Positions 1 to 64,000 of a stretch of 64,000 nt of DNA are shown piece by piece. This DNA comes from Larkinella humicola. GTDB lineage: Bacteria; Bacteroidota; Bacteroidia; Cytophagales; Spirosomataceae. Each line of letters begins with the position of its first letter. Position 1 is the first letter of the stretch. Both the position numbers and the translations under genes were made by a program. Location of the stretch: contig NZ_VTWS01000005.1 of the NCBI RefSeq assembly GCF_008727875.1, positions 248,001-312,000 of the forward strand, given 5' to 3'. A model generated the notes under the pieces. That model made no database searches and had not been told where the DNA came from. It saw only the letters and a program-made list of their open reading frames with translations.

Positions 1-37
1 TAGTAGATTAATGTTGAAGACGTTAATTGAAAAGTGA

Positions 38-73
38 AGCCCGATACCGTTGGCAGACGGTATCGGGCTATTT
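38..73. terminator. Strong hairpin, probable terminator
   Basis: Perfect 13-bp stem (38-50 with 57-69), 6-nt loop, followed on the plus strand by an AT-rich tail. It ends a few bases from the stop of the minus-strand gene at 76, so it probably terminates that gene and whatever enters from the left. Confidence 0.7.
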
Positions 74-75
74 AT

Positions 76-315
76 TTACAGAAGTTTGCTTACAGGGATA
101 TTAAAATGACAAGCAATTGCCTGTAATTCATTACGTTGTGGCTCTAAATCACCTTTAAGAATTTTAGAAAAACGATGTTTATTGATACCCACGCTCTTGT
201 AAAATTCCCTAGTCGGCTTAAATTGCAAGTTCGCTGGGAGAGCATCATTGATTAGTTCTTTAATTGGTGTTAATGCCATTGCTTTAATCTGTTTAAGTGT
301 AAGTATCTGCCACAA
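76..315 (-). CDS. Small HTH (XRE-like) DNA-binding protein
   Basis: A 79-aa protein at most. The start may be the internal Met at 279, since the first 12 residues look unlike a domain. The C-terminal half (GINKHRFSKILKGDLEPQ, then an IACHFNIP-like segment) reads as a helix-turn-helix of the lambda repressor/XRE type. It is divergent from the larger HTH gene at 402 and shares the intergenic space holding a 42-bp palindrome, so mutual regulation is likely. No effector domain is present. The function beyond DNA binding is inference; it could be the antitoxin or regulator of an accessory module. Confidence 0.6.
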   Translation of the reverse strand: MWQILTLKQIKAMALTPIKELINDALPANLQFKPTREFYKSVGINKHRFSKILKGDLEPQRNELQAIACHFNIPVSKLL

Positions 316-335
316 ACATAGACCTATTTTTGATA

Positions 336-377
336 TATATAAATATTGTCTAAAATATTTTAGACAATATTTATATA
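336..377. promoter_or_regulatory. Perfect 42-bp palindrome, probable operator
   Basis: The sequence is its own reverse complement with no spacer, centred between 356 and 357, with a core of TTGTCTAAAAT and its mirror. It sits midway between two divergent HTH genes. A further half-site (TAGACAAAT) lies at 391-399 directly before the ATG at 402. Likely an autoregulatory operator for the 402-923 protein; the binding protein is inference. Confidence 0.65.
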
Positions 378-401
378 ATTTAGAACCATTATAGACAAAT
401 T

Positions 402-923
402 ATGAATAAGATATATGAGAATATTAAAGCCATTAGAACAGCTAAAGGGCTAACACAAGACGATATTTCCAAGAAATTGGGGATGAAACAGAGCAACTAT
501 GCAAGAGTAGAAAAGGGACTAACCCAAATTACAATAGAACGACTTGACCAACTGGCAGAAGTGTTTGAAATGTCAGCCACCGCAATATTGAGCTATGAAG
601 GAGGGACACAACCGACAAGTGAAGATGTTGAATATTATATAGCTCACTCAAGAAAGCTTGAAAAGCAGGTTGAATCGCTAAAGAAAAGAGTTACAGAACT
701 AGAAGAAGAGGGTGTGGAAGATTGGGGAAGAAAAAACAATGAATTGAAAGGACAGAAAGCGAAAATTAAAGATTTGACTGAAAAGATAAAGGAAAAAGAT
801 AGCTTATTAAAAAGTAAAGAAAAAGATATTGAAAAATTAGACCGTCATATACAAACGCTTGAGAAAGTGATTGATACGCTGAGATTTAGTATAGAAGTAG
901 CCAATGTAAAAGGTAGTAACTAA
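402..923 (+). CDS. XRE-family regulator with C-terminal coiled coil
   Basis: A 173-aa protein. Residues 5-65 form a clear XRE helix-turn-helix (IRTAKGLTQDDISKKLGM, then SNYARVEKG). Residues 80-160 are Lys/Glu-rich heptad-like sequence predicted to be a long coiled coil, probably for oligomerisation. This architecture is common in Bacteroidota mobile elements. The gene starts directly after an operator half-site and is followed by a strong terminator, so it is probably monocistronic and self-regulated. Confidence 0.75.
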   Translation: MNKIYENIKAIRTAKGLTQDDISKKLGMKQSNYARVEKGLTQITIERLDQLAEVFEMSATAILSYEGGTQPTSEDVEYYIAHSRKLEKQVESLKKRVTELEEEGVEDWGRKNNELKGQKAKIKDLTEKIKEKDSLLKSKEKDIEKLDRHIQTLEKVIDTLRFSIEVANVKGSN

Positions 924-948
924 ATAAATTGGTAAGAACTCCCATAAA

Positions 949-970
949 AAAAGCCCCAACAGGGGCTTTT
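949..970. terminator. Bidirectional terminator
   Basis: GCCCC-AACA-GGGGC stem flanked by an A-run on the left and a T-run on the right. It lies between the plus-strand gene ending at 923 and the minus-strand gene ending at 989, so it can serve both. Confidence 0.8.
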
Positions 971-988
971 CAGAAGAAATAATCAATA

Positions 989-1135
989 CTAAACTTTTTG
1001 AGAGGCACTTGCTTTCTTAACTAAAGATTGCCTTCTACTTTCTTCTGCTTGTTTCGCATAGTGATCTAATCTTACTCGAGAAGCACTTAGCGAGCTTTGA
1101 GAAGTTGTTCTAGTTGATGGATTTTTAGTGTTCAT
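989..1135 (-). CDS. 48-aa Ser/Lys-rich small protein
   Basis: Found by reading the minus strand after the stop of the protease gene. It has an ATG at 1135, 48 codons and a TAG at 989. It begins 11 nt inside the upstream gene (stop at 1125), suggesting translational coupling. The product is rich in Ser, Thr, Arg and Lys (MNTKNPSTRTTSQSS start), with no membrane segment or known domain. It ends just before a bidirectional terminator, as expected of the last gene of an operon. Function unknown; it may be a partner or substrate of the protease. Coding status is inferred from overlap and placement only. Confidence 0.5.
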   Translation of the reverse strand: MNTKNPSTRTTSQSSLSASRVRLDHYAKQAEESRRQSLVKKASASQKV

Positions 1136-2162
1136 TGTCATGATGATTAGACGATATGTTACTTAACACTTGTACATTACCATGGTTAAGCTGTCCTTCT
1201 GAGCCATTTTCATGGGGAGGACTGTCCTGTGCAGCCGTATTTACTTGAAAATCTACAAAGCCGGTATAACGAATATCTTTTTCAAGAGACATAAGAAAGC
1301 CTGATAAATTAGATAATGCTTTCTTAAAATCAAGGCCAAATTTAGAAGATAATTTAACAACAGAAGGCATGTAAGTAGATATATCGTAATAATCAATTAC
1401 ATAGCCATGATCTGGACAACCATTTACCAGGAAATCAGTGAGGTATACTCTTTCTTTCAAGGCAACATCTTTTTGATAAAGTTCCAGTATTTTAGCCGCA
1501 TACTGTTCGCCAATTTCAAGCTTTCTCTTTTTGTCCCCTAACTTATACGGATTTATCTGGCTCAAAAGGGGATCATAAAATTTAGCAAGATATTCAAAGA
1601 CCTGACTTGATAAGTCATTTTTGTTGACAGGGATACGCTGGTTCTGATAAAAATTTGTAAACATCTTCTCAAATAGCAATTGAGAATGGTCTTCAATAAG
1701 CTTAAGTGAATATTCGTCATTTAGTGCACTTTCTCGCTCAAAAAAAGGACTGTCATCCCTCTCCTTGACCAATTGTACATCAATCGGGCCAAATTCTGCA
1801 AATTCATCCATTATTATACATGACCCTCCGAGAGCTAAAAGAGTTGCAGCACTTTTCGCCCAAAATGGAACAATCACATTGACCGTCTCAAAATTGTTCC
1901 TCAAAGTTCTCACCATTTTATATGCTTCATCAGGGCCTCCACCAGGAGAATTGATAATAAAATCAATCTCAGATATGTCAGAATGGTGCTCTTTGAAATC
2001 CAGAACTGTTTCCCTTAACTTAAATAGGCTTTCAAAACGGATTTCATCTACGAAAAAAAGTTGTGGGATTTGTCGAAATTTGCCTAGCTCCTTAACTAAG
2101 GAAATGGCTATTTCTAATGGTTCTGGTGCCGATAATGTCATAAAAATGAGAAATTTAAACAC
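1125..2162 (-). CDS. Clp-fold serine protease, SDH type
   Basis: Up to 345 aa; the start may be Met9 (2138). Residues 66-76 (DFIINSPGGGPD) and 99-130 (VPFWAKSAATLLALGG, then MDEFAEFGPID) match the oxyanion and nucleophile segments of the ClpP/SppA-fold 'SDH' serine proteinases; Ser104 is the likely nucleophile. These enzymes act in the cytosol or at the inner membrane face on peptides. The C-terminal 90 residues are polar and unassigned. The gene overlaps a 48-aa gene downstream. It sits in an AT-rich accessory block, so defence or phage-related use is possible but unproven. No N-terminal signal peptide was recognised. Confidence 0.75.
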   Translation of the reverse strand: MFKFLIFMTLSAPEPLEIAISLVKELGKFRQIPQLFFVDEIRFESLFKLRETVLDFKEHHSDISEIDFIINSPGGGPDEAYKMVRTLRNNFETVNVIVPFWAKSAATLLALGGSCIIMDEFAEFGPIDVQLVKERDDSPFFERESALNDEYSLKLIEDHSQLLFEKMFTNFYQNQRIPVNKNDLSSQVFEYLAKFYDPLLSQINPYKLGDKKRKLEIGEQYAAKILELYQKDVALKERVYLTDFLVNGCPDHGYVIDYYDISTYMPSVVKLSSKFGLDFKKALSNLSGFLMSLEKDIRYTGFVDFQVNTAAQDSPPHENGSEGQLNHGNVQVLSNISSNHHDNEH

Positions 2163-2343
2163 ATATAGGCAAATACGTCAAAATATATAGACATTTTATG
2201 AAAACAATGTAACCGGTAAATAGAAAGTCTACTTACAATAATGTATTTTAAGTTCACACAATTAGTGACTCTACCACTACGAAGCTACGTCTCTCACTTT
2301 CAGGATTTTACACTAAAATAGTAAGAGTCCTTAATTATTAAAT

Positions 2344-2379
2344 AAATAGACCCCAGCCTAGAGAGACTGGGGTCTATTT
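2344..2379. terminator. Hairpin terminator
   Basis: Perfect 13-bp stem (2344-2356 with 2367-2379) with a 10-nt loop, ending in T-rich sequence on both strands. It lies between the promoter side of the protease gene and the 3' end of the minus-strand pair at 2400-3108, so it most likely terminates that pair. The remaining 2163-2343 holds no gene I can support. Confidence 0.7.
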
Positions 2380-2399
2380 ACATTAGAAGATAAATCTAC

Positions 2400-2561
2400 T
2401 TAAAATAAACAGACATACCCTCTAACTGGGATAGGCTCAATTTCCTTAACCCCAGCTAAAAAAGTTTGTAGATCAACCCGCCTAACTTTAGGCTCTTCAG
2501 TCCTTTCCAAGGCCTTCTTACGAGTCTCAGTTTTCAAAGACTTTACCAAAGATGCGCCCAT
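2400..2561 (-). CDS. Possible 53-aa overlapping small gene
   Basis: Minus-strand reading frame with ATG at 2561 and TAA at 2400. It overlaps the 3' end of the 193-aa gene by 35 nt in another frame. The product is basic at the N-terminus (KTETRKKALERTEEPKVRR) and then hydrophobic. The overlap arrangement resembles the one at 989-1135, and the frame ends just before a terminator. No family is recognised. It could be a chance frame. Confidence 0.4.
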   Translation of the reverse strand: MGASLVKSLKTETRKKALERTEEPKVRRVDLQTFLAGVKEIEPIPVRGYVCLF

Positions 2562-3108
2562 ATTCTTCTATAATTTGAGGTTTCTGTTGAAGAAAACGTT
2601 TTTGAATCACAAAAATATAACTGTTTTCAGAATATCCAAATGCCTTCCAAGGATTATTCGAAGACCCCGTAACAAGTTGCATCATAGTCAAATAAACCTG
2701 ATAACGACGATTATTGTTATCATTTGCTTCGTTTAACAGTGTAGCAGCTTGAAATCCAAAAGACATGTCGGGGCAATGTCGCCTCAAGGTCCCGATAATA
2801 GCAAAGATTGTTCCAGCTACCCTGTTTGCTCTTCCTACCTTAGTAAGATAACGATAAGCACTCAGATTTTCGTTCCTTACTTTGCGTTCTTTGTTGGAGG
2901 TAGTAGCATAAAAATCTACCTTAAAGACTGTGTCATTGTATTGCTTTATCTGAACAATAATTTTTCTTCTGCAAAACGCATTCGAAACAAAAAATTTATA
3001 GATGTACTCATACTGGTAGTCCAGCTCAGGATCTAATTGTCTTTGGATGCTATTTTTCTTATTTGTATTTCTCTGTACAAAATGAAAATCGTAGGGCTGA
3101 TCGAACAT
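2527..3108 (-). CDS. Uncharacterised 193-aa protein
   Basis: No family recognised. The protein is basic, with many Tyr, Phe and Asn residues, no signal peptide and no membrane segment. Residues 84-110 (SAYRYLTKVGRANRVAG, then IGTLRRHCPD) are compact and could be helical. It is preceded by a 34-bp inverted repeat that starts 4 bp from the ATG and contains a Bacteroidota -7 box, so it is likely controlled there. Its neighbours are accessory genes, which suggests cargo of a mobile element. Coding status is supported by length and by the upstream signal. Confidence 0.55.
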   Translation of the reverse strand: MFDQPYDFHFVQRNTNKKNSIQRQLDPELDYQYEYIYKFFVSNAFCRRKIIVQIKQYNDTVFKVDFYATTSNKERKVRNENLSAYRYLTKVGRANRVAGTIFAIIGTLRRHCPDMSFGFQAATLLNEANDNNNRRYQVYLTMMQLVTGSSNNPWKAFGYSENSYIFVIQKRFLQQKPQIIEEYGRIFGKVFEN

Positions 3109-3111
3109 TTG

Positions 3112-3145
3112 TAACTTTGTTCTTTTGTAGAAAAGAACAAAGTTA
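3112..3145 (-). promoter_or_regulatory. Inverted repeat over a promoter
   Basis: A 15-bp perfect inverted repeat (3112-3126 with 3131-3145, 4-nt spacer), immediately upstream of the ATG at 3108. On the minus strand the outer arm reads TAACTTTG, matching the Bacteroidota -7 consensus TAnnTTTG, so the repeat could be an operator overlapping the promoter or a 5' leader hairpin. Confidence 0.5.
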
Positions 3146-3182
3146 TAAACATAAAATGAAAAGGCAGCGATTGGAGACGTAG

Positions 3183-3258
3183 TGGAAAGCCTTCTGGCCG
3201 TTTGTGTGGTAAAATAATAATTATTATTTTACCACACAAACGGCCAGAAGGCTTTCCA
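3183..3258. repeat. Perfect 76-bp palindrome
   Basis: Positions 3183-3220 and 3221-3258 are exact reverse complements with no spacer; the centre is AATAATTATT. The arms contain GGAAAGCCTTCTGGCCG. It lies upstream of the 193-aa gene, with no open reading frame worth calling. Possible roles are a cruciform, a bidirectional terminator, a transposon end remnant or a resolution site. An assembly fold-back artefact must be excluded. Confidence 0.9.
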
Positions 3259-3583
3259 TGTAGGAGCTTCCTTTCTGAAGAGACAAAGATCTGATTATCA
3301 GCAAATTAACAGTTAAATATTTTTTTCAGTTTAGAGATTAAATTTACTTAACGGTTTAAGTTTCGGAGTATCATAAATAAAATTAACATATTTTTATATT
3401 ATGATTTTAAATCAAAAATATATACACTACTCCACCAAGAATACATATAAGTATCTCATTGTTAGAATATTAAAAGAAATTAAAATCTTTATTACAGTAA
3501 TTTCGATTGTTTTATAATATATAAACCATGACAACTCAGTATAACAAACTGAAATACAGTCACTTAATAACTCAACAGCAACT
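3259..3583. other. AT-rich gap without a gene
   Basis: About 325 bases of very AT-rich sequence between the 76-bp palindrome and the left attachment repeat. No frame, tRNA or strong hairpin is visible. It may be the outer edge of a neighbouring element. Confidence 0.5.
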
Positions 3584-3597
3584 CCAGCTTCGGGAGC
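3584..3597 (+). other. Left attachment core of the island
   Basis: CCAGCTTCGGGAGC is identical to the last 14 bases of the tRNA-Asn fragment at 26872-26885. The upstream sequence here does not fold as a tRNA, so the intact tRNA gene is not at this end; it may lie further left, beyond a second element. Boundary support also comes from the matching arm-type repeats inside both ends. Confidence 0.7.
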
Positions 3598-3607
3598 TTT
3601 GAATATC

Positions 3608-3644
3608 AGCCACTTACGAACTAAAATTTGTGAGTGGCTTTTTT
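3608..3644 (+). terminator. Terminator just inside the left end
   Basis: Near-perfect 10-bp stem (3608-3617 with 3630-3639) followed by a run of Ts on the plus strand. It would stop transcription entering from the left flank. Its place right after the attachment core mirrors the terminator after the right core. Confidence 0.65.
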
Positions 3645-3645
3645 G

Positions 3646-3667
3646 TTTGCATACAGATTTGCATACA
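3646..3667 (+). repeat. Paired 10-bp repeats, putative integrase arm sites
   Basis: TTTGCATACA occurs at 3646-3655 and 3658-3667, one helical turn apart (12 bp). The same pair, with the same spacing and orientation, occurs at 26704-26725 near the other end. Tyrosine integrases and excisionases bind such arm-type repeats. The assignment is by pattern and position. Confidence 0.65.
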
Positions 3668-3679
3668 GCCTGACTTATA

Positions 3680-4132
3680 TTATAAGCCGAGCTTGTTTAA
3701 AAGTCTCTCCCAAAAACCTTTTTTCTGATTCGATTTAATAGTACTTTCTACTTTGCTTTCTATTTCCTGTCCTAGGATTTCAGCGTCTTTTTGCTTGAAA
3801 TATTCCTTTTTGTCTTGAAAGTCCTTATTCCGTCCTGCGTTAATTTGCTCTTTTTTCCACTTCCCAGCCCATTCAATCTTACTTTGTTTTATCCAGTAAT
3901 GCGATTGGCATTCAAAACCCCAGTTACCAATTGAGGGACTTAGTGAAACCGTCTCGCCGTCGAACAATAACCGCCAGTCAGTGGGTGAAATAGGCGTAAC
4001 AACTCTATTGCCACAGCCGCACACACAATTGTGTGCGGCTGTGCAATATTCGATGGAGACGTAAAGTACTCCCTCGTCCAGCGTTTTCGGAATGAATTTA
4101 ACGAAGCTGTGCTGTAAGGACTTGATCTTCAT
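3680..4132 (-). CDS. DUF6527-like Cys-rich protein of a Ubl operon
   Basis: A 150-aa protein. Cys30, His34, Cys36, Cys38, Cys40, Cys75 and His78 (a CVCGCG core, then FECQSHYW) form a probable metal-binding centre. The C-terminus is a charged Lys-rich helix. I recognise it as the DUF6527-type partner that follows multi-ubiquitin and ThiF genes in bacteria. Its start lies 35 nt inside the upstream ThiF gene, so translation is probably coupled. A role as ligase-like adaptor or as deconjugase is possible; neither is shown by the sequence. Confidence 0.7.
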   Translation of the reverse strand: MKIKSLQHSFVKFIPKTLDEGVLYVSIEYCTAAHNCVCGCGNRVVTPISPTDWRLLFDGETVSLSPSIGNWGFECQSHYWIKQSKIEWAGKWKKEQINAGRNKDFQDKKEYFKQKDAEILGQEIESKVESTIKSNQKKGFWERLLNKLGL

Positions 4133-5288
4133 TGTACAATTCCGAATTGTTTATCGCGTACAGACTATTATGCTCACCCTCCAGATCGTGGTAGAAGTTA
4201 TTTAGCTTTTTCCACTTGATGACCGCAAGATTAGCGTTAAGCGCATTTAACTCCGCAATTTGAATGTTTGCATCGTAGTCATTATTACCCTGTTCGCCAA
4301 CAGGTAGGCGTTTATGTAAATGAGCATTTTGTGTCTCTGTAGAGGTCGTTATGCGAATCATACCTGTCAACCGGTCCCCTACCAGATTTACACCCAAACC
4401 TACATCGATAAACGCTATGCCTCGTGACCGCAGATAGCTCGCGATTAGCCCTCTTGCCTCATTACGATCCAAACTTATAAAAACAAAGTTCATCATGTCG
4501 AGCAATGAAAGGTTGGCGGCAGTAACGTAATACGGATGAGCTACAATTCCCTTGTGCATATTCGAATATTTATTTCGGTAATACTCCACTTTTAGTGGCT
4601 CCGAATCTAATTCCTCAAGGGATGCGGCTCCCGGCGAACGGAATGCATTGTGCGTATGCAGGACGTCGCCATCAAATTGGTGAATCTCCCAAACGGGTGT
4701 TTTAGCCACCAAATCTAAAATGTACGCCCCTGTCCCACCCAGTCCCACAATCGCTATCTTTTGCCCTTCAAGCCTAGCATTTAACTGGTAAATGTTGGCC
4801 CGACCCGAGTTAGTGTCCAGATACTGGAAGGGCGCGGCATCATCTTCCATCGGTACAACCTTAAACGTTTTCTCCGTAGTGTCCGGGTATAGCGTCTTTG
4901 CTGGAGCCGAAATTATTTCGGCGTATCGCGTTACCTTGTGGTAATAGTCGGCATACCCCTCTGGCGGTTTATTCGAGAAAGCAAACTGCACGATCACACC
5001 CGGATATAACTCCTGAGTGCAATTCTGATGCTCGATGCCTGTAATACGTCTACCATCGGACCTGTGTGGATACTCGCCCGTAAAGTGAATAACGTGATAG
5101 CTGGGTCGTGTGGTCGTTTGGCCACTAGTGTCGAGTGACGTGACCAGGATTCCGAAACAAAGCTCCCGGCTAGTGTTCAGGTAGGGAATATGATGCACAA
5201 GCAGGTATGGCCCCTTGAGTTCTATCTCATACCCTTCGTCGCGCAGACGCTTCAGGTCCGGGCTACGATTTATCAGTGGCTGTTGCAT
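4098..5288 (-). CDS. E1-like ThiF enzyme with fused N-terminal domain
   Basis: A 396-aa protein. Residues 1-150 form an N-terminal domain of the DUF6791 type, perhaps E2-like. Residues 170-390 are a ThiF/E1 adenylation domain with the ATP-binding loop GLGGTGAY (182-189), Asp206/Asp208 and Arg217. E1 enzymes adenylate the C-terminus of a ubiquitin-like protein and pass it to a cysteine. Here the only cysteines are Cys44 and Cys90, both in the N-terminal part, so any thioester would form there and not in the ThiF domain. Its 5' end overlaps the tri-Ubl gene by 26 nt and its 3' end overlaps the DUF6527-like gene by 35 nt: one operon. Confidence 0.8.
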   Translation of the reverse strand: MQQPLINRSPDLKRLRDEGYEIELKGPYLLVHHIPYLNTSRELCFGILVTSLDTSGQTTTRPSYHVIHFTGEYPHRSDGRRITGIEHQNCTQELYPGVIVQFAFSNKPPEGYADYYHKVTRYAEIISAPAKTLYPDTTEKTFKVVPMEDDAAPFQYLDTNSGRANIYQLNARLEGQKIAIVGLGGTGAYILDLVAKTPVWEIHQFDGDVLHTHNAFRSPGAASLEELDSEPLKVEYYRNKYSNMHKGIVAHPYYVTAANLSLLDMMNFVFISLDRNEARGLIASYLRSRGIAFIDVGLGVNLVGDRLTGMIRITTSTETQNAHLHKRLPVGEQGNNDYDANIQIAELNALNANLAVIKWKKLNNFYHDLEGEHNSLYAINNSELYNEDQVLTAQLR

Positions 5289-5958
5289 TGAATTGCATCT
5301 CGTTTTTGACCTTTACAACACTTCCGACGTCCATTGTCCCTTTGGGGTTTTGCTTCGGCCCTTTCGAGTAAGCCACCGTGTATTCCATCTGCCCATTATT
5401 GACATACTGTCCAAACGCCAGCACTACAACTTGTTCATAGGAGATCGTTTTCTGCATCCAGCTCGTAGGCGTTGCGTTTACAATCAGCGTGTATTCTGCT
5501 TTTGCTTTAGAGACGAAGTGCTCTTTACTGGGGCGAGCCAAATTCACAATAATGCCGGGTCGGATTAATTCGTCCTCAAAAGGCGGATCTATTTTTAGAT
5601 AAACCTCATCCTCATCATCAATCTGGCCCAGTTCCTTAATCTCTTCGAGCGAGATATACTGTTTAAACCAGACGTGATCTACTCCGTTTATAGACAAATC
5701 AAGCTTTTTGCGAACGTAGAAGTATTCGATCTCGGGCCGGGCCAGATTCACGCGGGCGTCGTTCAGTATAAGCTCATCCACCCACGGCTTTGCTACTGAA
5801 AGGTACAATTCAGTATCTGGTGGAATTCCGGCAAGTTCTTTTAATTCTAAGCCAGTTTTGTACTGAGCACTACTTTGGTAAGTTTTGCCCTCTATGACAA
5901 AATCCAAAACTTTATTCTTGTCCCCACCGGGGTTACTAAAATTTAATTCGAAAGACAT
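5263..5958 (-). CDS. Multi-ubiquitin-like protein (three Ubl repeats)
   Basis: A 231-aa protein. Three beta-grasp-like repeats are visible at about 17-83, 86-150 and 154-226. The first two share ELYLSV/EVYLKI strands and VNLARP ends; the third is divergent and ends in FNATATDKS. Proteins of this multi-ubiquitin family are the modifier of bacterial ubiquitin-like conjugation operons. The C-terminus lacks the Gly-Gly of processed ubiquitin and ends in Ser, so the conjugation chemistry may differ. It is the first gene of a tightly overlapping three-gene operon. An anti-phage role is inferred from related operons and from the defence-rich island. Confidence 0.8.
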   Translation of the reverse strand: MSFELNFSNPGGDKNKVLDFVIEGKTYQSSAQYKTGLELKELAGIPPDTELYLSVAKPWVDELILNDARVNLARPEIEYFYVRKKLDLSINGVDHVWFKQYISLEEIKELGQIDDEDEVYLKIDPPFEDELIRPGIIVNLARPSKEHFVSKAKAEYTLIVNATPTSWMQKTISYEQVVVLAFGQYVNNGQMEYTVAYSKGPKQNPKGTMDVGSVVKVKNEMQFNATATDKS

Positions 5959-6264
5959 GTTTGTAATGATTTTAAATTTAGACTTACATTTTCTGTGGCT
6001 TACTGATTAGATCAGTAGCCAGTGCATAGGCTCGAAGCCAGAGCGTTCTTAAATCCCTGATGCTGGTTTCTATGATTTGAATTGAAAATGCAGGCCCATT
6101 CGGAGATAGTATTATCCCGTCTGGTTTAAAACCACTTGATAACTTGCAGAATTGAAGGAGAGGAGGTAACTTTGAAGTGCGAAAACATCATTACCCAAAA
6201 GCTTAGCAGGCTTTTGCTTTCCTTTACTAGAATTCACAAGCCAGGTAGTCTCTGCCTGGTTTTT
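5959..6264. other. Intergenic gap with a terminator at 6241-6266
   Basis: About 300 bases. The right end carries a hairpin (CCAGG...CCTGG at 6241-6259) followed by a T-run on the plus strand. The middle shows no supported gene. The part near 5958 should hold the promoter of the ubiquitin-like operon; I could not define it. Confidence 0.5.
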
Positions 6265-6732
6265 TTATATTAACTCATGGAGCATTCCGATTTCAAGGTT
6301 AATGCCTCGGCTAATAATATCTTGCAACAGTCCCACTGACACGCTTTCGTATTTAGAAATCGATATACCAAGCTGCTGATATGAAATCACTCGGAGCGGA
6401 TGATTTTCGCTGACGAGCGTGTACCCCATAATTCTGGCGTAAACCATAGCGGCTACAGTTCTGGCGAGAAACATAGAACAGCAGCCGTTAAGAAGGCTAA
6501 TAACGTGAGTGATTTGGCTTCCACTTAATGAAACCACCTTCAATTTTCCTTGGCTGATCAACAATTTTGAAAGAGCTATGTCGGGCATTGAGAGATCCCC
6601 CGTTGCTAGTTGTTCATAATAGCACAAATCCGGGATGTAAAACTGTACGTCTTCATCTTCTAAATAATGAAGAATGCCAAAACGCTGCAACCTAACGGGC
6701 AAGTTCACTTCTGTCACGACCAAATTCTTCAT
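6265..6732 (-). CDS. PIN-like partner of the ImmA/IrrE protein
   Basis: A 155-aa protein. The layout recalls a PIN-fold toxin (N-terminal strand, helical centre, then a LARTVAAMVYARIMGYTLVS-type helix-strand and a final GLLQDIISRGI). The usual acidic metal ligands appear replaced: TE after the first strand, NGC where many PIN proteins have GE, and SEN near the end. It may be an inactive or divergent PIN domain. The ATG overlaps the stop of the upstream HTH-protease gene by 4 nt, the typical coupling of a two-gene toxin-antitoxin-like unit. Assignment is by fold impression only. Confidence 0.5.
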   Translation of the reverse strand: MKNLVVTEVNLPVRLQRFGILHYLEDEDVQFYIPDLCYYEQLATGDLSMPDIALSKLLISQGKLKVVSLSGSQITHVISLLNGCCSMFLARTVAAMVYARIMGYTLVSENHPLRVISYQQLGISISKYESVSVGLLQDIISRGINLEIGMLHELI

Positions 6733-7793
6733 CTCATTGAAATTTTTGAAAGTAGAATGTTACGGAAGTCGGCTTCACTGCGCCCAGCCAACTGTGCAGC
6801 TTTGTCAAGCCCAATTTTATTTTCGCTCAGACAGCGATATAACATTTGCAGGAAACGCTGCGGCTCCTCTTCGCCAAGGTAGTGGCCGAATGTATAATCC
6901 TCAAAATCATTTGTCTTCCACTTCTGATAAGCGTCAATGGTTATGAGATTGGCTCTCCGGGCGCGAACCATAATGGCGTAAACCGATATTCCGTAAAGCT
7001 GTTTGATGCGCTGTAGCTCAGGCATTGATATCGCCGTGCGGTTTCTGCCAAACTCTGCAACCAGAATATCTGTGGGGAGCATAATGGCCCCAGCAAAAGC
7101 ATTGCAAAGTTTTTCAACCACGTCTATTGTGAGATCATCTGCCATTATTAAGAGCAAATGACCCAGCTCATGTAACAGTGTAAAACGTATCCGGCAAATG
7201 TCTTGTGGTCGATCATTAAGAATGATAACAGGAAATTTCCTTTGGTCCACCCATCCTGAAAGTCCTTCATGTGTGTACGCATAACCAAATTTTACTTTGA
7301 TAATCCGAATACCCTTCTTCTCCAGTACATCCACCAGATTATGCAATGGACCATCACCGAGCTTCCAGCGTTTGCGAAGTTGGATGGCGGCCTTTTCAGC
7401 ATCATGCTCCGTTCTAATCGGGTCATTATCCTTCAAAGGATTATCGAAAGGCCTGTTCTCTTTAGCAATGGCTTCGAGTTCCATGTAATTCGCCAGAGCA
7501 TTACTTGCCAATTCTTCAACGGTAGTTCGCTGGTCCATTGATAAGGACATTCCTTCACGGTAGTTTACATAATTTAGCTTGAATGATACTTTATGGGCAG
7601 TTACTAAACGATCGATACTGTAGCCAAATGCTTTGGCAATAGCCAACAGCGTAATACTATCAGGAGTGCGAACACCGTTTTCATAATGGCTAATCGCCTG
7701 CTTAGTAACCCCCACCTCAGTCGCTAGCTCCTCCATTGTCATTCCCTTTTGCTGCCTAAAGCGGGTAATGTTGGTTGCGAGTGTGTTTAACAT
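6729..7793 (-). CDS. XRE HTH - ImmA/IrrE metallopeptidase
   Basis: I place the start at Met 7793, giving 354 aa, because the preceding in-frame 19 residues run through the promoter. Residues 1-65 are an XRE DNA-binding domain (QQKGMTMEELATEVGVTKQ). Residues 100-260 are an ImmA/IrrE (COG2856) Zn-peptidase with the HELGHLL motif. About 70 further residues follow. Such proteins cleave repressors or act as antitoxin-like regulators in mobile elements. It is the first gene of a two-gene unit with the PIN-like gene (4-nt overlap), preceded by a Bacteroidota-type promoter. Confidence 0.85.
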   Translation of the reverse strand: MLNTLATNITRFRQQKGMTMEELATEVGVTKQAISHYENGVRTPDSITLLAIAKAFGYSIDRLVTAHKVSFKLNYVNYREGMSLSMDQRTTVEELASNALANYMELEAIAKENRPFDNPLKDNDPIRTEHDAEKAAIQLRKRWKLGDGPLHNLVDVLEKKGIRIIKVKFGYAYTHEGLSGWVDQRKFPVIILNDRPQDICRIRFTLLHELGHLLLIMADDLTIDVVEKLCNAFAGAIMLPTDILVAEFGRNRTAISMPELQRIKQLYGISVYAIMVRARRANLITIDAYQKWKTNDFEDYTFGHYLGEEEPQRFLQMLYRCLSENKIGLDKAAQLAGRSEADFRNILLSKISMR

Positions 7794-7820
7794 AACATGT
7801 CGATTGTGTTTTGATGTATA

Positions 7821-7856
7821 CAAATATAATAAATTAAATAAAGTCAACACAACAAT
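7821..7856 (-). promoter_or_regulatory. Bacteroidota-type promoter for the HTH-ImmA gene
   Basis: On the minus strand the sequence has TATATTTG (positions 7828-7821), matching the -7 consensus TAnnTTTG, with TTG triplets about 16-21 nt upstream as candidate -33 element. It lies about 30 nt before the chosen start, which supports that start. Confidence 0.5.
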
Positions 7857-8118
7857 TTTCTTAAAAAATTTTATAGCAATTTATAAGTAGTTTATTTTCA
7901 GGTATTTAACTATAATTTATTATTTTCACTGATCTTTCGCCCCGTATACTCACAAAGAATAAATCACCAATTATAATAGCCTATAATGAAAAATTAGTGA
8001 TTAGGTCAGGGAAGGTCTGGCTATTATTCCTCTAATTCTTCCTCTATAAGAGAAGAAACAGCGAATGGGAAATTATTTGTCTTTCTGGTCGATAAAAAGC
8101 TGGTTGTGCAGGTACGAG

Positions 8119-8612
8119 AATCCAAGCAACGCAGACGCTAGTGACAATAACTACCTAATCAGCCGGACTGCTTATTCGCTGAGTCACAACCGCAGCAGCT
8201 GCATGGCCAACTGGGTCGGCTGGCATTCCTCGACGGCCTGACAGGGAATAGCGATCCGGTACAGAGGTAGTTTCATTCCTGATCATTCCTTACCGTCGGG
8301 CTGTTATCAGGTCAGACACAATTATTACCTAAATATTGATTTGACCGTGGCTACCTCTGCCCATCCGGCGACTGTGATGGTACCGCAGAGAATATGAGTC
8401 AACCTTCATCATGCCGACGAACATCGCACCTCAGGCTCCCCGCCTGAATCGCAATAGCTGGAACGAACTGGAAGGCTCCCCCGCTAGCAGATCGAAGAGG
8501 GTAACGAAGCGTATTTTATTGCCGGGACCTATGGCAAAGGCGGTATCGGCGACAACGGCAAAGCGGAAAGTATCGCGTGCGTCAAATCACGGTTCCGGCT
8601 GTTCGTTCTGAA
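8119..8612 (+). pseudogene. Decayed DNA/RNA non-specific endonuclease (NucA type)
   Basis: Fragments in shifting frames read as a NucA/NUC1 family nuclease: NPSNADASDNNYLISR from 8119, ANWVGWH, then DRGYLCPS at 8343-8366, TNIAPQAPRLNRNSW from about 8414, and FIAGTYGKGGIG. Internal stops and frameshifts separate them, and the catalytic DRGH motif has become DRGY. The gene is dead. Secreted nucleases of this kind degrade DNA and RNA. It sits between two cargo modules and is richer in GC than its surroundings, suggesting a separate origin. Sequence 7857-8118 before it and 8613-8724 after it shows no gene. Confidence 0.8.
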
Positions 8613-8724
8613 CCCTATTATCAATAAAATTATATACCTTGATTTATACTATGTGAGATTCCAGAACGGATATTTAATTTGCTAGAAGCATCGGTGTGCA
8701 AATTTTGTACTAATTATTGGCACA

Positions 8725-11685
8725 ATGGCTAAAACGAAAACAGAAATCATCGCTCAAATAAGATTTGGTATAAATCAACTTTCAGCCCGCAATGGTCAAA
8801 TGGATTTTGAGCACATATGCCGGTTTTATGCTCGTAGCCGAATTCACATCAATATTCTTCCAGCTACTGGACCTGTGCAAGCTGGTGGAGATCAAGGACG
8901 TGACTTTGAGACGTTTCACAGCTATATGGCACAATGTTCTATTGCTTCAACGTCTTCCGTTGGTTTATTCTCGAAGGAGCCGGTGGCATTTGCCTGTTCA
9001 CTTGAACAAGATCCGGCTAAGAAAAATGGAAAAATAGAAAGGGATGTAGCCACTATTCTTAAATCAGGCGTTCCTGTAGAACGTATTTATTTCTTTAGTG
9101 GACAGGATATTCCCGTGTCGAAGCGCCATAAAGTTCAAGAAAGAATTCGCAAGAGTACTGGCGTTCCTATTGAAGTTATGGATGCCCAATCACTAGCCGA
9201 GCACCTTTCGGATTCTGACCTATTTTGGGTAGCCAACCGCTATTTAGATGTACCTAGCGAATATTACGTTTTACCAGCGGGACCTACTTGGTATAATGAT
9301 TTAAAAGCCGAATTTGAACGGCGTCCAAATCAAGATTCCCCCCCAACCTTCGAGGAATTTTCGGAAATCAAGTCAGCCTTACGCCGCATATACAAAGACA
9401 CTAGCCTGAAAATAGATCTACCCTTCTGGTTTGATAAACTATCAATCTATTTACAAGAAGGTATTTTTCGCTCATTGAAGCGTAAAGCGATCTATGAGCA
9501 ATTTGTAGCCAAGCTTATCGGTCAGAATGATACAACCAATCAAGAAGAATTAATACGGGATTATTACACTGATTTTACTGAGTATCGAACTCCCGCTTTG
9601 TTAGAGGATGCGACAATTTTGCTATCATTCATTATTAATTCAAAGCATAGAACTGGGCATCTCATTGATATTGATGAAATCGCTGTATGGAAAGAACAAT
9701 TGTGGTCAGTTTTAGAGCAGGAATATGCGGTACCCACCGAAAACAACGGGAGAAAGGTTTGGCTTGCTGTCATTATGGCACAATTCCAATTCTTGATTGC
9801 CAAGGGAAATAATCCTATAAAAGCGCTGTCAACTTTAGCCGCGGGCTTGCAAGAAGCTGTTCCTTACTTCGAAGGTGCAGTCTTTTATCCATTCCGTGAA
9901 TTGTCTAATTCACTAAATCATATAATCGAGGTTTTACTTGAACTCGACATTAATGATCCGGTAGTCGGTGAGTTAGAATCTATTGCTCGATTGGTTGATG
10001 AAGAAGTTGGAAAGCGATATGGCCAACTAGAAGCGAGCGAACAGCTAAAGCAACGAGCCGTTAAATATTTTCAAAAAAAACGCTATTTGGAAGCACTAAA
10101 TGCTTTTCATCAGTTAAAGTACAAATGGGTTAGCGCCAGTTCTCCTAAATGGACCATCTTAGCTTCTATTTTCATTGCGGAATGCTACAAGGAGTTGCGT
10201 ATGGATTATGCCAGTCGGTATTACGCCTTTGCTGCTGCTCAAGTTATAGTCAGATCTGAGGACGTAGATTTGCAAAAATATTTACCAAAAGCACTTATTA
10301 TCGCTGCGGAGGCTTGTTACAGATCAGGGGCCTGGCTGAGTTACGTCGATACATTGGATTTGTGTATACTATCTCATAGAGTAGCAACTAAGGATTTCGA
10401 AGTATATGATGAAAGCAAACAACATGTTGGTATTATCTTTCACCCCGCAATGATTCTGTATATCGCTAAGCGATTTAATCTGGGTAGTCAATACCTATTC
10501 ACTTACCGTTTTAAGCGATGGGGATATATTAGCGAAGAAATCGACCAAATGCTTGATGAAATAAAAGCTCGCTACAATCAACAAACGGATCAAGAGTTAT
10601 ATAGATCTCTACAAGGTCAACTCAATGATCGTGTGTATAATGATTTCGGGTTGAAACGAACGGTAAGCTTTGAGACATACGGCAGTAGATGGATGATAAC
10701 CTTTGAAAATGATTTCAATACAAATGCAGCTGCAGAGCAATTAGTAGCCATTATTCAAATTTTAATGGTTGAGTTGCATGATACTGAGCTGTACCTTTTA
10801 CGATCAACAATTTACATTGATTTTGACATAAGGGATGACATAAGTATGCCAGAACAGTATACCTTTTCATCGAATGAAGAAATTCATTGGCGAGTAAATT
10901 TCCCAGCTCAGCCAAGCGAGGATCTCTTACATAATTCACAAGTTTTTTACTCTGCTTTAGTTATTTCAATTTTACAGGAAATTTCGTTGCTGCCAATTGA
11001 TGAGTTAATGGCGATTATTCACACCAAGTTCGACGAACAAGGTCTAGTTGGTCGATTGTTATTTGTTGCCACTTACCAGGTCTTATATGAAGAGTTTGTC
11101 TCTAAAATCGAATTTAATGAGTCTGCTCGTCAGCATTTTGATGATGGGATGCAGTTTAGTCAATTAGAGTCACGGAGCAATCCTAAGCTTCCTTGGAATG
11201 AAACTGTAGCACCTAAATACGATCAATCGGTTGCTTTACAGGCTATCCAGAATAGGATGTCATTTATGTATCCGTATGAAGTAACGCTACCCAAGCTCAA
11301 ACAGTCGAGCAGTTTTAAGCAAGTCGTTCAAGTCTTGCGAGACAAGGGTTGGCTTGATTGGCAGATCGCTGTAGCCATAGGCAACATCATTGTTAATTAT
11401 AAGATTCAAAAAACTTCTCCCATTTACGATCCAGCGGTAATGAAAGCTAGAGCGTTTGACTTCTACCGCAAACCTGAAAAAGAGTGGTACATACCTATCC
11501 CCGAATTGATACTGACAGCGGAGAAAATTGAAATGATTTTAAAGACATCAACAACATTGAGTGTTTTGCAGTCTTTCGGTTTAGAATCTCACTCTGATAC
11601 ACCGAACGTCGAAGCTATTTTAGAATTGCTAGCGAAACGTTTCAATTATCTAGTTGACGGCGCTGATGTTAAGGTATTTAACTGA
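8725..11685 (+). CDS. 986-aa protein, nuclease-like N-terminus and helical repeats
   Basis: Residues 45-170 resemble a PD-(D/E)XK (Mrr/Cap4-like) nuclease domain: GGDQGRDFETF (54-64), the strand FACSLE (89-94), then NGKIERD. Residues 190-986 are almost entirely helical with TPR-like stretches (about 440-540); no Walker A motif is visible, so it is not an obvious STAND ATPase. Such effector-plus-solenoid proteins occur as stand-alone anti-phage genes, with the long part as sensor. No overlapping partner gene lies on either side. The family assignment is tentative, because the usual (D/E)xK lysine is not in its usual place. Confidence 0.6.
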   Translation: MAKTKTEIIAQIRFGINQLSARNGQMDFEHICRFYARSRIHINILPATGPVQAGGDQGRDFETFHSYMAQCSIASTSSVGLFSKEPVAFACSLEQDPAKKNGKIERDVATILKSGVPVERIYFFSGQDIPVSKRHKVQERIRKSTGVPIEVMDAQSLAEHLSDSDLFWVANRYLDVPSEYYVLPAGPTWYNDLKAEFERRPNQDSPPTFEEFSEIKSALRRIYKDTSLKIDLPFWFDKLSIYLQEGIFRSLKRKAIYEQFVAKLIGQNDTTNQEELIRDYYTDFTEYRTPALLEDATILLSFIINSKHRTGHLIDIDEIAVWKEQLWSVLEQEYAVPTENNGRKVWLAVIMAQFQFLIAKGNNPIKALSTLAAGLQEAVPYFEGAVFYPFRELSNSLNHIIEVLLELDINDPVVGELESIARLVDEEVGKRYGQLEASEQLKQRAVKYFQKKRYLEALNAFHQLKYKWVSASSPKWTILASIFIAECYKELRMDYASRYYAFAAAQVIVRSEDVDLQKYLPKALIIAAEACYRSGAWLSYVDTLDLCILSHRVATKDFEVYDESKQHVGIIFHPAMILYIAKRFNLGSQYLFTYRFKRWGYISEEIDQMLDEIKARYNQQTDQELYRSLQGQLNDRVYNDFGLKRTVSFETYGSRWMITFENDFNTNAAAEQLVAIIQILMVELHDTELYLLRSTIYIDFDIRDDISMPEQYTFSSNEEIHWRVNFPAQPSEDLLHNSQVFYSALVISILQEISLLPIDELMAIIHTKFDEQGLVGRLLFVATYQVLYEEFVSKIEFNESARQHFDDGMQFSQLESRSNPKLPWNETVAPKYDQSVALQAIQNRMSFMYPYEVTLPKLKQSSSFKQVVQVLRDKGWLDWQIAVAIGNIIVNYKIQKTSPIYDPAVMKARAFDFYRKPEKEWYIPIPELILTAEKIEMILKTSTTLSVLQSFGLESHSDTPNVEAILELLAKRFNYLVDGADVKVFN

Positions 11686-12050
11686 ACGACTTTTCTTCTG
11701 TACTTCCCATAATAATAGCAAACTACTCTGTGTGGCTAGATAAACTGCAGGTGACCTTCTTGCTAAGATGTGGACATTTATAGAGTAGAGAACCACTGCT
11801 TTTTTCAGTAGTGTAAATAACCAATTAATCGTTTCTGAGAAAGAAGGCATCGGCCTACCGTCAAATTCCCTGAAGAACAGATCGTCTTTGCGTTTCGTCA
11901 ATAGAAGACTGGAACAAAAGTGCTGAGTTGCTTATCTCCAGCTACATATGTTGGAAAAACCCAGAGTATAAAAGGTTATTGTCTGACTTTTGAAAAGGTT
12001 ATAAATTAGTACGGCAGCATAACTAAATATAGAAACTTATTTCTGGATCA
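11686..12050. other. Gap of about 365 bases
   Basis: No gene I can support. An 83-codon minus-strand frame (11650-11901) overlaps the preceding gene tail-to-tail and has no recognisable features. The last 60 bases before 12051 are AT-rich and probably hold a promoter. Confidence 0.4.
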
Positions 12051-12911
12051 ATGGACAATAGACTACATATGAGAGTATACGCCACAGAACAAGAGGGGGC
12101 AAAAGGCTTACTAGGTGAAGCCGTAAAAATCATTTCTCAATGCGATATAGATTATGTAATTATCGGCGGATGGATTCCATTGCTCTTTTATTCATCTATT
12201 TATCCTCATCCAGGCTCTTTTGATGTCGATCTATTATTGAATGATAAAACAACGTCTGTAGAGAAAATGCAAACAGCTGTTCGAATGTTTAAAGAGAATG
12301 GGTATTTATTTTCGGCTAAAAACAAATTTCAATTACATAAAGCTCTAAATATATTGGATGATCAGATCTTATTCCATGTTGACTTTCTACATAGGAGATA
12401 TGCTCCAGACCAAGAGCAGGGAATTTTCATTAATTGGAACTCAGCAATGTCAATTTCTGGACCAGGAACTGATATTATTTTCTTGGATAATGAAAGAAAT
12501 GCAAGAGAAATATCATTTGATCTTCCTGACAATACTACCGAATCAGTACGAATAAATTTTGCAAGTGAAATAGGATTTATAGGTGCAAAAGGGCGATCAC
12601 TTGATGTTCCTAAGAGAATTAGAGATTCCTACGATATTTTTTTAGTTATATGTCAAACTAAAAACTACAAAGAATTATTATTAAAATCCCAATATTATTA
12701 CCATAACAAACTTTATTTTAAAACATCGATAGATAATATTTTTGAGTTTTTTACTCAAGGGGACAAGTATGGAAATAATGGCATCAAAAACACAAAAAGG
12801 TATTTAGAAGAGTATAAGCCATCACTTAAATATATTTCAATGATTGATGATTTAGATAAATTTATTAGTGATAAAGTTTGCGGTTTCATTAAAAAAGTAA
12901 TGCAGAGATAA
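12051..12911 (+). CDS. AbiEii-like nucleotidyltransferase
   Basis: A 286-aa protein. Residues 30-65 (DYVIIGGWIPLLFYSS, then HPGSFDVDLLL) match the GG...DxD signature of the pol-beta-type MNT/AbiEii nucleotidyltransferases; Asp-Val-Asp would bind the metal. The remaining 200 residues include a DVDFL-type strand (HVDFLHR) and a helical C-terminus. AbiEii proteins transfer nucleotides to RNA and act as toxins in type IV TA systems. No AbiEi-like antitoxin gene is adjacent on either side, so it is either self-contained or an orphan. Strongly AT-rich, unlike its neighbours, suggesting recent acquisition. Confidence 0.65.
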   Translation: MDNRLHMRVYATEQEGAKGLLGEAVKIISQCDIDYVIIGGWIPLLFYSSIYPHPGSFDVDLLLNDKTTSVEKMQTAVRMFKENGYLFSAKNKFQLHKALNILDDQILFHVDFLHRRYAPDQEQGIFINWNSAMSISGPGTDIIFLDNERNAREISFDLPDNTTESVRINFASEIGFIGAKGRSLDVPKRIRDSYDIFLVICQTKNYKELLLKSQYYYHNKLYFKTSIDNIFEFFTQGDKYGNNGIKNTKRYLEEYKPSLKYISMIDDLDKFISDKVCGFIKKVMQR

Positions 12912-13117
12912 GTTATAACTTATCAATAATTATTTGTAAATGTTACTACTATATTGATGTCGATAAACCTTAAAACAATTGGTACTGGTGAACTGTATGA
13001 ATTAATGAGAGGAAGGGGTAATGGATTGTTTAAGGCTAACCTAATTGCCAGTAGCCTGGTAAACTTGTCCTATGAAACGCTACAGTTCAAGTATATAGAT
13101 TTGAATTCATCATACTT

Positions 13118-13390
13118 TAGCTGGAGGAAAGTATGAGAGAAAATGATCTAGTTCATCAGGGGAGATCCTGAATCCTCTTTCAGCTATGCCGTCAGCCGGT
13201 TTTAGGAAGATTCTTTTCTTTCCGCCATTGAATGGCCGACCATTATGAATCCAGCCATAGAGAAGCCCGTGAGAAATGCCACATCCTCTACTGTATAGAG
13301 GATTTACGATCGAATTGTGCCCTGATTTGTAAGTTACTTAAGTTCTGCTATAATAGACGGCCTTTCATCTTCAGATGTATTGCCCAGTAC
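13118..13390 (-). pseudogene. Decayed copy 1 of the small HTH gene
   Basis: This segment aligns by eye over its whole length with the intact gene at 15123-15470 (for example GAGAGAAAATGATCTAGTTC at the 3' end and CGACCATTATGAATCCAGCC in the middle). A deletion of about 13 bases after the CCAGCCATAG stretch shifts the frame, and stops follow. The surrounding 12912-13117 and 13391-13599 hold no supported gene; a 60-codon frame at 12954-13136 is probably chance. Confidence 0.75.
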
Positions 13391-13599
13391 AATCCACAAC
13401 GAATCAGTAACCGTATGCGGGTTATTGAGATTTAAATGCCGAATACGGACGAAACTCAAAAAAAGTCTTAAAGTGGTTACAGGGGAGTGGTGATGAGATC
13501 GAGTGCTTTAAAATGTTGAATGTTTTCAATACAATCTAATCAAGTATAAATAAAAGCTACTATCTTATGACAAATCACAATTAATTTGACTTATAACAA

Positions 13600-14538
13600 A
13601 TGATCCTTAATGAAGCGTTCGAAATAGTTTTGTCGGAGTATCCGCAAGCAGTGAGGCAACCATTCAATAGACACCCACTAGCCAAATTTGTTAGAACGAA
13701 AATAGTTGAGCTCATTACCACTGGTGTTGATCTCAATTCAAGATACTTGGTAAGAGGAAGCACAGGCCAAGGAGCTTGGGCCCGCTGTCCATGGGTTGCG
13801 ATTTTTGATAGGCTAATAACTGAGTCTGCTCAAAAGGGGTTCTACATTGTATACTTATTCAAAGAAGATTATTCTGGTTTGTACTTATCTTTAAATCAGG
13901 GCGTTACAACTATTCGCTTAGAATACAAGTCGGATACAAAAAAAGCATTACGTATTAAGGCTAATGACTATTTAGCCAGATTAGGTGAGAAAGCCTCTGG
14001 GTTAAACCATGGTCCTATTGATTTATCAACAACCAGTAGCTCTACATTAGGTGCTGATTATGAGGCTGGCTCTATATGTTCCGTATACTATCCTATAAAT
14101 GAAATCCCAAGTACAGATATCTTATTTAAGGTCTTAAGCAGGTTTTTATCTCTTTACTCATATTTAGTGGAAAATGATTCTGTCTTTGGTGGAACTACAG
14201 TTGAAGAGGATGAAGAGCTATATTTTGAAGATTTAACAAAAATACGTTTACATAAAAGGATTGAACGAAATACAAATTTAGCGCTAGCGGCTAAAGCATT
14301 ATATAAACCAATTTGTCAAGTTTGTGGATTTGACTTTTTTAAACACTACGGAGAGATTGGCAAGAATTATATTGAAGCTCATCATTTAACACCTTTATCA
14401 GGTTTAAAGGGTCAAAGATTAAAGTTAAGTCCTTCAAAAGATTTTGCTTTGCTTTGTTCAAATTGCCACAGGATGATTCACCGCTCTGAGTTTATCAGCG
14501 ATATTGAGGGCTTCAAAAAAGCTCACTATAAGGGATAG
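13600..14538 (+). CDS. McrB-N (DUF3578) - HNH restriction-like endonuclease
   Basis: A 312-aa protein. Residues 25-185 match the DUF3578/McrB N-terminal reader domain (GSTGQGAWARCPWVAIFD, YIVYLFKEDYSGLYLSLNQG). Residues 225-312 are an HNH nuclease with CQVCG, EAHHLTPLS and CSNCHRMIH. McrB-type readers bind modified cytosine in DNA, so this is a likely modification-dependent (type IV) restriction enzyme acting without a GTPase. It lies between two decayed copies of a small HTH gene, as a single-gene cargo. No methyltransferase is nearby, consistent with type IV. Confidence 0.8.
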   Translation: MILNEAFEIVLSEYPQAVRQPFNRHPLAKFVRTKIVELITTGVDLNSRYLVRGSTGQGAWARCPWVAIFDRLITESAQKGFYIVYLFKEDYSGLYLSLNQGVTTIRLEYKSDTKKALRIKANDYLARLGEKASGLNHGPIDLSTTSSSTLGADYEAGSICSVYYPINEIPSTDILFKVLSRFLSLYSYLVENDSVFGGTTVEEDEELYFEDLTKIRLHKRIERNTNLALAAKALYKPICQVCGFDFFKHYGEIGKNYIEAHHLTPLSGLKGQRLKLSPSKDFALLCSNCHRMIHRSEFISDIEGFKKAHYKG

Positions 14539-14571
14539 GAAAATCTATTCAAACCTGATAAGGCACGCGCA

Positions 14572-14695
14572 GGTGGAAAATGTGAAAGGAAATGGTCCAA
14601 CCCATCCGAGAAGATCTGAAACTCTCGTTCAGCCAGACTTCACCAGGTTTCAGAGACACATTTTTTCCACTAATGACCGGTAGTTATCATGGATT
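14572..14695 (-). pseudogene. Decayed copy 2 of the small HTH gene
   Basis: A shorter, more diverged match to the 3' part of the gene at 15123-15470: the GTTCAGCCAGaC and CCAGGTTTCAgAgACACA stretches and the GGATTTCC region line up in order. It starts just after the HNH gene. Only about 40 codons are recognisable and the frame is broken. Confidence 0.6.
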
Positions 14696-14726
14696 TCCTA
14701 CAAACCGCCAGATTAATAGAATTTCA

Positions 14727-15098
14727 TTACAAAACCTTATTATTCTGGTTGATCCAGGATAATACCTTAGTATCAAAATCTCTTATTGCATAATTTAATT
14801 CAACTACTTGCCGTTTCATATTTTCGCTAATATTGTCATAACCATAAGGTTTTAAATGCATCCCTTCATATTCTTGACTTATATTTTTTAGTGTTCGGCT
14901 AATGGCAAAAACTGCCGTTGCCTTTGTTTCTTCTAAGTCATCAGGTAGCTCAAGTCCTTCTACTAAAACAGATGCCTGATTAATTGCCATTATCAAATCA
15001 TTTATTGCATATTTCCCCTTACTAAATGCTTTCTGGCCAATACTTACTTTTTGGTTGTGAAGAAGCTCTAATCTTGATTTTAGCCTTGGAGTATTCAT
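14727..15098 (-). CDS. Uncharacterised 123-aa helical protein
   Basis: Not recognised. The protein appears all-helical (KGKYAINDLIMAINQASVLVEGLELPDDLEET, then a second amphipathic half ending in DTKVLSWINQN). There is no signal, membrane segment or metal motif. It lies between decayed copy 2 and the intact HTH gene, on the same strand as the latter and 24 nt downstream of it, so the two may be cotranscribed. It could be an immunity or antitoxin-like protein; this is a guess. Confidence 0.55.
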   Translation of the reverse strand: MNTPRLKSRLELLHNQKVSIGQKAFSKGKYAINDLIMAINQASVLVEGLELPDDLEETKATAVFAISRTLKNISQEYEGMHLKPYGYDNISENMKRQVVELNYAIRDFDTKVLSWINQNNKVL

Positions 15099-15122
15099 TG
15101 TAATAGTATTTATGGTTGTATT

Positions 15123-15470
15123 TCAAATTGCCTTGGCTGGAGGAAAGTGTGAGAGAAAATGATCTAGTTCGTCAGGGAAAATCCGAAACCCGCGTTCAGC
15201 CAGGCCGTCAGCCGGTTTCAAAAATACAGTCTTTTTGCCGCTATTGAAAGAACGACCATTGTGAATCCAGCCATAGACTGTAAGCGTTGAAAAACCCGTT
15301 AAAAATGCAACATCTTCAACGCTGTAGAGCGCCTTGGACCGGATTGTGCCTAGCTTGGTGAGCTCTTTCAGGTCAGCCATCATCGATCGCATTTCATTTT
15401 CGAATGTTTTGTCCATACTTGATTTCGATGAAAGTCCAACATTCAATATACCGGACTTGGTTTGTTTCAT
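15123..15470 (-). CDS. HTH protein, excisionase/MerR-like (intact copy)
   Basis: A 115-aa protein. Residues 40-105 have the layout of the helix-turn-helix_17/excisionase group (YSVEDVAFLTGFSTLTVYGWIHNG, then a basic wing and RIFPDELDHFLS). Residues 1-35 are a short polar helix. This family binds DNA near attachment sites or origins of Bacteroidota elements. Two decayed copies lie at 13118-13390 and 14572-14695 in the same orientation, making this gene the apparent anchor of a cargo insertion hotspot. A second, different HTH gene of this kind is at 23992. Confidence 0.75.
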   Translation of the reverse strand: MKQTKSGILNVGLSSKSSMDKTFENEMRSMMADLKELTKLGTIRSKALYSVEDVAFLTGFSTLTVYGWIHNGRSFNSGKKTVFLKPADGLAERGFRIFPDELDHFLSHFPPAKAI

Positions 15471-15503
15471 TAATGTGTTGTTGATTTCTGGTACCGTATG
15501 TGC

Positions 15504-16109
15504 TTATAAATTATAATTCCGATGCCAGGTGTAATAATCCGGTGGCGTAAAACCTGCATACTCTGAATATCCAGCCGTAAACAATGAGTACTCCAGGTCT
15601 TCACCAATCCGAATGCAATCGGTCAATGCCAAATCAAATGATTCAAATTCTTCCGGCAATGACAGTAAAAAATCCTGCTCACTTTGCTCAAAGTCCTCGA
15701 CTTCCGATTCACGATGCGTTGATAACAGGATGATATTGTCTGCACCAGCGAGGTAAGCCAACCTTGCTACCTTGGAGATCCGCAGGAAACGGCTTAACGT
15801 AGCCGATTTGCCTAACGGTTGAAGGCTTAGAATTCGGTTCTTCTGTAGCAATAGAACATAAACTTTGTCCGGATCTTTATTCTCTTCCCGCTCCCAGAAG
15901 GCTCGGAAAAGCATCAAAGCATCCGCGGGCGTCTCAATGCTGATTGGAACATAGTTTTCAGGATAGACATACTCGATTCTGAATTGTGGCAGCAAGCTCA
16001 GACTATCCAGCGAAGGAAAGAAACTAAGTACCTCGCTAACCGTTCGTGAAGTTTGTGGGGGCGCACTTGCGCCGAATGCTACAGGAATGTAGTTTTGCTC
16101 CTGACTCAT
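15504..16109 (-). CDS. RadC/JAB-like protein with altered active site
   Basis: A 201-aa protein. Residues 70-190 follow the strand-helix order of the RadC JAB/MPN domain found in Bacteroidota elements (YVLLLQKNRILSLQPLGKS, AYLAGADNIILLSTHRE, SEQDFLLSLPEEF, ALTDCIRIGEDLEYSLFTAG). The catalytic HxHP motif reads STHRE, so one metal ligand is lost and zinc peptidase activity is doubtful. The role of RadC-like proteins is unclear even when intact. It lies 33 nt upstream of the HTH gene on the same strand. Confidence 0.6.
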   Translation of the reverse strand: MSQEQNYIPVAFGASAPPQTSRTVSEVLSFFPSLDSLSLLPQFRIEYVYPENYVPISIETPADALMLFRAFWEREENKDPDKVYVLLLQKNRILSLQPLGKSATLSRFLRISKVARLAYLAGADNIILLSTHRESEVEDFEQSEQDFLLSLPEEFESFDLALTDCIRIGEDLEYSLFTAGYSEYAGFTPPDYYTWHRNYNL

Positions 16110-16294
16110 AACAGTAACTGTTTTGGGTTCTCAAACCCCTTCGCTCGATCCGCCAAGATTTACAGCGTTGGGGTTTCTATTTGATTAACCTGGCAACTTC
16201 CTCGTACAATTCAGCGAGCAACTAAGTGGATGATCATCCCACTAATTCTGTTTCGCCTTTTCTGATTTACGCCATTTGTTATTGCAACAATACA

Positions 16295-16320
16295 AATACT
16301 TGTATTATAATACAAGTATT
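16295..16320. promoter_or_regulatory. Perfect 26-bp palindrome
   Basis: AATACTTGTATTA followed directly by its reverse complement, no spacer. It lies 15 bases after the stop of the XRE gene at 16336 and upstream of the RadC-like gene at 16109. It may be an operator for the XRE protein or a weak terminator. Confidence 0.55.
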
Positions 16321-16335
16321 ATAAGAAAAAATTTG

Positions 16336-16542
16336 TTACTCTAATTTGATGATAAGCCGTTTGTTAAGCGCTGTCGCTATTTTCTGAAGTGTATCAATTG
16401 TTAAATTCTGATTCCCATTTTCAAATCTGCTAAATGTTGATTCAGCAACCTCAATTTTTTCACCTAGTTCTTTTTGAGTCAATCCTACACTTAACCTTGC
16501 CTGTTTAATAAGTTGGCCGACCTCATTTTTAATTTCTGACAT
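16336..16542 (-). CDS. XRE-family antitoxin-like regulator
   Basis: A 68-aa protein that is a single XRE helix-turn-helix (IKQARLSVGLTQKELGEKIE, then STFSRFENGNQNLTIDTLQK), of HigA/antitoxin size. No toxin gene of the HigB/RelE type is adjacent, so it may be an orphan antitoxin or a regulator of island genes. Palindromes downstream may be its operator. Confidence 0.75.
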   Translation of the reverse strand: MSEIKNEVGQLIKQARLSVGLTQKELGEKIEVAESTFSRFENGNQNLTIDTLQKIATALNKRLIIKLE

Positions 16543-16630
16543 AGTCTGTTTAAGTTTAAAGCGAATGTATATCTCTGGTTGAAGATGTAGTTAATAAACT
16601 AAACCAACGGTCAAGGCTTTGAGCAAACGG

Positions 16631-16804
16631 CTATCTAGTGCCATTTTCTACAGTTCTTCTTTCTAGATCAGCAGCGATCAATGAGTTTAAGTAGCGGTTT
16701 AACGGGATTCCACTCTCCTGACACTTCTCCTTCATTTTTTCAAACCGTTCCGTTGAAACCCGAAGCGGATACCCTTTGCCCGATCGTTTGCTTTTAGAAC
16801 TCAT
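16631..16804 (-). CDS. Small ribbon-helix-helix-like protein (57 aa)
   Basis: ATG at 16804, TAG at 16631. The sequence starts basic (MSSKSKRSGKGYPLRVSTE) and continues RFEKMKEKCQESGIPLNRYL and then SLIAADLERR. A short beta strand followed by two helices is the pattern of CopG/Arc-type ribbon-helix-helix DNA-binding proteins. Such proteins regulate plasmid copy number, mobilisation or TA operons. The gene is short but has a good start, a compact fold and a plausible position upstream of the XRE gene. Confidence 0.6.
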   Translation of the reverse strand: MSSKSKRSGKGYPLRVSTERFEKMKEKCQESGIPLNRYLNSLIAADLERRTVENGTR

Positions 16805-16999
16805 CCAATAATTCTTGCCGTTTATTTGACTAATTATAGCGATTTGTTTGACCTAAATATGGTGATTTTTTTCATTAATTCGGGTATCACCAAATAATAG
16901 TCAAACCGTAGAACGGTTTACAATTAAACCTGAAAATTCAGCCAGAATCACGTGACTTTTGATTAAATTGTACTGTTTCAGCTCCAAAAACACATTGCT

Positions 17000-17269
17000 A
17001 TGGCCGCAGGAAATAAACAAACAATCCGGGAGTTCATCGATGAAATGAATGCCTCCACCCAGGAGATTCTACAACACCTCAATGACAACGGTATTAATTA
17101 CAATTTGAACGCCTGGGTCACCATTGCCAAATACGCCAACCTGTTTAACATAGGCAATACATCCACGATTTCAAGTTGGATCAGCCAGGGAATTATTCCA
17201 CCAGAGAACGTTATCGAGATTACGGCCCTAAATGGTCTGAAGCTTATTAAGGCTGTAGCCTATAGTTAA
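17000..17269 (+). CDS. Small protein with possible HTH
   Basis: An 89-aa protein, family not recognised. Residues 38-70 (WVTIAKYANLFNIGNTSTISSWISQGIIPPEN) resemble a short DNA-binding helix-turn-helix in which a Trp-containing recognition helix is followed by a wing. The N-terminal 30 residues are a polar helix. It is the only plus-strand gene between 14.5 and 26.9 kb and is followed directly by a terminator, so it is transcribed against the phage-like block; it may be a regulator or CI-type switch component. Confidence 0.55.
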   Translation: MAAGNKQTIREFIDEMNASTQEILQHLNDNGINYNLNAWVTIAKYANLFNIGNTSTISSWISQGIIPPENVIEITALNGLKLIKAVAYS

Positions 17270-17276
17270 GTCTTTG

Positions 17277-17318
17277 GAAAAACAGCTTGGCCAAAGAGTA
17301 AACAGGCTGTTTTTCTAT
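17277..17318 (+). terminator. Terminator between convergent genes
   Basis: Inverted repeat GAAAAACAGC (17277-17286) and GCTGTTTTTC (17306-17315). The T-run on the right strand and A-run on the left allow use in both directions; it lies between convergent genes ending at 17269 and 17337. Confidence 0.7.
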
Positions 17319-17336
17319 ACAATTTGGACAATCACT

Positions 17337-19376
17337 CTAAAACGCGATCAGTACCCCAGTACACGTCTTACCCGATTGATAATTGTTCACCCGATTCAGA
17401 TAAAAATACCCACCCGCTATTTCGATGTCCCCAATTCGAACGTTTTTGAGACGGATTGGAAGATTTGGATTAAGCGTGGCCATATCGACCGGGCGCAAAT
17501 ACAGGGAAGGAATAAATACCCTAGGGCGCCGAAGGACCCGCTTTAAACCGCCGAAGTACCGTCCGATCAAAGGCACTTCACTGACTTGGCCAGGCACCGG
17601 GCTAAAAGCCAGCGAGAAGTTATTCTCATTGGTTACAATGGAATTTTCGCGCCGGGCAAACCAACAACCGGTCAGCGTTACCGTGGCTGGCTTGATGTTA
17701 CCGTTGATATCGAGAATCTGCGTAGCTACCTCGAACGTTTTCGTTGGTTCCACCAGAATAATACGTGGACTGGTGGAGTTTTTATTGATCTGGATGGTAT
17801 CTCCCTTGCCAATGATCGTGCGCGTTTCAATCAGTAACGGTGAACCAAAATCACCTACCTGCCGGGTTGAGGGCATAGTCGCCGAAAAGGGCAACTCAAA
17901 AAGGGCCGTTTCGGTTGACTGTGCCGTGTTTTCACAACGAATAACCCCATCTCCATACCCTTTGTCAACGCCGTCCTGCTCTTTGTATTTCACATAGTTT
18001 TTCTGGGCATACGGCTCGATCCGGAACTGAACTTCCGGCGCTTCACTTTCCTCAACCTTTGCCGACCAGTCAACTGCATTTACCCGGTTGTTGGTCAGAT
18101 CGGTCAACTTGATTAACTCTACCGTTTTGCGCTGATTGTCAATATTAAACCACCCCGACATCTGGAACGCAATGGCCTTTAGAAGCAGAGAGCATTTCAG
18201 ATCGGGGAGGTTTCGGGCAACCAACCACTTATCGCCCGTGTAAACGATCGGATCTGGCTCAAAGCTGGCGTAGGCGTATTCACTGGTTTGGAAAATTTTA
18301 ACCTGGTATTGAGCAATATTAGTTCGTTTTCTGACCGTCAACCTAATTTTTACAACGTCATCTTTTTTCAGCAGGACGGAAGTATCCACTTCGATTCGAT
18401 CCCGTTTTTCGACGAGTATAGATGTATTATAAAGGGTTTTACTCCAGTATCCCTGGTGGACATTAGACCCATTTACCTCAATGATTAGCATAACCTCAGG
18501 AGCTCCTAAATGAACGTGGGCAACAAACTCCTGGAATGCAACAACCCGCAACCTCATGGCTGTATCGGCTTTATACTGGAAAAGTGTCGGGTTATAATTA
18601 TCCGTCTTGCCGTCGTAGAAGAACGGGTCGCGGTTGTCAATAGAGAACGGCTGTATCCGATTTAACCCCCTATTGACTAAATCAATCGTTGAGGCATCAG
18701 CAAGTGTTACCCGCGCCCGTCGGGCATCTACCCAGTTTTGATCCCGGCTGACCGGCTCGGCTTCGCAGAAGGGCAACACCATTGCCTTAAATAGCGGATC
18801 TTCCAGCCAGGCACCCACCGGTTTATAGCCCTCTTCCTGCAAAGATTGTGCGACGACGTCGCGGACAAAGACGCTTGGAAATATGGCATCCTGGGGCACA
18901 ATACCCTCGCTGACGGTTCCATAATCTAAAATTGGGTAGCAGACGCCTTCCGTAGCCCCGGCGCGCGCGTTGATCTCGTCCAGTGTCCAGGGATGATCCA
19001 GCCGGGAAAGATCCAGATCCCGAATGGATTTTTCCCCCAGGCTATCGAACAGCCCACGGTGATTTTCGTAAATGACGACTTTCCAGATCCCTTGAAATCC
19101 TTTTAGTTCCGCCCGGCCATCGAAGATAGTCTCCTCATCTTCAATGATCCGGGCAGGAATGAGTTTATAGGGATGCTGGCCACCGGCGTCCAATTGTTCA
19201 GCATGTTCCAGGATTTTCTGAATTGCCAGCGTATTCGGTAAATTGAATTGATTCGTGTAACTCAATTCCAGCGAGTCAGGAGAGGTTAAATCATTCGCCT
19301 GGTAATTGATTGCGTAATCGACCTCGGCGACCCATTGCCACCCCGCTTGCCCGAAAAAGTAAATTCCATTTTCCAT
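17337..19376 (-). CDS. Large phage tail-like structural protein
   Basis: A 679-aa protein. It is beta-rich throughout with no signal peptide. The N-terminus (FFGQAGWQWVAEVDYAINYQ, then LELSYTNQFNLPNT) and the Gly/Thr-rich middle look like Bacteroidota phage tail or baseplate hub proteins, but no diagnostic catalytic motif is visible. It forms a minus-strand block with the 95-aa coiled-coil gene and the terminase genes upstream. Keeping only one large structural gene suggests deletion of most of a prophage or a satellite that modifies a helper tail. Family placement is by overall character. Confidence 0.5.
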   Translation of the reverse strand: MENGIYFFGQAGWQWVAEVDYAINYQANDLTSPDSLELSYTNQFNLPNTLAIQKILEHAEQLDAGGQHPYKLIPARIIEDEETIFDGRAELKGFQGIWKVVIYENHRGLFDSLGEKSIRDLDLSRLDHPWTLDEINARAGATEGVCYPILDYGTVSEGIVPQDAIFPSVFVRDVVAQSLQEEGYKPVGAWLEDPLFKAMVLPFCEAEPVSRDQNWVDARRARVTLADASTIDLVNRGLNRIQPFSIDNRDPFFYDGKTDNYNPTLFQYKADTAMRLRVVAFQEFVAHVHLGAPEVMLIIEVNGSNVHQGYWSKTLYNTSILVEKRDRIEVDTSVLLKKDDVVKIRLTVRKRTNIAQYQVKIFQTSEYAYASFEPDPIVYTGDKWLVARNLPDLKCSLLLKAIAFQMSGWFNIDNQRKTVELIKLTDLTNNRVNAVDWSAKVEESEAPEVQFRIEPYAQKNYVKYKEQDGVDKGYGDGVIRCENTAQSTETALFELPFSATMPSTRQVGDFGSPLLIETRTIIGKGDTIQINKNSTSPRIILVEPTKTFEVATQILDINGNIKPATVTLTGCWFARRENSIVTNENNFSLAFSPVPGQVSEVPLIGRYFGGLKRVLRRPRVFIPSLYLRPVDMATLNPNLPIRLKNVRIGDIEIAGGYFYLNRVNNYQSGKTCTGVLIAF

Positions 19377-19416
19377 GAAACAGCTTATATGAATTGTTGA
19401 TAGTACGTTAAAGCAA

Positions 19417-19704
19417 CTATAATCTTGAGCGATCGGTAAAACTTAGGGCCCAACGAATCGATCTCAGTTTCTGTTTTTGTTGGTCCATATCCGCAAGATG
19501 TTGTTGCCATTGTTGTTCGATCTCCACATAGTAGACATTGTGCTCCCCGCCAGTAATCATGTTTTGCATAAGTGAATTCCAGATTACTTCGCGTTGGTTT
19601 CCCAAATCTTTGATCAGCTGGTTCAGATCGAAGATCCGCTTTTCAGTAGCTGCCTTGGTTAATTTCATCTCAACGAGAGATTCATTTGCTTTTTCTGTTG
19701 CCAT
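19417..19704 (-). CDS. 95-aa coiled-coil protein
   Basis: Not recognised as a family. Residues 15-85 are a strongly helical coiled coil with regularly spaced Leu/Ile and many Gln/Glu (IFDLNQLIKDLGNQREVIWN and QQWQQHLADMDQQKQKLRS). It lies 40 nt upstream of the tail-like gene and just after the terminase stub, so a small head-tail or scaffold-like part is possible. No other function can be read from it. Confidence 0.55.
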   Translation of the reverse strand: MATEKANESLVEMKLTKAATEKRIFDLNQLIKDLGNQREVIWNSLMQNMITGGEHNVYYVEIEQQWQQHLADMDQQKQKLRSIRWALSFTDRSRL

Positions 19705-19730
19705 GATAAAATGGGTGGATTCGTAATTTT

Positions 19731-19946
19731 TTAAATCATTTTAAGACCCAGAATCCAAGTACGACGAACCTTGGCAGGCCCCATTTTCGGTTTGTTGTAT
19801 TTGGTGAACACCGCACCTCGGACGGCATCGATGGCGTGGTTATAGGCATCGATCGGATCGTTTGTTGCTTTTCTACCAGCCATGATCCATTGGTAGATTT
19901 TAACTTCCCGAGCCAGATCCTTTTTAGTGTGAATTGTGTTTAGAAA
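19731..19946 (-). pseudogene. C-terminal stub of phage large terminase (TerL)
   Basis: A 71-codon open frame preceded by an in-frame stop and no convincing start. It carries DLAREVKIYQWIMAG and NDPIDAYNHAIDAVRGAVFTK, the hallmark end of the TerL nuclease domain (the NHxIDAxR helix). The ATPase and most of the nuclease are missing, so it cannot package DNA. It follows the small-terminase gene in normal order, showing that an internal deletion removed most of TerL. Confidence 0.8.
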
Positions 19947-19961
19947 TCAATTTTCCTCTTC

Positions 19962-20438
19962 CTAGCCTTCGGAATCCCCTAAATTCATTGTTAAATCAAT
20001 CTCAGCCGCCAGATCAATATGAACCTTATCCCGCCAGTGTTCCGGTTGTCGGTTTTTCAACCAATTGAGTGCGGCCCCGGCATCCGGAGGAATGTATTTG
20101 GTCACGACTTTGGTCACGCTGAGGAGCGCCTTATCGTAACCGCCAGTACTGGGATTGAACGGCGCATTTCCTTCACGTGTAACTTCGTGATGTTCAAAGC
20201 CAATGCAGCGTTTGTAGAAAGCTTCCGCCACATTCATATCAGCGATTAATTTTCCTTCCTTGACTGACTGTAAAAAATCGGGATACTGTTTCTTCCAGTT
20301 ATTAATAGTCTTTTCAGAAACACCAAATTGTTTACCTAAATCGATGTCCGTAGCTCCCATTAGGCAGTATTGGCGAGCAATGGCAGCGTACTCCGGTTTG
20401 TACTTAGTGGGCGTTCCTCGTTGTGATTGATTTTCCAT
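19962..20438 (-). CDS. Phage small terminase-like protein (TerS)
   Basis: A 158-aa protein from the Met at 20438; the longer upstream extension lacks domain character. Residues 15-50 form an HTH (YCLMGATDIDLGKQFGV, then TINNWKKQYPDF), followed by GKLIADMNVAEAFYKR, the typical small-terminase oligomerisation helix. TerS recognises packaging sites on phage DNA and recruits TerL. It is intact while TerL is only a stub. Retention of terS without terL is a feature of PICI-type satellites, which redirect a helper phage packaging motor. Confidence 0.75.
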   Translation of the reverse strand: MENQSQRGTPTKYKPEYAAIARQYCLMGATDIDLGKQFGVSEKTINNWKKQYPDFLQSVKEGKLIADMNVAEAFYKRCIGFEHHEVTREGNAPFNPSTGGYDKALLSVTKVVTKYIPPDAGAALNWLKNRQPEHWRDKVHIDLAAEIDLTMNLGDSEG

Positions 20439-20460
20439 GGTGTGGATATAGATTGAAATT

Positions 20461-20778
20461 TTAAGAAACCGGTAAATTTTCGCTCTTATCGAGATTAATG
20501 AAGTTTTCATTTTCATCAATTACCCCAATATACCTCGACGAATCATAAGAGCTGTCAAGTTCTGAATAACCATCATCCTGAATGTCAGAAAGAGTTACTA
20601 ATCGATAAGTGACATGGGGAAGGTCACCGTTTTCTCCCTCCCATAGGATAGTATGTAAAAGATGAACCTTCTCTTTGAATTGCTCTCCTTCTTCGCTATC
20701 AGTGTAGCGGCCGACTAACCACAGACCAGAAACTGGAACTGTAGTAATGCTGAGAACTTTTTGATCTGACTTTGGCAT
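20461..20778 (-). CDS. Uncharacterised 105-aa protein
   Basis: No family recognised. It is acidic (many Asp, Glu and Ser), with a beta-strand-rich centre (ITTVPVSGLWLVGRY, HVTYRLVTLSDIQDD) and no membrane segment. It lies 22 nt upstream of the small-terminase gene on the same strand, so the two are probably cotranscribed. The upstream gap holds the iterated CCCACTTCTCCCA motif. Confidence 0.5.
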   Translation of the reverse strand: MPKSDQKVLSITTVPVSGLWLVGRYTDSEEGEQFKEKVHLLHTILWEGENGDLPHVTYRLVTLSDIQDDGYSELDSSYDSSRYIGVIDENENFINLDKSENLPVS

Positions 20779-20961
20779 AAGATTTTGAAAGTTTAAAGTG
20801 GTGAATCAATTTCAGCAAGTTCTCGAATTTCATTTACAATCGACTGATATTGTTCCAATGACCGAATGATATAGAATTGTGGCCTAAAATAACTTTTATA
20901 TAAACCGTGCAGTGGATAATATTGAGTAGTTTGTTTTTCCCCATTGTGTGATTAAAATTGA

Positions 20962-21259
20962 AAAGTGGGAGAAAAATTATTTTAAGGATTTTTCGACAAT
21001 GCATTGACTTTTAAATGCTTACAAAGTATCCCACTTCTCCCACTCTTTTAATTAACTTTTGTCTATAACATATGGAATTATTTTTCACTCCTCCAACTGC
21101 TTTATGTATTGTCACTGTTTTTCACTCTCATATCTTTATTCCTTATTTATCTGGGAGAAGTGGGATAGAATAGAATAATAAGAAGACTTAATGATTGTAA
21201 ATCAATATTTTAATCAATATCCCACTTCTCTCCCATTTATGACCCACTTCGCCCACTTC
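20962..21259. repeat. Iterated CCCACTTCTCCCA motif, candidate replication origin
   Basis: Five related copies, several with a leading TAT: 21027-21044 (plus), 21151-21167 (inverted, exact over 16 bases), 21218-21235 (plus, one extra TC), 21241-21259 (shorter, plus) and a partial one at 20962-20973 (inverted). The DNA between is very AT-rich. The array abuts the 3' end of the PrimPol-VirE gene. Iterons beside a primase/helicase gene are typical origins of phage satellites and plasmids; this role is inference. Confidence 0.6.
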
Positions 21260-23564
21260 AAAAACTGAGCGCTGAGTTAGGTTTAGGTCCAACAGATCGA
21301 AGGTAAAGGTAAAAGCCCCGTTTACCTTTACCTTCGGGAGCGTAGTACTCCTTGTCTGAATAAGGGAATCCCATCGCTTTCATTTCTTGGGAAATGATTT
21401 TCCCTTTCAGATTTTTAATGGTTGTAACCCCAGTCAGATATTCCAAAATTTCGCCTTGGCTCCATAGCATGGCGTTTTTCTTATCTGCCAGCTTAGGAAT
21501 CGTGAAATACTTTTCGATCAGGTCGCGTTCGGTCGGAACATCGTAATAACCTCCTGTCACTTCCTGAAGGCGCTGCACGTCATTTTGCGTAAGATCGTGA
21601 CGCTCTCCAGCTTTAAATAAATGATAAGCCTCGAGTAAAAGATCAGTTTTATTGATGGCATTATATCCCCTAAAATCAATAGATATGACGTTGATCGGAA
21701 TTACACGTCTATTATTGTGCGGATCAGGAATTACCTCTCTGGGGTTGCTCGTACCACACATGACGGCCAATCGTCGAAGTTTAATGAGGCCTCGGCCATA
21801 CGGTTCCCTCAGCGTGAAGAAATCCTTCGAAGCCAGACTCTTAAAGTGTTCGTGATCACGAAGTCCGTTCTTTCCAAACTCATCGTTAAACGATATCAAA
21901 TTGGAGCACATTGCCATTTCGTTATCCCGGTTATCAATCCATTTTGATTCTGCAAAATATGGCCGTAACTCTTCTGGAAATAGCCGTCGGAACCATGAGG
22001 TTTTTCCAGTGTTGGCCGCGCCGGTTAAAACGAGAACGATCGGGCAGGGCTGATCATAGACAGATGAGATAACTCCGATGAGCCATTTTCGAATAAAGAA
22101 CTCCTTATAGTCCGGAAAGAATTGGCCAGGTCCGAAACCGGTATCCGTTTCGATCGTAGCCGCAAGTGCGGCTATAATTCCCGTTGGCTTGCGATCCTCA
22201 TTATCTCGGAAGAAATTACGTAGTGGGTTATACGAAGGTGTGAAATCCGACTTGATCAAAATATCGAACATCGGATAGGTGACCTTGGGGAGCAGCTTAT
22301 TGGCGGCCACAAAGATTTTATTTAACCGACGTTGATCTTGAACAATACCCTGCTCATCTTCATAATAGCGGGTAATTTCATTAAAACGCATTGGATGGTT
22401 ACTTCGCAGGAATAGCTCCAGTTGGTCGTAAAGCGTCTCATCCGATTTGATTTCCTCCCGAGTTGCGAAAACCTGTTTGACGATATCCCGGCTTTCCTCT
22501 TCCGGGATCTCCAACTTTTTTAGGTGATCGACCGCACCCTCCACCGTGCCGTGCTGCTTTTTGTACATCGATGCTACCGAAACGATCTCTTTCGTTTTCG
22601 GCGTCATGATCTGCAAACCGGCTTCTTTGGCCAGGTAGTAGAACGTCGCAATTTTTATTTCACGCGATCCATACCCCAGGGCGTAGGTAAACATCTTGTC
22701 TACCTTCTCAAAATCGTACGGGGAGGCAATCTGATTTTTACAAATCTCGTGAAAGATTGCCCTGGCACTTTCCCCGAGTTCCGATATCAAAGCGAAGCAA
22801 ACCCGCAGCCGCTGGTGGTAATCTGGCGTAATATCGACCCGCTCGTCGATGACCTGTTTTACCACGAAATCGAGGTCGTCCTTCGTATGAATGAACGAAC
22901 CGATGGTCGATCGTTTCTGCTCCGCTTTGCTGAGGTAGCTCTTCCAGAGCAGCGCCTTCGGATTATAAGGAATCGGCGTTCGTTCCTCATCCGTATCTCG
23001 GAAACAGAAGACACCCGGGTCATGAGAGCCGTAGCGCAGCCGTGAAATGTTTTTGCAGGCCGCGTCGATCTTCCGACCGTATTTCTCCAGATAGTAGTTC
23101 TCCAGGGCTAAAAACGCATCGGCAAACCGGGCCGGATCAATTTTGACCAGCACACACAACCCGGTACCGGAAATCGATTTAAAAACGGCGAAGGTGTACG
23201 GATCAATGATCATCTGCCGACGGACATCCTCCAGCTCGTCGTTTAGATCGTCGAGGTCAATGCCGATCAATCCGGACGGTGCCTTCAAACCATCATTCGT
23301 TTTTTGCGCGAATGTTCCCGAAACTGTGACACCATACAGTCCGATTTTATTGGGCCCGTTGTTTTTCAGCTTTTTCCGTTCCTCCTTAGTTTTACCCTGC
23401 TGAACGAACTCGGTTTGTTTTTTGAACGTATCCCGGCTGATATGCCAAAGGAAGTCCTCAACGGTAATATCGGGCATTGGCCTCCCTTTGGTGGGGAAGT
23501 ACTGACTTTCATACTGGCTTATCAAAGCCTCCAGAACCAGAGGCTTAGTTTTTTTATCGTTCAT
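21258..23564 (-). CDS. PrimPol - VirE/D5-like replication protein
   Basis: 768 aa from Met 23564; the earlier start overlaps the upstream gene. The first 200 residues are a BT4734-like primase-polymerase domain with GLIGIDLDDL (metal Asp-x-Asp) and KSISGTGLCVLVK. The middle linker binds no obvious motif. Residues 490-650 form a VirE/SF3-like ATPase with Walker A GAANTGKTSWF (near 515), Walker B NLISFNDEFG and sensor CGTSNPREVIPDPHNNRR. Such fusions prime and unwind the DNA of integrative elements. It sits beside an iterated motif array, so it is probably the island replication initiator. Confidence 0.85.
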   Translation of the reverse strand: MNDKKTKPLVLEALISQYESQYFPTKGRPMPDITVEDFLWHISRDTFKKQTEFVQQGKTKEERKKLKNNGPNKIGLYGVTVSGTFAQKTNDGLKAPSGLIGIDLDDLNDELEDVRRQMIIDPYTFAVFKSISGTGLCVLVKIDPARFADAFLALENYYLEKYGRKIDAACKNISRLRYGSHDPGVFCFRDTDEERTPIPYNPKALLWKSYLSKAEQKRSTIGSFIHTKDDLDFVVKQVIDERVDITPDYHQRLRVCFALISELGESARAIFHEICKNQIASPYDFEKVDKMFTYALGYGSREIKIATFYYLAKEAGLQIMTPKTKEIVSVASMYKKQHGTVEGAVDHLKKLEIPEEESRDIVKQVFATREEIKSDETLYDQLELFLRSNHPMRFNEITRYYEDEQGIVQDQRRLNKIFVAANKLLPKVTYPMFDILIKSDFTPSYNPLRNFFRDNEDRKPTGIIAALAATIETDTGFGPGQFFPDYKEFFIRKWLIGVISSVYDQPCPIVLVLTGAANTGKTSWFRRLFPEELRPYFAESKWIDNRDNEMAMCSNLISFNDEFGKNGLRDHEHFKSLASKDFFTLREPYGRGLIKLRRLAVMCGTSNPREVIPDPHNNRRVIPINVISIDFRGYNAINKTDLLLEAYHLFKAGERHDLTQNDVQRLQEVTGGYYDVPTERDLIEKYFTIPKLADKKNAMLWSQGEILEYLTGVTTIKNLKGKIISQEMKAMGFPYSDKEYYAPEGKGKRGFYLYLRSVGPKPNSALSF

Positions 23565-23596
23565 GGCAATTGATGTGGATCCTTTAAATTGGCAGG

Positions 23597-23995
23597 CTAC
23601 TGTTTTAGAAGTGGCTGAAACCATTTCCAGAACTCCTCAAAATTGCTGACTTTGATAATTGTCTCTGTGATCCCTTTTCGCCAGGGATCGACATAATTTC
23701 CCTGCATTACTTTGACGGTATATTCTTTCTCCTTGAAGTGAATTCGCAAATCGAAATAAGGCCTTACCTTAGGGGCCTTTCTATAGCCGGTATAATAATT
23801 TAGTTTTTCAGCTGGCCGGTGTCTGCATTCAGCACCTCCACCATGTATTATTACGCAGGCGGCAATACATTCAGCAAGTTTGATGGGAGTGGAATCTGAA
23901 AAATCGGGCCAAGAAATGAGATCGGGAGATATGTCTGGATGTTCTTTCTTCAGTTTCTCCCATTCAAGCAAGCTTAAGTTCCAGAGAGCATTCAT
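23597..23995 (-). CDS. Uncharacterised 132-aa protein
   Basis: No family recognised. Mixed alpha/beta character with HGGGAECRHRPAEKL in the centre and a Trp/Phe-rich C-terminus (FEEFWKWFQPLLKQ). It overlaps the HTH gene by 4 nt upstream and is followed by the PrimPol-VirE gene, so it is part of the replication/excision operon. A helper role in replication or excision is likely from context, not from sequence. Confidence 0.55.
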   Translation of the reverse strand: MNALWNLSLLEWEKLKKEHPDISPDLISWPDFSDSTPIKLAECIAACVIIHGGGAECRHRPAEKLNYYTGYRKAPKVRPYFDLRIHFKEKEYTVKVMQGNYVDPWRKGITETIIKVSNFEEFWKWFQPLLKQ

Positions 23996-24372
23996 GCAGC
24001 TCTACGCCCTCCCTTGCGTTCTTTTGACGTTAGTCGTCGATTTTGCCGAACAGCAATGATTTGCCGAGCTTGTTCATCAAGTTCGTTTGCTGTTTTTTGA
24101 CGTCCAGATTTAACCCAGTCCAAAAGATCTTGGCGGATAAAATAAAGGCGTTTACCCTGTTTGCTGAAAGGTATTTTTCGCTCATAAACTAGGCCATAGA
24201 TTGTCTGCGAAGTAAGGCTCAACAGATCAGCAGCCTCCCCAACTGTAAGTAATTCATTGACAATCAGACCATGATTGTTTAATTCTTGATTTGTCTTATC
24301 AGTTAGGAGGGTCTGCAACATCTCTTTAATGTTGCAGACATCATTTTGAAGTTTTTGGAAGTCTACTACCAT
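23992..24372 (-). CDS. Excisionase-family HTH protein
   Basis: A 126-aa protein. Residues 38-92 are a helix-turn-helix_17/excisionase domain (LLTVGEAADLLSLTSQTIYG, then RKIPFSKQGKRLYFIRQDLL). The N-terminal 35 residues are helical, the C-terminal 35 basic (NRRLTSKERKGGRR). Proteins of this type bind arm sites and direct excision of integrated elements in Bacteroidota. It begins a four-nucleotide-overlap pair with the 132-aa gene and lies between the integrase and the replication gene, the classic position. Confidence 0.8.
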   Translation of the reverse strand: MVVDFQKLQNDVCNIKEMLQTLLTDKTNQELNNHGLIVNELLTVGEAADLLSLTSQTIYGLVYERKIPFSKQGKRLYFIRQDLLDWVKSGRQKTANELDEQARQIIAVRQNRRLTSKERKGGRRAA

Positions 24373-24469
24373 CGTCGGTAAATTTTAAAACCGACGTAAA
24401 GAAGAAAGAAAAAAATACCTCAAGACAATACCTAGGGTACGCTTTGAGGTACTTATAAGGTATTGTTTT

Positions 24470-25384
24470 TTATAATTTAAAAGGAAGCTGGCTATTTTTT
24501 GCGGGTTTGCGATTTTTAGTTAAATCTTCATACACGGTTCGTGAGTTTAGTTCTTTGACAACCCCACGCTTGTCAACAAGCCGAAACCAGAAACAAAGCC
24601 AATCGCGTACCTCAGTTGCTTGATTTCTAATCTCACCTAATTCCAGTGCTTGCCTGAATAAATATCCAAGACTATTTTGCTGGGCACGAACAGCGAAGTA
24701 AGAAGGACTCCCACTTACTTCACCACGTAGAAGAGCTTCCAATTCTTCAGAAATATTCTCACAAATTCCAGTTAAAGCCTTCAAAAGTCCTTCTATTGCT
24801 TTCTCAGTGATATTTAATGCTATGGGATGGTCATTTTCAGTAAGCACTACATTTTCATTTTTATTTATCACACCATAAAACCTAATTCTGTTTTGTAGCC
24901 AATTTAAAAACCCAGACCAGGCAAATGCATTGCCATAACAGCTAATTTGCCCTATAAGGGTTTTGGGCTCTACCTCACTATCGCCTTTAAAATCATTGTA
25001 ATAATTATCATTTTCTTCTCGGTCATCCTTTATTATATCACCTTTATCATTAAAAGAATTTGCCCAGTTTTGAGCTAAATTTTCAATTATTTGTGAACGA
25101 CTTTGAGTTCTTACCTCTTGCCATCGTCGGAAGTTGCGAAAAATATCACAGTAATCGTGGTATCGACTCTCAAGGTAAGGTACTGCCTGTTTTTCAGGAT
25201 AGAGCATTATAGATAATTCTGCTTCAATAGAAGCAATCAAATTATCTATTTCGATATCTGCGATCAATTCGATCGCAGATATCGAGAAGTCAATTTTTTT
25301 GATTCGTTCACCCTTGGTAATAGTTATTCTTTCTAGCAAATTAATTTCCAATTCAACCTTTTTTAATTTTTGTTGCTGCTCCAT
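24470..25384 (-). CDS. Uncharacterised 304-aa protein next to the integrase
   Basis: Not recognised. Largely helical, acidic in the middle (DREENDNYYNDFKGDSEVE), with no signal peptide or membrane segment. Residues 48-72 contain a short amphipathic repeat (ISAIELIADIEID) encoded by an inverted DNA repeat. It starts 11 nt downstream of the integrase stop, on the same strand, so it is probably cotranscribed. It could belong to excision, replication control or superinfection functions. Confidence 0.55.
   Translation of the reverse strand: MEQQQKLKKVELEINLLERITITKGERIKKIDFSISAIELIADIEIDNLIASIEAELSIMLYPEKQAVPYLESRYHDYCDIFRNFRRWQEVRTQSRSQIIENLAQNWANSFNDKGDIIKDDREENDNYYNDFKGDSEVEPKTLIGQISCYGNAFAWSGFLNWLQNRIRFYGVINKNENVVLTENDHPIALNITEKAIEGLLKALTGICENISEELEALLRGEVSGSPSYFAVRAQQNSLGYLFRQALELGEIRNQATEVRDWLCFWFRLVDKRGVVKELNSRTVYEDLTKNRKPAKNSQLPFKL
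25251..25285. repeat. 15-bp inverted repeat inside a gene
   Basis: TCGATATCTGCGATC (25251-25265), AATTC, and its exact reverse complement (25271-25285). It lies in the 5' third of the 304-aa gene and gives a stable hairpin in DNA or mRNA. Function unknown. Confidence 0.6.
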
Positions 25385-25395
25385 TAGATTGAAGA

Positions 25396-26637
25396 TTATT
25401 TTTTCTGTTCAAGAAACGATGTTAATAAACTGGCATACTGAAGTTTCACCTCATCCTCAAAGCTGTCAAGATAATTTTCCGTCGTTCGAATATCCTGATG
25501 CCCCAAACTCTCACTGATGAATTCAATAGGCGCTCCGGATCGCTTTAAAACCGTACTGAACGAATGTCGAGCGGTGTAAGTCGTTATTTCTTTGTTGATA
25601 CCCAAGGCCTCAGCGATCCGGCCGATATATTTATTAATGGTCTTGACAAATTGCTGCACGGCTGCTAATTCCCGTTCGGCGCTCATACCAGGTTCTAGAA
25701 TACCAAAAACGTACCTATGCGGTGTAGCAGGTTTTTGTCCCCATTTAGTGATAATTCGCCAAACATCGTCCGTAATAGCTACCACGATCGGCTTTACTTC
25801 TCGTTTGGTCCGCTCAGTTTTTGCCCGAACAAATCGAATTTGTTTTGATCCAATTTGCTGATATGTCAATCGGCACATATCCTTTGGGTTCATCCCATTG
25901 CAGAGGTAAGAGAAAAGCCATAGATCTCGAGCTCGATCTTCCGCACTCATTGGCTCAGCCTGGTAGTGGAATATCTTCTCGATATCAGCAAGGGTAAGTG
26001 CCTTCTTTACATTTCGACCTGTAGGGATTTGGTACCGGCGCTTTGTAAACGGATAATTTTCCCGGTCAATGCCCCCGTCTTCGATCGCTCTGTTATAAAT
26101 TGTCCGTAGTGATCGCAAATAAATACCAACAGTAGTAATAGAATTGCCAATACTTAACATCCATTTTTCAAATCCTTGTAACCATTGAGGGGTAACATCA
26201 CGATAAGATAGCAGAGCTTTGCTTTGGTGGTAATTTTGTATAGCGTTTAGAGCACATCTGTAACTACTTCCCGTTCCCGCTCGACCTTCGTTGGTAAGCT
26301 GCTCAATGTAACGATCGAATCCTGCAAATACACTGTTGGATGGAGCTTCTACTGTACCTGCATAACGAGTCTCAAATTCTTCAAACGTAAATACTGGTAA
26401 ATCGCGAATAACCTTTTCGGCCCGCTTGCATGCAGTTTCGAGTAAAGCCTTAGTATCCTTGATGAAATCTTCGCGAGGTTTTGGTTTGCCAACTTTTTCC
26501 CACTGTGATTCCGTTAAGTTGATGTTGGTCGTGTAGTACTGTTGCTTCCGTTTGAAAGTGACCCGTAATTTGACCGGATAAGTACCGTCATTCTTCTGGC
26601 GCCGGGTATCTAGGTATAGGCTGACAATCCCACTCAT
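25396..26637 (-). CDS. Tyrosine recombinase / integrase
   Basis: 413 aa from Met 26637 (MSGIVSLYLDTRRQ). The longer frame to 26766 would translate the arm-type repeats as FVCKFVCK, so it is rejected. N-terminal arm-binding domain (residues 5-90), SAM-like core-binding domain (100-200) and catalytic domain with the R (CNGMNPKDMCRLTYQQ region), TARHSFSTVLKRSG and GHQDIRTTENYLDSF (Tyr nucleophile) segments. It integrates and excises the island at a tRNA-Asn 3' end, whose fragment lies 200 bp upstream of the start. Confidence 0.9.
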   Translation of the reverse strand: MSGIVSLYLDTRRQKNDGTYPVKLRVTFKRKQQYYTTNINLTESQWEKVGKPKPREDFIKDTKALLETACKRAEKVIRDLPVFTFEEFETRYAGTVEAPSNSVFAGFDRYIEQLTNEGRAGTGSSYRCALNAIQNYHQSKALLSYRDVTPQWLQGFEKWMLSIGNSITTVGIYLRSLRTIYNRAIEDGGIDRENYPFTKRRYQIPTGRNVKKALTLADIEKIFHYQAEPMSAEDRARDLWLFSYLCNGMNPKDMCRLTYQQIGSKQIRFVRAKTERTKREVKPIVVAITDDVWRIITKWGQKPATPHRYVFGILEPGMSAERELAAVQQFVKTINKYIGRIAEALGINKEITTYTARHSFSTVLKRSGAPIEFISESLGHQDIRTTENYLDSFEDEVKLQYASLLTSFLEQKK

Positions 26638-26703
26638 AAAAGCTTCTTGATGGTTTGTCAACTTGAGATCGGCTGAGTTACCGATAATCAGAAGGTTAAA
26701 CCA

Positions 26704-26725
26704 TTTGCATACAAATTTGCATACA
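26704..26725 (+). repeat. Paired 10-bp repeats, putative integrase arm sites
   Basis: TTTGCATACA at 26704-26713 and 26716-26725, matching the pair at 3646-3667 with the same 12-bp period and orientation; only one of the two spacer bases differs. They lie between the integrase start and the right attachment core, where arm-type binding sites are expected, and could also serve integrase autoregulation. Confidence 0.65.
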
Positions 26726-26837
26726 AATAGCTCATAAAAACAAGTGGGAAGACGAAAAAATATCATTAATAATTACTTAATTACCTGTTTATTAGTCTTA
26801 TTACGAAACGAGGACGAAGTAATGAAAAACAAAAATT

Positions 26838-26885
26838 TCTGACTGTTAATCAGAGGGTCGCTGGTTCGAGCCCAGCTTCGGGAGC
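26838..26885 (+). tRNA. 3' fragment of tRNA-Asn (GTT), right attachment site
   Basis: Anticodon stem TCTGA/TCAGA with loop CTGTTAA (anticodon GTT), variable region, T arm GCTGG-TTCGAGC-CCAGC and acceptor strand TTCGGGA. The D arm and 5' acceptor strand are absent: the upstream sequence is AT-rich island DNA. It is therefore not a functional tRNA but the displaced or element-borne part of the target. Its last 14 bases repeat the left core. Confidence 0.85.
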
Positions 26886-26911
26886 ACTTGATGTTTTCAG
26901 AGTTAGTTAAC

Positions 26912-26935
26912 CGCCCTCGAAAGGGGCGTTTTTTT
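26912..26935 (+). terminator. Terminator after the tRNA fragment
   Basis: CGCCC-TCGAAAG-GGGCG hairpin followed by seven Ts. Placed as the natural terminator of the original tRNA-Asn gene; it may also insulate the chromosome from the island. Confidence 0.75.
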
Positions 26936-26982
26936 GCTTTATAGGCATTTTCTATCTGTTCATCGGGCCACCTAAGCGAGGT

Positions 26983-27936
26983 TTAAAAGGTAGACAGTTC
27001 ATCATTCTGCTGCTGCATCAACTTTTGAATAGCGGGCGGCAGGTCGGGGTCTTCACCCCGCAGCCGCAATACGGCCAGTTCCTTCATTTTCGATTCGAAG
27101 ACAATATCCACTTCTTTCCCATATGTATGAACCGGCGAATAGAGCCAGTCGGCATGGGCTTCACGTCGGGCGTGGGAATCCTCCCGATCCTGACGCGAAT
27201 CTGAGTAGTGGAAAACCGGTCGGACATCCCAGGTGGCGTATGCGGTCAGGAATGCTTCTTCTTCGGTCTGGTAGCCGGGATTCAGCGAATGGTGAAAATA
27301 ATCGAAGACAACCGGAATGCCGATGGCTTCGTAAATCGGCACCAGATCAGCCACCGTATACAGGCTGGTCCGGTCGTCATTTTCTACCGTCAGCCGGGCG
27401 CGCAAGTTGGCCGAAAGCAAGCTAAAATTCTGCGCAAACCGCGCCAGCGTGGCGGTTTTATCACCGTATGTCCCGCCCACGTGAATGTTGATCTTGTTCC
27501 AGTGGGAGGGTTTGAGTCCCATGAGGTCGAACATCTCCGACTGATACTCCAGATCTTTGAGGGTATTGGCCAGCACGCTGCCCTGGCCGGCCAACTGATT
27601 GAAGGGGCCCGGGTGCGTGGTCAGGCGAATGGGCCGACGGCCGATTTCTTCCAAGGTGGCCCGAATTTCGGTGAAGTCCGGCAGATCGGCGATGCGGTAC
27701 TCGGACGCCCACGGAAACAGGTCCGACGAAATGCGAAACAGCCTGAAACCGTGCTCGATATTCCAGTCAACGATCGCTAACAAATCCTGTACGTTTTTCA
27801 GTGCCAGTTCGGAAGCATACGCCAGGCCTTTTTGGACAAAGGTCTTTTTGATCATGCCCCGATTGGTCGTGATCTGGCGGGCTTGAAGGGTCAGATTAAT
27901 ACAGGCATAGCCCATGTTGAGTAGCGTCGGCGTCAT
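26983..27936 (-). CDS. uvsE: UV-damage DNA endonuclease (UvsE/UvdE)
   Basis: A 317-aa protein. Matches the TIM-barrel UV damage endonuclease family: N-terminal MGYACINLTL, FRISSDLFPWASE, RLTTHPGPFNQLAGQ, NIHVGGTYGDK, LTVENDDRTSLY, VVFDYFHHSLNPG and FHYSDSR carry the conserved His, Glu and Asp metal ligands. It nicks DNA 5' of pyrimidine dimers and starts alternative excision repair. First chromosomal gene beyond the island; GC-rich, unlike the island. Transcribed towards the tRNA fragment. The 219-bp gap to 28156 is the probable shared promoter region with the divergent Nudix regulator. Confidence 0.9.
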   Translation of the reverse strand: MTPTLLNMGYACINLTLQARQITTNRGMIKKTFVQKGLAYASELALKNVQDLLAIVDWNIEHGFRLFRISSDLFPWASEYRIADLPDFTEIRATLEEIGRRPIRLTTHPGPFNQLAGQGSVLANTLKDLEYQSEMFDLMGLKPSHWNKINIHVGGTYGDKTATLARFAQNFSLLSANLRARLTVENDDRTSLYTVADLVPIYEAIGIPVVFDYFHHSLNPGYQTEEEAFLTAYATWDVRPVFHYSDSRQDREDSHARREAHADWLYSPVHTYGKEVDIVFESKMKELAVLRLRGEDPDLPPAIQKLMQQQNDELSTF

Positions 27937-28155
27937 GTTGCTTTAACCACAAACCGACCCGTACGGTTTTGCAAAACCGGCGACTTCCTGCTTCCCACCG
28001 GGGACTTTAGGATACAGAGTACAAGTCAGTACAACCTACACACCACCTCCAAACCACCCTTCCACGAATTGTGTGACGCCATGGCAGGTCAATCATGGGG
28101 CTTTATTAGTACATTCGCGAAACCGAATTGGCCTGGGGTACCTTCCCGTTAGTTT

Positions 28156-28842
28156 ATGTTAGATCAATACAAACAGCAGCAACCGTACCTGGTGGCGCTG
28201 GATTCCATTATTTTCGGGTTCGATGGCGAAAGCCTGAAAGTGTTACTGGTAAAACGGGGACTGGAAGAAAAAACCTGGTCGCTGATGGGCGGCTGGTTGC
28301 AACCCGAAGAAAGTCTGGAGCAGGCAGCTAGCCGGATTTTATTTGACCTGACGGGCCTCACGAACGTGTATCTGGAGCAACTTCACGCCTTTGGGAATCC
28401 GGATCGTGACCCGATCGTTCGGACGGTTTCGGTGGCCTACTTTTCGCTCGTTAAGATTACTGATTACGAGTCGAAAATCTCGGGGGCCTTCCAGGCCCAG
28501 TGGTTTTCGATCTATGATTTGCCCCCCTTGCTCTTCGACCACGGCGATATGGTCGACCTGGCCATCAAGCGGCTGCGCTACAAAGCCGCCCAGCACCCGA
28601 TCGGTTTTGAACTCCTGAACGATAAATTTACGATTCCCCAACTCAAGAAACTCTACGACGCCATCTACAATACTGAGTTCGACAAACGAAATTTCAGCCG
28701 CAAAATTCTGTCGACCAACTTGCTGATCAAATTGACGGAAAAACAGAAAGGATTCTCGAAACGTGGTGCCTTCTACTACACGGTCGACGCCGAGAAGTAC
28801 CACCTCGTCTCCGATTCGTTTTTGAACTTTATCCCCAATTAA
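28156..28842 (+). CDS. Nudix-type transcriptional regulator (AraR/NrtR-like)
   Basis: A 228-aa protein. Residues 1-140 have a Nudix fold with GGWLQPEESLEQAA but the catalytic box is degenerate (RILFDL where REUxEE is expected), so it senses and does not hydrolyse. Residues 150-228 form a winged helix (LNDKFTIPQLKKLYDAIYN, FDKRNFSRKIL, GAFYYTVD). This is the architecture of NrtR and of the Bacteroides arabinose regulator AraR. Directly upstream of xylA, it probably senses a pentose or pentose phosphate and controls xylose use. Confidence 0.85.
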   Translation: MLDQYKQQQPYLVALDSIIFGFDGESLKVLLVKRGLEEKTWSLMGGWLQPEESLEQAASRILFDLTGLTNVYLEQLHAFGNPDRDPIVRTVSVAYFSLVKITDYESKISGAFQAQWFSIYDLPPLLFDHGDMVDLAIKRLRYKAAQHPIGFELLNDKFTIPQLKKLYDAIYNTEFDKRNFSRKILSTNLLIKLTEKQKGFSKRGAFYYTVDAEKYHLVSDSFLNFIPN

Positions 28843-29140
28843 TTACCTATTTCCGCGAACACTTCCCGGCATAATCCTATTCTTCTCAAGGATAAGAAAA
28901 TTTTGTCGAAAAATTTTTTAGTTGTCTTATTGACAATTAAAAAATAAGCGTCAACTTTACAATTATTATAAAGTGTCAGAATGACACAAGTAAACGATGC
29001 CGGTTTTGCTGACGCTGCGGACTGGCGTTTGGTCCCTTTGGCGTTCAACCCGATCCAGCGAAAACGCTTTTTAACCCGTTCGGCCTAAAATCCTCCATTA
29101 GAACCCCTGAATTGACCATTATTTAACCAACCTACAACGC
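28843..29140. promoter_or_regulatory. xylA upstream region with dyad operators
   Basis: GTGTCA-GAA-TGACAC at 28973-28987 and TTGTC-TTATT-GACAA at 28922-28936 share TGTC/GACA half-sites and lie in an AT-rich stretch before xylA. They are candidate binding sites of the adjacent Nudix regulator. No supported gene occupies the gap. Confidence 0.5.
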
Positions 29141-30472
29141 ATGACAACCATTGCATTAGGAGAAAAGACGTATTTCAAAGGAATTGAAGCCATCGCCTAC
29201 GAAGGCCCCAAATCGAAGAATCCGCTGTCGTTCAAATGGTATAATCCCGATCAGCTCATTGGTGGCAAAACCCTGCGGGAACAGCTACGCTATGCGGTTA
29301 GCTACTGGCACACTTTCACCGGAGCGGGCGGTGACCCCTTCGGCCCCGGAACGCGCGTTTTTGCCTGGGATCAACACGCCGATGCCAACGTACGGGCCCG
29401 GATGCGGATGGATGCGGCATTTGAATTCATCACCAAGCTGGGCGTTCCCTACTACTGCTTTCACGATATTGATCTGGTCGATGAAGGTTCCAGCGTGCAG
29501 GAATACGAAAAACGCTTGCAGAACATTGTCGAATACGCCCAACAGAAACAGAACGAAACCGGCGTGAAACTCCTCTGGGGCACGGCGAACGTTTTCTCGA
29601 ACCCGCGCTACATGAACGGAGCGGCTACGAATCCGGATTTCGCGGTGCTTGCCTACGCCGGAACGCAGGTCAAAAATGCCATCGATGCCACCATTACGCT
29701 GGGTGGTGAAAATTACGTCTTCTGGGGTGGTCGGGAAGGCTATATGTCCCTGCTGAACACCAACATGAAGCGGGAAATCGAAAACCTGGCGCAATTCCTG
29801 ACCATGGCGCGGGACTACGCCCGGAAGCAGGGCTTCAAAGGGACGTTCTTCATCGAACCGAAACCGATGGAACCGACCAAACACCAATACGACTTTGATG
29901 CGGCAACGGTGATCGGTTTTCTGCGGCAATACGGTTTGGACAAGGATTTTCAGTTAAACATCGAAGTGAACCACGCCACGTTGGCGGGTCACACGTTCGA
30001 CCACGAATTGCAGGTCGCAGCCGATGCCGGTATGCTGGGCAGCATCGATGCCAACCGCGGTGATAACCAGAACGGCTGGGATACCGACCAGTTCCCGATC
30101 AATCTCTATGAATTGGTGGAAGCGGCTTTGGTCATTCAGCAGGCCGGTGGCATCAAACCGGGCGGTATCAATTTTGACGCCAAAGTTCGCCGGCCTTCCA
30201 CGGACCTGGACGATCTGTTCATTGCCCACATCAGCGGCATGGACGCTTTTGCACGGGCTTTCATCGTAGCCGATAACCTGCTGCGCGATTCCGACTACCT
30301 CAAATTCCGGACGGAGCGGTATGCTTCCTTTGACGAAGGGCAGGGCAAAGCCTTCCGGGAAGGAAAACTGACGCTGGAAGACTTGCGCAGCTACACCGTC
30401 GAGAAGGGTGAGCCGCAAGCCCGGAGCGGAAAGCAGGAATGGTTGGAGAGTCTCATCAATCAGTACATCTGA
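29141..30472 (+). CDS. xylA: Xylose isomerase
   Basis: A 443-aa protein, the usual length for the Bacteroidota-type enzyme. Motifs: [13 protein letters not shown] (catalytic His, Asp), [34 protein letters not shown] (metal Glu), and [20 protein letters not shown] (metal Asp cluster). Cytosolic; converts D-xylose to D-xylulose for the pentose phosphate pathway. It follows its probable regulator and is separated from it by a dyad-containing gap. It provides the catabolic outlet of the xylan locus that follows. Xylulokinase is not in the window. Confidence 0.95.
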
Positions 30473-30575
30473 TCGGTTAGCGGGTTCCGGCTCACCTCCT
30501 GGTTGGCTTAATCAGGAGGTGAACCGTACCACAATTTGTATCGTGCTTTTATCCATATTCCATCCAGCAAGCTCT

Positions 30576-31151
30576 ATGACTTTCCAGGACCAGGCGTTAT
30601 GGCGATCCTTTCGTGAAGGCGAAAAAAAGGCATTAGGTCAATTGGTTGAGCGCTACTACCGCGTGCTGAAGCACTATGGATTAAAATTTAGGGTGGATGA
30701 AGCCGTGGTGGAAGACGCCATTCAGGAGTTGTTCCTGCAACTCTGGCAAAACCGCCTGCAGATCAATGAAACCGAATCGGTTAAACATTATTTATTAAAA
30801 GCCCTGCGGCACCACATTCTGCAATCGGTACGGCTACAGAAACGGCTGGCCTTTGAGGAACTGGATTGGGACACGTCCATCCCGGACGAAGCTGATTCTG
30901 AAACGCTACTGATTCATCAGGAATCCTTCGCCAGCCTGACCAAAGCCATACAGGCCCAGTTGGCTTCTCTGCCCGCTCGTGAACGGGAAGCCTTATACCT
31001 CCGCTATTACGAGAATTTATCCATTCCGGAGATTGCCGAGACAATGCACGTCAACCGGCAATCCGTTTCTAATTTCCTGCAAAAAGCGCTCAGTAAATTG
31101 CGCAGTCGGTGGCTGGCTCCCCTCTCCTACCTGATTTGTATTATTTTTTAA
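30576..31151 (+). CDS. ECF sigma factor (FecI-like)
   Basis: 191 aa from the ATG at 30576; an earlier in-frame start would extend into the xylA 3' end and lacks domain character. Region 2: FREGEKKALGQLVERYYRV, DAIQELFLQLWQNR. Region 4: LASLPAREREALYLRYYENLSIPEIAETMHVNRQSV, an HTH. It directs RNA polymerase to the SusC/SusD operon under control of the next gene, a FecR anti-sigma factor, 73 nt downstream. Position and pairing are typical of glycan-utilisation loci. Confidence 0.9.
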   Translation: MTFQDQALWRSFREGEKKALGQLVERYYRVLKHYGLKFRVDEAVVEDAIQELFLQLWQNRLQINETESVKHYLLKALRHHILQSVRLQKRLAFEELDWDTSIPDEADSETLLIHQESFASLTKAIQAQLASLPAREREALYLRYYENLSIPEIAETMHVNRQSVSNFLQKALSKLRSRWLAPLSYLICIIF

Positions 31152-31224
31152 AAAAATTTCCTTTCAGAAGGGTATCGTTCGGCTCTATCTTCATACTATC
31201 AATGAAAATAAGCGAAAAGTACCA

Positions 31225-32295
31225 ATGGGCCTGCCACATGACGATCTTTCGAGCGTTGAAGATTTCTTAGGAAATGACGCTTTCCGGACCTGGATTACCG
31301 AAAAACGGCCGGAGGATCAAGCGCTGTGGCAGACCTGGCTGGCGCTGCATCCCGAAAAAAGAGAACTCTATGAGGAGGCTGTGGCTACCTTTCTGGTTCT
31401 CCAGGGAAAAACCGCAACGATTACGAAGGAAGCGGTAAAAGAAAAATCCGAAGCCATTCTGGATCAGTTGCCCGATGCTTCAGGGCATCCGTTCCTGTTT
31501 CGCAGGCAGTGGGCGCAATGGCTGTCGGCCGCAGCCGTCGTTGGTCTGCTGGTCTGGTGGCAACTCGGCAAACCCGTTTTGCAATCCGCAAACGTTACCA
31601 GAAATTCCGAAGAGCAGGCAGTTCGTGCAGAAAGCTGGAAATTGGTAAAGAACACCACCAACCAGAGTCGGGTCGTGCTCCTGCCGGATCATTCGTCGGT
31701 GTTGCTGTCGTCGGGTAGCCAGGTGCGGTTTCGGAAACAGATGAAGGCTGGATCCCGGGAGGTTTATCTGGAGGGCGAAGGCTTTTTTGAGGTAACCAAA
31801 AATCCGACCCGGCCTTTCATCGTCTACACCCACAACCTGACCACGAAAGTACTGGGAACCAGCTTCCAAATCCGTTCTTTCGACCAGGAAACCACGGCGT
31901 TTGTTAAAGTAAAAACGGGCAAAGTAACGGTTTCGACCGTTCAATCGCCGGAGAAATCGGTTGTGCTGACGGTGAATGAAGAACTTCAGGTCGGTGCCCC
32001 GTCCAGTCCATTGGTGAAGCAGAAAAGCCTGCTGGTAGACGAACAGCCATTCGCTCCCGTCACGCAGCACTATGTTTTCAATTATAAACCGGTAACCGAA
32101 ATTTTTGATCAATTGGAAGCGGGCTATCATATGCCGATCCAGTATGAACGGAACCTACTTAAGAATTGCACGTTCACCGGTCAACTGAACGACGTCCCTT
32201 TTCTTGAAAAAGTCCGGTTGATCTGCCTAACCATCGAGTCTACCTACGAACTGGTTGATAATCAGGTAATCATCCATAGTCGAAGCTGTGATTAA
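31225..32295 (+). CDS. FecR/DUF4974 anti-sigma factor
   Basis: A 356-aa protein. Cytoplasmic N-terminal domain (residues 1-85, RPEDQALWQTWLALHPEKRELYEE); a transmembrane helix at about 93-110 (WLSAAAVVGLLVWWQ); periplasmic FecR beta domain (VVLLPDHSSVLLSSGSQVRF to about 260); C-terminal DUF4974 domain (FNYKPVTEIFDQLEAGY) that meets the STN domain of the transporter. It holds the ECF sigma factor until the SusC-like protein reports glycan binding. Confidence 0.9.
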   Translation: MGLPHDDLSSVEDFLGNDAFRTWITEKRPEDQALWQTWLALHPEKRELYEEAVATFLVLQGKTATITKEAVKEKSEAILDQLPDASGHPFLFRRQWAQWLSAAAVVGLLVWWQLGKPVLQSANVTRNSEEQAVRAESWKLVKNTTNQSRVVLLPDHSSVLLSSGSQVRFRKQMKAGSREVYLEGEGFFEVTKNPTRPFIVYTHNLTTKVLGTSFQIRSFDQETTAFVKVKTGKVTVSTVQSPEKSVVLTVNEELQVGAPSSPLVKQKSLLVDEQPFAPVTQHYVFNYKPVTEIFDQLEAGYHMPIQYERNLLKNCTFTGQLNDVPFLEKVRLICLTIESTYELVDNQVIIHSRSCD

Positions 32296-32484
32296 TCGCG
32301 TTTCTATTCTTAACCACCCTATTCTTATGATCAAAACAACTCGCTCTCTCCTACCCTAAAAGGGGATTACCCCCGCTTCACGTTTTTACGACCCTTTGTG
32401 TCAAGCCACCCATTCTCCCTCAACAGGAGGGTTCAGGAATCATTTTGCCCTTATTTTTTAAACACGTTAAAAACGCATACATCG

Positions 32485-35400
32485 ATGCCTTACTTTTTAA
32501 CCAATCGCAGCGTTTGGATCAGGATGATGAAAATCTCAAGCCTGCAGATCTTGCTGGCGCTCACCCTGATCAACATCAGTTTTGCTGTTGATAGCAAAGC
32601 CCAGGAGCTTCTGAACCGGCGCATCAGTCTTTCGATTCAAAATCAGGACGTGGAGACCACGATCAAACAGATTGAAGAACAGGCTAAAGTTCAGTTTTTG
32701 TTCAGCCGGGAAATTATTCAATCCAAGCGAAAAGTTACTTATCAGGCGAAGAACGAGCCGCTTCAAACCGTTCTGGAGCAGATCTTAACGCCACTGAATT
32801 TAAACTATGAAGTGGTCAATCAGCAGATTGTCATCAAACGAAATGCGGCTACCCTTCTCCCGAATAAGCTGTCCGGCGAGGTGATGACGGAACAATCACA
32901 GGATGTGCAGATCACGGGGAAGGTCACGGCCGAAAACGGGGAAGGGCTGCCGGGCGTAACGATTCAGATCAAGTCGGCGACCCGGGGAACCACCACCGAC
33001 GGCAATGGCGATTACCGGCTTTCGGTGCCATCGGCCACAGGAACTGTGCTTGTTTTTTCCTATATCGGCTATACTACCAGGGAGGTAACTGTGGGGAGTC
33101 AGACGGTTGTGAATGTTGTTTTGGCGACGGATAATAAAACGCTGGATGAGGTGGTGGTGGTGGGCTATGGGGTTCAGCGGAAACGCGACGTGACCGGTTC
33201 GGTGGTTTCGGTCAATGAAACCACGCTGAAAGAGGTTCCGGCTCCCAACCTGGTGAACCAGTTGAAAGGCCGGGCTGCCGGGGTTTCCATCATTAGCAAC
33301 GGTTCTACGCCGGGTGCTCAGGGGCAAATCCGGATTCGGGGCAACCGGACCCTGACGACGAGTTCGGGGTCGAGCGACGGGCTCGATGGCCCGCTGGTGG
33401 TGGTCGATGGAATCCCCTTTGGCGGACTCAATGACATCAACCCCGATGACATCGCCAGTCTCGAAATTCTGAAAGATGCTTCGGCAACGGCCATTTACGG
33501 TTCAAGAGGATCAGGGGGTGTCATTCTGATTACCACCAAACGGGGTAAGGTCGGAAAACCGGTATTCAGCTACGATGGCTATCATGGGGTGACCAACATC
33601 ATGGGCAAGTTCAACGTCATGAATGGAACGGAATATGCCCGGTTTAAAGACGATGCGACCAAATACAACCGCACCAGCCCCGGCACAACCGCTTATCCGC
33701 TTACCCAGAAGGAAAAAGATGCCCTGGCGGCCGGTGTGTCTACCGACTGGCAGGATTTAATTTATAAGCCCGGTTTCAACACCAACCACCAGTTGAGCAT
33801 GGTCGGCGGGGTTGAAAACACGCAGTATTCGCTGGGTCTGGGTTATTTCAATGAAACCGGGATTATTCCCAGCCAAAAGTTTGAACGCTACACCATCCGG
33901 GCGACGGTCGACCAGCGCATTGGCAAGCGGATCAAGATTGGGTTGAACACCCTGAATACGCTGACCTACACCAACACACCGGGTGGTGGCGGTATTCCCG
34001 GCGGTTTGGTGCGGCAAACGCCCCTGGCCGCGCCGTACAATGCCGACGGTTCGGTCAACCTGTTCCCGGCCGAAGGCTCCATCGATGCCGCCGGGGTTAG
34101 CCCGTTAACGATTCTGACCAAAAAAGATTCGTACCTGGGCCGCACGCGGGCCTTGCGAACGTTTAATAGCCTATACGCGGAGGTGGCTATTTTACCCGGC
34201 CTGCGGTACCGGATGAATGCCGGGTTGAACTTCAGCCAGTCGAACTACAACGGCTACAATGGCCCACTGACCTATTTTAACAGTGCCACGGTTCAGTCGT
34301 CGTCCAATGCCGAAATCAGCAATACCGAGTACTGGGACATCAACCTCCAGCACCTGCTGTATTATGACAAGACGTTTGGCAAGCATAAAATCGGCGTTAC
34401 CGGGCTGTATGAAATTACGAAAAACCATTCGCTGGGCAGTCGGTTCACGATCACCGGCGTTCCGGCCGATTACATCAAGACGTCTAATTTCTCGCTGGCG
34501 TCCGGCACGCCCGTTGCCAACTCGGACTTTGGCAACTCGTTTTCCGAAACGGGTCTGCTTTCCTACATGGGTCGGGTCAATTACAGCTACAACGATCGCT
34601 ATCTGTTGACCCTGACGCTGAGACGCGACGGTTCGTCCACGTTGTCGCCGGGAAACCAGTACTTTAATTACCCGGCCATTGGCGCTGGCTGGAATATCAT
34701 CGAGGAAGGCTTTATGAAAGGCGCCCCATTCATTTCGAACCTGAAACTGCGGGGAAGCTGGGGTTTGTCCGGAAATCGAAACGTGGGAGCCTATGCAACC
34801 CTGGGGGCTTTGTCGGCGGGGTATTACAATTTCGGAACGGGCACGGCGGGGCAGCAGTTGGCCTACACGGTTACCAGTCTGCCGGCAACGGGTCTGGGTT
34901 GGCAATCGACCTCGCAGGTGGATCTCGGGATTGATTTTGGCTTCCTGAATAACCGCATCACGGGTTCGGTGGATTGGTATCACCAGCAAACGAAAAATAT
35001 TCTACTGTCCGTTCCGCTGCCACCGAGCAACGGAGCCGGGTCGACCCTGAAAAACCTGGGACGCACGGAAGGGAAGGGATTGGAAACCGCACTGACGTTC
35101 GAGATTTTCAGGAACCCGAAAGGCTTCAACTGGAGCGCCGATGTGACGTATTTCTTCAACCGGGAGAAAATCACGCAGCTGACGACGCCGACCGAACTCG
35201 CCAATTTAGGAGCAGGGTGGTTTGTAGGCCAACCGCTTTCGGTCATATTCGACTACAAAAAAATCGGTATCTGGCAAACAGCGGATAAAGAAAACGGCAC
35301 GCTCGCCAAACAGACCTCCCCCACGCAGTTTCCGGGCCAGATCCGGGTGGAAGATTTGAATGGCGATGGGAAGATTGATGCGGCTGACCGGCAGATTCTG

Positions 35401-35985
35401 GGCAATTTTCAGCCCACCTGGGAAGGCGGCATCACCAACCGGTTCAGCTTCAAAAACTTTGATTTGTCGGTTGTGACCTACGCCCGGATGGGCATGAAGG
35501 TGATCGTGCCCTATCTGACGGGTAATTCCACGGGGTCGGGCGGGTTTGCGTTCTTCAACCAGGGCCGGGTCAATCAGGTAAAAACCGATTACTGGACCGA
35601 AACCAACCCGACGAATGCGTTTCCGGCACCGGATGCCGGTAGTGCCGTCGCCTATTTTGGCTCTACGCTGGGCTACTACGACGGTTCGTTCATTAAAGTT
35701 CGAAGCATCAACCTGGGCTATACCTTTTCCAGTCAGTTGATCCGGAAAATCGGGATGAACTCCGCCCGGATTTACTTCAACGCCACTAACCCGCTGATCC
35801 TGTATTCGCCCCTGGTGAGAGACAACCTGGCCGTCGATCCGGAAGGAAACAGCTACGCCAGTGGTCAGTCGACCCTGAACCCGCAGGGAGCCAGCGAACG
35901 CGGAACGCCGGAACGTCAGATCTCTGTCAATCTGAACAACCCGCCCGTACGGCAATTCACGCTGGGGGTAAATTTTAAATTCTAA
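32485..35985 (+). CDS. SusC/RagA-type TonB-dependent transporter with STN domain
   Basis: 1166 aa from Met 32485, giving a signal peptide (MMKISSLQILLALTLINISF). Then an STN domain (RISLSIQNQDVETTIKQIEE), carboxypeptidase-like domain (VTAENGEGLPGVTIQIK), TonB box region (LDEVVVVGYGVQ), plug (GVQRKRDVTGSV, GAQGQIRIRGNRT) and a 22-strand-type beta barrel to the end. It imports oligosaccharides through the outer membrane with the SusD partner. The STN domain lets it signal to FecR. Its gene is followed 14 nt later by susD. Confidence 0.95.
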   Translation: MPYFLTNRSVWIRMMKISSLQILLALTLINISFAVDSKAQELLNRRISLSIQNQDVETTIKQIEEQAKVQFLFSREIIQSKRKVTYQAKNEPLQTVLEQILTPLNLNYEVVNQQIVIKRNAATLLPNKLSGEVMTEQSQDVQITGKVTAENGEGLPGVTIQIKSATRGTTTDGNGDYRLSVPSATGTVLVFSYIGYTTREVTVGSQTVVNVVLATDNKTLDEVVVVGYGVQRKRDVTGSVVSVNETTLKEVPAPNLVNQLKGRAAGVSIISNGSTPGAQGQIRIRGNRTLTTSSGSSDGLDGPLVVVDGIPFGGLNDINPDDIASLEILKDASATAIYGSRGSGGVILITTKRGKVGKPVFSYDGYHGVTNIMGKFNVMNGTEYARFKDDATKYNRTSPGTTAYPLTQKEKDALAAGVSTDWQDLIYKPGFNTNHQLSMVGGVENTQYSLGLGYFNETGIIPSQKFERYTIRATVDQRIGKRIKIGLNTLNTLTYTNTPGGGGIPGGLVRQTPLAAPYNADGSVNLFPAEGSIDAAGVSPLTILTKKDSYLGRTRALRTFNSLYAEVAILPGLRYRMNAGLNFSQSNYNGYNGPLTYFNSATVQSSSNAEISNTEYWDINLQHLLYYDKTFGKHKIGVTGLYEITKNHSLGSRFTITGVPADYIKTSNFSLASGTPVANSDFGNSFSETGLLSYMGRVNYSYNDRYLLTLTLRRDGSSTLSPGNQYFNYPAIGAGWNIIEEGFMKGAPFISNLKLRGSWGLSGNRNVGAYATLGALSAGYYNFGTGTAGQQLAYTVTSLPATGLGWQSTSQVDLGIDFGFLNNRITGSVDWYHQQTKNILLSVPLPPSNGAGSTLKNLGRTEGKGLETALTFEIFRNPKGFNWSADVTYFFNREKITQLTTPTELANLGAGWFVGQPLSVIFDYKKIGIWQTADKENGTLAKQTSPTQFPGQIRVEDLNGDGKIDAADRQILGNFQPTWEGGITNRFSFKNFDLSVVTYARMGMKVIVPYLTGNSTGSGGFAFFNQGRVNQVKTDYWTETNPTNAFPAPDAGSAVAYFGSTLGYYDGSFIKVRSINLGYTFSSQLIRKIGMNSARIYFNATNPLILYSPLVRDNLAVDPEGNSYASGQSTLNPQGASERGTPERQISVNLNNPPVRQFTLGVNFKF

Positions 35986-35999
35986 TCCTGGATCGAACC

Positions 36000-37814
36000 A
36001 TGAAAACACTAAAAATCTGGTCCATCATTGGCCTGACCGCGTTGCTCAACACGGGCTGCGAAAAAATACTGGAGGAGAACCCCCAATCCCAGATTGTCCC
36101 TTCCTATTTCAATAGTCCGTCCGGCGTATTGGGCGGTATTGCCGGGGTCTACAACGACATCCGGGGCCAGTGGGGCACCGAAGGGTTTACGGTCGAAATG
36201 CAGGCCGGAACCGATGAGTTTTTGCAGGGAGCCAGCAGCGGGGGCGTCCCACCCTATACCTACAATGGCCTGAACAGCAGCAACTTCGGCTCAGCTTGGG
36301 GCGTCGCTTTTCAGGACATCAACACGCTGAACGGCGTTCTCAAATACGGTCAGACGACCGATTTGCCGGAGGCAACCCGGAAGCAGTATCTGGCCCAGGC
36401 GAAGTTTTTGCGGGCATTCTGGTACTTTTATCTGGTACAGACCTGGGGCGATGTTCCGCTCAGCACCGAATTTATTACCGTGCCCTCCCAGGCAGCCTCC
36501 CGCCAGCCGGTCGCTCAGGTGTATGAATTGATTATCAAGGACCTGACCGAAGCAGCCGCCGATTTGCCCAACCAGCCGACCGCCCCGTTTCTGGGAAAAG
36601 CCGCAACCAAACCGGTGGCGCAACTGCTGCTGGCGAAGGCATATCTGACCCGGGGCTGGCTCAACAATACGACCGCCGATTTCACACAGGCAGCCACCCT
36701 CTGTGCCGACATTGTTGCCAATAAAGCAACGTACGGTCTGGATCTGTGGCAGGATTACGGCGATGCGTTTGTGCCGGCCAACGACTACGGCAAAGAAACC
36801 ATGTTTGTCAGCGATCACATGCTCGACCCAAAATACGGCTATTATCAGGTGGGTGGTGCGGCCGGTGGTGGGGCTGCTCAAAACCTGACGCCCTGGTTTA
36901 CCAACTGGAATTACCCCAACAACAGCGGTATCAACTCCTTCAAAAGTGCTGCGGGCGCCTACGTCAACAGCGGGACCTCGCTGATGATCCGGGATTCGCA
37001 GTATGGACGTCCGTATACCCGGATGCGCCCCAATAGCTACAAATGGCCTTCAGGCCCCAATGCCGGGAAGAACTACTTTCTGGATCAGGCGTTTACGAAC
37101 CGGACGGTCGATTCACGGTTTATCAATTCGTTCTATACGGTGTACATTTCCAATACCGCCGTTACGAACACCGCAACAGCCGCCAACAACAAACGGGGCA
37201 TTGGCTACACCACCGTCGTGGGAGCGGATACGGCCGTTTGGCTGCCCGACTTCGAGGTGGAAGGTGCTCCCCAGTTCGTCGGAACACGGCCTTTCAAAGG
37301 GCTGGTTGTACCACCGAGCTTGTGGGACAACGGCATTTTTCCGGCGTTGAAGAAATTCATGGACCCCAGCCGGGGGGCCAACTTCAACGACCCGTCGACC
37401 CGCCCCTGTGTGCTGTACCGCTTTGCCGATGTGTATCTAACAGGCGCTGAAGCCTACCTGAAAGCGGGCGATGCCACAAAGGCGGCTGCAATGCTGAATA
37501 CGGTTCGGCAACGGGCGGCTTTCCGGAAAACCAATACGGCGGCTCAAAATGCGTCTGCCGTAACGGCCATGACCATTGCACCGGCTGAGGTAACGGTTGA
37601 TTTTATTCTGGACGAACGCACCCGCGAACTCTTTGGCGAGTGGCAACGGTGGCATGATCTGGTCCGGACCCGTTCGCTGGTGCGACGCGTGAAAGCCTGG
37701 AATCCGGAAGCGGCTGCCAATATTCAGGATTTTCACATGCTGCGGCCCATTCCCCAGTCGCAAATCGACCGGGTGGTGGAAGGGCCGAAGTTTCCGCAGA
37801 ATCCGGGTTATTAA
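36000..37814 (+). CDS. SusD/RagB-type glycan-binding lipoprotein
   Basis: A 604-aa protein. Lipobox at residues 16-20 (LNTGC), so it is a surface lipoprotein. TPR-like helices with FLRAFWYFYLVQTWGDVPL and DERTRELFGEWQRWHDLVRT are the SusD signatures. It captures glycans and forms the lid of the SusC channel encoded directly upstream. The large loop region (residues 290-400) with Tyr and Trp residues probably forms the binding site. Specificity for arabinoxylan is inferred from the enzymes downstream. Confidence 0.95.
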   Translation: MKTLKIWSIIGLTALLNTGCEKILEENPQSQIVPSYFNSPSGVLGGIAGVYNDIRGQWGTEGFTVEMQAGTDEFLQGASSGGVPPYTYNGLNSSNFGSAWGVAFQDINTLNGVLKYGQTTDLPEATRKQYLAQAKFLRAFWYFYLVQTWGDVPLSTEFITVPSQAASRQPVAQVYELIIKDLTEAAADLPNQPTAPFLGKAATKPVAQLLLAKAYLTRGWLNNTTADFTQAATLCADIVANKATYGLDLWQDYGDAFVPANDYGKETMFVSDHMLDPKYGYYQVGGAAGGGAAQNLTPWFTNWNYPNNSGINSFKSAAGAYVNSGTSLMIRDSQYGRPYTRMRPNSYKWPSGPNAGKNYFLDQAFTNRTVDSRFINSFYTVYISNTAVTNTATAANNKRGIGYTTVVGADTAVWLPDFEVEGAPQFVGTRPFKGLVVPPSLWDNGIFPALKKFMDPSRGANFNDPSTRPCVLYRFADVYLTGAEAYLKAGDATKAAAMLNTVRQRAAFRKTNTAAQNASAVTAMTIAPAEVTVDFILDERTRELFGEWQRWHDLVRTRSLVRRVKAWNPEAAANIQDFHMLRPIPQSQIDRVVEGPKFPQNPGY

Positions 37815-37833
37815 TAGGTGAAATAGTAGTGCA

Positions 37834-37873
37834 AAATGTAAGGGGCATAGACCATGGTCCCCTTACATTTTTT
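37834..37873 (+). terminator. Terminator after susD
   Basis: AAATGTAAGGGG (37834-37845) pairs perfectly with CCCCTTACATTT (37859-37870) and runs into seven Ts. It may be an attenuator that keeps susCD expression above that of the hydrolase genes that follow. Confidence 0.8.
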
Positions 37874-37894
37874 TGATTTAAATACCCACAACGG

Positions 37895-40384
37895 ATGCGA
37901 CGATTTCTCTTTCTGGTTTTTATGGCTAGTTCAATCCCCGGCTTTTCGCAGCAAAAGCCGGTATTAAAACTTTGGTATACCAAACCCGCCGACCAAACCT
38001 GGGAAAATGCCCTGCCGATTGGAAATGGCCAATTGGGAGCGATGGTGTACGGCAATGTGGAAAAGGAAACCGTTCAGCTCAATGAGCATACGGTTTGGTC
38101 GGGTGGCCCCAACCGGAACGACAACCCGGAAGCCCTGGCTTCGCTGCCCGAAATCCGGCAGCTCATCTTCGGGGGAAAGCAAAAAGACGCCGAGCGACTG
38201 GCCAACAAAACCATCATCACCAAAAAGTCGCACGGGCAGATGTTTCAACCCGTGGGCAACCTCCACCTTACATTCCAGGGGCACCAAAATTACACCGATT
38301 ACTACCGGGAGCTGGATATTGAAAAGGCCGTTGCCAAAACGACTTACCACGTGGATGGCGTGCGGTATACCCGCGAAATCATCGCTTCCTTCCCGGATCG
38401 GGTGATCGTCATGCACCTGACCGCGAGCAAACCGGGGCGGCTTTCCTTTACGGCCTCCTTCTCGACGCCCCAGACCCAATCGACCATCAAAACCACCGCA
38501 GCGAAAGACCTGACCCTGGCCGGAACCACCTCCGACCACGAAGGCGTGAAAGGAATGGTGAAATTCAAAGGGGTGGTGCGCCTTAAAACCCAGGGCGGCA
38601 GTCTTTCCGCCAACGACAGCACCCTCACCGTAAAAGGGGCCACGACCGCAACGATTTACGTTTCCATCGCCACCAATTTCAATAGCTACAAAGACCTGAG
38701 CGGGGACGAAAACGCCCGCGCGTCGGCCTACCTGACCAAAGCGTATGCCAAATCGTATGCGGCCATTCTGAACGCGCACATCGCAGCTTACCAAAAGTAT
38801 TTCAACCGGGTAACGTTCGATCTGGGGGCAACCGAAGCCACCCAGCTCCCGACCGATGAGCGGCTTAAAAACTTTCGGACGGCCAACGACCCTCAGTTTG
38901 TCGTACTGTATTACCAGTTCGGACGCTATTTGCTGATTTCGTCTTCCCAACCCGGCCGCGACGGCCGGTTCGCCGGTGCGATAGCGGGGCAACCGGCGAA
39001 CTTGCAGGGCATCTGGAACCATAAAATGCGGCCACCCTGGGACAGCAAATACACCATCAACATCAACGCCCAGATGAATTACTGGCCGGCCGAAAAAACC
39101 AACCTGGCCGAACTGCACGAGCCTTTCCTGAACATGGTGCGGGAGTTGTCGGAAACCGGGCAGGAAACCGCCCGGGTCATGTACGGCGCCCGGGGCTGGA
39201 TGGCCCACCACAACACCGACATCTGGCGGGCTACCGGGGCCATCGACGGGGCCTTCTGGGGCATGTGGACGGGCGGGGGCGGCTGGCTCAGCCAGCACCT
39301 CTGGGAGCATTATCTGTACAGTGGCGATCAAACGTATCTGGCCTCGATTTATCCCGTCCTGAAAGGAGCCGCGCAGTTTTACGCTGATTTCCTGATCGAG
39401 CATCCGACGTATCACTGGCTGGTGGTCAATCCGGGCAGTTCGCCCGAAAACGCACCGAAAGCCCACGCCGGTTCTTCGCTGGATGCGGGCACCACGATGG
39501 ATAATCAGATTGTTTTCGACGCCTTCAGCACGGCCATTCGGGCCGCCGAACTGCTGAAAAAAGATGCGGCTTTTGTGGATACGCTGAAACAGAAACGGAG
39601 CCGGCTGGCGCCCATGCACGTCGGGAAATTCGGTCAGTTGCAGGAATGGCTGGACGACGTAGACGACCCCAACGACCACCACCGGCACGTGTCGCACCTC
39701 TACGGGTTATTTCCGTCTACGCAGATTTCGGCGTATCGGACCCCCGAACTGTTCCGGGCCTCCCGCACCACTCTGATGCATCGCGGAGACGTGTCGACCG
39801 GCTGGAGCATGGGCTGGAAAGTCAACTGGTGGGCGCGGTTGCAGGACGGCAATCACGCGTATTCGCTGATCCAGAATCAACTTTCGCCCCTGGGAGCCAA
39901 CCCGGAGGGCGGAGGTACCTACAACAACCTCTTCGATGCGCACCCGCCGTTTCAGATCGATGGCAATTTTGGCTGTACGTCGGGCATCACGGAAATGCTG
40001 ATGCAAAGTGCCGACGGTGCCCTTCATTTGCTGCCCGCTCTGCCGGACGTATGGCCTGCGGGGCGTATCAGCGGATTGCGGGCCATCGGCGGTTTTGAGG
40101 TGGTCAGTATGCAGTGGAAAGACGGCAAACTAACGAAGGTCGAAATTCGCTCGAACCTGGGGGGTAACCTCCGCGTGCGGGTTCCCCAGACCCTGAAGGG
40201 CGGCAACGGACTGGTATTGAACGAAGCGTCCGGTCCGAATCCCAACCCGTTCTACGGGGTCGAAGAAACGCCAACGCCCGTGCTTGCGTCGCCGGTGGCC
40301 CAAACCGCTCCCGCGCTGAAAGAAACCCGGCTTTACGATATTCCGACCCAGGCGGGAAAACTATATACGCTGGTGAGCCAGTAG
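37895..40384 (+). CDS. GH95 alpha-L-fucosidase/alpha-L-galactosidase
   Basis: An 829-aa protein. Signal peptide ([15 protein letters not shown]). Family signature [32 protein letters not shown], then (alpha/alpha)6 barrel motifs [38 protein letters not shown] and [15 protein letters not shown]95 enzymes remove terminal L-fucose or L-galactose alpha-1,2-linked to side chains. In grass glucuronoarabinoxylan PULs, GH95 members act as alpha-L-galactosidases; the locus context here favours that or fucose removal. First enzyme gene after the susD terminator. Confidence 0.9.
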
Positions 40385-40403
40385 CTTATCGATTGATTTT
40401 ACT

Positions 40404-42101
40404 ATGCTAAGGAAGATGAAAAAAAGCATTTGCGCGGCCGCTATCACGGCAGTTTGTTTGATTCTGAGTTCGACCGTTTTCGCCCAGACCACCACGCTGG
40501 TCAACCCGATTCTGACCGGTTTTTACCCCGATCCGAGCATCGTCAAGGTGGGACCGGATTACTACCTGGTGAGTTCGACGTTTTCGTATTTCCCCGGCAT
40601 CCCGGTTTTTCACAGCCAGGATCTGAAAAACTGGAAACAGATCGGGAATGTCATCGACCGCCCTTCCCAGATGGATTTCATGGGCGAACGGCTGACGCGG
40701 GGGCTGTTTGCACCGGCCATCAGTTACTACAAAGGCACGTATTACCTCACCTGCACCGACATCGACCACGACGGCAACTTTGTGGTGACGGCCAAAAATC
40801 CAGCCGGGCCCTGGAGCGATCCGGTTAAAATCCCGCCGGTACGAGGCATCGACCCGTCCATTTACTTTGACGAAGCCGCCGACAAAGCCTACATTCTGTA
40901 CAACAGCGACGCGCCCGACCACAAACCGCTGTATTCGGGTCACCGGACCATCCGCATGTACGAGTTTGATTACCAGAACTTAAAAGTAATCGGCGAAGAA
41001 AAACAACTGGTGAACGGGGGCGTGGACCTCAGTAAAAAACCGGTCTGGATCGAAGCGCCCCACCTCCTGAAACGGAACGGGTGGTATTACCTCTACGCGG
41101 CCGAGGGCGGTACGTCGGTCAACCATTCGGAAGTGATCCTGCGGAGCCGAGACGTCTGGGGGCCGTATATGCCTTTTGAAGGCAATCCGATCCTGACCCA
41201 GCGGGAATTGCCCGCCGACCGGAAAGACGCCATTACATCGGCGGGTCATGCCCAGTTTGTCGATGGCCCGGATGGCAAGATGTATTGCATTTTTCTGGCG
41301 GTACGGCCGTACGAGGGCGATTACTACAACACCGGTCGGGAAACGTTCATTGCGCCCGTCACCTGGACAAACGACTGGCCCATGATCGAGCATGGCGAGA
41401 AGGCAATTTCGTATAGCTATCCCGTTAATTACAAGGAAATTAAACAAAAGGGCGCGTTGCCGCAGTCGGGTAACTTCGCCTATACGCTGACGTTTGACAA
41501 GGAACTGGACCCGTCGCTGCTGTTCATGCGAACCCTCGACAAAAGCAGGTATTCGCTGTCGAAGAAACAGGGGCTGACGCTGAAACTCAAGCCTGAAACC
41601 GTGATGGAACTCGGCAATCCGGCGTTCATCGGGAAACGCCAGCAGCACCTGTTCAGCACGGCTGAAACCGAGCTGGATTTCACCCCAACATCGGAAAAAG
41701 AAAAAGCCGGGCTGATCATTCTTCAGGATGAGGGCCATTTCTACTTTCTGTGTAAATCCAAATCGCAGGATAAGGATGTGTTGCAACTCTACAAAAGCAA
41801 ACCGCGCTCCAAGGAAATGGACCTGCTGACTGAAGTGCCGCTGACCGGAAAAACCGGAAAAGTGGGGTTACGCATCACCTCGCAGGGCGATAACTATGCG
41901 TTCCAGTATTCCACCGATGCTAAAAACTGGAAGCTTCTTCAGGACAAGGTGGACGGTAAATTCCTGAGTACCAAAGCAGCGGGCAGCTTTATCGGCTGTT
42001 TGTATGGAATGTACGCGACGTCGTCGGGGGAAGTCAGCACCAATTCGGCTTCGTTCCGGTACCTGACCTACGCGGGGGATGATCCGGTGTTCAAAAAATA
42101 A
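40404..42101 (+). CDS. GH43 beta-xylosidase/arabinofuranosidase
   Basis: A 565-aa protein; a start at the ATG 40416 is also possible. Signal peptide, then a five-bladed propeller with catalytic FYPDPSIVKVG (base Asp), RGIDPSIYFD (pKa Asp) and WIEAPHLLK (acid Glu). A C-terminal beta-sandwich (residues 360-560, DUF1349-like, DEGHFYFLCKS) follows, as in the GH43 group with two domains. It cleaves xylose or arabinofuranose units in the periplasm or at the surface. The gene is 19 nt downstream of GH95. Confidence 0.9.
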   Translation: MLRKMKKSICAAAITAVCLILSSTVFAQTTTLVNPILTGFYPDPSIVKVGPDYYLVSSTFSYFPGIPVFHSQDLKNWKQIGNVIDRPSQMDFMGERLTRGLFAPAISYYKGTYYLTCTDIDHDGNFVVTAKNPAGPWSDPVKIPPVRGIDPSIYFDEAADKAYILYNSDAPDHKPLYSGHRTIRMYEFDYQNLKVIGEEKQLVNGGVDLSKKPVWIEAPHLLKRNGWYYLYAAEGGTSVNHSEVILRSRDVWGPYMPFEGNPILTQRELPADRKDAITSAGHAQFVDGPDGKMYCIFLAVRPYEGDYYNTGRETFIAPVTWTNDWPMIEHGEKAISYSYPVNYKEIKQKGALPQSGNFAYTLTFDKELDPSLLFMRTLDKSRYSLSKKQGLTLKLKPETVMELGNPAFIGKRQQHLFSTAETELDFTPTSEKEKAGLIILQDEGHFYFLCKSKSQDKDVLQLYKSKPRSKEMDLLTEVPLTGKTGKVGLRITSQGDNYAFQYSTDAKNWKLLQDKVDGKFLSTKAAGSFIGCLYGMYATSSGEVSTNSASFRYLTYAGDDPVFKK

Positions 42102-42154
42102 GCGGAGCAAATGGGGATGCCCATCGCGTGTCAAACACAGTGTTAGCCTTGAAA

Positions 42155-44431
42155 ATGAACGTATTTCAGATCATTAGCTTCGTTCTGCTCAGCTTCCCGG
42201 CCCTGGCCCAGATGCAGACCTTCTCGTTGCAGGAGGTGAAGCTAACCGGCGGGCCGTTCAAGAATGCGCAGGATGTCGACCTCCGGTACATCCTGGCGCT
42301 GAACCCGGATCAACTGCTGGCTCCGTATCGGATCGATGCCGGGTTGCCGATAAAAGCCCCCCGCTACGGCAACTGGGAAAGCGCGGGGCTGGATGGCCAC
42401 ATCGGCGGGCATTACCTGTCGGCGCTGGCGATGATGCATGCCTCGACCGGGAATGCCGAACTGAAAAACCGGCTGGATTATATGGTAACCGAACTGGCTG
42501 GCTGTCAGGCCAAAAACGGCAATGGCTATGTGGGCGGCATTCCGCAGGGCAAGGTGTTCTGGGAGCGGATTCACAAAGGCGATATCGACGGCAGCAACTT
42601 CGGACTGAACAACACCTGGGTGCCGCTCTACAACCTACACAAGCTGTTTGCGGGCTTGCGCGATGCCTACGAATATGCTGGCAATCAGCAGGCCAAACAG
42701 GTGTTGATCGGCTTGGGAGACTGGTTTATCGAGCTGATCAAACCCCTGTCCGACGAGCAGATTCAGCAGGTTCTGCGCACCGAGCACGGCGGTCTCAACG
42801 AAACCTTTGCCGATCTGTACATCCTGACCAACAACAAGAAATACCTCGAAACGGCCCAGCGAATTTCGCACCGGGCTTTGCTGAACCCTTTACTGGCGAA
42901 ACAGGATAAACTGACGGGATTACACGCCAACACGCAGATTCCGAAAGTGATCGGGTTTGAGAAAATCGCTACGCTGACGGGGAAAACCGACTGGTCGGAA
43001 GCCGCCCAGTATTTCTGGCAGAACGTATCGCAGACGCGGAGTGTGGCTTTTGGCGGCAACAGCGTACGCGAGCATTTCAACCCGACCACCGATTTCAGTC
43101 AGGTGCTGCAATCCAACCAGGGGCCTGAAACCTGTAATTCGTTCAACATGCTGCGCCTGAGCAAAGCCCTGTTTCTGGATAAGAATGCGGTGAGCTACCT
43201 GGACTTTTACGAACGAACGCTCTACAACCACATCCTGTCGAGCCAGCATCCGGGAAAAGGCGGTTTCGTTTATTTTACACCCATTCGGCCCAACCACTAC
43301 CGGGTGTATTCGCAGCCCGAAACCAGCATGTGGTGCTGCGTGGGGTCGGGTCTGGAAAACCACACCAAATACGGCGAGCTGATCTACAGCCATTCGGCCA
43401 GCGACCTGTTTGTCAACCTGTTTGTTCCGTCGACGGTCGACTGGACCGCTAAAAAGATCAGGCTTACGCAGCGCACCGAATTTCCGTATCAAAATCAGTC
43501 GGAACTGGTCGTGGAGACCACAAAGCCGCAGGAATTCGCCTTGCACATCCGCTATCCGAAATGGGCTGAAAACCTCGACGTTCGGGTAAATGGCAAGGCT
43601 CAGCCGGTCGATGGAAAACCGTCGGGTTATGTCGCCGTTCGTCGGAAGTGGAAATCGGGCGATACCGTAACCGTCCGCTTCAAGACCTCGACGCGGCTGG
43701 AGTATTTGCCCGATGGCTCGAACTGGGCGGCTTTTGTCAACGGCCCGATTGTGCTGGCCGCCAAAACCTCGACCGACGACCTGAAAGGGCTTTTTGCCGA
43801 CGACAGCCGGATGGGCCACGAAACAAAAGGCAGACTGTTCCCAATCACCAGTGCCCACGCCCTCGTGGGTGACCCGGCAACATACCTGAACAGGCTTAAA
43901 CCGGCTGAAAACCTGCGGTTTAATCTGGACTCGCTGACGCTGCAACCGTTTTTCGAAGTGCATGATGCCCGCTATCAGATGTATTTCCAGACCTTTTCCC
44001 GCGAAGCCTTCGACGAGCAGAAAGCCCGGTTGAAACAGCAGGAAGCCGAAGCACTGGTCCTTGATGCCAGCACGGTCGACAAGGTAAATTGTGGAGAACA
44101 GCAACCCGAAGTGGATCACAACTACCAAGGCGAAAAGAGCGATTCGGGCTACGACGACGAGCGATTCTGGCGACGTACGCGTTCGTTTATCGCGTACCAG
44201 TTGCAGAACAAAAACCGGACGGGTAAGTACATTGATATCCGCGCTTTAGACGATATTAAGCCGGATCAGGTGAGCGTTCTGATCGATGATCGACCCGCCG
44301 AGGTTCTTTCTGCCGATGGGAAAACAATACGACTTAGAGCAACTGATAAAGAGGTCGTTATACTAAAAATTGTGGCTGTTAAGGGAATAAACACACCTCG
44401 TTTTAATCAGATCAGACTTTTAACCCAGTAA
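42155..44431 (+). CDS. GH127/GH146 beta-L-arabinofuranosidase (DUF1680)
   Basis: 758 aa from ATG 42155 with signal peptide (MNVFQIISFVLLSFPALAQ); a GTG nine codons earlier is less likely. (alpha/alpha)6 barrel motifs: HIGGHYLSALAMMHAS, NGYVGGIPQG, ETCNSFNMLRLSKALF and MWCCVGSGLENHTKYGE, the last with the catalytic Cys pair region. Catalysis uses a Glu-Cys-zinc site. It removes beta-L-arabinofuranosyl groups from plant glycans. Two C-terminal beta domains (510-600, 640-758) follow. Confidence 0.85.
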   Translation: MNVFQIISFVLLSFPALAQMQTFSLQEVKLTGGPFKNAQDVDLRYILALNPDQLLAPYRIDAGLPIKAPRYGNWESAGLDGHIGGHYLSALAMMHASTGNAELKNRLDYMVTELAGCQAKNGNGYVGGIPQGKVFWERIHKGDIDGSNFGLNNTWVPLYNLHKLFAGLRDAYEYAGNQQAKQVLIGLGDWFIELIKPLSDEQIQQVLRTEHGGLNETFADLYILTNNKKYLETAQRISHRALLNPLLAKQDKLTGLHANTQIPKVIGFEKIATLTGKTDWSEAAQYFWQNVSQTRSVAFGGNSVREHFNPTTDFSQVLQSNQGPETCNSFNMLRLSKALFLDKNAVSYLDFYERTLYNHILSSQHPGKGGFVYFTPIRPNHYRVYSQPETSMWCCVGSGLENHTKYGELIYSHSASDLFVNLFVPSTVDWTAKKIRLTQRTEFPYQNQSELVVETTKPQEFALHIRYPKWAENLDVRVNGKAQPVDGKPSGYVAVRRKWKSGDTVTVRFKTSTRLEYLPDGSNWAAFVNGPIVLAAKTSTDDLKGLFADDSRMGHETKGRLFPITSAHALVGDPATYLNRLKPAENLRFNLDSLTLQPFFEVHDARYQMYFQTFSREAFDEQKARLKQQEAEALVLDASTVDKVNCGEQQPEVDHNYQGEKSDSGYDDERFWRRTRSFIAYQLQNKNRTGKYIDIRALDDIKPDQVSVLIDDRPAEVLSADGKTIRLRATDKEVVILKIVAVKGINTPRFNQIRLLTQ

Positions 44432-44449
44432 CGAATAATCCTTTTTGAT

Positions 44450-44983
44450 ATGAACAAAAAATTGATAACGGCCTGTAAAGGGGTCAAATTAACACTTCTG
44501 GTGTTTGGGTGTGTACTGAGTTCGTATGCCCAATCCAATTTCAGCAGCAAGGTCATTGGGGTAGGGGTTGTTGTCGCCGACCTCGAACGGTCGCTGGATT
44601 TTTACGTGAATGGCATCGGTATGGTCAAAACCGGCAGCTTCACGATCAATGAAGATTTTGGCAAACGATCGGGCCTGACGGATGGTGTGGCCACGAACGT
44701 AACCATTCTGAAACTCGAAAACAGTCCCGACGCCACCGACTGGAAGCTGATGAGTTTCGGCAAAAAAGCCGCGCACCCGAAGCCAAAAGTCATTCAGGAC
44801 GATACCGGCATGCAGTATATTACCATTCAGGTGAAGGCCCTTCAGCCCATCATCGACCGACTGACCCAACTGAAAGTTCCTTTTCTGGGCAGCACGCCAA
44901 CGCCCCTGAATGCCAAAGCGCACTTTGTGTTCGTGCAGGACCCCGATGGAAATTTTATTGAACTGATTGGCCCGTTGCACTGA
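44450..44983 (+). CDS. Exported VOC-fold (glyoxalase-like) protein
   Basis: A 177-aa protein. Signal peptide (LTLLVFGCVLSSYAQ), then one VOC unit: VIGVGVVVADLERSLDFYVN, GIGMVKTG, and FVFVQDPDGNFIELIGP at the end. The His/Glu metal residues are partly present (the final Glu in FIELIG). VOC proteins may be lyases, isomerases or dioxygenases; the substrate is unknown. It is unusual inside a polysaccharide locus and in an exported form; it might act on a phenolic or unusual sugar side product. 18 nt after GH127. Confidence 0.75.
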   Translation: MNKKLITACKGVKLTLLVFGCVLSSYAQSNFSSKVIGVGVVVADLERSLDFYVNGIGMVKTGSFTINEDFGKRSGLTDGVATNVTILKLENSPDATDWKLMSFGKKAAHPKPKVIQDDTGMQYITIQVKALQPIIDRLTQLKVPFLGSTPTPLNAKAHFVFVQDPDGNFIELIGPLH

Positions 44984-45014
44984 TCCCTGAAAAACCGGGT
45001 TTACCATTTCTTCC

Positions 45015-47497
<2,483 letters not shown>

Positions 47498-47571
47498 TAA
47501 CCCGATCGGTTTTGCCTGGTTGCCTGCGCTCAGGCTGTTCAAAAACGGAAGCTTTCACCCACGTTCAGAAA

Positions 47572-49662
47572 ATGATGCAAAAACGTTTTGCGATAGCAAT
47601 TATCCTGATCCTGCTGTTCCAGCATACGGGATTTACCCAACCGACACCACCCCGACCCGTTGGCCCTGTTCCCAGCGAAAACCAGTTGCGTTGGCAAAAA
47701 ATGGAATACTATGCGTTCATCCATTTTTCGATCAACACCTATACCGATATGGCCTGGGGCCTCGGCAACGAAGACCCCACGTTGTTTAACCCGACCCAAC
47801 TGGATTGCCGCCAGTGGGCCCGGATTTGTAAGGAGGCTGGTATGAAAGGCATCATTTTTACGGCCAAACACCACAGCGGTTTCTGCCTCTGGCCTTCCAA
47901 CTACACCGACTATTCCGTGAAAAATGTGCCCTGGCGAAACGGGAAGGCCGACATCGTGCGGGAACTGGCCGATGCCTGCAAGGAATACGGGTTGAAATTC
48001 GGGGTGTATCTGTCGCCCTGGGACCGCAATCATGCCGACTATGGGAAGCCCGAATACATCACGTATTTCCGCAACCAGTTGCAGGAGCTGCTGACCAACT
48101 ACGGTGACATTTTTGAAGTCTGGTTCGATGGTGCCAACGGCGGTTCCGGTTACTATGGCGGGGCGAATGAAACCCGTAAAATCGATTCCAAAACGTATTA
48201 CGACTGGCCGAACACGTACAAACTGGTGCGCAAACTCCAGCCCAACATGGTGATCTGGAACGACGGGGGCGACCGGGCCGACCTGCGCTGGGTGGGCACC
48301 GAAGCCGGGTATGTGGGCGAAACCAACTGGAGCTTACTGAATGCCACCGGCGATGTGCCGGAGCAAATGCTGCGCCACGGCGTCGAGAATGGGGATACCT
48401 GGGTGCCGGGCGAAGTCAACACCTCCATCCGGCCCGAATGGTTTTACCACGAGCGGGAAGACCGAAAAGTCAAAACCTTGCCCCAACTGATGGATCTGTA
48501 TTACAACTCCATCGGTCGAAACGGGACGTTGCTGCTCAACTTTCCGATCATGCCCAACGGGCTGATTCACGAGAAAGACGAAAAAGCCGTACAGGAATTT
48601 GCCAAAGCCACCAAAGAAGCCTTTGCCGTCAATCTGGCTAAAAATGCAAAAGCCACGGCCTCGCAAGTACGCGGAAAGAAACCGGTTTACGACGCCGGTA
48701 AAGCCATCGATGCCGATCCGGAAAGCTATTGGGCCACGGACGATGCCGTTCGAAACGCATCGTTGACGCTCCGGTTTACGAAACCCACGGCGTTTAACCG
48801 GTTTCTGGTGCAGGAACCCATTCGGTTGGGGCAGCGGGTCAAGTCGTTTACCGTGGAGGCTTTTGTCGACGGGAACTGGAAAGAGATTGCCAAAGAAACG
48901 ACGATCGGGTATAAACGCATTCTCCGGTTTCCGACCGTCGAAGCCACGCAACTGCGGCTGACGATTCTGGATGCCAAAGGTTGTCCGTTGATTTCAAATC
49001 TGGAAGTCTACAAAGCTCCCCTGATTTTAACACCACCCATTGTCAGGCGTGACCAGGCCGGAAATCTGCACATCAAACCGGGCGATACGGAATCGGAACT
49101 GTATTACACCCTCGACGGCAGCCCGCCAACCGCCAACACGAATAAGTATACGGTTCCCGTAAAAACCGGCACCGGCAAAGTAGACCTGAAGGCGATTGCC
49201 TACAATCCGTTTACGAAACAAAGCAGCATTGTCAGTGAAGAGAAATTTGACATCGCCCGCACCGGCTGGAAAATCCTGAGTACGGAGGCCAAGTCGGCGC
49301 ATCAGGTGTTGGATGGCGATCCCAATACGTCCTGGCAACAACCCAAAAGCCAACCAATGCCCGCGGATCTGGTCATTGATCTGGGCAAGGAAGAAAATCT
49401 GACCGGTTTCCGGTATCTGCCTGCCCAGAACTGGTGGGAAGAGGCCAGCATTATTACCCAGTATCAGTTTGGGGTTTCAGCCGATAATACCAACTGGAAA
49501 ACCGTCAGCGAAGGCGAGTTTTCAAACATTAAAAACAGCCCGGTCTGGCAAACCAAACCGTTCGAACCCACCAAAGCCCGGTATATCAAACTGCGGGCCT
49601 TGAAAAATACGCAGGAAGGTTCCGCACCGGGCTATGCGGAAGTGGATATTATTACCCAGTGA
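47572..49662 (+). CDS. GH29 alpha-L-fucosidase with C-terminal binding domains
   Basis: 696 aa from ATG 47572, giving a signal peptide (FAIAIILILLFQHTGFT). Catalytic TIM barrel: FIHFSINTYTD, FTAKHHSGFCLWPS, IFEVWFDGANGG (nucleophile Asp), GETNWSLLN. Downstream: an F5/8-type C (CBM32-like) domain (residues 345-480, AKATASQVRG, DAGKAIDADPESYWATDD), a short chitobiase-like domain (YYTLDGSPPTANTNKY) and a second F5/8-type domain (KSAHQVLDGDPNTSWQQ). Removes alpha-fucose or a related 6-deoxy sugar. Ends before a repeat hairpin. Confidence 0.9.
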   Translation: MMQKRFAIAIILILLFQHTGFTQPTPPRPVGPVPSENQLRWQKMEYYAFIHFSINTYTDMAWGLGNEDPTLFNPTQLDCRQWARICKEAGMKGIIFTAKHHSGFCLWPSNYTDYSVKNVPWRNGKADIVRELADACKEYGLKFGVYLSPWDRNHADYGKPEYITYFRNQLQELLTNYGDIFEVWFDGANGGSGYYGGANETRKIDSKTYYDWPNTYKLVRKLQPNMVIWNDGGDRADLRWVGTEAGYVGETNWSLLNATGDVPEQMLRHGVENGDTWVPGEVNTSIRPEWFYHEREDRKVKTLPQLMDLYYNSIGRNGTLLLNFPIMPNGLIHEKDEKAVQEFAKATKEAFAVNLAKNAKATASQVRGKKPVYDAGKAIDADPESYWATDDAVRNASLTLRFTKPTAFNRFLVQEPIRLGQRVKSFTVEAFVDGNWKEIAKETTIGYKRILRFPTVEATQLRLTILDAKGCPLISNLEVYKAPLILTPPIVRRDQAGNLHIKPGDTESELYYTLDGSPPTANTNKYTVPVKTGTGKVDLKAIAYNPFTKQSSIVSEEKFDIARTGWKILSTEAKSAHQVLDGDPNTSWQQPKSQPMPADLVIDLGKEENLTGFRYLPAQNWWEEASIITQYQFGVSADNTNWKTVSEGEFSNIKNSPVWQTKPFEPTKARYIKLRALKNTQEGSAPGYAEVDIITQ

Positions 49663-49670
49663 ACTTTGAA

Positions 49671-49721
49671 TAAACCTGCAAGGTCTTGAAGACCGCTCCG
49701 GCGGACCGGCTTGCAGGTTTA
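49671..49721. repeat. Intergenic hairpin repeat (AAACCTGCAAG type)
   Basis: TAAACCTGCAAG (49671-49682) pairs with CTTGCAGGTTTA (49710-49721). A near-identical palindrome is at 56369-56401. They look like a dispersed REP-like family and may also terminate transcription. Confidence 0.7.
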
Positions 49722-49745
49722 TATACGCCTAAATCTTAACTGCCG

Positions 49746-50906
49746 ATGAACCAACAACTAACCAATCGATTGGGGCTGTTTTTCGCCCTAATCTGCCTCT
49801 ACACAGGAGCAATTGCCCAGCCACCACGCGGTCCGCTGGTGGTATCACCCCAGGTCAACGCCGACAAAACCGTCACGTTCCGGTACTTATCTCCGACCGC
49901 CAAAGAGGTTAAGTTGAGTGGGCAGTTTTTGAAAGCACCCGTTGAAATGTCTAAAAATGCCCAGGGCATCTGGAGCGTAACATCGGAGCCCGTCAAGCCC
50001 GATATCTACCCGTACAGCTTTCAGGTGGATGGCGTTACGGTGATGGACCCCGCCAACGTCGCGTTTTTTCCGAACGAGCGGTTTAAAGCCAGTCTGGTCG
50101 ATGTGCCCGGCGATACGCCTTTGGTACACGCGATGAAAGACGTGCCCCACGGGTCGATCAATTACGAATATTATCCGTCACTGGAAGGGACAACCGGCTC
50201 GCTGGTGGTGTATACGCCACCGGGTTACGACCAGAATCCCGCTAAAAAATACCCGGTTTTTTACCTCATCAGCGGCACCACGGACACGGAGGAAACCTTC
50301 TTTAAAGTCGGGAAAACGAATCTGATTCTGGACAACCTGATTGCGGAAGGCAAAGCCAAACCGATGATCATTGTCATGCCCTACGGCAATATGGCGGCCC
50401 GGGTCGCTGAGCAGAAAGGGGGCGCAAAACCCGCCGATCCGACGGTGCGGGATGGGGCCGATGCGGTCAAACGGGCCAACGACTTTGCGACGGATCTGGT
50501 GAGCAAGGTTATTCCGTATGTCGAGAAAAACTACCGGGCAGTGGCGAATCGGGAAAGCCGGGCCATTGGCGGTTTTTCGCGCGGAGGTGGGCAAACGCTC
50601 CGTACGGCATTCGGCAACCTGGACAAATTTGCGTGGGTGTGCAGCTACAGCTCGTACCTGTCGCCCGCCGAAATGGACCAGAACTTTCCGCACATCGGCG
50701 GCAAGCCAGAAACTACCAACAAGCAATTGAAACTGTTCTGGGTGAGTGTGGGCAGTGACGATTTTCTGTACAAAGGCACCGTCGAATTCATGGACTACCT
50801 GAAGGCGAAAAACGTGGTCTTCAAAAGCCTGATCACGGATGGCGGTCATACCTGGATGAACGTCAAGAAGTACGTTGCTGAAACCGCTCCCTTACTTTTT
50901 CAATAA
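49746..50906 (+). CDS. CE1-type esterase with N-terminal E-set domain (1)
   Basis: A 386-aa protein. Signal peptide, then an E-set/CBM48-like domain (residues 30-120, KTVTFRYLSPTAKEVKLSGQ). alpha/beta hydrolase from 125: VVYTPPGYD, YLISGTTDTEE, FSRGGGQT (Ser nucleophile, with Arg in place of the more common Met) and DGGHTWMN (His). It fits feruloyl or acetyl xylan esterases of the CE1 group. First of four adjacent esterase genes. Close sequence similarity to the next gene (ESLPNP-like layout, TVPVKPDIYPYSF/PVKPDIYPYSF) points to tandem duplication. Confidence 0.85.
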   Translation: MNQQLTNRLGLFFALICLYTGAIAQPPRGPLVVSPQVNADKTVTFRYLSPTAKEVKLSGQFLKAPVEMSKNAQGIWSVTSEPVKPDIYPYSFQVDGVTVMDPANVAFFPNERFKASLVDVPGDTPLVHAMKDVPHGSINYEYYPSLEGTTGSLVVYTPPGYDQNPAKKYPVFYLISGTTDTEETFFKVGKTNLILDNLIAEGKAKPMIIVMPYGNMAARVAEQKGGAKPADPTVRDGADAVKRANDFATDLVSKVIPYVEKNYRAVANRESRAIGGFSRGGGQTLRTAFGNLDKFAWVCSYSSYLSPAEMDQNFPHIGGKPETTNKQLKLFWVSVGSDDFLYKGTVEFMDYLKAKNVVFKSLITDGGHTWMNVKKYVAETAPLLFQ

Positions 50907-50921
50907 GACCCGCCCGACCTC

Positions 50922-52001
50922 ATGAAACGTCATATCTATCTTTTCCTGTCTTTTCTTTTATCGGCCAGTGCGGTGATTGCCCAGCAGCGGCCGCCGTCCA
51001 TCAGCTCGCCCGACGTGCATCCCGACCATAGCATTACGTTCCGGTATTTTTCCCGGAAAGCCCAGAAAGTGACCCTGAACGGCGAGTTTCTGAAGGCTCC
51101 GGTCGCCCTGACGAAAGATACGTCGGGCATCTGGAGCGTGACGGTGCCGCCCGTCAAACCGGATATTTATCCGTACAGTTTTTCGGTGGACAGTGTTCAT
51201 CTCGCCGACCCGAGCAATACGTATATCTTTGCGAATGAGCGCTTTAAACGCAGCATCGTCGATGTGCCGGGCGATCAGCCGCTGATTCATTCGCTCCAGA
51301 ATGTGCCGCACGGAAAAGTCAGCTACCGCTACTACAAATCCGGTACGTTGGGGACGATCCGGCAGGTACTGGTCTACACCCCGCCCGGTTTCAATGCCAA
51401 TGGCAAAACCAACTACCCGGTTTTGTACCTGATTCACGGCGGCTCCGATACCGAAGAAACCTGGACCAAAGTGGGCCGCGCCAACCTGATTGCCGACAAT
51501 TTGATTGCGCAGGGAAAAGCCAAACCGATGCTGATCGTCATGCCGTACGGCAATGTCCGCCCGGCACCGATGCCCGACTTTACCAAGGATATGGTCAATG
51601 ACATTGTGCCGTTTATCGAAGCGAACTATCCCGTCGGTAAAGACAGCAAAAGCCGGGCGGTGGGCGGTTTTTCGGTGGGCGGGGGCCAGACTCTCAACAT
51701 CGGACTGACCAATCCCGACAAGTTTGCCTACGTGTGTTCGTATGCGCCGTACACCGCGACGGAAGAGTTTAAAAAGAACTTCACCGACTGGTCGCCCAAC
51801 GCCGGGCAGATGAACGGGCAATTGAAGCTGTTCACGATCAGTGTAGGCACCGAGGATTTCCTGTATGAACCGGTAAAACAAAACATTGCGATGTTCAAAG
51901 CAAAGGGCCTGAAAGTAGAGCCGCTGATCGTGCCGGGCGGCCATACCTGGATGAACTGCAAGCTCTATCTGGCTACAACCTTGCCGCAGCTTTTTAAATA
52001 A
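50922..52001 (+). CDS. CE1-type esterase with N-terminal E-set domain (2)
   Basis: A 359-aa protein. Signal peptide (FLSFLLSASAVIAQ), E-set domain (SITFRYFSRKAQKVTLNGE), hydrolase with VYTPPGFNANG, YLIHGGSDTEE, FSVGGGQT (Ser) and GGHTWMNCK (His). Shares VKPDIYPYSF and the whole layout with the preceding gene, 15 nt upstream; the pair arose by duplication. Predicted to release ferulate or acetyl groups from xylan. Followed by a hairpin repeat. Confidence 0.85.
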   Translation: MKRHIYLFLSFLLSASAVIAQQRPPSISSPDVHPDHSITFRYFSRKAQKVTLNGEFLKAPVALTKDTSGIWSVTVPPVKPDIYPYSFSVDSVHLADPSNTYIFANERFKRSIVDVPGDQPLIHSLQNVPHGKVSYRYYKSGTLGTIRQVLVYTPPGFNANGKTNYPVLYLIHGGSDTEETWTKVGRANLIADNLIAQGKAKPMLIVMPYGNVRPAPMPDFTKDMVNDIVPFIEANYPVGKDSKSRAVGGFSVGGGQTLNIGLTNPDKFAYVCSYAPYTATEEFKKNFTDWSPNAGQMNGQLKLFTISVGTEDFLYEPVKQNIAMFKAKGLKVEPLIVPGGHTWMNCKLYLATTLPQLFK

Positions 52002-52010
52002 GTTTTATTG

Positions 52011-52098
52011 GCTATTGCCCCTACATCCCCTAAAGGGGACTTGGACACTTACTGATCCGGATGCAAAAGTCCCCTTTAGGGGATGTAGGGGCAATAGC
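52011..52098. repeat. 32-bp perfect inverted repeat
   Basis: 52011-52042 and 52067-52098 are exact reverse complements around a 24-nt loop; the arm contains TCCCCTAAAGGGGAC. The hairpin at 60438-60486 shares CCCCTAAAGG and GCGAAAGTC, suggesting a dispersed intergenic repeat family. Confidence 0.9.
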
Positions 52099-52143
52099 GA
52101 AAGTCTTGAATACATTTCCAATAAACCTTGTAATTTCCCTTAA

Positions 52144-53274
<1,131 letters not shown>

Positions 53275-53288
53275 TTAAGAGTGCCTAA

Positions 53289-55247
<1,959 letters not shown>

Positions 55248-55299
55248 AAGAGCGTTTCAGAACCGGATGCCGCAGTTTATTTTTTAACCTTATACGACT

Positions 55300-56355
55300 A
55301 TGATGAAACGAGCCTACACAACGCTAGTGCTGACAGCCCTGATGGGCTGTTCACTGACCACCTTTGGCCAAACCAACGGGGGCAAAAATCCAATTTCGCA
55401 GCCGCTCGTATCGCACATCTACACGGCTGACCCGTCGGCGCATGTCTTTAACGGCAAAATTTACATCTATCCCTCGCACGACATCGATGCCAAAGACGTC
55501 AAGGAAGACGACGAAGGGGGCCACTTTGCGATGCGTGACTACCATGTGCTGTCGATGGATAAGATTGGCGGGGCCGTCAAGGACAATGGCGTCGCTCTCG
55601 ACCTGAAAGGTGTCCCCTGGGCCGGTCGCCAGCTCTGGGCACCCGATGCGACCTACAAGAACGGGACGTATTACCTCTACTTTCCGGCGAAAGACAAGCA
55701 GGATGTTTTTCGGATCGGGGTTGCCACCAGCAAAAGTCCGACCGGGCCGTTCAAGGCCGAACCGGAGCCTATCAAGGGAAGCTACAGCATCGATCCAACG
55801 GTATTTCAGGATTCCGATGGCAAAGCGTATCTGTACTTTGGAGGCATCTGGGGTGGGCAGTTGCAACGCTGGGACAACAACCAGTATAACCCCAAAGGGG
55901 CATTGAAACAGAAACACGAAGTGGCTTACCTGCCCCGCGTTGCCCGGCTGAGTGCCGACATGAAAAGCTTCGCCGAGCCGGTGCGGGAAGTGCAGATTCT
56001 GGATGAAAACGGCAAACCGTTTCTGGAGAAAGACAACGACAAGCGGTTTTTTGAAGCCGCCTGGCTCCACAAATACAACGGCAAATACTACTTCTCGTAT
56101 TCGACCGGCGATTCGCACAATCTCTGCTACGCCATCGGCGACAATCCGTATGGGCCGTTTACGTACAAAGGCCTGGTGCTGAAACCCGTTCTGGGCTGGA
56201 CCAACCACCATTCCATCGTGCAGGTTGATAAAAAATGGTATCTCTTTTATCACGACGTGCAGCTCTCCGGCAAGACCCACCTTCGAAATGTGAAGGTAAC
56301 CGAACTGACCTATAATCCGGACGGAACGATTAAAACCATCGACGCTTATAAGTAA
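55300..56355 (+). CDS. GH43 glycoside hydrolase (third, single-domain)
   Basis: A 351-aa protein. Signal peptide (LTALMGCSLTTFGQ). Propeller only: HIYTADPSAHVFNGKIYIYPS (base Asp), GSYSIDPTVFQD (pKa Asp), RFFEAAWLHKYNGKYYFSYS (acid Glu). It resembles the GH43_1/xylosidase-arabinofuranosidase group without the C-terminal sandwich. Predicted exo-acting on arabinoxylan oligosaccharides. Ends just before a palindromic hairpin repeat. Confidence 0.85.
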   Translation: MMKRAYTTLVLTALMGCSLTTFGQTNGGKNPISQPLVSHIYTADPSAHVFNGKIYIYPSHDIDAKDVKEDDEGGHFAMRDYHVLSMDKIGGAVKDNGVALDLKGVPWAGRQLWAPDATYKNGTYYLYFPAKDKQDVFRIGVATSKSPTGPFKAEPEPIKGSYSIDPTVFQDSDGKAYLYFGGIWGGQLQRWDNNQYNPKGALKQKHEVAYLPRVARLSADMKSFAEPVREVQILDENGKPFLEKDNDKRFFEAAWLHKYNGKYYFSYSTGDSHNLCYAIGDNPYGPFTYKGLVLKPVLGWTNHHSIVQVDKKWYLFYHDVQLSGKTHLRNVKVTELTYNPDGTIKTIDAYK

Positions 56356-56368
56356 GATACTTGAAACA

Positions 56369-56401
56369 AAACCTGCAAGGTCTTAAAGACCTTGCAGGTT
56401 T
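56369..56401. repeat. Intergenic hairpin repeat (AAACCTGCAAG type)
   Basis: AAACCTGCAAGGTCTT (56369-56384), one central A, then its exact reverse complement (56386-56401). Second copy of the family at 49671-49721. Confidence 0.8.
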
Positions 56402-56447
56402 CATTCATCGTACAGGTTTCATCATCAGCCACTAACCTATTTTGACC

Positions 56448-57509
56448 ATGCGTAAACTAAGCTCCTGTGTGTTGATTGCCTTGTCAGTCGGCTTCGTGGC
56501 CCCCGAAAAAGGGCTGAAAGATTATTACAAAAACTATTTTCCGATTGGCGTGGCCGTCAACCCGCGCATGGTGCAGCCCGGGCCGGATGCGGAGTTGATC
56601 AAAGCCCAGTTCAACAGCATGACGCCCGAAAACGCCATGAAGATGGGCCCGATTCATCCCGAAGAAAACCGCTACAACTGGAAGGACGCCGACGCCATCG
56701 CCGACTTTGCCCAGCAAAATAGCATCAAACTGCGGGGGCATACGCTCTGCTGGCACAACCAGACGCCCCGCTGGTTTTTCACCGACTCAACGGGCAAGAC
56801 TGTGAGCCGGGAGGTGTTGCTGGCGCGTCTGAAACGGCACATTACCGACGTCATGGGCCGGTATAGAGGAAAAATCTATGCCTGGGATGTGGTGAACGAA
56901 GCCGTTCCCGATACCGGAAAAAGCCTTTACCGTAAATCGAAATTCTACGAGATCATCGGCGAGGACTACATCGAGAAGGCATTTCAGTATGCCCACGAAG
57001 CGGACCCCGCTGCGCAACTGTTCTACAACGACTACAACACCGAAAATGCCGCCAAGCGGGAGCGGATTTACCAGTTATTGAAGAAACTCAAAGCGAAAGG
57101 CGTGCCGATCGACGGGGTGGGTTTGCAGGCGCATTGGTCCATTTACGAGCCAACCGCGCAGGAACTGGAGGAGTCCATTACCAAATTTGCCAGCCTGGGG
57201 CTCAAAATCCAGTTTACGGAGGTCGACGTGTCGGTGTATCCGAAAGAGCACGAGCGTCGTGCCAGAAAAGATACCGACAAAAGCGAGTTTACGCCGGAGA
57301 TGAACGACAAACAGGCCGCTCATTACAAAATGCTGTTCGAGGTATTCCGCAAGCACCGCGACAAGATTACCGGCGTTACGTTCTGGAATCTGACTGACAA
57401 GTATTCCTGGCTGGATAATTTCCCGGTTCCGGGCCGCAAGGATTATCCGTTGTTATTCGATCCGAACGGCCAGCCGAAGAAAGCATTTCAGAGTGTGGTG
57501 ACATTTTAA
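56448..57509 (+). CDS. GH10 endo-beta-1,4-xylanase
   Basis: 353 aa from ATG 56448; an in-frame TTG at 56442 is a less likely start. Short hydrophobic leader. TIM barrel motifs: NSMTPENAMKMGPIHPE, LRGHTLCWHNQTPRWF, YAWDVVNEAVPD (acid/base Glu), DYNTEN, GVGLQAHW and IQFTEVDVSVYP (nucleophile Glu). It cuts the xylan backbone, probably at the surface or in the periplasm, into oligosaccharides for SusC/D and the GH43 enzymes. Last gene of the plus-strand xylan block. Confidence 0.95.
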   Translation: MRKLSSCVLIALSVGFVAPEKGLKDYYKNYFPIGVAVNPRMVQPGPDAELIKAQFNSMTPENAMKMGPIHPEENRYNWKDADAIADFAQQNSIKLRGHTLCWHNQTPRWFFTDSTGKTVSREVLLARLKRHITDVMGRYRGKIYAWDVVNEAVPDTGKSLYRKSKFYEIIGEDYIEKAFQYAHEADPAAQLFYNDYNTENAAKRERIYQLLKKLKAKGVPIDGVGLQAHWSIYEPTAQELEESITKFASLGLKIQFTEVDVSVYPKEHERRARKDTDKSEFTPEMNDKQAAHYKMLFEVFRKHRDKITGVTFWNLTDKYSWLDNFPVPGRKDYPLLFDPNGQPKKAFQSVVTF

Positions 57510-57559
57510 CGGGTATGCTGGTGGCGATACCCGACGGATGGTAGATGACGAAGAAACCG

Positions 57560-59212
57560 TCACTGACCCATGCTCACCTTCACATCCTTGAACATAACCG
57601 GGTTGTCACTGACTCTCAGTGCTTTCCCGCTGGCCGTGGTTACATTCCGGAGAATGACCTCTTTGGTTTTGACGTAGGGGAATTTTTCCAAATAGGAATT
57701 ATCCGTCATTTCCGGATTGAAATTGGCAAAAATGGCCGGTCCCTGGTACTGATCCGGATGCCGGGAGTCCTCGATGCGAAGATTTTCAATGGTAATCCGT
57801 TCCGGCATGTAGCAGGTGTAGCCGAAATCATGCTGACCGGAGTTGTATCCGTTGATGAGGGCGGCACTGACGGGTTTGCCGTCCGACGGCACAAAGACAC
57901 AGTTGCGGATCACCAGCTCGCCCTGCCAGGTACTGCCGTAGTCGGAGCGCAGGTTGACGACGCTCCGGCCGCGGATGGTGGAATTCTCCACGAGTAAGAT
58001 GCCACTGCCAATGGCATTGATCCCCATATGCCCCAGGGTCGAGTTGCGGATGGTGGCATTGGCAACCCCCTGGTGGGCATCGAATCGGGAGAGGGTACAG
58101 TGGTCGTAGAGCAGGTTTTTGCAGAAGTTAGAACCCAGAATCCCCCAGTACCGGTTGTCGTTGATGTCATTGGTCTGGCTGCAATTCACGAAGGAGACGT
58201 TCAGCGCGCGGTTGACCGAGAGATCGTACGTACCCATCGTGACCGGTTTGCCAGCCGCTCCAATGGTGCTGTAGGTTCGGTGTCCGGTCAGGAGGGTGTT
58301 TTTGACCGTTACATAGGAGCACTCACCGATGTTGATGAAACCACCGTAGGGCGCACCGTGGTCTTCTTCGCCCGTAATGCGGTGTTCCAGCCCTTCCACC
58401 AGCACATTGGACCGCCGGATGGCGATGTTTCGATTGTAATACGTATACTTTGATTCGGCTTTATTGGCAATCGTGGTGAAACGTCCCCCGGTAATCTTTA
58501 GCGGTTTTTCGTCGATGGGAAGCGCGGTAATGTCCGTGATCTGATCGAAATCCCAGATGATCGGGGCGTTCCTGTCGACGGTGCCGTTTTTGTCGACCAC
58601 AAAAATATCGGTCTGCGGAGAGCCGTTGTTCTGGTTGAGCCCAAACCGAATGTATTGCTTTACGTTGGCGTTCGTGACCGTGATCAGACAGGTACCGGGC
58701 AAAGACACGTCGATCTTTCCCTGATTCCGCTTCAGGGAAGTTATCGTTTCCAGCTTAAACGGTTTGAGGTCCGAACCGACCGTGAAAACAGAAGCATTGC
58801 GGTTTTGCACCTCAGTGTCGTCAATGATGAAGGCTGCCGTGCCAAAATCCGTGTCAGTCCGAATGAGAACGGTGCGCTCTTTCCCTCCCAGGTAGTAGGT
58901 AGCCCCCTCGTCGGCTTTCACCGGAAGGCCGTGCAGGTTGGCAAAAGCATGGGTCGCAGCAATCGCGTCCAGATCATCGGTTTTGCCATTGCCGCTGGCA
59001 CCGAAGTTGCCGTAACGCACCAATCCGGCGGCTTTATACCGGCGGACCTCCTTTGGGGCTACGTTCACCGTTAACGCCCCGTTTTCTGTGTATACGCGGG
59101 TTCTCCCCTTTAGTGAGGTAATGAGAACCGTGTCGAGCGGGCCTTTACCCTGCCCCATCGTCACAGAAACACCGATCAAAAGGAGGAAAATCAGGAGCGA
59201 AAACTTCATCAT
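57560..59212 (-). CDS. Right-handed beta-helix carbohydrate-active protein
   Basis: 550 aa from Met 59212 with a signal peptide (LLIFLLLIGVSVTMGQ). YGNFGASGNGKTDDLDAIAAT is the pectate-lyase-3/polygalacturonase-like N-terminal turn. The remainder is a parallel beta-helix of short repeated strands (VLVEGLEHRITG, LYDHCTLSRFDAHQG, LLVENSTIRGRSVVNL). No GH28 catalytic triad is evident, so family and substrate are unsettled. Convergent with the xylanase gene, 50 nt apart. May act on pectic or other side glycans. Confidence 0.7.
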   Translation of the reverse strand: MMKFSLLIFLLLIGVSVTMGQGKGPLDTVLITSLKGRTRVYTENGALTVNVAPKEVRRYKAAGLVRYGNFGASGNGKTDDLDAIAATHAFANLHGLPVKADEGATYYLGGKERTVLIRTDTDFGTAAFIIDDTEVQNRNASVFTVGSDLKPFKLETITSLKRNQGKIDVSLPGTCLITVTNANVKQYIRFGLNQNNGSPQTDIFVVDKNGTVDRNAPIIWDFDQITDITALPIDEKPLKITGGRFTTIANKAESKYTYYNRNIAIRRSNVLVEGLEHRITGEEDHGAPYGGFINIGECSYVTVKNTLLTGHRTYSTIGAAGKPVTMGTYDLSVNRALNVSFVNCSQTNDINDNRYWGILGSNFCKNLLYDHCTLSRFDAHQGVANATIRNSTLGHMGINAIGSGILLVENSTIRGRSVVNLRSDYGSTWQGELVIRNCVFVPSDGKPVSAALINGYNSGQHDFGYTCYMPERITIENLRIEDSRHPDQYQGPAIFANFNPEMTDNSYLEKFPYVKTKEVILRNVTTASGKALRVSDNPVMFKDVKVSMGQ

Positions 59213-59354
59213 ACGGTTTAGGATCATGGCAACCATTTCAAAAAAAAGAACTTAACCACAGGCGGTTTGGCCGGTAAGTTAGGAAAAAACTGACTAGGGA
59301 TGGTTATGCCAGAAAGGAAGTCAGATCCGCGCTCTTTTTTTGATGATGTTTGCT

Positions 59355-59945
59355 TCAAATGGTCTTCATTACCTTCGCCGGAACACCGGCAACGACCGTA
59401 TTGGATGGTACATCCCGGCTCACCACCGCACCAGCCGCCACCACCGCATTTTCGCCAATCGTAACACCCGGCAAAATGGTGGCTCCTGCCCCGATCCAGG
59501 CATTGCGTTTGATGACCACCGGCTTGGGAATCAGCGTTTGGCGATCAGCAGGATCAATCGGGTGGTTCTCGGAGGTAATATTGACCCGGGGGCCAATCTG
59601 TACCTCATCTTCAATCGTGATGCCGCCAATATCCAGAAAAGAACAGGCATGGTTGATAAAGACATTTTTTCCCAACCTAATGAACCGGCCGAAGTTGGTG
59701 TAAAACGGCGGGAAAACCGTCGTCGACGGATCAATCTCGCTTCCAATGATTTCACTCAACCAGTTGCGCACCTCGTCGACGTTGGTTGCCGTGGTATTCA
59801 TTTCGACGCATAACCGGATCGTGCGAGAAACCGCTTCGGCAAATTTGCCATATTCCGGATCATCCTTTCGTAAAAGCTCCCCCGCTTGTAGCCGCTCAAA
59901 GATAGCTGAAGGGGCACCCGTCGGTGTGTTTTCCGTTTCACTCAT
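59355..59945 (-). CDS. Hexapeptide-repeat O-acetyltransferase (Maa-like)
   Basis: 196 aa from Met 59945 (MSETENTP); the longer frame overlaps the upstream cupin. N-terminal helical cap typical of maltose/galactoside acetyltransferases ([19 protein letters not shown]), then left-handed beta-helix hexapeptides ([54 protein letters not shown]) with the catalytic His in SENHPID. It transfers acetyl from acetyl-CoA to a sugar or other small molecule in the cytosol. Confidence 0.85.
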
Positions 59946-59988
59946 CGTTAGCCAAACTCTTCCTGGTACTCTTTTAACCCAGTTATTT

Positions 59989-60384
59989 TTATTTTGAATA
60001 ATCCCGGTCACTTACCTTTTCCAGCCAGGTTACCACTTCACCGTTCAGCTCTTCATGAATGGCTATGTGGCTCATGGCTTTTGTAGGCGAAGCGCCGTGC
60101 CAATGCTTTTCATTTGGGGCAAACCAAATGACGTCGCCGGGATGAATCTCTTCAATGGCCCCCCCTTCCCGCTGTACCCAACCCATACCGGAGACGACGA
60201 TGAGCGTTTGACCCGCAGGATGGGTATGCCAGGCGGTTCGGGCGCCGGGCTCGAAGGTGACCAGCACGCCAGCCCCTTTCGTGGCTTCTTTTTTTGCGAA
60301 TAAGGGGTCTATTCGCACAGCACCTGTAAACCAGGCCCCTGGACCAACCATTGATGGCTGGGTTCCGTTTCTACTAATTTCCAT
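59989..60384 (-). CDS. Cupin-domain protein
   Basis: A 131-aa protein. Single conserved cupin: [20 protein letters not shown] (metal His-x-His and Glu/Gln), [21 protein letters not shown]. The family often has this 'carboxymuconolactone decarboxylase-associated' layout. No signal peptide. Likely a small metal-binding enzyme or sensor. Same strand as the acetyltransferase downstream (44 nt), probably cotranscribed. Confidence 0.8.
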
Positions 60385-60437
60385 ACCTTCTTTTTAGCTT
60401 GTCGCTATGTTAGGACTTATGTCTGATAATTCTTTAT

Positions 60438-60486
60438 ACTTTCGCTTTTGCCCCGTTCCCCTAAAGGACGGGGCAAAGGCGAAAGT
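60438..60486. terminator. Long hairpin, terminator or REP-like repeat
   Basis: Arms 60438-60459 and 60466-60486 pair over about 20 bases with one G-T and one bulge; the centre is CCCCTAAAGG. Lies after the Mo-enzyme operon on the minus strand. Related in sequence to the repeat at 52011-52098. Confidence 0.7.
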
Positions 60487-60500
60487 CCTATACGTCAATC

Positions 60501-62735
60501 TTAAACCAGCTTTTGCATCACTTTATCGGGCGTAATCGGCAAATGACGAACCCGCTGACCGGTGGCGTTGAAAACCGCATTGGCAACGGCCCCGGCAAAC
60601 CCGATCAGGGCAATTTCGCCCATGCCTTTGGCTCCCATCGGGTTGATGATCGGGTCGGGCTTGTCGATCATGATCGTCTCGATGGCTGGCACGTCGGCGT
60701 GAACTGCAACGTGATAGTCCGCAAAGTTGTTGTTGACAAACCGCCCAAACCGGTGGTCGATGACAGCTTCTTCCGTCAGGGCCATGCCGATACCACCCGC
60801 TACCCCGCCAATCATCTGACTGGCGGCTGTTTTGGGGCTGATGATGCGGCCCGAATCCGCCACACTGACGGCTTTGGCGACCCGCACGACGCCCGTCATG
60901 GGATTGACCCGCACCTGCACAAAATGCACCGAAAATGAATACACCGAATACTTCTGGTGGTCCGGCCCCGCTTTTGATTCCTTCGTTCTGTCGATCACCG
61001 TCAGGTTATTGGCCTGCATCAACTCGCTCACGGTTACTTTTTTACCCGGTTCTTTGTCGGCCGAAAGAATGCCATCGGCCAGCGTCAGTTCGTCGGCCTG
61101 CCGCCCGGCGAGGGAGCCGCCGTCTTTCACGGCCAGTTCGATCAGTGCCTGTTTGATGGCGGTGCAGGCATCGAAAACCGCCGAACCCACGGCCGAAACA
61201 ATGGCCGATCCACCCTGGCTGGGGGCTTTCGGCAGGGAGGTGTCGCCGTATTCAACCTTGATCCTTTCAACCGGTACGCCCAGCACGTTGTGGGCGATCA
61301 TCGTCAGCGCGGTTCCTGTTCCCGGCCCGATGTCGGTCACCGCACTTTGCAGCGTCAGCGAGCCGTCGGCCTTCAGTAGCGCGCGGGCCGAAGCCTCCCA
61401 CCGGAAGGCGTTGAACACGCCCGTGCTCATGCCGTAGCCAATGAGCCAGTTTCCTTCGCGCAAACTACCCGGCTGCGGCTTGCGGTTGCTCCAGCCGATG
61501 GCTTCGGCCCCTTTCTGGTAGGCTTCCTTCAGGTGCTTGCTCGAATAAGGCCGGTTGTGTTCCGGGTCGGTTTCGGTGTAATTGCGCAGGCGAAATTCGA
61601 TGGGGTCGAGGTTCAGTTTATGGGCCATTTCGTCCATCGCCGATTCCAGCGCAAAAGCCCCCGTGGCTTCGCCTGGCCCCCGCATCCAGATCGGTACACT
61701 CCGGTCGAGTCGCACAATCCGGTAGCGCGTGCTGACGTTGGGGCAGGCATACATGAATTTGGTCATGTTGACGGTTGCTTCCGTAAAGTCCTCGTAACGG
61801 GCGGTTTCCGCCGTAGCCGCATGGGAAATACTGACCAGCTTACCGGTTTGGTCGGCTCCCATCCGGATCGTCTGCACGGTGTAAGGCCGGTGGCCCACCA
61901 GCGTAAACATCTGGCTGCGGTTCATCACCAGCTTCAGCGGACGACCGATTTTGCGGGCAATGGCGACGACAGCGGTTTCCTGCGGCCAGGTCCGAAGGCC
62001 CATGCCAAAACCGCCCCCCATGAACTCGGTGTGTACGTGAATGTTCTTGGGGTCCAGTTTAAACGCCTGCGCCATAGCGTTTTGCGTAGCGTTTACGCCC
62101 TGCGTTTTGGCGTAAATCATCAACGTGTCCGGCCCCGTCCAATGGGCCAGAATACCGTGCAATTCCATCGGATTGTGTACTTCAATGGGAATGGTATACT
62201 GGGCCTCCAGTGTCACCGGGGCCGTCTGATGGGCGTCGGCTTTTCCCCGTGAATAATCGCCTGAGCCGCCGGGCGCAATGCCCTCAGCGACGTGTTTCGA
62301 CAGATCAGTACGAGCGGCCTGTTTGGCATACGTCGCTTTGACCAGCGAAGCCGCGTAAGTCGCCCGCTCGTAGGTGTCGGCCACTACAATCGCAATGGGT
62401 TGTCCGTCGAACAGGATTTTGGGACTGCTCAGAATGCGATAGGTTTCTTCCGTCTTTGGTTTGGGCGGTGGGCCATCCGCCGGTCCTCCCACGGTTGCGT
62501 CCCAGCCCGGAATGGGCGGCCTGTTCTGGTGAGTAAACACGCCCAGCACACCGGGTGCGCCCTGCGCTTTTTTCGTATCCAGGCTGGTGATGGTGCCACG
62601 GGCAATCTCACTGCCGACAATGACACAGTAGGCCATATTGGGCAACTCAAAATCAGCGAAGTAGTTGGCCCCGCCGGTCACCTTCATCCGTCCATCGACC
62701 CGATCAATGGGCGGGTTTTTTGTGTCTTTCGTCAT
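60501..62735 (-). CDS. Molybdenum aldehyde oxidoreductase, large subunit (PaoC-like)
   Basis: A 744-aa protein. Xanthine-dehydrogenase family Mo-cofactor subunit: DGRMKVTGGANYFADFELPNM start, FMGGGFGMGLRTWPQE, GPGEATGAFALESAMDE, GGSAIVSAVGSAVFDAC, and the C-terminal AKGMGEIALIGFAGAVANAV with the catalytic Glu. It oxidises aldehydes to acids, with electrons passing via the Fe-S and FAD subunits encoded upstream (2-nt gap to the FAD subunit). No signal sequence is visible, as in PaoC, which is carried by the Tat signal of the small subunit. Aromatic aldehydes are plausible substrates. Confidence 0.9.
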   Translation of the reverse strand: MTKDTKNPPIDRVDGRMKVTGGANYFADFELPNMAYCVIVGSEIARGTITSLDTKKAQGAPGVLGVFTHQNRPPIPGWDATVGGPADGPPPKPKTEETYRILSSPKILFDGQPIAIVVADTYERATYAASLVKATYAKQAARTDLSKHVAEGIAPGGSGDYSRGKADAHQTAPVTLEAQYTIPIEVHNPMELHGILAHWTGPDTLMIYAKTQGVNATQNAMAQAFKLDPKNIHVHTEFMGGGFGMGLRTWPQETAVVAIARKIGRPLKLVMNRSQMFTLVGHRPYTVQTIRMGADQTGKLVSISHAATAETARYEDFTEATVNMTKFMYACPNVSTRYRIVRLDRSVPIWMRGPGEATGAFALESAMDEMAHKLNLDPIEFRLRNYTETDPEHNRPYSSKHLKEAYQKGAEAIGWSNRKPQPGSLREGNWLIGYGMSTGVFNAFRWEASARALLKADGSLTLQSAVTDIGPGTGTALTMIAHNVLGVPVERIKVEYGDTSLPKAPSQGGSAIVSAVGSAVFDACTAIKQALIELAVKDGGSLAGRQADELTLADGILSADKEPGKKVTVSELMQANNLTVIDRTKESKAGPDHQKYSVYSFSVHFVQVRVNPMTGVVRVAKAVSVADSGRIISPKTAASQMIGGVAGGIGMALTEEAVIDHRFGRFVNNNFADYHVAVHADVPAIETIMIDKPDPIINPMGAKGMGEIALIGFAGAVANAVFNATGQRVRHLPITPDKVMQKLV

Positions 62736-62737
62736 GA

Positions 62738-63772
62738 TCAGGCGGTTTTTGTGGCGGTTTTCAGGGCGTCGATAATTGAGTTGGGAGCCAGCGTCAGCTT
62801 GAAATCATTCTCGCCGTAGCTTTTAGCGCCTTTCATGGCCAGCGTGGCCGCCTGTTTAAAGTTGGCTTCGGTGGCTTCTTTGCCTTTCAAGAACTGTTCG
62901 GCTTCGAAGAGCCGCCACGGTTTGTGGGCTACGCCACCCATCGCCAGCCGAACGTCCTGAATCGTATGCACCGACCCGTCGGACCGTTTCATCTCCAGAC
63001 CAACCCCCACCGACACCAGCGCGAAAGCATACGAGGCCCGGTCGCGGATTTTCAGATAATGGGAATGATCGGCAAAGCGATTCGTGGGCAGATCGACCGA
63101 CATGATCAATTCGCCGGGCAACAACGTGTTGTCTTTCTGCGGCAGTTCGCCGGGCAGGCGGTGGAACTCGCTGAACGGAATCCGGCGGTCGCCTTTTGGC
63201 CCCGACACGTTCACGGTGGCATCCAGGGCCGCCAGCGCAATGCACATGTCGCTGGGATGAACGGCAATACACTTGCTCGACGCGCCAAATATGGCGTGCA
63301 TCCGGTTAAAACCGCCGATGGCCCCGCAACCCGCTGGCCCATTGGGCTTTCCCTTGTCGGGACCGGCCTGCACCGGGCCGCGCTTGTTGCAGGGCATCGA
63401 ATGATCGTAGAAATACGAGCAACGGGTCCGCTGCATCAGGTTGCCACCGACCGTCGCCATGTTCCGAAGCTGCGCCGAAGCGCCCGCGTTGAGCGCCATC
63501 GACAGGAGCGGGAAATGCGTTTTCACCAGCTCATGGTCAGCCACGGCGGAGTTCTTCGCCATCGCACCGATGCGTAAACCGGTCACGTTTTTTTCAATCG
63601 TTGTCAGCGGCAGTTTGTTGATGTCGATGAGCCGTTCGGGAAGGATCACCTCCCGTTTCATCAGGTCGATGAGGTTGGTGCCACCGGCCAGAAAGTAGGT
63701 TCCGCTTTCTTTCGTGCTTGCCGAAATGGCGGCTTGGGGGGTTGTTACCCGCGTAAACTGAAACGGATTCAT
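62738..63772 (-). CDS. Aldehyde oxidoreductase, FAD subunit (PaoB-like)
   Basis: A 344-aa protein. FAD domain with GTYFLAGGTNLIDLMKREV, MATVGGNLMQRTRCSYFYDHS and a Cys-rich insert (CSYFYDHSMPCNKRG, GCGAIGGFNRMHAIFGASSK, CIAVHPSDMC), matching the extra iron-sulfur site of PaoB. C-terminal CO-dehydrogenase flavoprotein-like domain. Its start overlaps the 3' end of the Fe-S gene by 4 nt. It mediates electron flow from the Mo subunit. Confidence 0.9.
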   Translation of the reverse strand: MNPFQFTRVTTPQAAISASTKESGTYFLAGGTNLIDLMKREVILPERLIDINKLPLTTIEKNVTGLRIGAMAKNSAVADHELVKTHFPLLSMALNAGASAQLRNMATVGGNLMQRTRCSYFYDHSMPCNKRGPVQAGPDKGKPNGPAGCGAIGGFNRMHAIFGASSKCIAVHPSDMCIALAALDATVNVSGPKGDRRIPFSEFHRLPGELPQKDNTLLPGELIMSVDLPTNRFADHSHYLKIRDRASYAFALVSVGVGLEMKRSDGSVHTIQDVRLAMGGVAHKPWRLFEAEQFLKGKEATEANFKQAATLAMKGAKSYGENDFKLTLAPNSIIDALKTATKTA

Positions 63773-64000
63773 ACCTTTTTTCCTCCCTGTTTAACGTCCA
63801 TGATTGCCTCCACAATGTTGGCGTAGGCCCCGCAGCGGCAGAGGTTGCCGCTCATGTACTCGCGAACCTCCTCCGGCGAACTGGCGTGGCCTTCCCGAAT
63901 GCAGGCCACCGCCGACATGATCTGGCCGGGCGTACAATAACCGCACTGAAAACCGTCGTGTTTGATAAACGCTTCCTGCATCGGGTGGAGCTGGTTATCC
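63769..64000 (-). CDS. Aldehyde oxidoreductase, 2Fe-2S subunit (PaoA-like), partial
   Basis: Only the C-terminal part is in the window; the gene continues past 64000 on the minus strand. HDGFQCGYCTPGQIMS and GNLCRCGAYANIV carry the four Cys of the second [2Fe-2S] cluster of the xanthine oxidase family. The N-terminal plant-type ferredoxin domain and any Tat signal lie outside. It heads the three-gene operon with 4-nt overlap to the FAD subunit. Confidence 0.9.
   Translation of the reverse strand, partial: DNQLHPMQEAFIKHDGFQCGYCTPGQIMSAVACIREGHASSPEEVREYMSGNLCRCGAYANIVEAIMDVKQGGKKV

Follow-up and report, generated by a model that had tools for sequence, protein, structure and literature searches.

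The three-gene locus described here raises the question of how a ubiquitin-like (Ubl) protein could be activated and passed on by an operon with neither a recognized E2 nor a JAB protease, and what such an operon might serve. It lies on the minus strand of the window (the whole 64,000-nucleotide stretch of Larkinella humicola DNA that was analysed) and is transcribed in the order Ubl, E1, DUF6527 protein. The Ubl (231 aa, 5263–5958) contains three stretches matched by Multi_ubiq (PF14452, E 6.4e-24), the E1-like enzyme (396 aa, 4098–5288) combines DUF6791 (PF20590) with ThiF (PF00899) and the third gene (150 aa, 3680–4132) encodes a DUF6527 protein (PF20137, E 1.5e-24). The open reading frames overlap by 26 bases (5263–5288, minus strand) and then by 35 bases. 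A sequence-only reading had described an overlapping operon of a tri-Ubl, a fused E1-like ThiF protein and a Cys-rich DUF6527-like protein at 3680–5958; reading frames and Pfam matches confirm its coordinates and content, including the three Ubl stretches and, through PF20137 and a conserved CxCGC...CxSHY set, the nature of the third gene. Its term 'minimal' needs qualifying for the E1, which carries the fused conserved DUF6791 domain.

Conservation was examined in 100 loci: the window, 15 loci from DUF6791-containing genomes, the best 80 of at least 585 relatives and four viral contigs. One scan yielded at least 585 stretches encoding relatives, and since the 80 were the best-scoring of these the set is biased towards relatives of the window. 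It also holds duplicates or near-duplicates (L004 and L082, L005 and L068, L006 and L029, and others), and 97 E1 rows collapse to 86 clusters at 90%. Profile searches recovered the E1 and the DUF6527 protein in all 100 loci and the Ubl in 98, with all three present and the gene order kept in the same number, including L097 with its broken genes; the two loci without a Ubl (L026 and L101) are cut off by a contig end, either exactly at the E1 start or no more than 137 bases from it. The three-gene set at 5958–3680 (minus strand) is far above chance expectation. A deaminase of the PADLOC 'dCTPase' family, presumably the anti-phage dCTP deaminase, sits between the E1 and DUF6527 genes in L023, L047 and L052.

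The operon is accessory and mobile. A fixed housekeeping position, named by the sequence-only reading as evidence that would speak against it, was looked for among 39 genomes (its own, eight of the same genus and 30 further members of the family or order); the E1 is missing at E ≤ 1e-8 from all 38 relatives other than the source genome, which rules out a housekeeping gene. Among 395 genomes of the phylum, taken from the named relatives to be Bacteroidota, 14 encode DUF6791, its own included. Relatives are found on 115 plasmid records (43 mobilizable, 40 conjugative and 32 non-mobilizable) and on the four viral contigs, while phage records gave no match. In the genome the operon is part of an accessory stretch flanked by a chromosomal block that ends with an rsmG-like gene and by a tyrosine integrase (25396–26766). 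The rsmG-like gene (L128:12688–13368) was named by eye, as were a second integrase and primase- and helicase-like genes just left of the window. No empty site was obtained from four relatives of the right flank, none of which shares the left flank; in the two that were checked, most of the left flank is found on another contig of their own genome, so the exact ends of the island are not fixed. The placement on mobile DNA proposed earlier thus agrees with the sporadic distribution, the plasmid records and the flanking integrases, and the other defence cargo that it mentioned is represented in the same stretch by a restriction-like MrcB_N-HNH gene (13600–14538).

No E2 or JAB family is matched by Pfam within the operon, as the sequence-only reading had noted for its vicinity. 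A genome-wide search (7.86 Mb) with Prok-JAB (PF14464) gives zero matches at E ≤ 0.001, with eight of 14 control genomes positive, and Prok-E2_E (PF14462) likewise gives none, the 14 control genomes also being silent. Positive controls for the latter search were two Bub-type plasmids, both of which match; a third record, a DUF6791-type plasmid, does not. A RadC-like JAB gene at 15504–16109 was considered as the missing protease and rejected: it falls under its own cut-off and lies about 9.5 kb away with other genes between.

On profile comparison, the operon is a JAB-less sister of Bub. Alignment with hhalign relates the E1 to BubCD (99.0% over 202 columns), the Ubl to BubA (98.8% over 115 columns) and the DUF6527 protein to its Bub counterpart (98.7%), using Bub-type sets of 11, 12 and eight sequences, respectively, in which L107 and L119 are of uncertain type. 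The annotated Bub operon in L106 consists of Multi_ubiq fused to Prok-E2_E, Prok-JAB-ThiF and DUF6527 (L106:6837–7178, PF20137), and is preceded by WP_001567866.1 and WP_001567865.1, accessions given for CapK and CapS in the available text of PMC13373217. The Ubl, the E1 half and the DUF6527 protein are thus homologous in the two systems, and comparable types of regulator lie near both; however, Bub has a JAB fused to its E1 and a Prok-E2_E domain, whereas the window operon has neither and carries DUF6791 in the JAB slot. The Bub structures (PDB entries 9ea4, 9eae and 9eav) are from Citrobacter. Bub is reported to form oxyester intermediates and Ca2+-bound tri-Ubl filaments.

The second departure from the expected chemistry concerns the Ubl C-terminus. 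Glycine is the usual terminus of Ubl proteins and a C-terminal Ser is uncommon, yet the window Ubl ends ...FNATATDKS, with no terminal glycine. Ser is the last residue in 97 of 98 Ubl sequences; the exception is the broken gene of L097, split into two reading frames, the second of which ends TDKS. The terminal Ser is retained in 84/84 sequences after clustering at 90% and in all eight plasmid relatives examined from the 115 plasmid records. PDB entry 9cd2 (ZDHYS365 multi-ubiquitin domain protein), which we take to be the structure of Gong 2025, aligns through the C-terminal DKS of the window Ubl (E 4e-13); it is a full-length relative that also ends in TDKS, the comparison covering the Ubl. 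A terminal Ser does not by itself separate the branches, as it is seen in two of 12 Bub-type Ubls as well: L114, with ...GSPSHS, and L119, a member of uncertain type, with ...SGRS. A TDKS-like end is present in none of the 12. PDB constructs of BubA stop at Gly229, just before the BubB part, suggesting that JAB trims the Bub Ubl to a C-terminal Gly; in the window Ubl, in contrast, nothing follows the Ser. The Ubl therefore appears to be translated already mature, without JAB processing, which would explain why no JAB has been kept.

The overlap between the Ubl and E1 genes allows selection on this terminus to be considered separately from selection on the E1. The E1-frame ATG occupies an identical place in the 26-base overlap in 95/95 loci (the count excludes L013 and L017, with a split E1, L026 and L101, without a Ubl at a contig end, and L097, with broken E1 and Ubl), and the identical overlap recurs in all eight annotated plasmid relatives. 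This ATG is the first start codon of the mechanically defined E1 frame in 84 of the 95 loci, the other 11 having a further in-frame start upstream. The codon of the terminal Ser is TCN in every one of the 95, and E1 residue 8, which is read across it, is limited throughout to His, Arg, Leu or Pro. These four are the full set permitted by a fixed TCN codon followed by a stop beginning with T, so the Ubl terminus, rather than E1 residue 8, is best explained as the target of selection; constraint is also seen at E1 residues 6 and 7, which makes the test less than clean, the burden being shared by two frames. From these alignments, the conserved C-terminal Ser of the Ubl and the E1 ATG fixed at the 26-base overlap are what is new here.

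The ThiF part of the E1 appears to be equipped for adenylation. It gives a single PF00899 match (E 7.7e-8), and the protein matches NF004805 (PRK06153) with an E value of 1.8e-167. Asp208, Arg217, Lys233 and Asp274, equated here with the MoeB adenylation residues, are kept in all 97 rows of an alignment that covers 97 of the 100 loci. The AlphaFold2 model (pLDDT 93, from 72 sequences) finds Citrobacter BubCD (9eae) as its best Foldseek match, with an E value of 6.5e-13 and a TM-score of 0.47 by query length; the top eight matches are all BubCD chains, and PaaA, ThiF and MccB are also structural neighbours. BubCD again ranks first when the family profile is searched against PDB sequences, over the ThiF part only. 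Cys occupies at most 17 of 97 rows in the ThiF columns, except at position 272, where it is found in 75 rows and is replaced by Ser in the window. With no conserved catalytic cysteine in this domain, the Ubl would be handed to a non-cysteine acceptor. One candidate is Tyr338, present in 96/97 rows, which hhalign aligns with BubCD Tyr370, the residue changed to Phe in 9eav according to the title of that structure; a loose pattern places a Tyr at the equivalent position in ten of 11 BubCD-type sequences.

The same features could be read differently, with the E1 activating the Ubl for a purpose other than protein conjugation: the Ubl would be a carrier (of sulfur, for example) or would be modified at its end, and assembly of multi-Ubl proteins would be the output. 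MccB modifies a peptide C-terminus, and the structural proximity of PaaA, ThiF and MccB, the unmatched E2 and JAB in both operon and genome and the C-terminal residue other than Gly are all in keeping with such a role. Bub proteins are nevertheless the closest solved relatives, and neither a rhodanese nor a metabolic enzyme is among the three conserved genes. Moreover, Ubls of one, two and three domains all occur (38, 26 and 34 of 98, respectively), so no fixed assembly has been conserved. A carrier or end-modification function is accordingly considered unlikely, and activation leading probably to conjugation is preferred.

DUF6791 spans E1 residues 10–159 (E 1.5e-55), N-terminal to ThiF. It could be a hidden E2-like domain, making the protein an E2–E1 fusion that transfers the Ubl through a conserved Cys75 loop; CBASS Cap2 is a fusion of this kind. 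The AlphaFold2 model of the E1 predicts a helix, four strands, a loop containing His65 and Cys75, two strands and a helix, a topology that would suit an E2, and the His-to-Cys spacing of 10 resembles that of eukaryotic E2s. A [FLM]-S-x-[KR] motif at 104–107 parallels the WSRH or FSWH present in 11/11 BubB sequences, and in two loci (L013 and L017) DUF6791 and ThiF are encoded by separate genes. On the other hand, profile methods do not relate DUF6791 to BubB: hhalign gives 0.3%, and in rank tests among 1254 decoys the DUF6791 profile places BubB sequences 444th or lower and the BubB profile places DUF6791 domains 20th or lower. None of the E2 Pfam models is matched by the 42 of 97 DUF6791 domains scanned. 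Homology to BubB is not supported by profile, and the E2-like alternative is kept on topology and motif.

The cysteine itself also weighs against transfer through this loop. Residue 75 is Cys in 93 of 97 rows and in all eight plasmid relatives examined, one of them from Spirosoma oryzicola, but three loci (the window, L020 and L066) have His and one (L087) has Phe, whereas His65 and Ser105 are present in 97/97. Comparison of the window E1 with that of L020 gives a pS of 0.74, a pN of 0.15 and a dN/dS of about 0.06, with dS saturated; purifying selection thus appears to act on the His75 form, and Cys75 is seemingly not essential in that lineage. Transfer through Cys75 by a hidden E2 is on balance regarded as possible but somewhat doubtful.

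The DUF6527 protein gives a confident model (pLDDT 94, from 65 sequences), with no match to a PDB structure at E ≤ 0.001 and none for its family profile among PDB sequences. Of 100 aligned rows, at least 99 retain the residues of its putative metal site, CxCGC...CxSHY.

Taken together, these data favour, with moderate confidence, a mobile accessory module for ubiquitin-like activation and probably conjugation, a sister of Bub that may serve defence or a stress response. The Ubl would be translated in its mature form, making JAB processing unnecessary, and the E1 would adenylate its C-terminal carboxylate. The Ubl could then pass to a non-cysteine acceptor, either Tyr338 or a DUF6791 residue (Ser105 or His65), and from there to a target, with the DUF6527 protein acting as a metal-bound factor that handles the target or the Ubl. 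An adjacent DNA-damage or stress regulator, the HTH-ImmA/IrrE protein in the window, might switch the operon on. More tentatively, the modifier may be made mature and activated at a C-terminal Ser, the acceptor in the E1 may be a residue other than cysteine, and the conserved cysteine of a fused, E2-like DUF6791 may be dispensable; on this reading the chemistry would need no glycine terminus and no cysteine thioester. If activation at a Ser end without a catalytic cysteine is correct, it would widen the scope of ubiquitin-like chemistry, and the three proteins would offer an in vitro system. The module is compact and widespread and does without the processing protease and recognized E2 of its Bub sisters.

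The operon is a real member of a known, little-studied kind, with unusual and testable chemistry. Its layout fits operon type 6e, JAB-less subset (Iyer, Burroughs & Aravind, 2006, PMC1779556), and is therefore not a discovery. As described there, that subset is sporadic and mobile, has one to three Ubl repeats and places a Cys/His putative Zn protein next to an E1 in which an uncharacterized N-terminal domain replaces JAB. The three repeats and the non-JAB N-terminal domain of the window E1 match this description, and the unnamed domain is presumably DUF6791. The type 6e signature C-x3-C-x35-38-H-x2-C and the CxCGC...CxSHY of the window DUF6527 protein are both Cys/His sets that differ in order and spacing. 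A C-terminal Ser, conserved in the window family, is not discussed in sections 14 and 16 of that paper. The Synechocystis pSYSX cassette, in the portion of PMC4963859 describing it, is similarly a mobile multi-Ubl, E1 and metal-protein set beside HTH and DUF955 genes, but it has an E2-like gene, whereas the window operon has no recognized E2. BilABCD differs further, combining, in the available text of PMC11354881, a JAB with an E1 of two adenylation domains and a Cys domain, in contrast to the single ThiF and missing JAB of the window. A literature search, with most subscription papers outside its reach, returned no paper on the exact variant beyond those cited. The Ubl-type chemistry predicted here would be shared with BilABCD and with CBASS Cap2/Cap3. 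Both of these apply such chemistry in phage defence.

The neighbouring genes point to defence or to control by DNA damage or stress. Upstream of the Ubl gene and co-directional with it are an RmrA/CapP-like HTH and ImmA/IrrE (M78) protein (373 aa, 6729–7850, minus strand; PF01381 and PF06114; PADLOC RmrA E 5e-41 and capP E 2e-11) and a 155-aa partner (6265–6732, minus strand) with no family match and 59% identity to L020:8558–9025. This five-gene order is repeated in Arsenicibacter rosenii (L020). The HTH-M78 protein is probably a regulator or a toxin–antitoxin (TA) partner. Upstream sequence of 2.5 kb or more is available for 75 loci. In 41 of them an HTH/M78-cluster protein with HExxH (assigned by cluster and motif rather than by Pfam member by member) lies within 3.5 kb upstream, divergent in 36 and co-directional in five, the window included among the latter; the other 34 have none within this distance.

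The main role could alternatively be addiction, with the operon and the adjacent HTH-M78 pair stabilizing mobile DNA rather than resisting phage. The TA-like pair immediately upstream in the window and L020 would suit this, as would the report that 70% of multiubiquitin proteins adjoin potential TA loci with a DUF955 component (2016, PMC4963859, in its available part) and the proposal, in the passages available from Iyer et al. (2006, PMC1779556), of addiction or protection against invasive replicons. However, divergence of 36 of the 41 M78-cluster genes is what is expected of a regulator such as CapH+CapP, and the accessible text of PMC13373217 states that 219 of 544 Bub operons are accompanied by CapW or CapH+CapP, which respond to DNA damage. 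Addiction as the main role therefore seems improbable, and a defence or stress module under such a regulator is preferred. The anti-phage role that the sequence-only reading proposed may be suggested by the neighbours; for Bub, phage protection is not demonstrated in that part of PMC13373217.

Further neighbours vary among loci. Among the 65 loci whose upstream sequence reaches 5.3 kb or more, an IetS-cluster protein is encoded in 12 and missing from 53, and an IetA-cluster protein is encoded in ten; PADLOC confirmed one IetA and five IetS among these cluster proteins. An IetA search intended as a prevalence control matched 198/198 genomes and all 14 controls, and gives no presence rate because common AAA proteins match everywhere; a single match exceeds 300 bits (G191:C45), and it is encoded about 3.3 kb away from the DUF6791 E1 of that genome. 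L138 has ImmA/IrrE and HTH genes divergent to the operon, and L139 has a WYL protein in that orientation. The presence of IetAS, a dCTPase-family deaminase, Argonaute, HTH-ImmA/IrrE and WYL proteins near some loci makes a defence or stress role directly testable. On a Spirosoma oryzicola plasmid, a class II pAgo and a Cas4-like nuclease are encoded near the operon. The annotated gene set of a Runella plasmid resembles that of the S. oryzicola plasmid, by annotation only.

A deaminase that PADLOC names 'dCTPase' lies within the operon, between the E1 and DUF6527 genes, at three of the relative loci (L023, L047 and L052), and the same slot is occupied by an annotated phosphotransferase in the Bub-type loci L115 and L116, Bub being the sister layout with a JAB-fused E1 and Prok-E2_E (BubB). 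An SDH/ClpP-type serine protease (PF01972; 1125-2162, minus strand) is encoded in the window, with 1.5 kb between it and the DUF6527 gene upstream. An ORF for a related protease immediately follows DUF6527 in L044 and in the Bub-type locus L117, and another is found downstream of the E1 in L107, a locus of uncertain type; among the DUF6791-type loci, only the window and L044 carry such a protease.

In L057, on a contig titled uncultured archaeon, another ORF of the E1 family lies next to one that resembles BubB (13571-15366; BubB-like match with an E-value of 2e-5). Roughly 2 kb separates this pair from the operon of DUF6791 type, and the DUF6791-type and BubB-bearing layouts may therefore stand side by side.

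Inspection by eye revealed, at 3183-3258 on the downstream side of the operon, an inverted repeat that is long and almost perfect (tggaaagccttctggccgtttgtgtggtaaaa... with its complement), and a second integrase with primase/helicase-like genes, also named by eye, adjoining the left edge of the window (16373-19821 of L128, G000:C16:228001-248000). For a 986-residue protein (8725-11685, plus strand), Pfam gave no match over the cut-off, and NCBIfam and PADLOC gave no match; judged by eye, the beginning of the protein (GGDQGRDFE...FACSLEQ) resembles a nuclease. The MrcB_N and HNH protein encoded at 13600-14538 (plus strand) is likely to function in modification-dependent restriction.
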